Of a stretch of 47,437 nucleotides of DNA, positions 1 to 47,437 are shown piece after piece. A program made the position numbers and the translations under genes. The stretch spans positions 1 through 47,437 of the forward strand of contig JAITWJ010000009.1 in assembly GCA_031285325.1 (NCBI GenBank). Reading direction: 5' to 3'. Positions within the stretch are counted from its first letter, which is position 1. Every line of letters starts with the position of its first letter. Below the pieces are notes generated by a model. That model was given only the letters and a program-made list of their open reading frames with translations, was not told the origin of the DNA and did no database searches. This stretch comes from Bacteroidales bacterium. Its GTDB lineage: Bacteria; Bacteroidota; Bacteroidia; Bacteroidales; Prolixibacteraceae.

Positions 1-382
1 CGGAACAATTGAGTTTACGGATGTCTTCAATGTGAGTGTTACCTACAAGGATGTGTCAGGAACGCCAATTACGGTAAATGAAATTGCGTTGCCGTGGGAG
101 TACGAACAGGTGGTTGAGGCGCCCTTTACGGCAACCATCGAAGTAAATATAACACTCAAACAGTTGATGGATCCGCCTTACGAGTTTCCACGTCCAAATG
201 GTGACCTGACAAAGATACAAATAGAAGCCGGAGGGAAATTGTTGAACGAGGGATATCCGGCGCCAGGTACAGGTTCTGGACTTTACAGTAATATAAACGA
301 TTGGCTGACAACAAACGGACATGTGTATCATTCGTTGATTTTTACTGTAGAAACACTCAATAAAGACGGTAGTAGTATCTGA
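1..382 (+). CDS. C-terminal part of an unrecognised, probably secreted protein (5' truncated)
   Basis: The reading frame is open from base 2 to the stop at 380-382, so the gene begins before the window. A GTG at 32 lies in frame, but nothing suggests it is the true start. About 126 residues are visible, rich in Thr, Val, Pro and aromatic residues, with no Cys and no transmembrane segment. This fits an extracellular beta-rich domain such as those of Bacteroidota surface lipoproteins. I do not recognise the family. A hairpin follows 20 bases after the stop. Confidence 0.6.
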   Translation, partial: GTIEFTDVFNVSVTYKDVSGTPITVNEIALPWEYEQVVEAPFTATIEVNITLKQLMDPPYEFPRPNGDLTKIQIEAGGKLLNEGYPAPGTGSGLYSNINDWLTTNGHVYHSLIFTVETLNKDGSSI

Positions 383-401
383 AAATATGTATCAAGACAA
401 C

Positions 402-450
402 CAACATCCTTGCCAAAAATAAACGTCTGACAAGGATGTTGCGTTTTGGC
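402..450 (+). terminator. Hairpin after the truncated gene, likely transcription terminator
   Basis: CAACATCCTTG (402-412) pairs perfectly with CAAGGATGTTG (431-441), an 11-bp stem with an 18-base loop. A second, mutually exclusive pairing exists between GCCAAAA (412-418) and TTTTGGC (444-450). There is only a short T run after the stem, so the terminator call is moderate. Confidence 0.5.
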
Positions 451-696
451 GATTATATATTGGATAACTTTTTTGCTCGCAGTTGTCGTTCATTGACAAT
501 TTATTCCTGCCTTTGTCGGAAATGTGATAACACATATCAGACCAGCCTCGAAGTTGCATATCAATAATGACAAAAGGATTAAATCGCAATACGAGAGTTT
601 TATTGTCTTGATATCAGAAAATTATTCTCGTGTAATTTTTAAAAGTTTACCAGAGGATTTATTTCAAGAATATTTTTTTTAATGTTGAAACACTAT
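442..696. other. Intergenic stretch with no recognisable gene
   Basis: Between the terminator hairpin and the rubrerythrin promoter I see only AT-rich sequence. An open frame on the minus strand (392-589) has no family resemblance and overlaps the hairpin, so I do not call it. Confidence 0.5.
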
Positions 697-704
697 TATC
701 TTTG
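697..704 (+). promoter_or_regulatory. Bacteroidota -7 box for rubrerythrin
   Basis: TATCTTTG matches the TAnnTTTG consensus exactly. The expected -33 position (674-677) reads TTTT instead of TTTG. Transcription would begin near 711, leaving a leader of about 190 bases before the rubrerythrin start. Confidence 0.5.
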
Positions 705-890
705 CGAAGAAAAATAAATATAAAATACACATACTGTTTAGCCTTAAGTTTTTTCCTATTTGCCTGTTCTACTAATAACGTTAAATTGGAAGAACGGAAG
801 ATAAAAGAAAATGCATCCGAATTGACCGAATTTATTTTGAAAAGATCGACTTTTGCATTTTCCACAATCGATATTAAAATAAATTATTAA
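702..890 (+). pseudogene. Short lipoprotein-like open frame inside the rubrerythrin leader
   Basis: The 62 codons encode a basic N-terminus, a hydrophobic stretch and a lipobox-like LFAC-S, as in an SPII signal peptide, followed by a charged tail. The only start is a TTG at 702 that lies inside the -7 promoter box, so a transcript from that promoter would lack it, and no ATG is present. It may be the remnant of a small lipoprotein gene or a chance frame. The charged region next to the hydrophobic core is what makes chance slightly less likely. Confidence 0.2.
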
Positions 891-899
891 TCAAAGTTT

Positions 900-1472
900 A
901 TGAATATAAAAGGAACAAAAACAGAACAAAATCTTTTAAAATCGTTTGCCGGCGAATCTCAGGCACGTAACAGATACACGTTTTTTGCAAGTAAAGCCCG
1001 TAAAGATGGCTTTGAACAGATTGCAGCTTTCTTTGAAGAAACAGCAGCACAGGAAAAGGAACATGCAAAACTATTCTTCAAATTTTTAGAAGGTGGCATG
1101 GTCGAAATTACTGCTTCATATCCTGCCGGAGTGATAGGTAGCACTGTCGAAAATCTATTGGCGTCAGCCGAAGGCGAACATGAAGAGTGGGATTTGCTTT
1201 ATCCAGAATTTGCCCACATTGCAGACGAAGAAGGATTCGTAAAAATAGCAGATGCTTTCAGAAATGTGGCAACAGTTGAAAAAAGACATGAAGAACGTTA
1301 CCGCAAACTGTTGAAAAATATTGAGAACGATGAGGTTTTCAATCGCTCAAACAAAGTTGTTTGGGCATGCCGTAACTGCGGATATCTGCATTATGGCGAA
1401 AAAGCTCCCGAAAGTTGCCCATGCTGTGAACATCCTAAAGCTTATTTTGAATTGAGATTTGATAATTTTTGA
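900..1472 (+). CDS. rbr: Rubrerythrin
   Basis: This is a non-haem di-iron peroxidase of the cytoplasm that reduces hydrogen peroxide with electrons from rubredoxin or NADH-linked reductases, part of oxidative-stress defence in anaerobes. The four-helix ferritin-like domain fills residues 10-140: E19 in GES, then E52-x-x-H55, a second helix pair with GEHEEW, and VEKRHEERY near 125-135. The C-terminal rubredoxin-like domain has C-x-x-C (CRNC) and a second pair (CPCC) around residues 155-175, the site of the Fe(SCys)4 centre. The length of 190 aa is typical. The ATG at 900 follows its own promoter at 697-704. It stands alone, convergent with aspartate kinase. Confidence 0.95.
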   Translation: MNIKGTKTEQNLLKSFAGESQARNRYTFFASKARKDGFEQIAAFFEETAAQEKEHAKLFFKFLEGGMVEITASYPAGVIGSTVENLLASAEGEHEEWDLLYPEFAHIADEEGFVKIADAFRNVATVEKRHEERYRKLLKNIENDEVFNRSNKVVWACRNCGYLHYGEKAPESCPCCEHPKAYFELRFDNF

Positions 1473-1728
1473 GAAATAAGGTTGTAGAAGAAAAACTAAA
1501 TTAGTTTTGAGTATATGTGATGGTTTGGTGTGTATGACACAAGAACACGAGTTTTACAGGTTACCCACGTCAAATCTTACCTCTTACGTTGTTTGGGCAA
1601 TGGAAAGCTTATCAAACCAAGTGATTAATATTAAATAAAGACAAAAACAACCATGTCTATTACAAAATCAAGCCAATCATTATTCAGCCAAAATTGAATG
1701 CATAAAAAACATATAACAAAAGCAAATA

Positions 1729-3051
1729 TTAATTATTGTTGTTTAGAATATTGTCGCTTAACGATTGCAGGGTTTGAATCTTATGTGCTGTTGGCACAAG
1801 TACCGAAATATTAAACCGGCTGCCCCCATACGAAATCATACGAATTGGAATGTCGTCGAGTGCGTTGAAAACCTTTGAAGCAAACCCTCTTTCTTCCTGG
1901 ATAATATCACCTACTATACAAATAATGCTCATGTTTTCATCAATTCCAACAGTACCGTATTTTTCAAGTTCGGTTCTAATTTGGTCAAGGTATTTTGTAT
2001 TGTCTATTGAAAGCGAAACTGCCACTTCCGAAGTTGAAATCATGTCGATGGGTGTTTTGTAACGTTCAAATATTTCAAAAATATTTTTCAAAAATCCGTA
2101 AGCCATTAACATACGGCTTGAAAGTATTTTGATAGCAGTAATCCCATCTTTTGCAGCTACAGCCTTAATACCTTTTCCATCCGATTCGGACGTAATTAAC
2201 GTACCGCTGTCTGCAGGGTTCATGGTATTTTTCAATCTTACAGGTATATTATGCAGGCGTGCGGGAAATACAGTTTGCGGGTGCAGTATTTTTGCACCGA
2301 AATAAGCAAGTTCAGCCGCTTCGTCAAACGAAAGCTGGTCTATTTTGCGGGTGTTGGTAACATAACGCGGATCGTTGTTATGGAAACCGTCAATGTCTGT
2401 CCATATTTCGATTTCCTCAGCATCAATGGCGGCCCCTATTAAAGATGCTGTGTAGTCGCTACCTCCACGCTGAAGATTGTCGATATGTCCGTTGGCGTTC
2501 AAGCATATAAAACCTTGGGTAATGTAATACTGCGCTTCGCCAACTTCTTTCATAACTTTTTTGATATTATTAGATATTACATTCATGTCAGCGGCTTTAT
2601 TTTCGTCGATGCGCATAAAATCGAGAGCCGGAAGAAGTTTTACATCAAAACCGTTTTCTTCCATTAAAATGGCAACAAGTTGGGTTGAAATAAGTTCGCC
2701 CTGTGCAACAATTGTGTTCTCTCCAAGCAAATCAAATTCTTTTGATATAAACGATTTAATAACGTCAAAACTTTTTTCAACTACTTCATTTCCTTGTTTC
2801 TTACTGTCATCCGAGATATAAAGTTCGTCTATTACTTTGTTGTATTTTGTTTCTAAAACATTAATGGCAATGTTGGCCTCATCCTTGTTTTTTTTATACA
2901 AACAATTTGATATTTCAACCAATGCATTAGTAGTTCCCGACATAGCGGAAAGAACTATAATTTTTTGTTCTCCGTTAGTAATCAACTGCATAACTGCTCT
3001 CATGTTTTCAGGAGATCCTACTGAAGTACCACCAAATTTTAAAACTTTCAT
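1729..3051 (-). CDS. lysC: Aspartate kinase (monofunctional)
   Basis: It phosphorylates L-aspartate to 4-phosphoaspartate, the first step to lysine, threonine, methionine and diaminopimelate. The N-terminus MKVLKFGGTSVGS is the signature of the amino-acid kinase fold. FICLNANG, LQRGGSDYTASLIG and the EIWTDIDGF motif near residues 195-225 form the nucleotide and aspartate sites. Two ACT-type regulatory segments follow (about 300-440), so end-product feedback is likely. There is no homoserine dehydrogenase domain, unlike the fused ThrA also common in this phylum. At 440 aa it has the usual length for the class. It appears to be transcribed alone; a weak -7-like box lies at 3087-3094. Confidence 0.93.
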   Translation of the reverse strand: MKVLKFGGTSVGSPENMRAVMQLITNGEQKIIVLSAMSGTTNALVEISNCLYKKNKDEANIAINVLETKYNKVIDELYISDDSKKQGNEVVEKSFDVIKSFISKEFDLLGENTIVAQGELISTQLVAILMEENGFDVKLLPALDFMRIDENKAADMNVISNNIKKVMKEVGEAQYYITQGFICLNANGHIDNLQRGGSDYTASLIGAAIDAEEIEIWTDIDGFHNNDPRYVTNTRKIDQLSFDEAAELAYFGAKILHPQTVFPARLHNIPVRLKNTMNPADSGTLITSESDGKGIKAVAAKDGITAIKILSSRMLMAYGFLKNIFEIFERYKTPIDMISTSEVAVSLSIDNTKYLDQIRTELEKYGTVGIDENMSIICIVGDIIQEERGFASKVFNALDDIPIRMISYGGSRFNISVLVPTAHKIQTLQSLSDNILNNNN

Positions 3052-3191
3052 TTTTATTTCTATTTTAAAAGGGTTCTAACTTGTTGCAAATATGAATATT
3101 TTTACTTGAAAACAAAATACCGGTTACACAATATTACTGTAAAGTTAAGTTGAATTTTTGAACAAATAATTATATGTTTGATTATATTAAT

Positions 3192-4310
3192 CTATTTCTC
3201 ATTATCATACCTGTTAAGTATGTTCTTTGCCAGTTCGGAAGAAAAATTAAATAACAATTTTTCTGCATTACTAATAGCATGACTTAACGACACCTTATTA
3301 CTAACGAATGAGAAAACACCATCAAAAATACAGGAAGCTTTTTTTTCTGCCATACCGGCTATTGCAAAAACAGGTTTTCCATATTTGCGGGCATAAGCAG
3401 CAACCACCATAGGGGCCTTATTATTGAAAGTTTGTTTGTCTATTTTCCCTTCTCCTGTAATAATAATATCTGCCCATTTTGCATGTTCGTCGAAATTGAG
3501 TTGTGAAAGTACAAACTCTGCTCCGGGAACTATTTCTGCATTACAAAAAGCCAATAACGATATTGGTATTCCACCGGCAGCACCAGCGCCGGGAAATATA
3601 GAAAAGTCTTTGCCTGTTTCTCTGAAAATAATTTCCGACCAGTTTTTCAGCCCTTTTTCAAGTATAATAACCATTTCTGGTGTAGCCCCTTTTTGCGGGG
3701 CAAAAACAGTTGCCGCGCCATTGCATCCAAGCAACGGATTATTTACATCGCAAATAATATCCATAGAAACATTCTCAGGAAAATTGCCTTTTTCAATATG
3801 ATATATCTTTGTAAGATTCTCTCCGTTTCCCCGTAAATTTTTATTCTCGTTGGATAAAAATTTGAACCCCAGCGCTTCTAACATCCCCATTCCTCCATCA
3901 ACTGTTGCACTGCCGCCAATTGCCATTAAAATTTTGGTACAACCCTTTGATATAGCATCTGAAATTAATTCGCCTGTTCCAAATGACGATGCCTTTAAAG
4001 GATTAAGGTTTTGTTCTTTAATAAGTTTCATTCCAGAAGCATCGGCCATTTCAATAATAGCTTTTTGGCCTGAAATAAAATATTTCGAAACTGTTTTTTC
4101 ACCCAACGGCCCCGTAACTTCTACCGAAATTTTTTCAGCTCCTAAACGTCGTTGAATTACTTCACCTGTAAAATCGCCACCATCGGCAACAGGAATTTTT
4201 CGTATTTCGAAATTTTGGGAACAATTAAGGAATGCTTTTTCAACAATTTCGGCAAAGCGAAAAGCATCTATACTTCCTTTCATCGAATTTGGCGCTACAA
4301 CTATTTTCAT
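3192..4310 (-). CDS. glxK: Glycerate kinase (GlxK/GarK family)
   Basis: The enzyme phosphorylates D-glycerate with ATP, giving 2-phosphoglycerate in the usual bacterial members of this family. The N-terminus MKIVVAPNSMKGSIDA and the motifs VADGGDFTGE, IGGSATVDGGMGMLEALGF and ITGEGKIDKQT are diagnostic. The length of 372 aa agrees with the family. Its start overlaps the last four bases of the upstream RelA/SpoT gene, so the two are probably translationally coupled in one minus-strand operon. No functional link between them is obvious. Confidence 0.92.
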   Translation of the reverse strand: MKIVVAPNSMKGSIDAFRFAEIVEKAFLNCSQNFEIRKIPVADGGDFTGEVIQRRLGAEKISVEVTGPLGEKTVSKYFISGQKAIIEMADASGMKLIKEQNLNPLKASSFGTGELISDAISKGCTKILMAIGGSATVDGGMGMLEALGFKFLSNENKNLRGNGENLTKIYHIEKGNFPENVSMDIICDVNNPLLGCNGAATVFAPQKGATPEMVIILEKGLKNWSEIIFRETGKDFSIFPGAGAAGGIPISLLAFCNAEIVPGAEFVLSQLNFDEHAKWADIIITGEGKIDKQTFNNKAPMVVAAYARKYGKPVFAIAGMAEKKASCIFDGVFSFVSNKVSLSHAISNAEKLLFNFSSELAKNILNRYDNEK

Positions 4311-6505
4311 TTTTCTCCTCTTGTTACCGATATAACACCTTTTACTTTTTTAATCTGTTGTATTAAAAATTCAAGATGTTCAAGATTATAGACAAATAAT
4401 TTTAAAACTCCTTCGAAATTACCTCTGTCGGATTCAATGTTTATTGAACGCATTTGTGTACCGATGTCTTTGGTTATAATGTGAGAAATTTCGGGAACAA
4501 TACCAATTTCGTCGGTGCCCGAAATGTGTAATGTAGCCAAAAAAGAATTGCGTGAAGAAGTGTTGTGCTCTTTCCATCTTGCTTTTATAATACGGTATGG
4601 AAATCTTTCCTTCATTTGTGGTGAGTTAGGACACCTGTCGCGGTGTATTTTTATTCCGTCTCTAATACTTACAAACCCAAAAATTTTATCACCAAAAACA
4701 GGATTACAGCATGAGGCAAGTTTATAGTTAATGTTTTTTAGATTATTGTCTATAACAAGAAAATCGTTGGCATTGTCGAAAGTAAGTTCTTTAAGGTTGT
4801 TTTTAGGTAATAATTCATCCAATGTACGCTTAGTTGATTCTACTTCAGTTTTTTCTGTAAGGAGAAGTTTTATATCCAACGGGTCTATTTTCCCAATGGC
4901 CACATCGTAATATAAATCGGCAGCCAACTTGAACCCATATTTTTTAAGCATCTTACGAATGTTGTCATCATCGAAATCGAGTTTCCAGTTTTTAAATTTC
5001 CGTATAAGGATTTCTTTACCGTGGGCAGCCTGTCGGTTTCGTTCCTCGTTTAAACTGGCTTTTACCCTGTTTTTTGCTTTAGATGTAACCAGAAAATCGA
5101 GCCAATCCATTTTAGGGCTTTGGTTGTTTGAGGTATCAATGGAAATCTGATTACCGTTTTTAAGTTTATGTTTAAGAGTAACTTTTTTGCCGTCAACTTT
5201 TCCACCAACACAGTGGTCGCCAAGTTCAGAATGAATTTCGTAAGCGAAATCAAGCATGGTAGCGCCTTGGGGTAATTTTATTAAATCGCCTTTCGGAGTA
5301 AAAACAAATATTTCGTCGCCGTAAATATCGGTTCTAAAATCGTCAATAAAATCGGCCACGTTTAAGTTCGGATTTTCAAGAATATCACGTACTCCGGCTA
5401 ACCATTTATCGAATCCTGAACTTGCCTTTCCTTCCTTGTATTTCCAATGTGCAGCCAAACCTTTTTCGGCAATTTCATCCATACGTTTTGTACGTATTTG
5501 TATTTCAACCCATTTTCTGTGCGGCCCCATAACTGTGGTGTGAAGCGATTCATAACCATTTGATTTTGGAACAGTTATCCAATCGCGTAAACGCTCCGGA
5601 TTTGTCTGATATTCTTCAGTTACAAATGAATAAGCTGTCCAGCAATCGGTTTTTTCTTCTTCAGGTTTAGAATTAAGGATAATACGAATTGCGAACAAGT
5701 CGATAACCTCGTCGAAAGCCACACTTTTTTTCTGCATTTTGTTCCATATTGAAAATATTGATTTTGTGCGGGCTTTCATCGAAAACTTCATTCCTCGCTT
5801 TTGTAGTTTTATTTCGACAGGTTTTACAAATTCGGCAACAAAATTTGCACGTTCATTTTCTGTTTCATTCAAACGCGAAACCACGTAATTGTATTCTTCA
5901 GGTCTTTGAAATTTCAGGCACAAATCCTGTAATTCGGAAGTAATTGCATACAAACCCAAACGGTGGGCAAGGGGGGCATACAAGTGTGAAGTTTCAATAA
6001 CTAAGCGTGTTCTGTTTTCGGGTTCATAAAGTTCGAGATTGCGCATTACCTGAAGCCTATCAGCAATTTTTATTATTATAACCCTGACATCGCCAGCCAA
6101 TGCGAGCAACAATTTCCTGTAATTTTCCGAATGAATATCGGCTGTATCTGTGCCAAGAGCATTTATTTTCAGCATTCCTTCTAAGATGGAATATAAAGGC
6201 TCACCAAATTTTTTTTCAATTTCACCACGCGTAGCTTTTATTTCGAGGCCTGCATACATTACATTATGTAATATACCCGCAACTATTGAATCGGCTTCCA
6301 TTCCGATTTCGGTTGCTATTACATTTGCAACTTGTAGAGAATGACTTAAAATTACTTCGCCGGTTTTAAATCTGCATTCACCAATAACCGATTGTGCAAA
6401 ACGGAACGCATCTTCAATTTTTTCAAGCGAAATATCGTCTCTGTGTAACCGACAATAATCAATCAATTGGGTATATCGGGAATATATTTGCTCTTTTGTT
6501 TCCAA
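4307..6505 (-). CDS. relA: RelA/SpoT-family (p)ppGpp synthetase, hydrolase site degenerate
   Basis: A cytoplasmic stringent-response enzyme making (p)ppGpp from ATP and GTP/GDP. Domain order: HD domain (about 30-180), nucleotidyltransferase synthetase (about 235-370), TGS (about 400-465), a Cys-containing region (SCCNPVFGD, near 640) and a C-terminal ACT domain. Synthetase motifs are intact (DLFAIRII, PKSNGYESLHTTV, EIQIRT, GLAAHWKYKEG). The HD hydrolase signature is not: the usual HDxxED reads HNVMYA, so hydrolysis is probably lost, as in enterobacterial RelA. Another bifunctional Rel would then be expected elsewhere in the genome. The start appears to be TTG at 6505; no ATG lies between it and the upstream in-frame stop. 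Confidence 0.92.
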   Translation of the reverse strand: METKEQIYSRYTQLIDYCRLHRDDISLEKIEDAFRFAQSVIGECRFKTGEVILSHSLQVANVIATEIGMEADSIVAGILHNVMYAGLEIKATRGEIEKKFGEPLYSILEGMLKINALGTDTADIHSENYRKLLLALAGDVRVIIIKIADRLQVMRNLELYEPENRTRLVIETSHLYAPLAHRLGLYAITSELQDLCLKFQRPEEYNYVVSRLNETENERANFVAEFVKPVEIKLQKRGMKFSMKARTKSIFSIWNKMQKKSVAFDEVIDLFAIRIILNSKPEEEKTDCWTAYSFVTEEYQTNPERLRDWITVPKSNGYESLHTTVMGPHRKWVEIQIRTKRMDEIAEKGLAAHWKYKEGKASSGFDKWLAGVRDILENPNLNVADFIDDFRTDIYGDEIFVFTPKGDLIKLPQGATMLDFAYEIHSELGDHCVGGKVDGKKVTLKHKLKNGNQISIDTSNNQSPKMDWLDFLVTSKAKNRVKASLNEERNRQAAHGKEILIRKFKNWKLDFDDDNIRKMLKKYGFKLAADLYYDVAIGKIDPLDIKLLLTEKTEVESTKRTLDELLPKNNLKELTFDNANDFLVIDNNLKNINYKLASCCNPVFGDKIFGFVSIRDGIKIHRDRCPNSPQMKERFPYRIIKARWKEHNTSSRNSFLATLHISGTDEIGIVPEISHIITKDIGTQMRSINIESDRGNFEGVLKLFVYNLEHLEFLIQQIKKVKGVISVTRGEK

Positions 6506-6799
6506 TGGCTGAAATTTTTTTTAAAGCGGCATAACAACATTTTACTTTCACAAGGTAAAAATTTATTTGTTATTATGCTAATTGCATTTTACAAACAAAT
6601 ATTAAAGAATATATATTCTTTATTTCTATGTTCAGCTAAAATACAGTTGCTTACACTGCTTGTTTTGCAGTTAAAATCATTATTAAACAGTTAGTTGTTG
6701 TGTATCTCTCAGTTTCTAATTTTAGTATTTGTTATCATTTTGTGCGAGCAACATAGAAAATTACTGTAGTATTGGGAGCAAAATCACACATATTGGATA

Positions 6800-8587
6800 T
6801 TAAATTATACCCATTTTTTTCATCAAAAAAGTGGCGTTCATGGTTTGTGTAACACCATCATAAAGCTTGTAGTCGAAAGCTAACTCGTCGTTTTCGATAC
6901 GTATTTCGAAACATTTATTAAAAACATAATCAGGAAATTCGTATTCCATTTCGCTGAGTTTTAAATCATGGGTGGCAATTAGTGAAACTGAATATGATTT
7001 AAGAAGTTTTCGAATGAGTTCTCGTGAACCGTGTAATTTATCGACAGAATTGGTGCCTTTAAGCATTTCGTCGAGGATAACAAAAAATTGTTCACCGTTT
7101 TGTAGTTGGTCTAAAACGCCTTTAATCCGTTTCAGTTCAGCAAAAAAGTACGATTCGTCTTTCAACAGAGAGTCGGTAGTACGCATATTTGTATAAATCT
7201 TCACAGGGGTGAATACCATTTCTTTAGCACAAACGGGCGCACCAATTCTTGCTAATACTAAGTTTACACCTACCGTTCTGAGAAATGTACTTTTACCAGC
7301 CATATTTGCACCGGTTATAATCATAACTTTAGGCCAACCGCTGATTTCCATATCGTTGTTTACTCTTTTAATCGGGTTTAGTAATGGGTGTCCCAGTTGT
7401 TTGGAATTGAATATAAAATCACCTTCATAGGCTGTTGGAAAAACATATCCCTGATGGTTATTCGCAAAATTAGCCAGGCTTATTAAAGCATCCATCTGGG
7501 AAATCACTTCAATCCACGATACCAGTTTTTTGTGATTTTCACGGTGCCAATTCCATAGTTTGTAAACGCAGCTAATATCCCACAGTAACATTGAATTCAG
7601 AAAAAAGCCCACAATAATATTTCCTCTGTATTCAAAATTCTTTACAAGACTTTTTAGTTCCCGGAAAATTTTGCTTGCTGATACCGGTTGTTGTACTTTT
7701 TTTTGCATGGAAAGTAAATATTCCGACTTAAATTCACCTTCCTCAATAAGTTGAAGCAACTGCATATATTTTTCAAGAAGTTCTGACTTTCGACAAAAAA
7801 AGTTAAAGTACCAGTTTATCTTTTTCCAGTATAAAAACATTAAACCCCACTGAATGAGTACCATTATTGAAATAAGAACACCCGTAAATCCTGTAACGTA
7901 AGAGATTAATGCCAAAAATGTTAAAACGGGGACAAACTTGATTAACCATTTTATAAGGTTACTTTTTAGCAAGCCAAGTTCCATTTCACTCCAGTTTTTT
8001 ATTTCGATAGCCATTTTTTCGGTTTCTTTAAATAATAAACCGCTAGCCAGAAATTGCAAACGCCACTCATGCTTTTTTGCCAGTTCTTTTATAGCCTGTT
8101 GTTTGGCTTCAATTTCCATTTTACTAAATTCAGGTTTTATAAACCAGTCGGCTAAACATTTACGGCCGCCATGGGTAGAAGTACGGTTTACAAACTGGAA
8201 TAGTGATCCTTCGCCAAACAAATCCAAATCGTAAGAAAAGAAGTGATCGGTATCAAGAAATTCTTTCCCGTTTTCGAAATGTGAAAACTCATGTTCAAGA
8301 GCTAAAAGTTCGTCATCAGCCAATTTTTTTAAAACAATTAATTTTCTTTTTTCTTTTTCGAGACTTATATTTTTTTTAACCAACAAGAAAAAAACAACAA
8401 TAAGAAACACTGTAAAAACAAGAGCTAACCGGTTTTGAAATCCGAAAATGAATACAGGAACAAAAATAGATATAAAAACAAGCAGACGATACCAAATCAT
8501 TCGTTTCAGAAATGATGAAACCGATTTAAGCGAGGAAGCAAATTGTTCTTTTTTTTCAAAATAAAAAGACTTAACCTTTGAATTCAT
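6800..8587 (-). CDS. Membrane-anchored MutS-family ATPase
   Basis: The last 175 residues are a MutS-type ATPase: Walker A GANMAGKST, the DESYFFAELKRIK segment, Walker B FVILDEMLKGTN and the ATHD switch. The N-terminal mismatch-recognition and connector domains of MutS1 are absent. Instead two hydrophobic helices lie at about residues 34-71 and another hydrophobic pair at about 212-256, so the protein is probably an inner-membrane protein. Such proteins are annotated in Bacteroidota only as MutS-related; no role in mismatch repair should be assumed. It is the last gene of an obg, PAP2, mutS-like operon, starting one base after the PAP2 stop codon. Confidence 0.85.
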   Translation of the reverse strand: MNSKVKSFYFEKKEQFASSLKSVSSFLKRMIWYRLLVFISIFVPVFIFGFQNRLALVFTVFLIVVFFLLVKKNISLEKEKRKLIVLKKLADDELLALEHEFSHFENGKEFLDTDHFFSYDLDLFGEGSLFQFVNRTSTHGGRKCLADWFIKPEFSKMEIEAKQQAIKELAKKHEWRLQFLASGLLFKETEKMAIEIKNWSEMELGLLKSNLIKWLIKFVPVLTFLALISYVTGFTGVLISIMVLIQWGLMFLYWKKINWYFNFFCRKSELLEKYMQLLQLIEEGEFKSEYLLSMQKKVQQPVSASKIFRELKSLVKNFEYRGNIIVGFFLNSMLLWDISCVYKLWNWHRENHKKLVSWIEVISQMDALISLANFANNHQGYVFPTAYEGDFIFNSKQLGHPLLNPIKRVNNDMEISGWPKVMIITGANMAGKSTFLRTVGVNLVLARIGAPVCAKEMVFTPVKIYTNMRTTDSLLKDESYFFAELKRIKGVLDQLQNGEQFFVILDEMLKGTNSVDKLHGSRELIRKLLKSYSVSLIATHDLKLSEMEYEFPDYVFNKCFEIRIENDELAFDYKLYDGVTQTMNATFLMKKMGII

Positions 8588-8588
8588 T

Positions 8589-9281
8589 CTACAGATAATT
8601 ATAATAATGAAGTGTATAAACTACAATAAATGTTGTAAGTATCAAAACGCCGAAACCCAGTAAAATAATTGTAGATTGAACCGTTTCTAATCGAGTTTTT
8701 TCTATTCGGGGCAAACGGGCAATGAAATAGTGGTTTTCTACGAACATCATAATTTTATATGTAGATATTCCTGTTAAAACACCCAAAAATGCCCCACAAA
8801 TAATATCAGAAGGATAATGTACTCCTGAATAAATACGTGAATATGAGAATAAGATCGCCCAAAAAAGAAGCAAAATGTAGTAATTGCGGTTTTTAAAGAT
8901 AAGTGAGGTAAAAATGAAAATACCAAAACTGTTGGCTGCATGAGATGAAACGAAACCGAATTTACCGCCTTTACGCAAAACATTGTGTACTATATGTTCA
9001 ATTTCGGGATTATAAACAGGGCGAAGCCGTCCAACACTTTCCTTAATTAAAACAGAAAGCTGGTCGCTAAGTAAAATCGTTAATGCAAGGAAAAAGAGTA
9101 TTGATACCGATTTACTACGGTAGTTTTTAATCAAAAAGAAAATAATAATAATATAAAAAGGCAACCATGTTTCTTTACATGTAACCATTAGCATAATGGT
9201 ATCCCATAAATCGTTATGAAAATTGTTCAAATACAAAAACAAACGAGTATCTATTTCTAATATTTTTTGAAACCAATTCAT
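8589..9281 (-). CDS. PAP2-family membrane phosphatase
   Basis: This is an integral membrane lipid phosphatase. The three catalytic motifs of the acid phosphatase superfamily are visible: KESVGRLRP (K-x6-RP), SSHAANSFG (in place of PSGH) and SRIYSGVHYPSDIICG (SR-x5-H-x3-D). About five to six hydrophobic helices surround them. Substrates in this family include undecaprenyl pyrophosphate, phosphatidylglycerophosphate and lipid A 1-phosphate; the sequence does not decide which. At 230 aa it is of normal size. Its ATG abuts the stop of the Obg gene upstream, with no bases between. Confidence 0.88.
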   Translation of the reverse strand: MNWFQKILEIDTRLFLYLNNFHNDLWDTIMLMVTCKETWLPFYIIIIFFLIKNYRSKSVSILFFLALTILLSDQLSVLIKESVGRLRPVYNPEIEHIVHNVLRKGGKFGFVSSHAANSFGIFIFTSLIFKNRNYYILLLFWAILFSYSRIYSGVHYPSDIICGAFLGVLTGISTYKIMMFVENHYFIARLPRIEKTRLETVQSTIILLGFGVLILTTFIVVYTLHYYNYL

Positions 9282-10271
9282 TTAACTGTTTAAGATTTTC
9301 CAAATTTTATCTTTTAATAGTTGTATGTTGTATCCGGTAACTGAAGAAAAAAACATGTGAGAAACTTCCTTCAGTTCCTCGCTTATTGCTTTCATCAATT
9401 CATTGTCGAGCATATCTGCTTTGCTAATTGCGAGAAATCGCTGTTTGTCGAGCAATTCAGGGTTGTATTTTTCAAGTTCGTTCAGTAAAATTCTGTATTC
9501 TTTCATATAATCTTTACTATCGGCCGGAACAAGAAACAACAACATTGAATTTCTTTCAATATGCCGTAAAAAACGAATGCCTAATCCTTTCCCAAGGTGG
9601 GCATCCTCAATAATGCCGGGTATGTCGGCCATAACAAACGAGTTATTTTCGCGGTGACCTACTATACCAAGGTTTGGTACCAGCGTTGTAAAATGGTATT
9701 CGGCAATTTTGGGTTTTGCAGCCGAAACTACTGAAAGAAGTGTTGACTTTCCTGAACTTGGAAAACCAACAAGTCCTACATCGGCAAGAACTTTTAATTC
9801 GAGAATCCTCCAGCCTTCCTCGCCTTCCTCTCCGGGTTGTGCAAAACGTGGTGTCTGGTTTGTTGCAGATTTAAAATGGTCATTTCCCAATCCGCCACGA
9901 CCACCTTTCATCAGTACCTGCGATTCGTCGTGTTTAGTGATTTCAAAAATAAACTCACCGGTTTCAGCATCGCGAGCTATTGTACCAAGTGGAACCTCCA
10001 GAATAATGTCTTCGCCATCGGCGCCTGTACTGCGTTGTTTGCCACCCGATTCACCGTGGCCTGCCTTTATATGCCTTTGATATTTAAGGTGAAGTAAAGT
10101 CCACATGTGCTGATTGCCTTTTAAAATAATATGGCCACCTCTCCCGCCGTCGCCGCCGTCAGGGCCTCCCTTTGCCATCGACTTTTCTCTGCGTAAATGA
10201 GCTGAACCAGCTCCACCGTGTCCCGACTCACAATGTATTTTTACATAATCAACAAAATTTGATTCAGCCAT
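9282..10271 (-). CDS. obgE: Obg GTPase (ribosome assembly, stress control)
   Basis: Essential GTPase involved in late 50S ribosomal subunit assembly. The Gly-rich Obg fold occupies about residues 1-158 ([23 protein letters not shown]). The G domain follows with G1 [11 protein letters not shown]3 [16 protein letters not shown], and an atypical G4 that reads ISKADM rather than NKxD. No C-terminal OCT extension is present; 329 aa is the usual length for Bacteroidota. It is first in the obg, PAP2, mutS-like operon. Frequently adenylate kinase sits upstream of obg in Bacteroidales; here the upstream space holds a repeat insertion instead. Confidence 0.95.
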
Positions 10272-10530
10272 TTTGGTATATCTTCGTAAAATATTTCGTA
10301 ACTTGGTATTGTCTTAAAAATTACACTGTTGCAAACAACAGGCAATCAAAAAAAATAATCATTTACTGTTCCGGTTGTCAGGGCATAAAGATAAATAAAA
10401 ACGGTAAGAAACCGAATTACAAAAATTAAAAACTCATTAACAGCTGTAATACATGGTTATACAATATATATATGGTGGTGAAATTAAGAATTGTCAATTC
10501 CGGATTGAACAGTTTTGGTTGCCTTATTTA
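10272..10530. other. Intergenic stretch upstream of obg
   Basis: AT-rich with no gene. GAATTGTCAATTC at 10488-10500 is a perfect 13-bp palindrome and might be an operator or a small hairpin. No convincing TAnnTTTG box for obg was found. Confidence 0.4.
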
Positions 10531-10712
10531 TTTAGAAACTGTTTTGAATGCAGGGAAACAAACAAATTACAGTTCAGGCATAATTTTTCATTATTTTTCT
10601 TTGAAGTTTAAAATGGTTTTACATACATTTATAGGAAATTTAATTAAACAGGAATAAAGCATGCAAACCTCAGCCGGAAACGATAACAGCGTGAATTATG
10701 AGTTGGCCTCCC

Positions 10713-10794
10713 CGTCACTGCGAGCCGCTTGCGGCAAAGCAGTCCAGAAACAACAACACGCAACACCGGATTGTTTCGCTCTGCTCTCAATGAC
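10713..10794. repeat. Palindromic interspersed element, copy A
   Basis: It starts CGTCACTGCGAG (10713) and ends in the inverted match CTCAATGAC (10786-10794), with GGATTGTTTCGCTCTGCTC on the right arm. It has the look of the widespread CGTCATTGCGAGG...CAATCC inverted repeats found in many bacterial genomes, and it is homologous to copy B at 11025-11117. Together the two copies flank the 41-bp array. Confidence 0.55.
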
Positions 10795-10821
10795 AAAACA
10801 GGCAAACAACACGGGTTACGG

Positions 10822-11026
10822 CTTGCGCAGTTTGCGCAACAGGCAAATGACGAGATTTAACACTTGCGCAACCCGCGCAACGACCGAATCACACGATTTA
10901 ACACTTGCGCAGCCTGCGCAACAACCAAACTACACGATTTACTACTTGCGCAGCCCGCGCAACAACCAAATCGCGAGATTTACGACTTGCGCAGTTTGCG
11001 CAACGGGCAAACGATACGGTTCCGCG
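10822..11026. repeat. Five tandem 41-bp units, each with a GC-rich hairpin core
   Basis: Units start at 10822, 10863, 10904, 10945 and 10986, exactly 41 bases apart. Each begins CTTGCGCA, then three bases, then TGCGCAAC or CGCGCAAC, so TTGCGCA and TGCGCAA form a 6-7-bp stem with a tight loop. The remaining 22 bases are also conserved (CAAA, CACGATTTA), so they are not CRISPR spacers. A period of 41 shifts the frame each unit, arguing against coding. Confidence 0.85.
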
Positions 11027-11117
11027 TCACTGCGAGGAGTTGCGAGGAACGAAGCAAAACAATCCGGAACAGCACGGCAACGCTGGATTGCTTCACCCTG
11101 ACGGGTTCGCAAAGACG
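11025..11117. repeat. Palindromic interspersed element, copy B
   Basis: The left arm CGTCACTGCGAGGAG begins at 11025 and runs through GAAGCAAAACAATCCGG. The right arm is GGATTGCTTCACCC to CGCAAAGACG (11085-11117). The arms are inverted relative to each other. Same family as copy A. Confidence 0.6.
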
Positions 11118-11164
11118 AAACGCAAAAACAACGAGAAAATAACAAACAATAAAAACTAAAAGAG

Positions 11165-11902
11165 ATGAAAATCAACAAAATCCACCTGACCCACCTCCAC
11201 AACGATGAATACTGGCAGTTTATAACACGCCTGAACGACCATATCGAGGCCGCCGGAGCCGCCGCATTGAAGATAGAGGCGCTAAACACGCGCTTTGTAG
11301 AACTCTACGGCCAGTTAGACTCGGCGTACAAGAAGATAACAGCAAGCGTCCTGTCGGCCGAAATCGATGCCGCCGACCACGCCCGAGACGAAACCTTCAG
11401 GGGGATGAAAGACGCCGTGTCTGCGGCCCTGCGCCACTTCAACCCCGAGGCAAGAGAGATGGCGCGGCGCGTGAGCATAGTGCTCGACAGCTACGGCGAC
11501 ATCACCCAGCTTGGCAAAAGCGCCCAAACCGCCGCGCTTACCAACCTTATTGGCGACCTTATCCCCAAACACTCTGCCGACTGTAAGGCTCTGGGCCTCT
11601 CGTCGTGGATAGCCGAACTCGAACGCCTGAACGTAGCCATCGAGCTGCTTATGGAGGCACGTTTCGATGAAACAACCGCCCGCACCAGCCTGCCGATGCG
11701 CGAGGTGCGGCTGGCGATGGACGCGCTCTACGGCGAGATAGTTTTCCGTATAGAGTCGCTGCAGGAAGTGTTCGGCGGCGAACCCGACGCCCCATGGAAA
11801 GCCTTCATCGAGGCAATGAACACCATAATCGACTACACCAACAACATAGTAGCCCAGCGCAAAGGACGCGCAGCAGCCGAGAAAGCGAAAGAAAATGAAT
11901 AA
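11165..11902 (+). CDS. DUF6261-family protein of unknown function
   Basis: A 245-residue soluble, mostly helical protein with no signal peptide, no Cys pair and no membrane segment. I recognise the pattern of the Bacteroidota family DUF6261: an N-terminal HLHNDEYWQF segment, AAD-ARDETFRGM near residues 70-80 and a C-terminal Lys/Ala-rich tail. Function is unknown. Base composition is far more GC-rich than surrounding genes, and it lies between the two inverted terminal sequences of the 10531-12072 insertion, downstream of hairpin repeats. Transfer with that insertion is likely. The ATG at 11165 follows AAACTAAAAGAG. A long minus-strand frame (11315-11923) is its shadow. Confidence 0.8.
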   Translation: MKINKIHLTHLHNDEYWQFITRLNDHIEAAGAAALKIEALNTRFVELYGQLDSAYKKITASVLSAEIDAADHARDETFRGMKDAVSAALRHFNPEAREMARRVSIVLDSYGDITQLGKSAQTAALTNLIGDLIPKHSADCKALGLSSWIAELERLNVAIELLMEARFDETTARTSLPMREVRLAMDALYGEIVFRIESLQEVFGGEPDAPWKAFIEAMNTIIDYTNNIVAQRKGRAAAEKAKENE

Positions 11903-12054
11903 TTGAGAATTGACAATGGACAATTGACAGTTGACAATTATTTACCCCTGAATGGGACTTTGCCACCCAACTGTTCCCTCTTTAGGGGGGCGGGGGGTAA
12001 CTGTCAACCCCGAGGCAGTTTATGGAAGAGTATAAAGAAAAACTTATCCGGAAA
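11903..12054. repeat. Low-complexity and inverted repeats after DUF6261 gene
   Basis: 11904-11941 is made of near-repeats of TTGACAATTGACA. TTACCCC (11942-11948) is inverted at GGGGTAA (11994-12000), around a CCCTC-TTTA-GGGGG hairpin. Such sequences recur between genes in Bacteroidota. No coding sequence is seen up to 12223. Confidence 0.5.
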
Positions 12055-12223
12055 TTCACAACAGTTTCTTAATATTTTCAATATTTGAGTAATTTTATCA
12101 CATTACTTTCAGGATAATTCCATAAACTTGCACTATGTTAGTTAATTATATTTAATGACTTGTGATATTCATACAATTTTGGGTTATATGAAAGGTCTTT
12201 TTTTATAAATGCGTGGTAGGTAA

Positions 12224-13396
12224 ATGAAAAAGATTATAATATTGTTTTTTGTGCTGTCTTTCGGGTTTGTTTCGTGTGTAACCGACGAACTGCTGGTTCC
12301 GCAGGAAACTGAACATACGCTTTTTATGTATATGCCTTGGTCAACAAATCTGACACAGTTTTTTAAACAAAATATTACAGACTTTGAATCAGCATTAAAG
12401 AACAATCCTTCATTAACAAATAACAGATTGATTGTTTTTTTCTCTTCGTCGGCTACTGAAGCCACAATGTTCGAACTTAAATATAAAAATGGAAATATCG
12501 TACGCAATACGCTGAAAAAGTATATAAATCCGGCTTTTACTACCGCTAATGGAATAACTTCTATTATTAACGACGTTAAATATTTTGCTCCTGCAAAATA
12601 TTATTCAATGATTGTGAGCAGTCACGGCATGGGCTGGTTGCCTGTTGACAATGAACGGTCGAGAGCATTAGGCAAGGATTATGAAAAATATCATTGGGAA
12701 TATGATGGTGTTCCTGTGACAAGATTTTTCGGAGGAACGACCCCTGACGTGCAAACTGAAGTTTCGGTACTGGCAACCGGCATTGCCAATGCAGAAATCA
12801 AAATGAATTACATAATGTTTGATGATTGTTACATGTCGTCAATTGAGGTGGCATACGATCTCAAGGAGGTAACCGACTATCTGATTGCATGTCCTACTGA
12901 AATAATGGCTTATGGGTTTCCATATCATATTGTAGGAAAATATTTGATAGAAGGAACCAATTTGCAAAGCATATGTGAAGAATTCTATAACTTTTATTCA
13001 ACATACGAACATCCATACGGAACAATTGCTGTAACGATTACGGCAGAGCTCGATAATCTTGCAGTGTTGATGAAAGAGATAAATCGAAAATTTTTGTTAG
13101 ACACATCATTACTGAACAACATTCAGAGAATGGATGGTTATTCGCCTGTAATTTTTTTTGATATGGGAGATTACGTGTCTAAACTCTGTACAGACACTAC
13201 TCTGTTGAATCGTTTCACCCATCAATTCGACCGTACCGTGCCACCTGATTTGAGTTTACATACCCCAAGTTACTATTCAATGAGCATGGGTACAGTTCCT
13301 GTAAATACATTTTCAGGCGTAACAATATCTGACCCGAGTACTAATAACAAGGCTGGGAAAAAGGCAGAAACGGCATGGTACAAAGCAACACATTGA
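12224..13396 (+). CDS. Clostripain-family (C11) cysteine peptidase, lipoprotein
   Basis: Residues 1-18 form an SPII signal peptide ending FGFVSC, so the mature protein is lipid-anchored at Cys18 or so. The caspase-fold catalytic dyad of peptidase family C11 is visible: His in VSSHGMGW (about residue 132) and Cys in MFDDCYMSS (about 205). Family members cleave after Arg or Lys; the specificity of this one cannot be read from sequence. At 390 aa it is a single-domain protein. It is monocistronic on the plus strand, between the DUF6261 insertion and the convergent FKBP genes. Confidence 0.88.
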   Translation: MKKIIILFFVLSFGFVSCVTDELLVPQETEHTLFMYMPWSTNLTQFFKQNITDFESALKNNPSLTNNRLIVFFSSSATEATMFELKYKNGNIVRNTLKKYINPAFTTANGITSIINDVKYFAPAKYYSMIVSSHGMGWLPVDNERSRALGKDYEKYHWEYDGVPVTRFFGGTTPDVQTEVSVLATGIANAEIKMNYIMFDDCYMSSIEVAYDLKEVTDYLIACPTEIMAYGFPYHIVGKYLIEGTNLQSICEEFYNFYSTYEHPYGTIAVTITAELDNLAVLMKEINRKFLLDTSLLNNIQRMDGYSPVIFFDMGDYVSKLCTDTTLLNRFTHQFDRTVPPDLSLHTPSYYSMSMGTVPVNTFSGVTISDPSTNNKAGKKAETAWYKATH

Positions 13397-13458
13397 TTTC
13401 AACCATCAAACGCACGGCCCTGCACATAAACTTTCCTGATTTAACAGTTGTTGCTTTT

Positions 13459-13950
13459 TTAATTTGAAGTTTGCAGAGGAAATACTTTATAAACTTCTAC
13501 GTCCATCAGTAAGGTTGCGAAAGACGGTATTAATCCTGAACCAACACTCTCATATGCAAGTTCCGAATTAATAATAAGGCTTGCTTTCGCACCCGGTTGC
13601 ATGTAGGTTAGCCCTTCATTAAGACCTAAAATATTTGTTGTACTCCCCACGATTACCTCATATGGTTCATAAACGCCGGTTTCATCAAATACAAAACTGT
13701 CGAGTGCCATAGTTGTATAAAATATTTGAACCCTGTCGCCAAGTTTAATTGTATCACCATAACCCTTTTGTTTTTCAATAAAATATAAACCCGAAGCCTT
13801 GGGTTCAATGTCAGGATAGTTTTTTGTAATATATTCTTTCAATTCTTTGAGTTCTAAATTTCTTGATTTTTTATAAAAATCTTCCTTGCATGAAAAAAAC
13901 ACAGCAACGGCTACTAATAAAAATATTCCTGAAAATATAACCTTTTTCAT
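13459..13950 (-). CDS. FKBP-type peptidyl-prolyl isomerase-like lipoprotein, divergent
   Basis: The N-terminus has an SPII signal (VAVAVFFSC). The rest (about 50-160) follows the FKBP fold: GDTIKLGDRVQIFYTT, GLNEGLTYMQPGAKASLIINSELAYES and a final VEVYKV strand. Several active-site aromatics are replaced, so activity is uncertain; a chaperone-like or structural role is possible. It is the last gene of the nrnA, FKBP, FKBP operon and starts two bases after its FKBP neighbour ends. Confidence 0.82.
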   Translation of the reverse strand: MKKVIFSGIFLLVAVAVFFSCKEDFYKKSRNLELKELKEYITKNYPDIEPKASGLYFIEKQKGYGDTIKLGDRVQIFYTTMALDSFVFDETGVYEPYEVIVGSTTNILGLNEGLTYMQPGAKASLIINSELAYESVGSGLIPSFATLLMDVEVYKVFPLQTSN

Positions 13951-13952
13951 TT

Positions 13953-14456
13953 TTAAAGTTTTTTTGGTTTAATATCCATCATTTCAATTATATAAATCAA
14001 CGTATTGTTTGGAGGAACATTTCCGTTCCATTTATCTCCAAATCCTAATCGGGAAGGAATCATCAACTCAACTTTAGAACCTTTTTTAATCAATTTCAAA
14101 CCATCATTCCAGCCTTCAATTGCATCTGATTCTCCGAGAACAAAACTATATTCTTTTTCGGCAAGTAAATTTGTTGAATAAAACAAAGAACCACCAATTA
14201 AATAACCATCGTATTTTACTGTAAGAGTATCGCCTGTTTCAGGGTATAGGCCATTTCCACTGTTAATAACATAATAATAAACGCCTAAATCGGTGGTATC
14301 AATATTAATACCATCTTTTTCTTTATCATTGATATAATTTGTTAGAAGAATCATTTCTTCCTGATGGGTTTGCCCTTCGTCAACTCCCTTATACAAGCAC
14401 GAAGAAAACGCAACAACCAAAACCAATATAAAAAACAGTAAATATTTCCTTTTCAT
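13953..14456 (-). CDS. FKBP-type peptidyl-prolyl isomerase lipoprotein
   Basis: An SPII signal peptide (VLVVAFSSC, residues 11-20) is followed by an FKBP domain at about 60-167: GDTLTVKYDGYLIGGSLFYST, IEGWNDGLKLIKKGSKVELMIPSRLGFGD and a closing NTLIYIIEMMDI strand. The glycine-rich loop and the GW-DGL motif are better kept than in the neighbour. It is likely periplasmic, on the inner face of the outer membrane, helping fold exported proteins. Similar small FKBP lipoproteins include GldI of gliding Bacteroidota, but no other gliding genes are here. Confidence 0.88.
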   Translation of the reverse strand: MKRKYLLFFILVLVVAFSSCLYKGVDEGQTHQEEMILLTNYINDKEKDGINIDTTDLGVYYYVINSGNGLYPETGDTLTVKYDGYLIGGSLFYSTNLLAEKEYSFVLGESDAIEGWNDGLKLIKKGSKVELMIPSRLGFGDKWNGNVPPNNTLIYIIEMMDIKPKKL

Positions 14457-14466
14457 AATTCCAATT

Positions 14467-15501
14467 TCAAATTTTAGTATTTATTAATTGATGTTTATAG
14501 TGCATTAAAAGGTGCTTAAAATTTCCCAAAGTTTCATCTAAACTTTCGCTCGATTCACCTCCCGCCGCATTTAAATGTCCTCCTCCATTGAAATGATCTT
14601 TTGAGAATTTATTAGAAGGAAATGAACCTTTTGAACGAAACGAAGCTTTAACCAGTCCTTCTTTCTCGATAAATAACGCAGAAAAAACAATATTTTTTAT
14701 TGAAAGCGGATAATTTACAAATCCCTCGTAATCACCTATCTGAAAGTTGTATTTTGCCTGTTCTTCCTTGGTAAGCGATATTACTGCGGTACGTAATTCG
14801 GTTAATATTTCCATTTTTTCATTCAAGCAGTACCCCAGTAATTTCATCCTTTCAACCGAAAAATTGTGGTATATGTTAGAGTGAATTTTATCAGCATTTA
14901 TACCATATCTTAAGAGTTCTGACACTACCCTAAAAACATTTGCCCGCGAAATATTGTGGCTGAACGAACCTGTATCGGTCAGTATTCCGGTATAAAGAGC
15001 CTCGGCAGCATTATAATTAATAGAAGATGCTAAATTGAGTTTATGTACGGTGTCAAAAATTAATTCGGCAGTTGAACAATATGATGGTTCCGAAATTATA
15101 TAATCGCAGAATAATGACGGCTGCAGGTGATGGTCAATTAAAATCTTGGGCTTTGAAAATTCCAGTAACTGTTTTTTGAGCTTGCCTGCCCGTTTTACTT
15201 CATTAAAATCAAGACAAAAAAGCAAATCGGCTTTCTTCATTTTTTCCTCGATATTTTTTTTCTGATTATCATAAATCAAAATTTCAATTTTTGAAGAAAA
15301 CCATTTTAAAAAGTAAGGATAATCATTGGGGAAAATAATACTCACATTGTGTCCGTTATTTTGCAAAATCTCAGCAAGCCCAACTGCCGACCCTACGGCA
15401 TCACCATCAGGGTTTTCGTGGGACATTATAACAATATTGTTGCATTTTTTTGCAATAAACTGCCCAACTGACTTTAAAATTTCGTTCTCAGTACCAATCA
15501 T
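14467..15501 (-). CDS. nrnA: DHH/DHHA1 phosphoesterase, NrnA-like
   Basis: Cytoplasmic Mn-dependent phosphodiesterase that degrades short oligoribonucleotides and, in many homologues, hydrolyses 3'-phosphoadenosine 5'-phosphate. The motifs are SHENPDGDAVGS (residues 29-40), DFNEV, IDHHLQPS (the DHH signature, about 125), GILTDTGSFSH and the C-terminal DHHA1 motif FNGGGHLNAAGG. A length of 344 aa is typical. The operon continues to two FKBP lipoproteins. Its -7 box CAAATGTA (15518-15525, minus strand) lies 16 bases upstream of the start codon, leaving almost no leader. Confidence 0.9.
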   Translation of the reverse strand: MIGTENEILKSVGQFIAKKCNNIVIMSHENPDGDAVGSAVGLAEILQNNGHNVSIIFPNDYPYFLKWFSSKIEILIYDNQKKNIEEKMKKADLLFCLDFNEVKRAGKLKKQLLEFSKPKILIDHHLQPSLFCDYIISEPSYCSTAELIFDTVHKLNLASSINYNAAEALYTGILTDTGSFSHNISRANVFRVVSELLRYGINADKIHSNIYHNFSVERMKLLGYCLNEKMEILTELRTAVISLTKEEQAKYNFQIGDYEGFVNYPLSIKNIVFSALFIEKEGLVKASFRSKGSFPSNKFSKDHFNGGGHLNAAGGESSESLDETLGNFKHLLMHYKHQLINTKI

Positions 15502-15515
15502 TGATAAAATTAAAT

Positions 15516-15542
15516 GCCAAATGTAAGAATTTTACATTTGGC
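15516..15542. promoter_or_regulatory. Perfect palindrome holding divergent -7 boxes for nrnA and ndk
   Basis: GCCAAATGTAA (15516-15526) and TTACATTTGGC (15532-15542) are an exact inverted repeat with a 5-base spacer. Each arm carries an exact TAnnTTTG box: TACATTTG on the minus strand (15518-15525) facing nrnA and TACATTTG on the plus strand (15533-15540) facing ndk. No clear -33 boxes were found. Confidence 0.55.
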
Positions 15543-15606
15543 GTTATGTTTAAATATTTCAATATTTTTATATTATTGTGAAATAATAATAATATATTTT
15601 AAAAAT

Positions 15607-16026
15607 ATGCCAGATAATTTAACTTTTACCATAATTAAACCAACAGCTTTCAAGAACAATCACACGGGTGCTATTTTGAAAATGATAAATGAAGCAGGAT
15701 TTGTGGTTAAGGCAATGAAAATTACAAGATTAATGCCCGGCCAGGCCGGTGCTTTTTATGCTGTACACAAAGATAAGCCTTTTTACCAGTCGCTGGTAAA
15801 TTATATGAGTTCGGGGCCAATTGTTGTTGCAATTCTTGAAAAAGACAATGCCGTAAGTGATTATCGAAAGTTGATTGGGGCAACCGACCCTACAAAAGCC
15901 GACGAAGGAACAATACGCAAATTATTTGCTACAAGCTTAGAGAAAAATGCCGTTCATGGTTCCGACAGCGACGAAAATGCCAATATAGAAAGCGATTTTT
16001 TCTTTTCGAAATTAGAACGCATATAA
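15607..16026 (+). CDS. ndk: Nucleoside diphosphate kinase
   Basis: It transfers the gamma phosphate between nucleoside triphosphates and diphosphates through a phosphohistidine. FTIIKPTAF at the start binds nucleotide, and NAVHGSDS (about residues 116-123) carries the active-site His. The 139-aa length fits. I chose the ATG at 15607 because the protein begins with the family N-terminus (MPDNLTFTIIKP); an upstream GTG/ATG extension in the same frame would run into the promoter palindrome. The C-terminus SDFFFSKLERI is characteristic of Bacteroidota enzymes. Confidence 0.95.
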   Translation: MPDNLTFTIIKPTAFKNNHTGAILKMINEAGFVVKAMKITRLMPGQAGAFYAVHKDKPFYQSLVNYMSSGPIVVAILEKDNAVSDYRKLIGATDPTKADEGTIRKLFATSLEKNAVHGSDSDENANIESDFFFSKLERI

Positions 16027-16103
16027 CATAACCAGCTACCTTACACAGGCAATAGTAAGTGCAGCAAAGTTGGCAGTAGACAATCCGGTTATTTGTAATG
16101 CCT

Positions 16104-17624
16104 TTAAAAAGGGGTATCTGGATTTGAAGAGTACTGCGAATCGAATTTGTTATTTGATGTAATTCCTGCAAAAGAGTCATCTTCAGCATTCATTTTTGAA
16201 CTAAAAGTTTGAGCATTGTAATAACCGTTTTCAAATTTAGTTTCCATGTCGGAAAATTTGGCAAGCTCCTTTTTAAATGAAAGATGAACATCGCCGGTTG
16301 CGCCGTTTCTATGTTTTGAAATAATAATTTCAGCCACGCCACGCAACGAATTTCCTGACTCATCTTCATCAATGCCGTAATATTCAGGGCGATGTATGAA
16401 AATAACTATGTCGGCATCCTGTTCAATAGCTCCCGACTCACGAAGGTCGGAAAGCTGCGGACGTTTGCCTTCACGCGATTCAACCGAACGGTTTAACTGC
16501 GAAAGCGCTATAATTGGCAAATCGAGTTCTTTGGCAATTGCCTTAAGCGAACGCGAAATGGTACTCACTTCCTGTTCGCGACTACCACGCCTGTCGGTAC
16601 CCGCAGTCATTAACTGAAGGTAATCGACTATTATTGCCTGAATGTCGTATTGCATTTTTAACCGGCGACATTTTGCCCTGAATTCGAAAATAGATAAAGC
16701 CGGAGTATCATCGATGAAAATAGGTGCTTTATCGAGGTTTGTAATTTTACGGTTAAGGTGTTCCCACTCCCAATCTTCTAAATAACCTGTACGTAATTTT
16801 TGTGCATTTATTTCAATTTCTGAAGCTATTAAACGTGTAACCAATTGCAACGAAGACATTTCAAGTGAAAAAACAGCTACCGGACGGCTATGATCAACGG
16901 CCATGTTACGGGCCATGGAAAGAACGAACGCAGTTTTTCCCATTGATGGACGTGCTGCAACAATTATCAAGTCTGTTTTTTGCCAACCGCTGGTAATACG
17001 GTCTAACCCTGTAAAACCGGAAGGAACACCGCTCAGTCCGTCCTTTTGGTTTCTTGCCTTTTCTATTTGCAGAATCGCTTCGTTCAAAACCGGTTTTATT
17101 GGTACGATTTCTTTTTTAATATTTCCTTCAGCTACCTGAAAAAGTGACGATTCAGAGAAATCAATCAGGTCGTCAATATCAATAGTATCGTCATACGACT
17201 TAGCCTGAATTTCAGAGGAAACGCGAATCAATTCCCGTTGAATAAATTTTTGTGCAATAATACGTGCATGAAATTCGATATGCGCTGCCGAAGCAACACG
17301 ACGGGTCAATTGGGTTATATAAACCGGCCCGCCAACTTCATCGAGCTGGCTTCGGTCTTTTAATTCTCTTGTAACCATCAAAAGGTCAACCGGTTTTTCT
17401 TTCCCCGATAAATTTTTTATAGCTTCATATATTTTCTGGTGTTCTTCTTTATAAAAACTTGAAGTGTCTATAATGTCGGCAACTGTTACATATGCATCTC
17501 TTTCAAGCATTAATGCACCTAAAACCGCTTCTTCAACTTCAATTGCCTGTGGCGGTAGTTTTCCATACTGTGCATTAATTTGTTCTATTGTCAGTTGATT
17601 GTTGTTTTGTTTTCGTTCGGCCAT
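16104..17624 (-). CDS. dnaB: Replicative DNA helicase DnaB
   Basis: Hexameric 5'-3' helicase at the replication fork. The N-terminal helical domain (about 20-120, PPQAIEVEEAVLGALML) is followed by the RecA-like ATPase domain (about 185-460) with Walker A ARPSMGKTAF, Walker B IIVDYLQLM, EIEINAQKLRTGYLEDWEW, ALSQLNRSVESREGKRPQLSDL and SGAIEQDADIVIFIHRPEYY. No intein interrupts it. The protein is 506 aa and ends in a low-complexity tail. It is convergent with ndk; a possible -7 box (TAAATTTG, minus) is at 17662-17669. Confidence 0.96.
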   Translation of the reverse strand: MAERKQNNNQLTIEQINAQYGKLPPQAIEVEEAVLGALMLERDAYVTVADIIDTSSFYKEEHQKIYEAIKNLSGKEKPVDLLMVTRELKDRSQLDEVGGPVYITQLTRRVASAAHIEFHARIIAQKFIQRELIRVSSEIQAKSYDDTIDIDDLIDFSESSLFQVAEGNIKKEIVPIKPVLNEAILQIEKARNQKDGLSGVPSGFTGLDRITSGWQKTDLIIVAARPSMGKTAFVLSMARNMAVDHSRPVAVFSLEMSSLQLVTRLIASEIEINAQKLRTGYLEDWEWEHLNRKITNLDKAPIFIDDTPALSIFEFRAKCRRLKMQYDIQAIIVDYLQLMTAGTDRRGSREQEVSTISRSLKAIAKELDLPIIALSQLNRSVESREGKRPQLSDLRESGAIEQDADIVIFIHRPEYYGIDEDESGNSLRGVAEIIISKHRNGATGDVHLSFKKELAKFSDMETKFENGYYNAQTFSSKMNAEDDSFAGITSNNKFDSQYSSNPDTPF

Positions 17625-17738
17625 AATCGTGTTTAAGTTTTCAACTCCTGTGTTTAATCTTCAAATTTAAAAAATCAAAAAGAAGAAATAATGTATATCT
17701 TATTACTCTTATCAACTATCGGTATTCACAATTGTTAA

Positions 17739-18725
17739 TTAAGTGCCTAATTTTTCTTCAATAATCATGGATATTACATCTGATAATTTCAATCCCATAG
17801 CCGAAACCTGTTGTGGAATAAAACTTGTTTCCGTCATGCCCGGCGTAGTGTTTACTTCGAGGAAATAAAATTTGTCATTTTTCAGTATATAGTCAATTCG
17901 GCAAATGCCTGAGCATCCGCAATAACTGTATATATCCAAACTGAGTTGCTGACATTTTTTTGAAAGGTTTTCAGTGATGCGCGCTGGTGTAATTTCTTCT
18001 GCCGCGCCGATACTGTATTTGGCTTCGTAATCGAAAAATTCATTTTTAGGAAGTATTTCAGTTACGGGAAATACAAGTTCTTTATTTTTAAATTTAACTA
18101 AACCGCAGGTAAATTCCGTTCCTTCAATAAATTCTTCAATTAACGCATCGTTGCTTTCTTGCCACGCATTTTTTACTGCGTTACTGATTTCGGCTTTGGT
18201 TTTCACTTTTGTAATTCCGAAACTTGAACCACCGGCATTAGGTTTCACAAAAACAGGAAGGCCGAGTTTTTCTACTATTTCAGCAGTATTTATTTTTTCT
18301 CCTTTTGAGATTTTTATTGATTTGGCCATTTTAACGCCGAAATTCTTAAGGTATTTGCTGCAAAACCACTTGTTAAATGTTAGAGATGAAGAAAACACGT
18401 TGCATGATGAATAACTTACCTTGAGCAGTTCGAGGTAACCCTGTAAAGTGCCGTCTTCGCCGGGAGTTCCATGTATGGTAATGTAAGCGAAATCGAAAAT
18501 TATTTTTTCACCGTTTAATATAAAGCTAAAATCAGCCTTGTTAATGTCTGCGATTTTCGTGTCGTCTTGAACAACAATCCATTCTTTGCCTCTCATTTGG
18601 ATAAGCCACGGTGTGTATTTTGAATTATCGATAGCATTAAAAACGTTTTTTCCACTTTTAACCGACACTGCATATTCTGATGAATCGCCGCCTGAAATTA
18701 CTGCTATATTTGGTTTTTTAGTCAT
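17739..18725 (-). CDS. ddl: D-alanine--D-alanine ligase
   Basis: ATP-dependent joining of two D-alanines for the peptidoglycan stem peptide. ATP-grasp motifs: HGTPGEDGTLQGYLELL (about 92-108), PNAGGSSFGITKV, IEEFIEGTEFTCG, RIDYILKND and the Mg-binding FLEVNTTPGMTE near the C-terminus. 328 aa is normal. The start overlaps the rluD stop by eight bases (18718-18725), so it is the third gene of a PASTA protein, rluD, ddl operon, a grouping conserved in Bacteroidota. Confidence 0.95.
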   Translation of the reverse strand: MTKKPNIAVISGGDSSEYAVSVKSGKNVFNAIDNSKYTPWLIQMRGKEWIVVQDDTKIADINKADFSFILNGEKIIFDFAYITIHGTPGEDGTLQGYLELLKVSYSSCNVFSSSLTFNKWFCSKYLKNFGVKMAKSIKISKGEKINTAEIVEKLGLPVFVKPNAGGSSFGITKVKTKAEISNAVKNAWQESNDALIEEFIEGTEFTCGLVKFKNKELVFPVTEILPKNEFFDYEAKYSIGAAEEITPARITENLSKKCQQLSLDIYSYCGCSGICRIDYILKNDKFYFLEVNTTPGMTETSFIPQQVSAMGLKLSDVISMIIEEKLGT

Positions 18726-19758
18726 TTCTGTTTGCTATATAGTTTTCCCATTTTTCAATTACTGTTGACATGTCTTCGGGCAGATCCGAATCAAACTGCA
18801 TAAAATTACCGGTTACCGGATGCACAAAACCAAGTGTTTTTGCATGAAGTGCCTGGCGCGGCAATATTTTAAAACAATTTTGTATGAACTGCTTGTATTT
18901 TGTATAAGTTGTACCTTTAAGTATTTTGTCTCCTCCATAGTTTGCATCGTTGAAAAGTGGATGATTGATATATTTCATGTGAACCCTGATCTGATGTGTA
19001 CGGCCTGTTTCAAGCCGGCATTCAATAAGAGATACATAACCTATACGCTTTAAAACCTTATAGTGTGTTACTGCATGTTTGCCGTATTCGCCTTCGGGAA
19101 AAACAGTAAAAACCTGTCTGTTTTTTAAACTTCGCCCGATGTTTCCTGTAATTGTACCTTCATTTTCCTGAATGTTACCCCAAATTAATGCATGGTAAAG
19201 CCGTTTGGATGTTTTTTCGAAAAACTGCAAAGCCAGCTTGTTTCTTGACTGTTCTGTTTTAGCTACAACCAGCATGCCCGATGTGTCTTTATCGATGCGG
19301 TGAACTAACCCCGGACGGGAATCTTGGCTGTTGAATAGTGGTAAATCGCGGAAATACCATGCCAGTGCATTAACAAGCGTGCCTGTGTAATTTCCATGTC
19401 CGGGATGTACTACAAGTCCCGCCTGTTTATTTACGACTATCAGGTGTTCGTCTTCATAAACAATATCAAGTGGTATTTCTTCCGGTATGATTTTCAGTTC
19501 GTGTTTAGGATAATCCATCACTATGCTGATTTCGTCGAATGGTTTCACCCTGTAATTTGATTTTACGGGAATGTTATTTACCAATATATTGCCGGCTTCG
19601 GCAGCGGTTTGCAAACGGCTTCTTGAAGCGTTGTTGATTCGATTAGAAAGAAATTTGTCGATACGGAGCAACGACTGGCCTGGGTCAACAGTAAGGTGGT
19701 AATGTTCAAACATATCACCTTCTTCCAGTTCTTCATCTTCCTCTACATAATCTTCCAT
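18718..19758 (-). CDS. rluD: RluA/RluD-family pseudouridine synthase
   Basis: Isomerises uridine to pseudouridine, most likely in 23S rRNA helix 69 if it is a true RluD. An S4 RNA-binding domain occupies about residues 28-90 (RIDKFLSNRINNASRSRLQ). The catalytic domain follows with GLVHRIDKDTSGMLVVAKT (catalytic Asp in the RIDKDTSG motif), KRLYHALIWG and LETGRTHQIRVHMKYINHPL. An acidic N-terminal extension (YVEEDEELEEGD) precedes the S4 domain. The length is 346 aa. It lies two bases downstream of the PASTA gene. Confidence 0.92.
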   Translation of the reverse strand: MEDYVEEDEELEEGDMFEHYHLTVDPGQSLLRIDKFLSNRINNASRSRLQTAAEAGNILVNNIPVKSNYRVKPFDEISIVMDYPKHELKIIPEEIPLDIVYEDEHLIVVNKQAGLVVHPGHGNYTGTLVNALAWYFRDLPLFNSQDSRPGLVHRIDKDTSGMLVVAKTEQSRNKLALQFFEKTSKRLYHALIWGNIQENEGTITGNIGRSLKNRQVFTVFPEGEYGKHAVTHYKVLKRIGYVSLIECRLETGRTHQIRVHMKYINHPLFNDANYGGDKILKGTTYTKYKQFIQNCFKILPRQALHAKTLGFVHPVTGNFMQFDSDLPEDMSTVIEKWENYIANRND

Positions 19759-19760
19759 AA

Positions 19761-20576
19761 TTAAAAATTGATTGGGCTTGGTTCTTCTACTGGCTGAAAT
19801 TTTGATGAATCAACAGAAACCCAAATATCAACAGAAGATCCGGTATATACATTAAGTGTCATGCTTGGCGATGGAGTTTGCCTCCAAATTCGTGCATTCA
19901 AAGAGTCTTCATTTGTTGTAATTGAAGAGTCGTACATAATTGTGCCCATGTTTAACATGTAACGTACCAGGTAATCTTGCGCTTCTTCTTGTGTAAAACC
20001 TGTTAAATCGGGAAGAGGCACTTCTGAATTACCATACATACGGCCAACAATCAAATCTACTGAGTCTCCTTTGTAAAGCAATTCGCCGGGGTATATTTCA
20101 TGTAAACCTGTTCTGACTTTTAATACCAAATCGTTGTATTCGGAAGGTTCATAGGTAATTTGCCCGATTTTCAGACCGCTGTTTTCGGCCCATACTATTG
20201 CCTGACGGACAGAGATGTTTGTCAATTGCGGTAGAGTTACCTGCTCGGGCATTTTAGAATTTATTATAAGTGATATAACACGGTTTTCTTTAATTCTGAA
20301 TCCTGCTTCGGGAAACTGATCGACAACTACTCCCGGAGCATCATCGTTTGAATAAACTGAATCAACAATTTCAACCATAACATTCAGATTTTTCGCCATG
20401 TTTAAGACTTCCTGTTCTGCAATGCCGGAAAAATCGGGCACAGGATACGAAACACCGTGATGGGTGTAAATTTTTAAAGCCTGCATGGTAAAGAATATAA
20501 GAACAACAATTAAAATAACTGCGGCTCCGAGGTGTTTCAGGAATATACGGCTCTTAATAAATTCTTTAAGACTCAT
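19761..20576 (-). CDS. Membrane-anchored protein with three PASTA domains
   Basis: A short cytoplasmic N-terminus and one transmembrane helix (about 17-33, AAVILIVVLIFFTMQAL) are followed by three PASTA repeats (about 42-108, 112-180, 187-258), seen by the recurring patterns VPDFSGI-EQEVLNMAKN, LPQLTNISVRQAIVWAENSGL and LPDLTGFTQEEAQDYL. PASTA domains bind peptidoglycan fragments or act as spacers. There is no kinase or transpeptidase domain. It heads the rluD/ddl operon, and ddl makes a peptidoglycan precursor, so a cell-wall role is plausible. Confidence 0.88.
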   Translation of the reverse strand: MSLKEFIKSRIFLKHLGAAVILIVVLIFFTMQALKIYTHHGVSYPVPDFSGIAEQEVLNMAKNLNVMVEIVDSVYSNDDAPGVVVDQFPEAGFRIKENRVISLIINSKMPEQVTLPQLTNISVRQAIVWAENSGLKIGQITYEPSEYNDLVLKVRTGLHEIYPGELLYKGDSVDLIVGRMYGNSEVPLPDLTGFTQEEAQDYLVRYMLNMGTIMYDSSITTNEDSLNARIWRQTPSPSMTLNVYTGSSVDIWVSVDSSKFQPVEEPSPINF

Positions 20577-20602
20577 GTTTTTTACATCATTTAAACGAAC
20601 TG

Positions 20603-20610
20603 CAAAAATA
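20603..20610 (-). promoter_or_regulatory. -7 box for the PASTA/rluD/ddl operon
   Basis: CAAAAATA on the plus strand reads TATTTTTG on the minus strand, an exact TAnnTTTG, 27 bases before the PASTA start codon. A -33 box is not evident. Confidence 0.4.
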
Positions 20611-20697
20611 CATTAAATATGGTATGCTCTGATTTATTAACAGTTTTTATGCATACAAATTTTAAATTAGTTGTTGCGTTCTTAAAAATAAAATAAA

Positions 20698-21040
20698 CTT
20701 AGAAACTGTTTCTAATTTGCCAAATAAGTTTTTGAAACTTTCCATGCCTGTACACAGTAGTTTTCGGGAACTTCCGCTACCCTCGCGCAGTAGTGCGCGG
20801 CACTTTCGGGAAGTTCCGCTACCTTGTTCGAGCCCTCGGAGATACTTTCGGGAGTTTCCGCCACCTTGTGCAAGACCTCGGGGAACCTTTCGGGAGTTTC
20901 CGCTACCTTGTGCAAGACCTCGGGGAACCTTTCGGGAGTTTCCGCTACCTTGTTCGAACCCTCGGAGATACTTTCGGAAGTTTCCGCTGCATGTTTCGAG
21001 GGGTAAAAGATTTATCAGGTAAATTCAAAACAGTTTTTTA
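20698..21040. mobile_element. 343-bp insertion-like element with about 38-bp inverted ends and a 42-bp repeat array
   Basis: CTTAGAAACTGTTTCTAA (20698-20715) faces its inverted partner ATTCAAAACAGTTTTTTA (21023-21040). Inward of these, TTGCCAAATAAGTTTTT (20716-20732) matches the complement of 21006-21022 (TTACCTGATAAATCTTT) without gaps at most positions. The same inner sequence occurs inside the right end of the 10531-12072 element. There is no coding capacity for a transposase. I infer a small non-autonomous element of the same family. Confidence 0.5.
20762..21001. repeat. Six tandem 42-bp GC-rich units
   Basis: Units begin TTTCGG at 20762, 20804, 20846, 20888, 20930 and 20972, always 42 bases apart; units 4 and 5 are nearly identical. 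A shorter degenerate unit precedes at about 20731. The consensus opens CTTTCGGGAGTTTCCGCTAC. Because 42 is a multiple of three, both strands stay open (minus strand 14-residue repeat KVAETPE...), but the only starts are TTG and the frame stops at the array edges, so I treat it as non-coding. Confidence 0.85.
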
Positions 21041-21195
21041 TAAAGATTTTAACCTACAACTGACAAAATGGCTCAAAAGTGGTTTGCAACTCATGTCGCA
21101 AGTATAAAAGATGGCGAAAAGCGAGAGTAATGAATTATGGTTTTGATAAGATAGGTGTAATTAATAAACTAAAATTTCTTGTAAAAGGCCTATAA
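21041..21195. other. Spacer between the repeat element and the SulP gene end
   Basis: AT-rich, no gene and no strong terminator seen for the minus-strand SulP gene. Confidence 0.4.
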
Positions 21196-22845
21196 TTATT
21201 GCTTTTTTAATGATTCGGCATATTTCAGAGCATATTCGAGCGCATTATCAAATAAACTGAAAATGCATTCATCTCCTACCATATCAACAATTTTCGATTT
21301 ATGCAAATCTTCATTTACCTTTTCGTTTACTCCCGACAATATCATTTTTATTCCTGAATCTTTTAAAATTCTCAAGGCATCACTTAAATTATGTAATCCG
21401 GTAGCATCAACAAACGGAACGTGCCTCATTCTTATAATCATTACTTTGCTCTTTAGTCCCATAGATTTTAAGACTTCACAATATTGCTTGGCAGAGGCAA
21501 AAAACAGAGGGCCGCTTATTTCGTAAATACCTATTTCTTTTGGCAATTTAGAATAATCTTCAATAATATCGGTATCTACAACTGCCGGAATGGTTTTGCC
21601 CATGTCGGCCATTCGTTTCATAAAAAGCAGGGCTGAAAGAACAACGCCAACCTCAATTGCAACAGTCAAATCAACCAGTACTGTAAGTAAAAATGTGGAT
21701 AATAAAACTATGATATCAAAAACAAAACCTTTTAGAATTGAACGAAAGGTGCGCCACTCACTCATATTGTAAGCTACAACTATTAAAATTCCGGCCAGGC
21801 ACGACATGGGTATCAGCCTAACCCATTGTGCAAAAAACAACATTATCAGTAATAAAACTATGGCATGGGTTATTCCGGCTATTGGAGTACGGCCGCCGTT
21901 TTTAACATTAGTGGCTGTGCGGGCAATTGCACCTGTTGCAGGTATGCCTCCAAAAAATGGGGTAACAATGTTGGCAATACCCTGCCCTATGAGTTCAGTG
22001 TTTGAGCGGTGGTGTCCGCCAATCATTCCATCAGCTACAACAGCAGATAACAACGACTCAATTGCGCCAAGCAAAGCTATGGTTATGGCCGGCTGAAAAT
22101 AATATCCTAAGTTAGAAATGTCTATTTTAGGGAAACTGAATTGAATAGAGTTTGGTATTTCTCCAAAAAAAGATTCAATAGTAGTTACAGGTAGCTTGAA
22201 AAACTGAACAGCAAGTGTTGTAAGCAGAATTGCAATAAGAGAACCCGGTATTTTTTTTATGTAATTTTTTGAAAATATTACAACCAGAATTGTAACAAAG
22301 GTAATTATTACCGCATAAATATTAAATGAGTGCAAGTTGTTGAAATAAACTATCCATTTCTCGATGAAACCACTCGGTAACGATTCAATGTCAAGCCCAA
22401 AAGCATCTCTTATTTGAGTTGAAAAAATTACAAGCGCTATCCCGCTGGTAAAACCAACAATCAGAGGATAGGGAAAATATTTAAGCAATGAACCCAATTT
22501 CAGTAACCCGAAAACAATTAAAAAAATACCCGCCAAAATTGTAGAAACCAGTAATCCGTCGAAACCATACTGATTAATTATGCTGTAAATTATAACAATA
22601 AATGCCCCGGTAGGACCGCCAATCTGAACACGGCTACCACCAAACACCGATATAATAATACCGGCAACAATAGCAGTTACTAATCCTTTCTCGGGCGAAA
22701 CTCCAGATGCAACTGCAAAAGCAACAGCCAGAGGAAGGGCAACAACCCCTACAACAATTCCGGCCATTAAATCCGAAGAAAATTGCTTGCTTGAATAACC
22801 TTTCTTTAAAATACTAAAAAACTTTGGGTTGAATATATTTTCCAC
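21196..22845 (-). CDS. SulP-family anion transporter with STAS domain
   Basis: Inner-membrane secondary transporter of the SLC26/SulP family, taking up sulfate, bicarbonate or another anion. About eleven to twelve hydrophobic segments span residues 30-420, with the sequence GVVALPLAVAFAVASG near the start and GGIPATGAIARTATNVKNGGRTP in the middle. A cytoplasmic STAS domain ends the protein (about 440-545, FVDATGLHNLSDAL). The frame can be opened by a TTG at 22872, but that TTG overlaps the -7 box, so I place the start at GTG 22845 (reading MENIFNPKFF). The substrate is not determined by sequence. Confidence 0.88.
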   Translation of the reverse strand: MENIFNPKFFSILKKGYSSKQFSSDLMAGIVVGVVALPLAVAFAVASGVSPEKGLVTAIVAGIIISVFGGSRVQIGGPTGAFIVIIYSIINQYGFDGLLVSTILAGIFLIVFGLLKLGSLLKYFPYPLIVGFTSGIALVIFSTQIRDAFGLDIESLPSGFIEKWIVYFNNLHSFNIYAVIITFVTILVVIFSKNYIKKIPGSLIAILLTTLAVQFFKLPVTTIESFFGEIPNSIQFSFPKIDISNLGYYFQPAITIALLGAIESLLSAVVADGMIGGHHRSNTELIGQGIANIVTPFFGGIPATGAIARTATNVKNGGRTPIAGITHAIVLLLIMLFFAQWVRLIPMSCLAGILIVVAYNMSEWRTFRSILKGFVFDIIVLLSTFLLTVLVDLTVAIEVGVVLSALLFMKRMADMGKTIPAVVDTDIIEDYSKLPKEIGIYEISGPLFFASAKQYCEVLKSMGLKSKVMIIRMRHVPFVDATGLHNLSDALRILKDSGIKMILSGVNEKVNEDLHKSKIVDMVGDECIFSLFDNALEYALKYAESLKKQ

Positions 22846-22869
22846 AATATTCTTTTTTAATTCGACGCG

Positions 22870-22877
22870 CAAAAGTA
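22870..22877 (-). promoter_or_regulatory. -7 box for the SulP transporter
   Basis: CAAAAGTA on the plus strand reads TACTTTTG on the minus strand, an exact TAnnTTTG. It sits 25 bases upstream of the GTG start and overlaps the alternative TTG start, ruling that start out if the box is used. Confidence 0.45.
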
Positions 22878-22969
22878 ATTGTAAATGAATGCAGTGATTC
22901 TGTGGAAGTCTGTTTTTTGCATTTATTAATTAAAATATTAAACTCACATAATTTTCAATGAGTAAAACG

Positions 22970-23000
22970 TTAGAAAAATATCGTGTAAATTTTATCTTTG
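22970..23000 (+). promoter_or_regulatory. Promoter of the Hdr-like operon
   Basis: TATCTTTG at 22993-23000 is an exact -7 box. TTAG at 22970-22973, a one-base variant of the TTTG -33 box, lies 19 bases upstream, the normal spacing. The predicted leader is about 150 bases. Confidence 0.55.
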
Positions 23001-23065
23001 ACATTATAAGCCGATATTGAAAAATCAATACAAATCTGTATTATAATTCTTTGCAACAATTATAA

Positions 23066-23097
23066 ATACGTTTAAAAACGTATCGAAAAATACGTTT
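23066..23097. promoter_or_regulatory. Inverted and direct repeats of ATACGTTT in the Hdr leader
   Basis: ATACGTTT (23066-23073) and AAACGTAT (23076-23083) form a perfect 18-bp palindrome with a 2-base centre. A third half-site ATACGTTT follows at 23090-23097. They lie downstream of the predicted start of transcription, so they could be a repressor operator or an RNA hairpin. The regulator is unknown. Confidence 0.4.
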
Positions 23098-23159
23098 ATT
23101 GTCGGTTTCTAATATGAAATAAAATGTAAAAATTTGTAACATAATTCAGACAGTTATTT

Positions 23160-23855
23160 ATGTATTCTGAAATAATTAAAAATTTAAAAACTGATGTTCG
23201 CCTTACCGAAGCGCTTCAAGCCTGTATGAATTGCGGAATATGCACTGCCGTTTGTCCTGCAGCCGAATTTTACGAATACGACCCAAGGAGCATTGCCGTA
23301 TCTGTTCAATCGGAGAACAGGGAAAAAATAATTGATTTGCTCGAAAGCGATACCATATGGTATTGCGGCCAGTGTATGTCGTGTAAAACCCGATGTCCGC
23401 GAAACAACTGTTCCGGCCTAATAATAAGTGTTTTGCGGAAACTTTCACAAGAAACAGGCGCTTTCACAAAAAGCAGGATGGGACGGCAACAATATTTAAT
23501 TCTGAAAACCATTGGCAATAATATCCTGAGTCGTGGATATTGTATCCATCCAACCACCGTTGTACCTGAAACTCATCCCGAACAAGGGCCTGTGTGGAAA
23601 TGGATTTACGAAAACATGCACGATGTTTATGCTGTTGTTGGCGCCAATCTCGACTGTGACGGACCAGGCACAATGCGCAAAATAAACAGCATCGACTTAA
23701 ATGAACTCAACAATATTTTCATAGTAAGCGGTGGAATGAAATTTTTTGATACCATAAACCATTTCAGCAAACTTAAAGCAATTGAAATGGGTATGGTTGA
23801 CGAATACGGGGAGGCCGATATGGAAAAATACACACAGTATTTATTGCAGGAATAA
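23160..23855 (+). CDS. HdrC-like 4Fe-4S protein
   Basis: Two [4Fe-4S] motifs occur near the N-terminus: CMNCGICTAVCP (about residues 22-33) and CGQCMSCKTRCP (about 70-81). This is the plan of heterodisulfide reductase subunit C, which passes electrons between the HdrA flavin and HdrB. The 231-aa protein has a C-terminal extension of about 130 residues with no motif I recognise and no membrane helix. It is the first gene of a five-gene operon; the HdrB-like gene starts ten bases after its stop. Confidence 0.88.
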   Translation: MYSEIIKNLKTDVRLTEALQACMNCGICTAVCPAAEFYEYDPRSIAVSVQSENREKIIDLLESDTIWYCGQCMSCKTRCPRNNCSGLIISVLRKLSQETGAFTKSRMGRQQYLILKTIGNNILSRGYCIHPTTVVPETHPEQGPVWKWIYENMHDVYAVVGANLDCDGPGTMRKINSIDLNELNNIFIVSGGMKFFDTINHFSKLKAIEMGMVDEYGEADMEKYTQYLLQE

Positions 23856-23865
23856 AATTCAAAGT

Positions 23866-24927
23866 ATGGAAATAAAATCAAAAATAAAATGGAGCGAATA
23901 CAATAAGGAAATTGCTGAAGATCATTTCTTTTTTCTGAGGAGCTGCATAAGGCAGAATTTTAATCCCGGTGCAGAAAAAGCATTTATTTCAATTTTGAAA
24001 AACAATCTAAAAAAAGACATTTTTGATGATGCCCGCCACACTACTTGCACCGGAATTGGCTACCATACTGATATTGTTCCTTTCGAAACCATGCAAACCA
24101 TGATTGCCCGCCAGTTTTCACTAATGACTGAAAAAGGCTATAAAAATTGTGCCGTTTCATGCATTACTTCGTTTGGGAGTTACAATGAAATACTTTCAAC
24201 ATGGAAGGAATTTCCCGAAGAACTCGCAAAAACTCGCGATTATTTGAAAAAAGCCACCGGACGCGAATTTGAAATCCCCGAAAATCTTTCCCATGGCTGC
24301 GATATAATATATAAATTCAGAAAGGAAATAGCAGCTCAGTCCAACTATAAGTTAATAAATATAGAAACCGGCGAACCATTAAAAATAGTAGATCATATTG
24401 GATGTCATTATTCAAAAATATTTCCAGAGAAAGGAGTTGGCGGTTTCGAATACTCAAAAGTTCTTACCGAAATGATTCAAGCATGGGGCGGTCAGCCGGT
24501 TGATTACCCTGAACGGCGCCATTGCTGTGGTTTTGGTTTCAGACAGTATCTTGTAAAAAGTAATCGTAGCTATTCCATTTCTAATTCACGTAAAAAATTT
24601 GAAAGCATGGAGCCTTTTAAACCTGATGCTATTATTACAAACTGCCCTGGCTGTAATATGTTCCTCGACCGCTGGCAATACACTCTTGCTCAAATTGAGG
24701 GTAAAACGTACGGTGGCGGAACAAATGGAATCCCCGTTTTTTCTTATGAAGAACTCGCAGGACTAATACTTGGATATGATCCATGGAAATTAGGCCTTCA
24801 GATGCATCAAGTTGATGTTGAACCATTTCTAAAGAAAATAGGTGTACGATATGATCCAGAACTTAAATTTGTTGGAATAAACGGAAAATATATAAATGAA
24901 CCCCTTTTCACCGGATGTTTAAAATAA
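23866..24927 (+). CDS. HdrB-like protein with CCG domains
   Basis: HdrB carries the non-cubane iron-sulfur clusters that reduce disulfides or act as an electron relay. The second cysteine-rich CCG domain is complete: HIGCHYSKIF, then CCGFGF, then NCPGCNMF. The first domain is partial-looking, with TTCTGIGYH and CAVSCITS. No membrane helix; 353 aa. I start it at ATG 23866, since the longer frame from 23782 would overlap the upstream HdrC-like gene. The natural partner is the HdrC-like protein encoded just upstream. Confidence 0.88.
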   Translation: MEIKSKIKWSEYNKEIAEDHFFFLRSCIRQNFNPGAEKAFISILKNNLKKDIFDDARHTTCTGIGYHTDIVPFETMQTMIARQFSLMTEKGYKNCAVSCITSFGSYNEILSTWKEFPEELAKTRDYLKKATGREFEIPENLSHGCDIIYKFRKEIAAQSNYKLINIETGEPLKIVDHIGCHYSKIFPEKGVGGFEYSKVLTEMIQAWGGQPVDYPERRHCCGFGFRQYLVKSNRSYSISNSRKKFESMEPFKPDAIITNCPGCNMFLDRWQYTLAQIEGKTYGGGTNGIPVFSYEELAGLILGYDPWKLGLQMHQVDVEPFLKKIGVRYDPELKFVGINGKYINEPLFTGCLK

Positions 24928-24934
24928 AACAGGT

Positions 24935-25972
24935 ATGATAAAAAATAAACATGTTGCCATTATAGGTGGCGGAATTGCTGGAATGGAAGCTGCTGCTGTT
25001 TTAGCAAAACAAGGCTTAAAGGTTACACTTATTGAAAAAGAGGCAATTACAGGAGGTAAATTGAACGATTGGCATCACCTTTTCCCTGACTTTTTTTCGC
25101 CTAAAACGGTAATTGACAATCTAATTGCCAAAACAAACCACTCCGGTGTAAATGTGGTTTATAATACCGAAATAAGTAAAATTGAAAAACTTAACGGCCG
25201 TTTTGAATTGAGCGATGAGCGCGATACGAAATTTTATTCTGATGCAGTGATTATTGCTTCCGGTTTTCGATTGTTCGATGCAACACTGAAAGAAGAATAT
25301 GGTTATGGCATTTTTGATAATGTTATTACCTCTGTTGATTTTGAAAAATTAATGAAAACCGAAGGTAAATTACTAACGGCACAGAAAACAGAACCCAAAC
25401 GTATTGCAATCATCCACTGTGTGGGTTCGCGCGATGCAAAAACAGGAAATACCTATTGTTCGAAAGTTTGTTGCATTACCGGAATTAAACAGGCTATAGA
25501 AATAAATAAAATTCTTCCCGACAGCGAAATTTACTGTTTTTACATGGATTTACGACTTTACGGGTTGAACTTCGACAGCCTTTACCTGCATGCACAGAAG
25601 CAACATAAAATACAGTTTATTCGCGGCCGTTTATCAGAAATTGCCGAAAGGTTTGATAAAAGTTTGCAGTTAAAAACCGAAGATACTCTTCAGGGGAGAC
25701 CACTCCGAATTAACGTTGATACGGTTATTCTTTTGATTGGTATGGAACCAGGAGCATCTAACAATTTGTTCACAAAAAACAACAAAGTAACCATCGACGA
25801 AAACGGATTTATGAAACCGATAAATATGCACGAAAATCGCAATTCGAGCACACATGATGGTATTTTTCTTGCAGGTACTGTCATTTGTCCCATGGCTGTT
25901 AATGAAAGTATTGAAAATGCAAGAGCAGCAGCTTTTGAAGTTATAAGCTACCTTGAAAAAAATAAACTATGA
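24935..25972 (+). CDS. Short HdrA/QmoA-like FAD protein
   Basis: Rossmann FAD motif AIIGGGIAGMEAA at residues 9-21 and the HdrA cysteine signature HCVGSRD followed by YCSKVCCITGIKQA (about 165-190), which binds a [4Fe-4S] cluster. At 345 aa it lacks the N-terminal and C-terminal ferredoxin domains of full HdrA (about 650 aa) and so resembles QmoA of sulfate reducers. The C-terminus GIFLAGTVICPMAVNESIENARAAA is the second FAD-contact region. It probably carries the flavin of this complex. The stop overlaps the next start by four bases (ATGA). Confidence 0.9.
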   Translation: MIKNKHVAIIGGGIAGMEAAAVLAKQGLKVTLIEKEAITGGKLNDWHHLFPDFFSPKTVIDNLIAKTNHSGVNVVYNTEISKIEKLNGRFELSDERDTKFYSDAVIIASGFRLFDATLKEEYGYGIFDNVITSVDFEKLMKTEGKLLTAQKTEPKRIAIIHCVGSRDAKTGNTYCSKVCCITGIKQAIEINKILPDSEIYCFYMDLRLYGLNFDSLYLHAQKQHKIQFIRGRLSEIAERFDKSLQLKTEDTLQGRPLRINVDTVILLIGMEPGASNNLFTKNNKVTIDENGFMKPINMHENRNSSTHDGIFLAGTVICPMAVNESIENARAAAFEVISYLEKNKL

Positions 25973-26319
25973 ACGATTTTAGTTATCTGAAACCAGCCTC
26001 ACGTCAAATCGATTTCGACAAATTCGATGACAGGTTGCTTTTATATGTACTTAAATACGAATTATCTTTCGCCACCTGCATTTCGTGTGGAGGTTGTACA
26101 GCAACATGCAGCGCCGGAAACCTTACTAATTTCAATGTGCGTAAAATAGGGCTGTGGTTACGCCGCGGCGAAACCGAAAAACTCTCAGAAGAAATAGGGA
26201 AATGTATGTTCTGTGGGAAATGTACGTTGATTTGCCCACGCGACATTAATATCAGAAATGTTATTCTGCTTATAAAAAAACGGATATCGATGCTGAAAAC
26301 CGAAAAAGAAATGCCATGA
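25969..26319 (+). CDS. Second HdrC-like 4Fe-4S protein
   Basis: A 116-residue ferredoxin-like protein with one canonical motif CMFCGKCTLICP (about residues 79-90) and a first motif CISCGGCTATCSAG (about 37-50) where the usual Pro after the fourth Cys is replaced by Ser. Matches the length and plan of HdrC. It overlaps its neighbours by four bases on both sides, so translation is coupled with the HdrA-like and membrane proteins; it probably hands electrons to the membrane protein encoded next. Confidence 0.88.
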   Translation: MNDFSYLKPASRQIDFDKFDDRLLLYVLKYELSFATCISCGGCTATCSAGNLTNFNVRKIGLWLRRGETEKLSEEIGKCMFCGKCTLICPRDINIRNVILLIKKRISMLKTEKEMP

Positions 26320-28142
26320 TTGAAAAAAGTATTATCATACCATTTTTAATTGGTCTAATATATTTATCTATAATATTTATTTACCGCTTTACAAAATGGA
26401 TTCGTGGCCTGTCTAAACTGGATAAGCTTAGATTGATGCAGTCGTTAAAATCGCGTCGTTTTATGCTTTCACTGAAAGAAATTTTCATGGAAGGATTGCT
26501 GCATCATAAAATATTCCTGAAAAACCCTATACTTGGATACATGCACATGAGCTTGGCTTTCGGGTGGTTTTTACTTATATTAATTGGACACATTGAAGTT
26601 ATGTGTGCTAAGAATTCAATATTTGTACCCTTTCACCTCGCCATATTTTTTAGATATTTTGAAACCACAAAAAATTTTGCTTTCTCGGGCGTATTTTCAT
26701 TTTTGATGGATTTCTTACTTCTATTTGTTCTTTCTGGTGTTTGTATGGCTATGCTGAAACGATTCAAAAAACAAATGTTTGGCATGAAACGTACCACCAG
26801 GTTAAAAACCGGCGACCGTATAGCGCTTATCTCACTATGGCTAATATTCCCTCTGCGTTTGGCAGCCGAAAGTATGTCGGCAAATTTACATGGAAACGGT
26901 AGCTTTTTAACATCTACATTCGGAAACTTTATAGGAAATTCGGGATCAGAAACAGCAAATTTTATATTTTGGATGCTTTATTCATTTTCGTTAGGTTTCT
27001 TTTTCATTGCGTTACCCAATTCGCGATACATGCACATTTTCACAGAAATGTTATTCATCTTTGTGAGAAATGCAGGTATTAAACTAAAAAAGCATAATAA
27101 TACATTCACCGACATACAAGTATATTCATGTTCACGATGCGGATTATGCCTCGATAACTGTCAACTTGCCACAGCAGGTATAAACAACACACAATCAGTT
27201 TATATACTGAAAAATATACGAAATAAAAATTTAACAGACGAGCAACTTTTTAATTGCCTTCTTTGCGGAAAATGTGAAGTTGACTGCCCTGTTGGAATTA
27301 ATACCATAGATTTACGTATAACGCAACGAATTGAATCAACCCTTCAGTACAACTCATCGTACAGTTATCTCGAAGATATTCCTGCACAAAAAGCCGATGT
27401 GGTTTATTTTGCCGGTTGTATGACGCATTTAACTCCCGGAATAATTTCTTCTATGAAAAAAATATTTCAAATGTCTGGTGAAAATGTATGGTTTATGGAC
27501 GAGGAAAAAGCACCTTGTTGTGGGCGACCACTAATGCAGGCAGGACAATACGAGGCAGCATCGAAACTCATTTTTAATAACACGAAAAAATTATTAGGCT
27601 CAAATGCTAAAAAATTAATCGTTTCATGTCCAATTTGTTACAAGGTTTTTAAGGAGGATTACGAATTAGGAAAAATGGAAATAGTTTTTCATGCTGAATA
27701 TATTTTACAGTTGATAAAAGACAATGTAATCAAAGTTAATAACTCGAACGAAAGAATAATATATCACGACCCGTGCGAATTAGGACGGACAATGAACATG
27801 TACGATGAACCTCGCTCGGTACTTCAGGAAACAGGAAAGTTAATCCCCGTAAAAAACGAAAAACAAACGGCCTGGTGCTGTGGTGGAAGCTTAGGCAACC
27901 TAAAAATTTCGCAGGAAGAACGGACTATTTTACGAAACCAAGCTGTAGAAGATTATCTACAATATAAACCCGATATTCTGGCTACTGCTTGTCCCATGTG
28001 TAAAAAAACATTTGCCCGTCACCGCGAAATAAAAGTATTAGACATTTCAGAAATAATTACAAACTCAATATCCAAACCAACTGAAGAAAAAATAACAAAG
28101 CAGAAAACCAAAAACAAGATTCACGAAAATGAGTTCGTATAA
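26316..28142 (+). CDS. Membrane-anchored HdrD-like iron-sulfur oxidoreductase (DUF224/EMO-like)
   Basis: The N-terminal 240 residues hold about five transmembrane helices (near 6-26, 75-95, 125-150, 165-185, 215-237) with several His residues that could ligate haem b, as in HdrE or NarI. Two [4Fe-4S] motifs follow, CSRCGLCLDNC (about 270) and CLLCGKCEVDCP (about 313). Two CCG domains complete it: GCMTHL, CCGRPL, SCPICY and then HDPCELG, CCGGSLG, TACPMCKK. This plan matches membrane ETF:menaquinone oxidoreductases (EMO, DUF224) and HdrDE. It likely exchanges electrons with the quinone pool. Last gene of the operon, 32 bases from the convergent acyl-CoA dehydrogenase gene. Confidence 0.87.
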   Translation: MIEKSIIIPFLIGLIYLSIIFIYRFTKWIRGLSKLDKLRLMQSLKSRRFMLSLKEIFMEGLLHHKIFLKNPILGYMHMSLAFGWFLLILIGHIEVMCAKNSIFVPFHLAIFFRYFETTKNFAFSGVFSFLMDFLLLFVLSGVCMAMLKRFKKQMFGMKRTTRLKTGDRIALISLWLIFPLRLAAESMSANLHGNGSFLTSTFGNFIGNSGSETANFIFWMLYSFSLGFFFIALPNSRYMHIFTEMLFIFVRNAGIKLKKHNNTFTDIQVYSCSRCGLCLDNCQLATAGINNTQSVYILKNIRNKNLTDEQLFNCLLCGKCEVDCPVGINTIDLRITQRIESTLQYNSSYSYLEDIPAQKADVVYFAGCMTHLTPGIISSMKKIFQMSGENVWFMDEEKAPCCGRPLMQAGQYEAASKLIFNNTKKLLGSNAKKLIVSCPICYKVFKEDYELGKMEIVFHAEYILQLIKDNVIKVNNSNERIIYHDPCELGRTMNMYDEPRSVLQETGKLIPVKNEKQTAWCCGGSLGNLKISQEERTILRNQAVEDYLQYKPDILATACPMCKKTFARHREIKVLDISEIITNSISKPTEEKITKQKTKNKIHENEFV

Positions 28143-28174
28143 TGGTCTTCACAGGTTAAGTTAGTCGCTATTAA

Positions 28175-29899
28175 TTATATCACTGTTTCCTGTAAATCGT
28201 ATTTATAAGTATGTAAATCGTTTAATTCAGAAGCATCGATAAATTCAGCGTGTGCTTTCACTTGTACTCTTGCAAAAGCGATGTAATTTTTGGCCGATCG
28301 CAGGAATAATTCTTCACGGTTTGAATCGAGTAACAACAAATATCCCATTATAATATGCCCGGCCATCTCAACTAAACGGCGAGCATGGAAATCAATAAAC
28401 TCATTATCACCGGCCGATGTTACTTTATTCACAGCCCTATCATAATCGTCAGTTAAAATTATAAGCGAACGTTTAAGATATTCCATCTGTGGTGAAACTT
28501 CACATTCTTCGTACACACGAATTTGATTTAAGTAAGCACCTGTTGTTACGCCACGTATAGCAGCCACCACCTGTAACTGAGTAGTTCCTTCGTAAATAGA
28601 AGTAATGCGTGCATCGCGATAAATACGTTCAACAGGATAATCTTTCATAAATCCTGACCCTCCATGAATCTGAACAGCATCATAAGCTAACTGATTGGCA
28701 AATTCGCTTGACATACCTTTGGCTAAAGGTGTGTAAATATCGGCCAAGTGCTGGTACTGTTTCATTTCTTCACGCTCGTTTTTTTCCAATTGTCGTTCTT
28801 CCGAAATATGCTGGTATGTTTTGTAGATGTCAACAAAACGAGCTGTTTCATAAAGTAAAGTTCTTGAAGCATCTAATTTTGCTTTCATCACAGAAAGCAT
28901 CTCGTAAATTGCAGGAAAATTAATGATAGATTTCCCAAACTGCATTCTTTCCTTTGCATAGTTCAATGCTTCACGATAAGCTGCTTCGCCAATTCCTACC
29001 GACTGAGCAGCAATTCCTAAGCGAGCACCGTTCATTAATGCCATAACATATTTAATTAACCCCATTTTACGTGACCCCACCAATTCAGCTGGTGCATCCT
29101 TAAAAACAAGTTCACATGTTGGAGAACCTATAATCCCCATTTTATGTTCAATACGACGAACGGTTACACCGCCTTTATGTTTGTCATAAATAAACATTGA
29201 AAGTCCGCGGCCGTCTTTAGTACCAGGCTCAGAACGAGCCAATACCAGCGCAATTTCTCCATCGCCATTAGTTATGAAACGTTTAACTCCATTTAAAAAC
29301 CAGGTTTTTTTATCTTCATCCCATGTTGCCCTGAGCTGCACAGCCTGCAGGTCAGACCCTGCATCGGGTTCAGTTAAGTCCATAGCCATGGTTTCGCCAG
29401 CAGAAACACGTGGTAAAAAACGTTCTTTCTGTTCTTCAGAAGCAAACTCGTTAATGGTTTCGGCACAGTCTTGTAAACCCCATATATTTACAAAACCGGC
29501 ATCAGCGCGCGAAACAATATCAGCAGCCATTATATAAGGCACTATTGCGAAATTCAACCCTCCATATTTGTATGGCAACGACATTCCCATAAGTCCAGCC
29601 TGGTTTAACGCCTTGATATTTTCCTTTGTGCCGTTTGCATAAACAACATGCCCGTTGGAAATGTGTGGTCCTTCGTTATCAATACTCTCGGCATTCGGAG
29701 CAATAATATCGCCACAAATTTCGCCTACAATTTCAAGTATAAGACTATAATTGTCAATTGCATCTTCATAATCAATAGGTGCAAAAGAAAATTCTTTCCG
29801 GAACAAAAAATTACGTTCTTTCAACCGGACTATTTTTTCCATTAACGGATGGTTCAAATGAAATTTTAATTCACTGTTATCGGTATAATAATTTGCCAT
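28175..29899 (-). CDS. Acyl-CoA dehydrogenase with C-terminal extension
   Basis: FAD enzyme introducing a trans-2 double bond into acyl-CoA and donating electrons to ETF. Core family motifs: MDLTEPDAGSDLQA, FITNGDGEIALVLARSEPG, RMQFGKSIINFPAIYEML, QIHGGSGFMKDYPVERIYRDARI, and SIYEGTTQLQ where the catalytic Glu of the IYEGT motif is present. The protein is 574 aa, compared with about 380 for short-chain enzymes; the last 130 residues form a helical extension as in very-long-chain-type members. Third gene of an etfB, etfA, acyl-CoA dehydrogenase operon. Chain-length preference is unknown. Confidence 0.93.
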   Translation of the reverse strand: MANYYTDNSELKFHLNHPLMEKIVRLKERNFLFRKEFSFAPIDYEDAIDNYSLILEIVGEICGDIIAPNAESIDNEGPHISNGHVVYANGTKENIKALNQAGLMGMSLPYKYGGLNFAIVPYIMAADIVSRADAGFVNIWGLQDCAETINEFASEEQKERFLPRVSAGETMAMDLTEPDAGSDLQAVQLRATWDEDKKTWFLNGVKRFITNGDGEIALVLARSEPGTKDGRGLSMFIYDKHKGGVTVRRIEHKMGIIGSPTCELVFKDAPAELVGSRKMGLIKYVMALMNGARLGIAAQSVGIGEAAYREALNYAKERMQFGKSIINFPAIYEMLSVMKAKLDASRTLLYETARFVDIYKTYQHISEERQLEKNEREEMKQYQHLADIYTPLAKGMSSEFANQLAYDAVQIHGGSGFMKDYPVERIYRDARITSIYEGTTQLQVVAAIRGVTTGAYLNQIRVYEECEVSPQMEYLKRSLIILTDDYDRAVNKVTSAGDNEFIDFHARRLVEMAGHIIMGYLLLLDSNREELFLRSAKNYIAFARVQVKAHAEFIDASELNDLHTYKYDLQETVI

Positions 29900-29923
29900 T
29901 TTCGTTCAAGCTAATCGTCTGAA

Positions 29924-30943
29924 TTATTTTGTATTTTTTTTATAATAATTAATCATTTTCGGAATGATTTCAACAACATCACCGGTAATCACATAATCGG
30001 CTATGGAATTAATCGGAGCTTCATGATCAGTATTAATTGCGATAATCTGGGCTGATTGATCCATGCCTGCACGGTGCTGAATTTGTCCTGAAATACCACA
30101 TGCAATATATAGCTTAGGCCGCACAGTTACACCTGTCTGACCAATTTGGCGTTCGTGCCCGGCAAAACCTGCATCAACAGCAGCACGTGAGGCACCAACT
30201 TCTCCACCTAAAACTTCGGCAAGATCATAAAGCAACTGGAAATTTTCCTTGTTCCCCATACCATAGCCACCTGCAACAATAATAGGCGACCCTTTTATAT
30301 TCAACTTATTTTGTTCTATATGGCGTTCAAGAATTTCAACAACAAAATCAGTATCACTAACATATTTTGAAACATTAAGCTTTACTATTTCTCCTTTATA
30401 ATCTTGATCAAGAATACTTTTTCTCATTACTCCTTCTCTAACGGTTGCCATTTGTGGACGGCAATCAGGATTAATAATGGTAGCAATAATGTTTCCCCCA
30501 AAAGCAGGGCGAATCTGATACAAAAGGTTCTCATATTTTTTTTCAGCCTTCTTGTCTATATGGTCACCAATCTCAAGGCTAGTGCAGTCGGCAGTTAAAC
30601 CACTATGCAAGGCCGATGAAACACGCGGCCCAAGATCACGACCAATAGGAGAAGCACCCATAAGGACAATCTGTGGTTTTTCTTCCTGGAAAAGTTTAAC
30701 AACAATCGAGGTATGTGGTAATGTTTGATAAGGATACAACCTTTGGTCATCAGCAATGTAAAGTTTATCAACACCGTAAGGAATTATATCACGTACAATT
30801 TCATCAAGCCCGCTGCCTATTGCAACAGCTTCCAATTTACATTTTAACTGATTTGCCAGAGATCTGCCCTTGGTCAATAATTCTTGACTTACTTCGGCTA
30901 TCTTGCCATCTTCTATTTCGCAATAAACAAATATGTTATTCAT
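29924..30943 (-). CDS. etfA: Electron transfer flavoprotein alpha subunit
   Basis: Binds the FAD of ETF. N-terminal domain about 1-190 followed by the FAD domain with IVAGGYGMGNKENF, GGEVGASRAAVDAGF, GQTGVTVRPKLYIACGISGQIQH and INTDHEAPINSIADYVITGD. 339 aa, normal. There is no N-terminal ferredoxin, which some bifurcating EtfA proteins carry. The sequence alone does not settle whether this ETF bifurcates; the residues around the second FAD would have to be compared. Confidence 0.95.
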   Translation of the reverse strand: MNNIFVYCEIEDGKIAEVSQELLTKGRSLANQLKCKLEAVAIGSGLDEIVRDIIPYGVDKLYIADDQRLYPYQTLPHTSIVVKLFQEEKPQIVLMGASPIGRDLGPRVSSALHSGLTADCTSLEIGDHIDKKAEKKYENLLYQIRPAFGGNIIATIINPDCRPQMATVREGVMRKSILDQDYKGEIVKLNVSKYVSDTDFVVEILERHIEQNKLNIKGSPIIVAGGYGMGNKENFQLLYDLAEVLGGEVGASRAAVDAGFAGHERQIGQTGVTVRPKLYIACGISGQIQHRAGMDQSAQIIAINTDHEAPINSIADYVITGDVVEIIPKMINYYKKNTK

Positions 30944-30967
30944 ATTTTTATTTTTTTCAATGGTGAA

Positions 30968-31843
30968 TTAACAGATTGTATGGCTTTTTATTAACTCAAC
31001 CATCATGTTTTCAATTTCTGCATCGGCACTCGAAATTACTTTTGAATCTTTTGCCTGAAGCACTACATTCTCAATGTTTTTGACTTTTGTCGGCGAACCG
31101 GTCAATCCAAGTTGCGCGGGATCGGTTTCAATATCATTCACCGTCCATTCAGAGATACTCAAATCAGGACGATTTTTGTACATTGAGGTATAATTACCAC
31201 CTTCCTTTTGAAGTTCGGTAAAAGTTTTTGCATGTTTATACTGCATAAGCAATTTTGCATTTCTTGCACGACATTCAGCTGCAGTTCCATTAACAGTAAT
31301 AACTAACGGAAGTTGACATTTTACAATTTCCACTCCATGGTCGAGGCGACGTTTCAATACAATCGTATCGCCTTTAAGTTCTTTTATTTCTTCAACATAA
31401 GTAACCTGCAACAATTCAAGTTTCTCAGCTACCTGAGGTCCAACTTGTGCAGTATCGCCGTCAATAGCCTGACGCCCCGCAATTATCAGGTCTATTTTAT
31501 CCATTTTTTTCAATGCCTGTGCAATGGCATACGAAGTTGCTAACGTATCGGAGCCTGCAAAAGCACGGTCGGTGAGCAAAATTCCATCATCGGCTCCTCT
31601 GAATAATCCTTCGCGAATAACATCGGCGGCACGGTCAGGTCCCATGGTAAGAATTTTTACAGTTGTACCTTTATTTTGATCTTTGATACGTAAAGCCTGT
31701 TCCAGCGCATTCAAATCCTCAGGATTGAAAATAGCAGGAAGTACTGCCCGATTAACCGTTCCGTCAGCTTTCATTGCATCTTTGCCAACATTCCGTGTAT
31801 CGGGAACCTGTTTGGCTAAAACAATAATTTTGTAAGCTCTCAT
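30968..31843 (-). CDS. etfB: Electron transfer flavoprotein beta subunit
   Basis: Partner of EtfA. The N-terminus VLAKQVPDTR and the motifs NPEDLNALEQALR, GRQAIDGDTAQVGPQVAEKL and VKCQLPLVITVN are family hallmarks. In bifurcating ETFs this subunit carries a second FAD; the DGDTAQVGPQ stretch is part of that loop and is well kept, so bifurcation is open. 291 aa, about 35 residues longer than many EtfB. First gene of its operon, with an exact -7 box 85 bases upstream. Confidence 0.95.
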   Translation of the reverse strand: MRAYKIIVLAKQVPDTRNVGKDAMKADGTVNRAVLPAIFNPEDLNALEQALRIKDQNKGTTVKILTMGPDRAADVIREGLFRGADDGILLTDRAFAGSDTLATSYAIAQALKKMDKIDLIIAGRQAIDGDTAQVGPQVAEKLELLQVTYVEEIKELKGDTIVLKRRLDHGVEIVKCQLPLVITVNGTAAECRARNAKLLMQYKHAKTFTELQKEGGNYTSMYKNRPDLSISEWTVNDIETDPAQLGLTGSPTKVKNIENVVLQAKDSKVISSADAEIENMMVELIKSHTIC

Positions 31844-31928
31844 TTATCTTTTTGATTTAATTTAGTTTTCAAAAAATTATATTGAAACGATAACATTACA
31901 TATTCATCATTTTTTACGATAAAATGGA

Positions 31929-31936
31929 CAAATATA
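31929..31936 (-). promoter_or_regulatory. -7 box for etfB-etfA-acyl-CoA dehydrogenase
   Basis: CAAATATA on the plus strand reads TATATTTG on the minus strand, an exact TAnnTTTG. No good -33 box at the expected distance. Confidence 0.45.
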
Positions 31937-32015
31937 AATATTTCGCCTTATAAAATAAAGTTACTTTATGTGTATGTATAGAAAGTAACAAATTTCAAAT
32001 TTTATTCATTAGCCT

Positions 32016-32051
32016 GAAAACAAAAAGAGGAATTTATAACGAATTCCCCTT
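32016..32051 (-). terminator. Intrinsic terminator of the ribosomal/RNA-polymerase operon
   Basis: On the minus strand AAGGGGAATT (complement of 32042-32051) pairs with AATTCCTCTT (complement of 32025-32034) around a 7-base loop, and the stem runs straight into TTTTTGTTTT. This is the clearest rho-independent terminator in the window. Confidence 0.85.
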
Positions 32052-32072
32052 AATTTGCCTAAAATTAATCAC

Positions 32073-32399
32073 TTAAGCCTGAGCCGTTGGCCCGCCAAAA
32101 TTCATTGGGGGGAGCATTGTCCCTTCATTATGTTTAACATTCTTAATCGTTCCATGAACAGATTCAAATTTGTTTATATTATCCTGTAAAGCCAACAAGA
32201 AACGTTTTGCATGCTCTGGCGTTAAAATAATCCGCGATTTTACATTTGCCTTTTTAATTCCGGGCATAATCCTGACAAAATCAATAACAAACTCGGAACT
32301 CGAGTGAGTAATAACTGCCAGATTCGAATAAACCCCTTGAGCGATTTCTTCACTCATTTCAATATTAAGTTGCTGTGTTATCTGATCTTTGCCATCCAT
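32073..32399 (-). CDS. DUF3467-family protein
   Basis: A 108-residue cytoplasmic protein of unknown function, found downstream of rpoC throughout Bacteroidota. Recognisable segments are GVYSNLAVITHSSSEFVIDFVRIMPG and SRIILTPEHAKRFLLALQDNI. I use the ATG at 32399 (protein starting MDGKDQ); a further upstream start at 32429 would overlap rpoC. It lies 10 bases after the rpoC stop and before the operon terminator, so it is cotranscribed. Constant linkage suggests a link to transcription but nothing in the sequence shows it. Confidence 0.88.
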   Translation of the reverse strand: MDGKDQITQQLNIEMSEEIAQGVYSNLAVITHSSSEFVIDFVRIMPGIKKANVKSRIILTPEHAKRFLLALQDNINKFESVHGTIKNVKHNEGTMLPPMNFGGPTAQA

Positions 32400-32409
32400 A
32401 ATTGTATGT

Positions 32410-35400
32410 TTAGTAATTTTTAGTGTCAACTAATTGATCGAACTCCGATTTTGAACCGACAACAAGATTTTTATATTCTTTCAATCCTGTACCAGCCGGA
32501 ATCAAATGTCCACAAATTACATTTTCTTTCAACCCGTCGAGGTAATCCACTTTCCCATTTATTGCAGCTTCATTCAACACTTTTGTAGTTTCCTGAAACG
32601 ATGCAGCAGATAACCAGCTTCGAGTTTGCAAAGAAGCTCTTGTTATTCCCTGCAAAATCTGACTTGATGTTGCAGGAATAGCATCTCTGGCTTCGATTAG
32701 TTTTTTATCTTGCCGGCGTAACTGTGAGTTTTCATCTCTTAATCTTCTCGCTGAGATAATCTGACCGGCCTTAAACCCTTCTGCATCTCCAGGTTCTATT
32801 ACAACTTTTTTACTGTATATCCAATCGTTTTCTAATATAAATTCATTTTTATCGACCACCTGTTTTTCAAGGAAACGGGTATCACCCGGATCTTCAATTT
32901 CCACCTTTCTCATCATTTGCCGGATAATGACTTCATAATGTTTGTCATTAATTTTTACCCCTTGCATACGATAAACATCCTGAACTTCATTCAGAATATA
33001 TTCTTGAACAGCAGTGGGACCTTTAATTGCCAAAATATCAGAAGGAGTAATTGCTCCATCCGACAAAGAAGTACCTGCTTTTATGTAGTCGTTTTCCTGA
33101 ACAAGTATTTGTTTTGAAAGCGGAACGAGATACTTTTTAACCTCATTTGTTTTTGTGGTAACTATTATTTCCCTGTTACCACGTTTAATTTTGCCCAACG
33201 AAACTTCACCATCAATTTCAGAAACCACAGCTGGATTAGATGGATTACGAGCTTCAAACAACTCAGTAACACGCGGTAAACCACCTGTAATATCACCTGC
33301 TTTACCGGCAGCACGCGGAATCTTTACCAAAACCGTACCAACCTTAACTTCCTGGCCATTTGAAACAACGATGTGCCCGCCAACCGGCAAACTGTATGAA
33401 CGTATAACACCATCATTTTTATCAACAATTTTCAGGGTAGGATTTTTAGTTTTATCTCTGGTTTCTATTATTACTTTTTCGCTGTAACCAGTCTGTTCAT
33501 CTGATTCTTCACGAAATGTAATTCCGTCAATAAGATTTTCAAACTCTATTCTACCTTCAAATTCAGTAATAATAACCCCATTAAATGGATCCCATTCGCA
33601 AATAAGTTTCCCTTTACGGATTTCTTCACCATTTTTGACATAAAGTTTTGAACCGTAAGGAATAGAATGGGTTGAAAGTAGAATTTTTGTATTTTTATCG
33701 ACAATTTTCAACTCGGCCAAACGACTAACAACAATGTCGTGTGAACTTCCATCTTCGTTTTTATATTCAACTGAACGTAATTCTTCAATCTCAACATAAC
33801 CGTCGTATTTCGATTCAATCTGAGATTGAGATGAAATGTTGCCGGCAATACCTCCCACATGGAATGTACGCAACGTGAGCTGAGTTCCGGGTTCGCCAAT
33901 CGACTGGGCTGCTATAACGCCCACTGCTTCGCCACGCTGTACTTTTTTAGAAGTAGCCAGGTTTCGTCCGTAACATTTGGCACAAACACCGACTTTCGAT
34001 TCACAAGTTAATACCGAACGTATTTCAACAGATTCGATAGGCGATTCCTCTATTATACTGGCAATTCTCTCGGTAATTTCATCACCTGACTTAACTATTA
34101 ATTCTCCGTTTAACGGATGATAAATATCGTGAACCGAAGTGCGGCCAATAATTCTTTCGTAAAGCGAAGCTACAACTTCTTCATTGCTTTTAATTGCAAC
34201 CGAAACAATACCGCGTAAAGTTCCACAGTCGTCCTCAGATATAATTACATCTTGCGCAACATCAACCAAACGACGGGTAAGATAACCGGCATCGGCTGTC
34301 TTAAGCGCTGTATCGGCCAACCCCTTACGAGCACCATGGGTTGAAATAAAGTATTCCAAAACGGAAAGTCCCTCTTTAAAGTTTGCCAAAATCGGATTCT
34401 CAATAATCTGAGAAATAGTTGAACCTGATTTCTGAGGTTTTGCCATCAAGCCTCTCATCCCGCATAATTGCCTGATTTGTTCTTTTGATCCACGGGCACC
34501 CGAATCGAGCATCATATACACCGAGTTGAAACCATCTTTATTTGAACTCAACGTTTTCATTACAGAATTAGTAAGTTTGGCGTTAGCATGTGTCCAAATA
34601 TCGATTACCTGATTATACCTTTCATTGTTGGTAATAAAACCCATGTTATAGTTTGCAACTACTTCTTCAACTTCAGTATAACCATCTGTTACTATCGATT
34701 CCTTATCATCGGGAATAATAACATCATCAAGGTTGAACGATAATCCTCCGTGATACGCCATAGCGTACCCAAGATTTTTAATATCGTCAAGGAATGCAAC
34801 TGTTATTGCATTTCCGCATTTATTAAATACATCGGATATGATAGTACGCAGTGATTTTTTTGTAAGCAACTGATTAATATAACCAATTTGTCGTGGTACA
34901 TATTCATTGAACAAAACTCTACCTACCGATGTTTCTATTATGTGCTTGAAATAATTGTCGTTTTCATCAACATCTTCGACCTTAACTTTTATAATAGAAT
35001 GTAAATCAATTACTTTTTCCGAATAAGCAATAATTACTTCTTCAGAAGAGTAAAATGTCATTCCTTCTCCTCTTAATCCTTTTCGAGATTTGGTCATATA
35101 ATATAGACCCAGAACCATATCCTGTGAAGGCACTTGTATTGGTGCTCCGTTGGCAGGGTTTAAAAGGTTATGTGAAGCAAGCATTAACAATTGTGCTTCA
35201 AGAATTGCAGCATTTCCTAATGGAAGATGCACAGCCATCTGGTCTCCGTCGAAGTCGGCATTAAAACCTGTACAAACCAACGGGTGCAACTGAATAGCCT
35301 TACCCTCAATCAAAACAGGCTGGAAAGCTTGAATCGAGAGCCTGTGCAGTGTAGGTGCACGGTTAAGTAGTACAGGGTGTCCTTTTAATATATTCTCAAG

Positions 35401-36669
35401 AATCTCCCACATTACGGGATCTTTTCTGTCAATTACTTTTTTAGCCGATTTTACTGTCTTTACAATACCTCTTTCTATTAATTTTCTGATTATAAACGGT
35501 TTGTATAGCTCGGCAGCCATGTCTTTAGGAAGTCCGCATTCGTGAATCTGTAATTTTGGCCCTACCACAATTACTGAACGAGCAGAGTAGTCAACACGTT
35601 TACCTAACAGGTTCTGACGGAAACGTCCCTGTTTCCCCTTCAAACTGTCGGATAGTGATTTTAGGGCACGATTACTCTCCGTTTTAACTGCATTTGCTTT
35701 CCTTGAATTATCTAACAGAGAATCAACCGCTTCCTGTAACATTCGCTTTTCATTTCGAAGAATTACCTCAGGGGCTTTAATTTCTATCAATCGTTTTAAA
35801 CGATTATTACGTATGATAACTCTGCGGTAAAGGTCATTCAAATCTGATGTGGCAAAACGTCCACCATCAAGTGGGACTAAAGGACGTAAATCAGGCGGGA
35901 TAACTGGTATAACTTTTAGGATCATCCATTCCGGGCGATTTAAATTTTTGCTTGCCCTGAATGACTCAACCACCTGCAGCCTTTTTAAAGCTTCATTTTT
36001 TCGTTGTTGTGAAGTTTCTATATTTGCCTTGTTACGAAGCGTATAAGAGAGATCGTCTAAATCAAGATTGCTCAATATTTCATACAACGCCTCAGCACCC
36101 ATTCTTGCGACAAACTTGTTTGGATCCTCATCGTCAAGGTGTTGATTGTCTTTTGGAAGGGTATCCAATATCTCAACGTATTCTTCTTCTGTAAGAAAAT
36201 CAAATCTTTTTACCCCATCAATTGATTTCACACCAGGATTAATAACCACATAACGTTCGTAGTAAATAATTGAGTCAAGTTTTTTTGTTGGCAGTCCAAG
36301 CAAGTAACCGATTTTATTCGGCAACGACCTAAAATACCATATATGGGCAACAGGTACAACTAACGATATGTGTCCCATCCTTTCACGGCGCACCTTTTTT
36401 TCGGTAACTTCAACGCCGCAGCGGTCACAAACAATTCCTTTGTAACGGATACGTTTATATTTTCCGCAATGGCATTCGTAGTCTTTTACCGGGCCAAAAA
36501 TGCGTTCACAAAAAAGACCATCCCGTTCGGGTTTATATGTTCTATAGTTTATCGTTTCTGGTTTTAATACTTCACCAAACGAATGTTCCAGTATTTCTTC
36601 AGGTGATGCGAGACTTATCGATACTTTTGAGAAACTTATTTTTGCTTTATTGTATTTTTTGAATGCCAT
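32410..36669 (-). CDS. rpoC: RNA polymerase beta' subunit
   Basis: The 1419-aa largest subunit of RNA polymerase. Visible landmarks: zinc site 1 [16 protein letters not shown] (about 67-85), the catalytic Mg loop [12 protein letters not shown] (about 470), the bridge-helix region [28 protein letters not shown], zinc site 2 [13 protein letters not shown], and [20 protein letters not shown]. The sequence is intact. It follows rpoB after a 50-base gap. Confidence 0.97.
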
Positions 36670-36719
36670 AATCTAAATAAAAATAATTTATCAGAACCAA
36701 ATCAAAATATGTTTTGGAA

Positions 36720-39700
36720 CTACTCCATCCTAACACTTAGACCCAAACCTCTAAGTTCATGCAGTAATACACTGAGTGATTCAGGAATTCCTGGTTGCAG
36801 CATCGGTTCACCTTTAACGATCGATTCGTATGCTTTAGCCCTTCCTACTACGTCGTCAGATTTAACAGTAAGAATTTCCTGAAGAATATGCGATGCACCG
36901 AATGCCTCAAGTGCCCAAACTTCCATTTCACCAAAACGCTGGCCGCCAAACTGTGCCTTACCACCCAATGGCTGCTGTGTAATTAAAGAATACGGACCAA
37001 TAGAACGGGCATGCATTTTGTCTTCAACCATATGGCCTAATTTCATCATATAAATTACACCAACTGTAGCTGGATTATCGAAAGGCTCTCCTGTTTCTCC
37101 GTCAAGCAGATGCGTTTTCCCAAAACGTGGAATACTGGCTTTATCTGTATATTCGTTAATTTGTTCGAGATTTGCACCATCGAAAATAGGAGTTGCAAAC
37201 TTAACTCCCAGTTCCTTGCCTGCCCAACCCAACACGGTTTCATAAATCTGTCCTAAGTTCATCCTTGATGGAACGCCTAAAGGATTCAAAACAATATCAA
37301 CAGGAGTACCATCGGGAAGAAATGGCATATCTTCCTGGCGTACAATACGCGAAACAATACCCTTGTTTCCGTGTCGCCCAGCCATTTTATCGCCAATCTG
37401 AAGTTTGCGTTTTTTTGCAATATAAACCTTAGCAAGTTGTATAATACCTGCAGGCAATTCGTCTCCTATTGTTACATTATAGCGTTCACGAAACGAAACT
37501 GCTTCAATTTCCTTGTGTTTTGCAATATAATTACTGATTACTTGGGAAACCAAATCATTCTTACTTTTATCAGTTGTCCATTTAAATGGATTAACACTAA
37601 GATAGTCGATTTCCTGAAGATGTTTAATCGTGAATTTAACGTTCTTTTCAATTACTTCTGTTCCATAATAATCCTTAACACCACGCGAAGTTTTCCCTCC
37701 TATCAAAATAAAAAGTTTGTCTTCAAGTTTTAAACGAAGTTCTGCAATTTCCTGGCCAAATTTTTTATCAATCTGCTCAAGCAATATTTTTGTAGCTTTC
37801 CCTTTGTTATCTTTTGCTACTCTCGAAAAAAGCTTTTTGTCAATAACAACACCGGACAATGAAGGTGGTGCTTTTAAAGAAGCATCTTTTACGTCGCCTG
37901 CCTTATCGCCAAAAATAGCGCGCAGTAATTTCTCCTCGGGCGATGGATCAGACTCACCTTTAGGAGTTATTTTTCCAATTAAGATGTCTCCCTGTTTTAC
38001 ATCGGCGCCAATTCTTATTAAACCGTTTTCGTCAAGGTTTTTTGTAGCATCTTCGCTTACATTTGGAATATCGGAAGTAAATTCTTCAACCCCTCTCTTG
38101 GTATCGCGGACTTCAAGACTATACTCGTCGATATGAACAGAAGTGAAAATATCTTCACGAACAATTTTTTCCGAAATAACAATCGCATCTTCATAATTAT
38201 AACCTTGCCAAGGCATAAAAGCAACCATAAGGTTACGTCCAAGAGCAAGCTCTTTATCTTGCATTGCATAACCATCAGTTAGAATCTCACCCTGTTTAAT
38301 TCTTTGTCCTTTCCTGACAATAGGTTTTAAATCAATCGTAGTCCCCTGATTTGTTTTTTTATACTTATCAAGTTTATAAGAAACAACCTCTGGAGAAAAA
38401 CTGACAAACCTATCGTCTTCCGAGATATCGTAACGAACAATTATCTGTGTTGCATCAACATATTCAACAACACCATCAAACTCAGCTTTAATCAAGTTCA
38501 TTGAATCAGACGCTACCCTTGCTTCAAGGCCGGTACCCACAATAGGAGCCTCCGGGCGCAACAACGGCACAGCCTGTCTCATCATATTAGACCCCATTAG
38601 AGCGCGGTTTGCATCATCATTTTCAAGAAACGGAATTAATGAAGCGGCGACAGATACTATTTGGTTTGGCCCAACATCCATAAGGGTTACAGTATCCTTA
38701 TCAACTACCGGATAATCGCCGTCTAATCGTGATTTTACCCTTTGATTTACTAAATTACCCTGAGAATCGACAGGTGTATTTGCCTGTGCAATTACCAAGC
38801 CTTCTTCTTCTTCGGCAGTGAGAAAAACAACTCCGTTGTCGGATAAATCAACTTTCGCATTCTCAACTTTACGGTAAGGAGTAGAAATAAACCCAAGTTC
38901 GTTAATTTTTGCAAAAACACAGAGCGACGAAATTAATCCAATATTAGGCCCTTCAGGAGTTTCAATCGGACAAAGCCTTCCGTAGTGTGTATAGTGGACG
39001 TCGCGAACCTCAAACCCAGCCCTCTCACGTGAGAGACCACCAGGCCCAAGTGCCGACATACGACGTTTATGTGTCATTTCGGCAAGCGGATTGGTTTGAT
39101 CCATAAACTGCGATAGTGCATTTGTCCCAAAGAATGAATTTATTACTGACGACAAGGTTTTGGAATTGATAAGATCGATAGGTGTAAAAACTTCATTATC
39201 TCTAACGTTCATTCTTTCACGAATGGTACGTGCCATACGTGAAAGACCAACACCAAACTGACTGTACATCTGTTCTCCAACTGTACGGACTCTACGATTA
39301 CTTAAATGGTCAATATCATCAACATCTGTTTTTGAATTTACTAATTGTATAAGATACCTGATGATTGCTATTATATCTTCTTTTGTAAGAATCCGTATCT
39401 CGGAATCCACATCAAGTCCCAACTTCTTATTAATTCTGTAACGGCCTACTTCGCCAAGATCATATCTCTTGTCTGAAAAGAAAAGTTTATCAATCACGTC
39501 GCGGGCGGTAGCTTCATCAGGCGGTTCTGCGTTACGTAACTGGCGATAAATATGCAAAACAGCTTCTTTTTCTGAGTTACACGGGTCTTTCTGAAGCGTA
39601 TTGTAAATAATGGCAAAATCCTGCTGATTTTGATCTTCTTTGTGTACAAGAATTGCTTTTACACCTGAATCAATAATTTCGTCTATGTGATCGTCTTCTA

Positions 39701-40529
39701 AAACAACTTCACGATCAATTATAACTTCATTACGTTCAATAGATACAACTTCGCCGGTATCTTCGTCAACAAAATCTTCAATCCACGATTTTAATACACG
39801 TGCCGCCAATCTCCTGCCGACAATTTTTTTCAGTTTGGCTTTCGATACTTTTACCTCATCAGCCAAATCAAAAATCTCAAGTATGTTCTTGTCGCTTTCG
39901 AAACCGATGGCACGCAGTAATGTAGTTACAGGTAATTTCTTTTTCCTGTCGATGTAAGCATACATCACACTGTTGATATCGGTTGCGAACTCAATCCAAG
40001 ACCCTTTAAACGGAATTATTCTGGCTGAATAAAGTTTTGTGCCGTTTGAATGTACGCTTTGGCCAAAAAATACGCCAGGCGAACGGTGCAGTTGAGAAAC
40101 AATAACACGTTCGGTGCCATTAATAACGAAAGTTCCGCGTTCAGTCATGTAGGGTACTGTACCAAGATACACATCCTGAACGACGGTATCAAAATCTTCG
40201 TGTTCCGGATCGGTACAGTACAGTTTCAGTTTTGCCTTTAACGGCACACTAAATGTTAAGCCATGTTCAATACACTCCTGTATTGAATATCTCGGCGGAT
40301 CAACTTGATAATCAAGAAATTCCAATACAAAATTATTTCGTGTATCTGTAATCGGAAAATTTTCCTGAAATACACGAAATAACCCTTCTTTTTTCCTGTT
40401 ATCAGGATTGGTTTTTAACTGAAAAAATTCTTTTATCGATTTAACTTGTACTTCCAAAAAGTCAGGGTAATCGAACCTGGTTTGTGTTGAGGAAAAATTA
40501 ATCCTCTCTTTTTTTGTATATACTGACAT
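36720..40529 (-). CDS. rpoB: RNA polymerase beta subunit
   Basis: Second-largest RNA polymerase subunit, intact. The rifampicin-pocket region reads [42 protein letters not shown] in four adjoining parts around 495-540; the residues S, Q, D, H, R and S typical of sensitivity are all present. The C-terminus has [22 protein letters not shown] start it at [12 protein letters not shown] (40529); an in-frame ATG four codons upstream (40541) is possible. 1269 aa. Confidence 0.96.
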
Positions 40530-40575
40530 GTATTTATACAAAATTAATTATAAAAAATATAAATACACAAAAGGC

Positions 40576-40602
40576 TTAGAACCCTATAACATAGGATTCT
40601 AA
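40576..40602 (-). promoter_or_regulatory. Hairpin in the rplL-rpoB gap, possible attenuator or processing site
   Basis: TTAGAA-x-CCTAT and ATAGG-x-TTCTAA (40576-40602) pair with one internal mismatch around a three-base loop. There is no T run after it on the minus strand. In many bacteria this gap holds an attenuator or RNase III site that lowers rpoBC expression relative to rplJL. Confidence 0.5.
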
Positions 40603-40634
40603 ACCAAATAACTTTAAAAAAAGCCTGAATGCAA

Positions 40635-41015
40635 TTATTTAATTTCAATTTCGGCTCCTGCTTCAACTAACTGACTTTTTAATGACTCAGCTTCGTCTTT
40701 TGATACTTTTTCCTTGACAGCTTTTGGAGCGCCATCAACTAATTCTTTGGCTTCTTTCAAGCCAAGGCCGGTAAATTCTTTAACCAATTTTACTACTGCC
40801 AATTTCGATTGACCTGCTGATTTTAAAATAACATCAAATTCCGTCTGTTCAGCAACAACCTCAGCATCGCCACTACCTCCAACTGGACCTGCAACTGCAA
40901 CTGCTGCTGCAGCTGGTTCAATACCATACTCATCTTTCAGGATACCAGCTAATTCGTTAACCTCTTTAACAGTTAAGTTTACCAACTCTTCTGCAAGCTG
41001 TTTTAAATCTGCCAT
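40635..41015 (-). CDS. rplL: 50S ribosomal protein L7/L12
   Basis: Stalk protein that recruits translational GTPases. N-terminal dimerisation helix [19 protein letters not shown], the Ala/Gly hinge ([13 protein letters not shown]) and the C-terminal domain [40 protein letters not shown]. 126 aa. In the rplKAJL-rpoBC run. Confidence 0.97.
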
Positions 41016-41048
41016 TTTTATTAATTTTATTAATTATTTCTATTAAAT

Positions 41049-41567
41049 CTATTCTTTCTCTCCCAGTGTTTTTAAAACACCATGAATAATATTTCCACCA
41101 GATTGAAGCTGTCCGAGGACAGTTTTCATTGGTGACTGTAACAAGGCAATAACATCAGCAATAAGTTCATTTTTCGATTTAACTGCAATTAATGCTTCCA
41201 ATTGATTTTCGCCCACATAAATACTTTCCTGAACATAAGCTGCCTTCAACACAGGTTTTTTATGCTTTTTACTGAAGTCTTTAATGAGTTTTGCGGGAAC
41301 ATTTGCATTTTCGGAAAACATCACTGTTGTATTTCCTTTTAGCACATCGTAAATTTCCTCAACATTCTTGTTTGAACTTTCGAGAGCTTTACGCAAAAGA
41401 GTATTCTTAACAACAACCAGTTTAACATTCTGATTAAAACACCGTTTTCTTAAATCGCTGGTATTCTCAGCATTCAAACCACTAATGTCAGTCAGATAAA
41501 AATGGCTGTATGAATCAATTTGTTCTTGTAAATTATTTATAATAACTTGTTTTTCCGAACTCTTCAT
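41049..41567 (-). CDS. rplJ: 50S ribosomal protein L10
   Basis: Base of the L7/L12 stalk and, in other bacteria, a translational autoregulator of rplJL. FYLTDISGLNAENTSDLRKRC and VVVKNTLLRKALE are the rRNA-binding part; the C-terminal helix binds L7/L12 dimers. 172 aa. Confidence 0.95.
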   Translation of the reverse strand: MKSSEKQVIINNLQEQIDSYSHFYLTDISGLNAENTSDLRKRCFNQNVKLVVVKNTLLRKALESSNKNVEEIYDVLKGNTTVMFSENANVPAKLIKDFSKKHKKPVLKAAYVQESIYVGENQLEALIAVKSKNELIADVIALLQSPMKTVLGQLQSGGNIIHGVLKTLGEKE

Positions 41568-41581
41568 TTTTTAACACATTT

Positions 41582-42277
41582 TTAGTCTATCATCGACTTT
41601 GGTTCAACTTGAACACCAGGACTCATGGTACTGGACAGGTAAATACTTTTCACATAAGTACCTTTTGCTGCTACAGGTTTCAATTTTACAATTGTATTCA
41701 TAAATTCAACTGCATTTTCTTTGATCTTCTCGGGTGTAAAGGAAACTTTACCGATAGAAGTATGAACTATACCGAATTTATCAACTTTAAAATCAATCTT
41801 ACCTTGTTTTACTTCGCTGACTGCCTTACCGACCTCCATGGTTACGGTACCGCTTTTGGGGTTTGGCATTAATCCGCGAGGCCCTAAAATACGCCCCAAC
41901 GCCCCAACTTTTCCCATAACAGGCGGCATTGTAATAATTACGTCAACGTCGGTCCAACCGTCTTTGATTTTTTCAATGTAATCATCTAAACCTACATAAT
42001 CGGCGCCGGCATCTTTTACCTCCTGTTCTTTGTCGGGGGTTACAAGTGCCAAAACGCGAACTTCTTTTCCAGTTCCATGGGGTAAAGAAACTACGCCTCT
42101 AACCATCTGGTTAGCTTTTCTTGGGTCAACTCCAAGCCTTACATCAATATCAACAGAGGCATCGAACTTTGTAAAGGTAATTTCCTTCACTAATTTTGAT
42201 GCTTCGTCAATGGAGTAAGTTTTCCCTTTTTCGAGTTTAGCAAGAGAAACTTTTTTATTTTTCGTAATTCTGCCCAT
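41582..42277 (-). CDS. rplA: 50S ribosomal protein L1
   Basis: L1 stalk protein acting in release of E-site t[67 protein letters not shown] and [15 protein letters not shown] are conserved. 231 aa, 14 bases from rplK and from rplJ. Confidence 0.97.
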
Positions 42278-42291
42278 TGTAAAAGATTTAT

Positions 42292-42735
42292 TTAGTTATT
42301 GAATGGTGAAGTACCTTTAACGGTAATTCCCATACTTCTGGCAGTTCCGGCAACCATTTTCATGGCAGACTCAACAGAAAAGCAATTAAGGTCGGTCATT
42401 TTAACTTCGGCAATTTGTTTCACTTGATCCCAAGTTACTGCCCCCATTTTATTAATATGGGGCTCAGCCGAACCTTTTTTTACTTTAGCTGCCTCGAACA
42501 ACTGGATAGCAACAGGCGGCTGTTTTACAATGAAGTCGAACGACTTGTCGGCATAAACAGTAATAATAACAGGAAGCACCTTACCTGCCTGGTCTTGTGT
42601 CCTTCCATTAAACTGTTTGCAGAACTGCATTATATTCACACCTTTTGAACCCAATGCCGGCCCTACAGGTGGCGAAGGATTAGCTGCACCACCTTTAATT
42701 TGTAATTTAATTAATCCAAAAATTTCTTTCGCCAT
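42292..42735 (-). CDS. rplK: 50S ribosomal protein L11
   Basis: Binds the GTPase-associated centre of 23S rRNA and is needed for RelA activation on stalled ribosomes. Signature: [36 protein letters not shown]; the C-terminus [12 protein letters not shown] is the RNA-binding domain. 147 aa. Confidence 0.97.
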
Positions 42736-42755
42736 AACAACAAATTAGAGCGTTA

Positions 42756-43304
42756 CTATTCCTTTTCAACTTGCATAAAGCTAAGTTCTAAAGGAGTTTT
42801 TCGTCCAAAAATCTTCACCATTACCTGTAACTTCTTCTTCTCTTCATTTATTTCCATGATAGTTCCGTTAAAGCCATTAAATGGTCCATCGATTACTTTG
42901 ACCGTTTCGTCTATTACAAACGGGTTATTCATCTCTTCACCGGTTTCAGCCAATTCGTCAATACGGCCAAAAATCCTGTTTACTTCACTTTGCCTCATTG
43001 TAACCGGATCCCCATCTTTGGTATCACTAAGGAATCCTATTACATTCGGCACGTTTCTTAGTGTGTGTGCAACTTCACCCACTAACGAAGCTTCAATCAA
43101 TACATAACCCGGGAAAAAGTTTCGTTCTTTACTTATTTTTTTACCGTTCCGAATCTGGTAAACTTTTTCTGTTGGTATTAGAACACGATCAACAAAACCC
43201 TTAATATCACCATTCGCGATTTCGTTCTCGATATATTCTTTGATTTTCTTTTCCTTGCCTCCAACGGCACGCAGAACATACCACTTTTTACTATTTTCGT
43301 TCAT
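42756..43304 (-). CDS. nusG: Transcription factor NusG
   Basis: Elongation factor joining RNA polymerase to Rho or ribosomal protein S10. The NGN domain (KWYVLRAVGGKEKKIKEYIE, about 7-27; FFPGYVLIEAS; LRNVPNVIGFL) is followed by the KOW domain (VIDGPFNGFNGTIMEINEEKKKLQVMV, C-terminal). 182 aa. A secE-nusG-rplK order is normal. Confidence 0.95.
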   Translation of the reverse strand: MNENSKKWYVLRAVGGKEKKIKEYIENEIANGDIKGFVDRVLIPTEKVYQIRNGKKISKERNFFPGYVLIEASLVGEVAHTLRNVPNVIGFLSDTKDGDPVTMRQSEVNRIFGRIDELAETGEEMNNPFVIDETVKVIDGPFNGFNGTIMEINEEKKKLQVMVKIFGRKTPLELSFMQVEKE

Positions 43305-43322
43305 AATGATCTCAGGGGTTAA

Positions 43323-43514
43323 TTAATAAAACAATCCATAAATAAATTCCATTATATTCCTGAATGACAGGTCTATAATAAAAATTAAGAGTGATATTAT
43401 TAAGGAAGCAACCATTACAACCAATGCACTGCTTTGCAGTTCTTTCCAAGTAGGCCACGTTACTTTATGAACGAGTTCTTCGTAGGCCTCCTGAATATAC
43501 AATTTAAGTTTCAT
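43323..43514 (-). CDS. secE: Preprotein translocase subunit SecE
   Basis: Short form of SecE: one amphipathic helix (EAYEELVHKVTWPTWKELQ, about 9-27) and one transmembrane helix (SSALVVMVASLIISLLIFI, about 28-47). Stabilises SecY in the inner-membrane translocon. 63 aa, usual for the phylum. Confidence 0.93.
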   Translation of the reverse strand: MKLKLYIQEAYEELVHKVTWPTWKELQSSALVVMVASLIISLLIFIIDLSFRNIMEFIYGLFY

Positions 43515-43529
43515 TTTATCTTTTTTTGA

Positions 43530-43586
43530 ACGGAAGGTAAGAATCGAACTTACATAAAAATAACTCCCTGTAATGAGTTCATCCGA
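43530..43586 (-). pseudogene. tRNA-like remnant lacking a D arm, between tuf and secE
   Basis: On the minus strand: a perfect T arm (GTAAG-TTCGATT-CTTAC, complement of 43537-43553) with a consensus TTCRANY loop; an acceptor-like pair of seven bases TCGGATG and CTTCCGT that match at five positions; and a stem AACTC/GAGTT with an 8-base loop where the anticodon arm should be. There is no D arm and no recognisable CCA anticodon. tRNA-Trp usually lies here in Bacteroidota, so I infer a decayed copy; chance cannot be excluded. Confidence 0.35.
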
Positions 43587-43622
43587 ATAATAGTCCCGGG
43601 TAAATTAACCCGAGACTATTAT
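43587..43622 (-). terminator. Strong hairpin just after tuf
   Basis: ATAATAGTCCCGGGT (43587-43601) pairs with ACCCGAGACTATTAT (43608-43622) with one G-U on the transcript, a 15-bp stem and 6-base loop. No T tract follows, so it may be a partial terminator or an RNA end-protecting/processing hairpin that balances tuf against secE-nusG. Confidence 0.5.
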
Positions 43623-43643
43623 ATTTATTATACAATATTGAAC

Positions 43644-44831
43644 TTATTCAATAATTTCAGTTACCTGCCCTGCACCTACGGTACGGCCGCCTTCGCGAAT
43701 TGCAAAACGAAGGCCGATACTAAGAGCAACCGGATAAATCAATTCTACTTCTATAGATACATTATCGCCGGGCATAACCATTTCGCGTCCTTCGGGAAGA
43801 TGAACTTCGCCGGTAATATCGAGTGTACGGATATAAAACTGCGGACGATATTTGTTATGGAATGGTGTATGGCGTCCGCCTTCTTCTTTTTTGAGTACAT
43901 AAACCTCGGCTTTAAACTTTTTATGAGGTGTTACCGTACCTGGTTTTGCCAAAATTTGTCCACGTTTAATTTCTTTTTTATCAACACCGCGAAGCAATAA
44001 TCCAACGTTATCGCCAGCCTGTCCGTCGTCTAATATTTTACGGAACATTTCAACACCTGTACAAACTGTTTTACGGCCTTCAGCGCCTAATCCGATTAAC
44101 TGAAGTTCGTCGCCAGTATGAATTTTACCGGTTTCAATACGGCCTGTTGCAACTGTACCACGGCCTGTAATTGAAAATACGTCTTCAACCGGCATAAGGA
44201 ATGGTTTGTCGATGTCGCGCATAGGCAGCGGAATCCATGTGTCAACTGCATCCATCAACTCCATAACTTTGTCTTCCCACTGTGCTTCACCGTTCATTGC
44301 TCCAAGTGCAGAACCTCTTATCACAGGTGTATTGTCGCCATCGAATTCGTAGAATGACAGTAATTCACGGATTTCCATTTCAACCAAATCCAATAATTCT
44401 TCGTCATCAACCATATCCACTTTGTTCATGAATACAACCAATTTAGGAACATTCACCTGGCGAGCCAAAAGGATGTGTTCACGTGTTTGCGGCATAGGGC
44501 CGTCTGTTGCAGCAACAACAATTATAGCGCCGTCCATCTGGGCTGCACCTGTAACCATGTTTTTTACATAGTCGGCGTGGCCCGGACAGTCAACGTGAGC
44601 GTAGTGGCGAGTAGCAGTTTGATACTCAACATGAGAAGTATTGATAGTAATACCTCTTTCTTTTTCTTCGGGAGCGTTGTCGATAGCATCAAAAGATTTA
44701 ACTTCTGAGAGACCTTTTTTAGCCAATACCATTGTAATGGCTGCTGTCAGAGTAGTCTTACCATGGTCAACATGGCCAATAGTGCCAATGTTGACATGTT
44801 CTTTATCTCTTACGAATGTTTGTTTAGCCAT
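43644..44831 (-). CDS. tuf: Elongation factor Tu
   Basis: Delivers aminoacyl-tRNA to the ribosome. GTPase motifs [10 protein letters not shown] (residues 19-28), [12 protein letters not shown] and [11 protein letters not shown] are intact; domains 2 and 3 follow ([22 protein letters not shown]-type [15 protein letters not shown]). 395 aa. Lies 35 bases downstream of tRNA-Thr, within the same transcript. Confidence 0.97.
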
Positions 44832-44866
44832 AATTCCAAATTTTAATTTAATATTTAATTCATTTG

Positions 44867-44938
<72 letters not shown>

Positions 44939-44997
44939 ATTAATACATAAAAAGACATGAATAAAAAGAAAACATTCTACCCAAATCTTTCAAAATG

Positions 44998-45070
44998 AGC
45001 GGGAGACGGGACTCAAACCCGCGACCCTCAGCTTGGAAGGCTAATGCTCTATCGACTGAGCTACTCCCGC
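44998..45070 (-). tRNA. tRNA-Gly (anticodon TCC)
   Basis: Minus-strand cloverleaf: acceptor GCGGGAG/CTCCCGC, D arm TAGCTCAGTCGATAGAGC, anticodon stem TTAGC/GCTGA with loop CTTCCAA, T arm CGGG-TTTGAGT-CCCG. No encoded CCA. First tRNA of the tuf transcript. Confidence 0.95.
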
Positions 45071-45264
45071 AATCATTATATTAGCAAAAATGCCGTACAA
45101 AATTTCACAAAACACCAAGCAAAAGCAACCTTTCTTGTTTTAGCTACAATACTCAACAACTTTTACTTATTAAATTTGAATTTTATAAACCTTTCAAATT
45201 CACTGTTTTAAAACAAACTGCCTTAATTTCAAATGTTTCGGGAACATTTCTAAAAAAAGGTTTG

Positions 45265-45272
45265 CAAATGTA
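45265..45272 (-). promoter_or_regulatory. -7 box for the tRNA-tuf-secE-nusG-rpl-rpo operon
   Basis: CAAATGTA on the plus strand reads TACATTTG on the minus strand, an exact TAnnTTTG. It lies in the hpf-tRNA gap, so transcription would start near 45258 and run through tRNA-Gly. Confidence 0.5.
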
Positions 45273-45319
45273 AGAATATTTTTTTGAAAAAATACGAAAA
45301 AGACATTAAATTTTAACGT

Positions 45320-45622
45320 TTATTTGCTTTTGTGTTTTTCCTTGTATTTATCCAATTGTTTTTTAATGGCATCAATAGCCAAGTCTGTTGCTTCCTCAAA
45401 CGTGTCGGCTTGTTTTTTTGCAAAGATGTTATTGTTTGCAGGAATTGAAAGTTTTAACTCGGAGATCTTATTTTCTGATGCTTCAGGTTTAAGTACTTTT
45501 AAAGTTACTTCTGCACTAATAATTCCATCGAAAAAGGTGTTCAGCTTACTTACCTTTTTATTTACAAAGTCCATCAGTTTTTGATCGGGAGAAAAATGTA
45601 CTGAATTGATTTTTATTTCCAT
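45320..45622 (-). CDS. hpf: Ribosome hibernation promoting factor (short HPF/RaiA family)
   Basis: Binds the 30S decoding centre when growth slows. N-terminus MEIKINSVHFSPDQKLMDFVNKKVSKL and the ending DLAIDAIKKQLDKYKEKHK are characteristic; at 100 aa it lacks the C-terminal dimerisation domain of long HPF. Lies 13 bases after xerC. Confidence 0.9.
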   Translation of the reverse strand: MEIKINSVHFSPDQKLMDFVNKKVSKLNTFFDGIISAEVTLKVLKPEASENKISELKLSIPANNNIFAKKQADTFEEATDLAIDAIKKQLDKYKEKHKSK

Positions 45623-45635
45623 AGATTAAACTGTT

Positions 45636-46520
45636 TTAGCCCCTTGGATGGGCTTGTTTATAAATATTGTGCAATTTTTCGAATGTTATGTGTGTGTAAA
45701 TTTGTGTTGCCGACAAGTTCGAATGCCCCAGCAATTCTTTTACCGCATTCAAATCTGCCCCTCTGTTAAGTAGATGTGTTGCGTAGGTATGCCGTAATAT
45801 ATGAGGGCTTTTTTTCTCCAACGACGTAACTTTTTCGAGGTTAACCGTAACTACCCTGTAAACAAGTTTTTCGTAAATATTTTTCCCTTTTTCGGTAACA
45901 AGCAATCTGTCGGGAGTAAGCCCGATGGTTTCGTTCCTGATGTCGAAATACCGATTCAGCAAGGTATTTATACTGCGTGGATATGGAATAATCCGCTCTT
46001 TTCTGCGTTTCCCCAAAACTTTTATCAAACAACCATTTGTGTTAACATCAGAGTCTTTCAGGTTTAACAATTCCGACAAACGTATTCCCGTGCCATACAA
46101 CAGGGTAATTATCAATTTGTCGCGAACACCTTTAAAATCGTCAGGAAACAAACCATAGTCGAGTAAATGAGCCAGGCTTTTTTCTTCAACAAAAAAGGGA
46201 AGTTTTTTCCTGACTTTAGGGAGGACTAAACCTCTGGTTGGGTCTTCGGTTACGATATCTGCTGTCATCAAAAATTTGAACCAAGACCGGAGCGTGGCTA
46301 TCTTACGCCTCACTGTTTTAGGGGCATTGCCATTTTCCATATTATGTAACACCCAGCCTCTAACCAAATCATTACTCACACCGCTAACATCAAATTTCCC
46401 TGCCACTATTGTACAAAACTGTACAAACTGGTCGAGATCTTTTTTGTAAGCTGTTACCGTATGAGCAGAATATCTCTTCTCGTACGTTAAGAAATTAGTA
46501 AACGATTCCTGGTATGTCAT
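45636..46520 (-). CDS. xerC: Tyrosine recombinase XerC/XerD-type
   Basis: Resolves chromosome dimers at dif. N-terminal SAM-like DNA-binding domain (FTNFLTYEKRYSAHTVTAYKKDL, about 7-29), then the catalytic domain with all active residues: R in GTGIRLSELLNL (about 148), K in VLGKRRKER, HILRHTYATHLL (H-x-x-R), LLGHSNLSATQIYTH with the His and the nucleophile Tyr. 294 aa. Its place between rpsU and hpf is conserved and argues for a housekeeping Xer rather than a phage integrase. Which of XerC or XerD it is cannot be decided here. Confidence 0.92.
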   Translation of the reverse strand: MTYQESFTNFLTYEKRYSAHTVTAYKKDLDQFVQFCTIVAGKFDVSGVSNDLVRGWVLHNMENGNAPKTVRRKIATLRSWFKFLMTADIVTEDPTRGLVLPKVRKKLPFFVEEKSLAHLLDYGLFPDDFKGVRDKLIITLLYGTGIRLSELLNLKDSDVNTNGCLIKVLGKRRKERIIPYPRSINTLLNRYFDIRNETIGLTPDRLLVTEKGKNIYEKLVYRVVTVNLEKVTSLEKKSPHILRHTYATHLLNRGADLNAVKELLGHSNLSATQIYTHITFEKLHNIYKQAHPRG

Positions 46521-46578
46521 TATTTTTTTTTCACTATTCTTACAACACCAGGCAACTAACTGCTAAAAACAAAAACGG

Positions 46579-46770
46579 TTAGTCGTCTTGACGTTGTAGT
46601 CCTTGTACATAAACAGCCTTCTTCATCTCTTCCCTCTTTTTTACAGAAGGTTTAGTAAATTTTTGACGGTCGCGTAATTCCTTTATCACACCTGTTTTTT
46701 CAAATTTCCTTTTAAATTTTTTAAGGGCTCTTTCAATGTTTTCGCCTTCTTTTACCGGAATAATAATCAT
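46579..46770 (-). CDS. rpsU: 30S ribosomal protein S21
   Basis: Small basic 30S protein: IPVKEGENIERALKKFKRKFEKTG at the start, then REEMKKAVYV. 63 aa. In Bacteroidota S21 is part of the complex with S18 and bS6 that masks the anti-Shine-Dalgarno end of 16S rRNA. First gene of the xerC-hpf group and preceded by the best promoter in the window. Confidence 0.95.
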   Translation of the reverse strand: MIIIPVKEGENIERALKKFKRKFEKTGVIKELRDRQKFTKPSVKKREEMKKAVYVQGLQRQDD

Positions 46771-46801
46771 GTTTTTTATCTACATTTTAATTTTGGATGT
46801 G

Positions 46802-46832
46802 CAAAATTAGAAATTATTAGCGTGTAACCAAA
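46802..46832 (-). promoter_or_regulatory. Promoter of rpsU
   Basis: Minus strand: -33 TTTG (complement of 46829-46832) and -7 TAATTTTG (complement of 46802-46809), separated by 19 bases. Both boxes and the spacing match the Bacteroidota consensus. Confidence 0.7.
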
Positions 46833-47028
46833 TTTAATGAAATAAAATAACAGTTCATATACCGATAATTTTAAATTTAGCATTTTTTAACTATAATGCC
46901 GGCTTGCAGAACAAAAATTAAACATAATACTCCGGCAACAGATTATCATTCCGTGCATGTCGGGATATCACACATCTTAGTTTGTAATTGATTCGTTTCT
47001 TTGCAGGTAAAATAAAGAATACATAGAT

Positions 47029-47205
47029 ATGAGACCCATAACATTAAGAGTACCCGATGCTGGTAATAACAGACACGAATTGACTGATAGCCTTGACCGT
47101 AATTATCTCAAGGCTCGCTCCGCTACTCGAAGTATTGCAAGAGCAGGATTCAGGATTGCTCCCGAAATAATCAACGAACTGTTGTGCATGGCAGGCGAAA
47201 CATAG
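47029..47205 (+). CDS. Small hypothetical protein, 58 aa
   Basis: ATG at 47029 to stop at 47203-47205. The product begins MRPITLRVPDAGNNRHELTD and ends ELLCMAGET, is basic overall and has no signal peptide or membrane helix. I do not recognise the family. Its codons resemble real coding sequence more than the flanking AT-rich DNA does, and it lies in the same direction as the Bro-N gene that follows. Confidence 0.4.
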   Translation: MRPITLRVPDAGNNRHELTDSLDRNYLKARSATRSIARAGFRIAPEIINELLCMAGET

Positions 47206-47285
47206 AGTGTTGTTAATTGTGAATTCTCCATTTTCTACGCTCTATTAAATTTGTATTTTCGCATCTGATTTTAACGCAAATAAAG

Positions 47286-47437
47286 ATGACAAAAGAAACA
47301 AATATCAAACTTTTCGAGAACAGGAAAGTCCGCTCCCTGTGGGATGCGGAAAGTGAGAAATGGTACGTATCCATTGTGGATGTGATCGAGGCGCTGACGG
47401 AAAGCCCCAATCCCCGCAAGTATTGGAGCGTACTGAA
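47286..47437 (+). CDS. Bro-N domain protein, N-terminal part (3' truncated)
   Basis: Fifty codons from ATG 47286 to the window edge. The pattern NIKLFENRKVRSLWDAE, EKWYVSIVDVIEALTES and PRKYWSVL is the start of the Bro-N domain, found in phage antirepressors and in chromosomal DinD-like proteins. It probably marks the edge of an accessory region. A possible -7 box TAAATTTG is at 47246-47253. Confidence 0.75.
   Translation, partial: MTKETNIKLFENRKVRSLWDAESEKWYVSIVDVIEALTESPNPRKYWSVL

Follow-up and report, generated by a model that had tools for sequence, protein, structure and literature searches.

REP palindromes lie beside one gene (RAYT) and also occur as solo copies elsewhere in the genome, and in the relevant IS5 subgroup of insertion sequences (ISs) a TNA target duplication is the rule. 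We know of no explanation for the origin of the minisatellites inside bacterial MITEs. In Porphyromonas gingivalis, as described in the part of the source available to us, MITE464/PgRS has IS5 ends (GAGACTGTTGCA), 41-nt internal tandem repeats, and no transposase, BrickBuilt has IS5-family ends, 23-nt internal tandem repeats, and no transposase, and the two are present in around 10 to 20 copies (PMC4596501). Three ToxIN-family loci in the available part of a study of type III toxin-antitoxin systems have units of 34 to 36 nt in 2.8 to 5.5 copies (PMC5086642).

The window analyzed here, a stretch of 47,437 nucleotides from a Prolixibacteraceae genome (contig JAITWJ010000009.1), contains two GC-rich islands for which the initial annotation had proposed the same inverted end at four sites. 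These sites were found at 10531 to 10548 (plus), 12055 to 12072 (minus), 20698 to 20715 (plus), and 21024 to 21041 (minus); the first three coordinates were exact, and the fourth had been placed one base off, at 21023 to 21040. With up to three mismatches, TTTAGAAACTGTTTTGAA matched four times in the window, compared with a mean of 0.29 in shuffled sequence, and four matches were reached in 0 of 100 shuffles. The inverted ends of both elements are about 17 bp long (GAAACTGTTTTGAATTT), the element edge reads GAAAC..., and the flanking duplications are 3-bp TNA sequences.

Element 1 (10535 to 12068; 1,534 bp) lies between identical flanks, TTA at 10532 to 10534 and TTA at 12069 to 12071. Its left terminal inverted repeat (10535 to 10551, plus strand) is an A-like end that matches the A-end profile over 10535 to 10565, and its right one (12052 to 12068, minus strand) is a B end that matches the B-end profile over 12008 to 12068 (E = 5e-14), a profile of which it is itself a member. 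The element encloses a 41-bp tandem array (10816 to 11014; TRF, 41/82 bp), the units of which contain the palindrome TTGC-GCA-...-TGC-GCAA (palindromes at 10823, 10905, and 10987), a gene for a DUF6261 protein of 245 aa (11165 to 11902, plus strand; PF19775, E = 1.8e-34), and, 3' of that gene, an AATTGAC heptamer repeat detected by TRF (11901 to 11939). Element 2 (20702 to 21037; 336 bp) is likewise flanked by TTA (20699 to 20701 and 21038 to 21040) and has two B-like terminal inverted repeats (20702 to 20718, plus strand; 21021 to 21037, minus strand), both identified by pattern match and B-end profile, around a 42-bp tandem array (20802 to 20988; TRF and unit clustering) that shares a unit cluster with the array upstream of a DUF6261 gene on another contig. 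The GC content is 0.52 and 0.56 inside elements 1 and 2, respectively, versus 0.34 and 0.33 in the flanks. The annotation had thus correctly described GC-rich tandem repeats inside both pairs and a DUF6261 gene inside one, and the short target duplications that it suggested looking for are present at both. The gap-free inward extension that it reported for three of the four ends was also recovered, in the B-end profile matches at 12008 to 12068, 21005 to 21036, and 20702 to 20745; the first of these was among the 22 ends from which the profile was built, and the other two were outside the building set. The sole Pfam match among the ORFs within the elements was DUF6261 in element 1, element 2 had no ORF of >104 aa, and an Rfam scan of 10400 to 21200 gave no score near the cut-off. 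No empty site was demonstrable for the window elements, since the congeners align beside element 1 in their coding DNA only.

A genome-wide search of the kind that the annotation had proposed, made with the 18-mer end, gave 133 matches in the same genome (62 plus and 71 minus), versus 11 for the reversed pattern. A complete 899-bp IS in another Bacteroidales genome, G190, has the ends GAAACTGTTTTGAATTG and GAAGCTGTTTTGATTTC and the flanks TAA/TAA, and its 257-aa ORF matched NF033580 (IS5) at 234.9 bits (cut-off, 110) as well as PF13340 and PF01609. Decayed IS5 relatives with similar ends are present in the window's own genome. Of 52 convergent pairs, 25 had identical 3-bp flanks, a number that averaged 12.7 on shuffling and was reached in 0 of 10,000 shuffles; in the own genome alone, the excess was modest, with 11 of 29 pairs, a shuffled mean of 7.1, and about 4% of shuffles reaching 11. 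The ends are patchy across genomes: in the cross-genome count the own genome had 79 matches, G069 had 115, and G168 had 34, and each of 21 congeners had at most two. An intact transposase was not found in the own genome, an assembly of 149 contigs, with the N-terminal 65 aa as the only query. The idea that the B end encodes a protein was rejected, the apparent reading frame being interrupted upstream in most of the listed copies.

Because their ends belong to an IS5-family transposon, the islands can be placed among the non-autonomous IS5 elements (MITEs). Judged by ends and flanks, they are two copies of one non-autonomous IS5-family element, which a transposase supplied in trans would have moved; the proposal of a single family with differing content, no transposase of its own, and presumed movement in trans therefore stands. 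The alternative of phase variation, with the inverted ends serving as recombination sites for invertible segments, fits their arrangement in convergent inverted pairs, mostly 150 to 1,500 bp apart, but is very improbable in view of the TNA duplications at the 25 pairs, the similar ends of complete and decayed IS5 elements, and the many elements that, according to the end profiles, carry two ends of unlike inner type. The annotation had also called the family a candidate undescribed one. The end sequence differs from that of MITE464, but the kind of element, an IS5 MITE with 41-nt repeats, was already on record in the available part of the MITE464 source (PMC4596501).

Inverted pairs enclosing repeats, another expectation of the annotation, withstood the comparison within the genome, where 15 of the 23 pairs examined hold an array of the 41/42 type. 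Of 55 arrays, 15 were inside end pairs (18 pairs spanning 9.2 of 761 kb). The outcome that the annotation had named as refuting its proposal, with ends missing elsewhere or unpaired and unconnected to arrays, thus did not occur. In other genomes the ends recur, but none of 17 such pairs contained an array.

Across Bacteroidales, DUF6261 genes usually had an array upstream, also where these ends were absent. In the 600 bp upstream of the gene, a 40- to 43-bp self-repeat with at least 60% identity was present at 45 of 50 DUF6261 genes, and downstream it was present at none of the 50; the best of 35 lags fell within 40 to 43 upstream of 46 of the 50 genes and downstream of 3. TRF alone scored arrays at 35 of the 50 genes, and the lag test finds arrays that TRF misses; two loci added later were positive in the lag test and negative by TRF. 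In genome G195, an array was upstream of 16 of 18 DUF6261 genes versus 24 of the 302 genes sampled (Fisher, 2e-14). The repeat units are unlike between loci, and many are palindromic. Five DUF6261 matches were found in a congener (G225). An array at first counted as gene-less in a 400-kb sample turned out to be upstream of a frame-broken DUF6261 gene. Arrays with units of 21 and 63 bp also occur.

By its recurrent layout, a 41/42-bp array followed by a DUF6261 gene is a two-part locus, with an occurrence across Bacteroidales that does not depend on IS5 ends. The notion of variable cargo as a loose assortment was thus not borne out, since the array and the gene recur together without window-type ends. 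The arrays might instead be neutral slippage products of intergenic DNA, with the adjacency to DUF6261 incidental, and an array does lie upstream of some 8% of the genes sampled in the own genome (46 of 573) and in G195 (the above 24 of 302). This reading is nevertheless strongly disfavored, and we regard it as improbable: the period stays at 41/42, other lags being almost unrepresented, arrays were not seen downstream (0 of 50), the stems are complementary, and 195 kb from 10 other DUF6261-bearing genomes contained no quantized 41/42-type TRF array away from DUF6261.

In the window's own genome, arrays far outnumber intact DUF6261 genes, and G195 also has many arrays lacking the gene. The own genome has four intact DUF6261 genes, of which one, that in the window, is inside a full end pair; another has an end on one flank, its other flank lying beyond the contig, and the remaining two have no convincing end nearby. 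In a sample of solo arrays from this genome, tblastn placed a DUF6261 N terminus beside 5 of 39, versus 0 of 410 control windows, leaving 33 or 34 of the 39 without a relic. One locus (L024), with the differing flanks TTA/TTG, is another copy of element 1, its DUF6261 gene deleted after about 20 codons. Because 5 of the 39 keep a recognizable DUF6261 start, some solo arrays at least are relics. Most arrays of the own genome, then, are geneless, some are, by these remnants, relics left after gene deletion, and IS5 ends carry part of them. Jointly, it is highly probable from the sequences compared that the window islands are IS5 MITE copies and that the array-DUF6261 locus recurs without their ends, its arrays being partly relics.

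DUF6261 itself could be a mobility protein of the element, acting on arrays or ends. It is multicopy and dispersed, with 18 genes in G195 and no conserved neighbors beyond pairs of loci, and in one case related genomes differ in whether a syntenic site has the locus; a second synteny query gave no usable flank match. However, the DUF6261-rich genomes G093, G195, G082, and G186 have at most one end match each, and at E = 1e-5 DUF6261 had no match in the end-rich genomes G069, G168, G090, G100, and G162. No flank is common to the whole set of 18 G195 loci, although a single 85-bp flank match links two of them, and an IS5 transposase already accounts for the ends. A role in mobility is thus quite unlikely, and the G195 flanks also led us to reject the idea that mobile elements with common ends generally carry DUF6261. 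Also rejected were tRNA targeting, with a tRNA gene at 2 of 49 loci, and viral origin, with no relative in three IMG/VR scans; matches did occur in a single unannotated fecal record of the phage set and in a single plasmid record from Prevotella.

For the window protein, PF19775 was the sole Pfam match, and NCBIfam gave none. Six family members had no convincing E value against PADLOC and PHROGs, and PDB gave no convincing relative (best E, 0.037). The family is slightly acidic (median pI, 6.1) and has no known DNA-binding domain, and a fold model with a mean pLDDT of 42.6 looks all-helical at low confidence. In the arrays, the inner triplets of TTGC-9-GCAA palindromes were fully complementary in 50 of 61 cases, from 14 of 17 arrays of the 41-bp type, the 61 being counted across arrays whose units are not independent of one another. 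Seven different main stems occurred, stem changes in the main own-genome unit cluster were paired on both sides, and 3 of 13 non-Watson-Crick cells were G.T, with no excess. Folding z-scores were below -1.5 in only 57% of DUF6261-linked arrays. Coding repeats of 14 aa were excluded as the general reason for the period because 41-bp units shift the frame.

We tentatively favor, at low confidence, a DNA-level role: the array would line up DNA palindromes at intervals of about four helical turns and act as a control array for the adjoining DUF6261 gene, DUF6261 or a partner would bind it, and the stems would drift locus by locus. The complementary stems and the constant 41/42 period speak for this role; the slight acidity of the protein, its lack of a known DNA-binding domain, and the modest share of arrays with low folding z-scores speak against it. 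A less likely reading, modeled on the repeat RNA of type III toxin-antitoxin loci, is that the array is transcribed and its RNA acts as the partner of DUF6261, although the layout is equal and the unit size similar to those of ToxIN-family loci in the available part of the source (PMC5086642). At 6 of 36 loci the gap between array and start codon is just 28 to 54 bp, so that a promoter between them is unlikely; some copies lost DUF6261 and kept the array, as expected of a harmful protein, and the one presence/absence case points the same way. Against an RNA partner, the expected terminator between array and gene was found at only 4 of the 36 loci (shuffled mean, 0.25), with one after the gene in 18 of 50; the libraries searched gave no toxin family match for the window protein or convincing one for the six members; and folding z-scores were alike on both strands (-1.35 and -1.41), with no G.U excess in the stems.

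We give roughly even chances to a broader interpretation, in which an undescribed two-part Bacteroidales locus combines a fast-diverging helical protein, DUF6261, with an array of fixed unit length and locus-private sequence, held mainly by self-complementarity; it would be gained and lost as a unit, decay to solo arrays, and account for the 41-nt minisatellites in IS5 MITEs, perhaps including those of P. gingivalis. The literature searched contains no mention of the array-DUF6261 pairing, which is apparently so far unreported in Bacteroidales. Part of the MITE minisatellites here are traceable to a gene-linked array. DUF6261, an uncharacterized Pfam family, gains a reproducible genomic partner, and its function therefore becomes testable. 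Fixed spacing with free yet self-complementary sequence is an unusual constraint pattern, open to study in many natural copies (at least 18 DUF6261 genes in one genome).

Among known systems, REP/RAYT is similar in that palindromic repeats adjoin one gene with solo copies elsewhere, but DUF6261 looks all-helical in its low-confidence model, and neither Pfam nor NCBIfam gave a transposase family match for it. IS5-family ISs (NF033580 group) share the similar inverted ends and the TNA duplication, and the G190 copy has the PF13340 and PF01609 domains, whereas the window copies lack a transposase and differ in their interior. Type III toxin-antitoxin systems (ToxIN, CptIN, and TenpIN), in the available part of the source, also have, upstream of one protein gene, tandem repeats whose length is nearly constant (PMC5086642); unlike them, DUF6261 matches no ToxN/CptN/TenpN-type endoribonuclease in the libraries searched, its loci usually lack a Rho-independent terminator between array and gene, and its array palindromes show neither strand bias nor G.U excess. 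MITE464/PgRS shares IS5-type ends, the lack of a transposase, and internal 41-nt repeats, for which the available part of the source mentions no gene link; its end is GAGACTGTTGCA versus GAAACTGTTTTGAA here, a related kind of element of a different family (PMC4596501). Elements of the window type differ further in that they can enclose a DUF6261 gene and that their unit sequence varies between copy clusters.

The initial annotation had placed one 18-mer at four sites in the window, and all four were present, as inverted pairs (4 matches versus a shuffled mean of 0.29). With the edges set at GAAAC, these pairs delimit element 1 (10535-12068), which encloses a 41/42-bp tandem repeat array and the DUF6261 gene, and element 2 (20702-21037), which encloses an array; each has a TTA flank on both sides. 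When up to 3 mismatches were allowed, the 18-mer matched 133 places across all 149 contigs (2.16 Mb) of the same genome, hereafter the own genome, versus 11 for the reversed pattern. Among 69 ends examined there at the same tolerance, 18 had inner sequence type A, 22 had type B, and 29 had neither, the last group including some plain chance matches. This genome is small, repeat-rich, and 97% complete; 20 sampled congeners span 3.0 to 7.3 Mb, two of the smallest being just 70 to 73% complete. By ObgE, the named organisms closest to it are Maribellus, Draconibacterium, and other Prolixibacteraceae.

The end sequence AGAAACTGTTTTGAATTT was found with at most 1 mismatch in 38 of 198 Bacteroidales genomes and was amplified in few: the own genome had 79 matches, G069 115, G168 34, G090 20, G162 13, and G100 12, the reversed control giving 0 in all six. 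A 17-bp form had no more than 2 matches in each of 21 congeners. In G100, the end leads into the start of an IS5-type transposase (PF13340), and genome G190 holds a complete 899-bp copy with both ends, TAA on either side, and a 257-amino-acid ORF that matches NCBIfam IS5 (234.9 bits; cutoff, 110), PF13340, and PF01609. Two decayed relatives, one truncated and the other with stops, lie near similar ends in the own genome; on its contig C25, two degenerate inverted end copies, 1 base apart, directly precede the truncated IS5 transposase (locus L109, 3355-3385). Identical 3-base flanks occurred in 25 of 52 convergent pairs, a set cleared of flank duplicates that includes some chance pairs because up to 4 mismatches of 17 were tolerated per end (shuffled mean, 12.7; 0 of 10,000 shuffles as high). 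The own genome alone contributed 11 of 29 pairs (mean, 7.1; about 4% of shuffles reached this count), and the other genomes contributed 14 of 23 (mean, 5.4). TNA duplication is typical of one IS5 subgroup. From the shared ends, the duplications, and the complete copy elsewhere, we infer that an IS5 transposase moved the ends in trans.

The arrays are not a property of these ends, since a 41/42-type array lay inside 15 of 23 own-genome pairs, inspected singly, versus a tandem array in 0 of 17 pairs from G090, G069, G168, and G170. G069 and G168 have large families of 150- to 650-bp pairs with the same ends (loci L079 to L083 and L088 to L094), and the pairs examined contained no tandem arrays. 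Over 761 kb of own-genome sequence, on contigs partly picked for end matches, 18 convergent pairs covered 9.2 kb in total. TRF (score of ≥80, period of ≥15) identified 55 tandem arrays there: 15 inside a pair, 14 no more than 1 kb from an end, and 26 farther away. Within the genus, DUF6261 is common (17 of 23 genomes, each with 2 to 10 matches), whereas the ends are not.

DUF6261 genes were associated with the arrays. The sample comprised 50 distinct proteins of at least 200 amino acids, with at least one from each of 20 matching genomes (4 from the own genome, 18 from G195, 4 from G064, and one or two from each of the other 17), and was biased to the best-scoring copies. TRF (score of ≥50) detected a 41/42-type array within 500 bp upstream of 35 of the 50 genes and downstream of none. 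Self-identity at lags of 40 to 43 (≥60% over a 60-bp window) was positive within 600 bp upstream of 45 and downstream of none, and the best of 35 lags fell within 40 to 43 upstream of 46 and downstream of 3 (about 5.7 expected by chance). Two later congener loci were negative by TRF and positive by lag (0.68 at lag 42; 0.63 at lag 43), and in one later congener locus the palindrome was visibly preserved while the spacers had diverged. No TRF array with a period of 41/42 or multiples was found in 195 kb from 10 other DUF6261-bearing genomes (one stretch each, away from DUF6261) or in 200 kb from 10 genomes without a DUF6261 match (one stretch each); lag-41/42 sites there numbered 1 and 3, respectively, with repeats that scored at other lags too. 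In G195, 16 of 18 DUF6261 genes passed the lag threshold versus 24 of 302 sampled genes, for which the best lag also had to fall in the threshold range (Fisher, 2e-14). Arrays are abundant in the own genome, where 46 of 573 sampled genes had one upstream. Its contig C123 (L086, 1-150) opens with a 42-bp array preceding a DUF6261 gene, so arrays may break this assembly. A fecal record labeled bacteriophage carries a DUF6261 gene (L378, 3410-4906) without a 41/42 array by TRF, beside a small HU-like gene.

Periods of 41, 42, 82, 84, 123, or 126 accounted for 41 of the 55 own-genome arrays, and the units formed mutually unrelated clusters at 0.62 identity, shuffled units reaching at most 0.55. 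The most populous cluster, 14 arrays of 41-bp units, combines a 17-bp palindrome, TTGC-NNN-3-NNN-GCAA, with a 24-bp spacer. Within 14 of 17 arrays of 41-type period there were 61 such 17-mers, 50 with a fully complementary inner triplet, compared with 1 of 21 outside arrays. Units within one array are not independent, and array-level stems are the better count: seven different main stems occurred among the 41-type arrays, and a single array sometimes had two. Of the 17-mers of this form, 0 of 18 in G225 and 0 of 15 in G195 were complementary, so this stem family is not general. In Prevotella nigrescens FDAARGOS_1486, a 41-bp array with the same palindrome core (TGCCGA...TCGGCA) lies mostly upstream of the annotated DUF6261 gene WP_004367630.1, overlapping its first bases; a 120-bp repeat lies inside the annotated gene just ahead of that array (L377, 2006-2401). 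Further own-genome arrays had periods of 63 (C130, 12342-12602; C1, 29443-29640; C89, 18477-18712) and 21 (C63, 25887-26061), multiples of 21 bp, and a step of 21 bp may therefore apply across this genome. Contig C36 carries long, possibly coding tandem repeats of 285 and 336 bp (L264, 17603-19094).

We tentatively favor a model in which the array would act at the DNA level to control the adjacent DUF6261 gene. The exclusively upstream position, the constant spacing near four helical turns, the strand-symmetric palindromes, and the lack of G.T excess (3 of 13 non-Watson-Crick cells among 183) argue for this role. Counting against it are the acidity of DUF6261 (median pI, 6.1), the large number of different stems within a single genome, and a folding z-score below -1.5 in just 57% of 35 linked arrays. 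The main rival is that the array is an RNA partner of DUF6261, as in type III toxin-antitoxin loci; however, the terminator expected of such loci was found in only 4 of 36, and no type III toxin family was found for DUF6261. A single-sequence fold model was all helical and too poor for use (mean pLDDT, 42.6).

Array and gene also occurred as partial copies. On contig C1, the 638-bp locus L024 duplicates the left end, array, and leader of element 1 together with roughly its first 20 DUF6261 codons, followed by a B end, with nonidentical flanks (TTA/TTG); locus L087 joins an A end to a fragment of a contig C69-type DUF6261 gene. By tblastn, a DUF6261 N terminus in the right orientation adjoined 5 of 39 sampled own-genome arrays without an intact gene (E values, 1.5e-7 to 0.011), and DNA comparison alone added a sixth; control windows gave 0 of 410 by tblastn and two by DNA. 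Most of the 39 had no visible relic. Of the four intact own-genome genes, one is enclosed by a full pair, a second has an end on a single side (the other side being off the contig), and two have no convincing end. In G195, one array and DUF6261 gene lie between tRNA-Glu and a GroES-like gene; in the related genome G093, a 330-bp gap without such an ORF separates the stretches matching this locus (one case). A second synteny query gave nothing usable.

As far as open-licence texts were covered by the searches, a full-text query for DUF6261 returned nothing on topic, and the end sequence retrieved nothing relevant, only a Bacillus transaldolase; the unreported status of the DUF6261-array pairing holds for the open-licence literature only. 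The closest systems that these searches returned on MITEs and tandem repeats were the IS5-ended MITEs of Porphyromonas gingivalis, which carry 23-nt and 41-nt repeats (PMC4596501).
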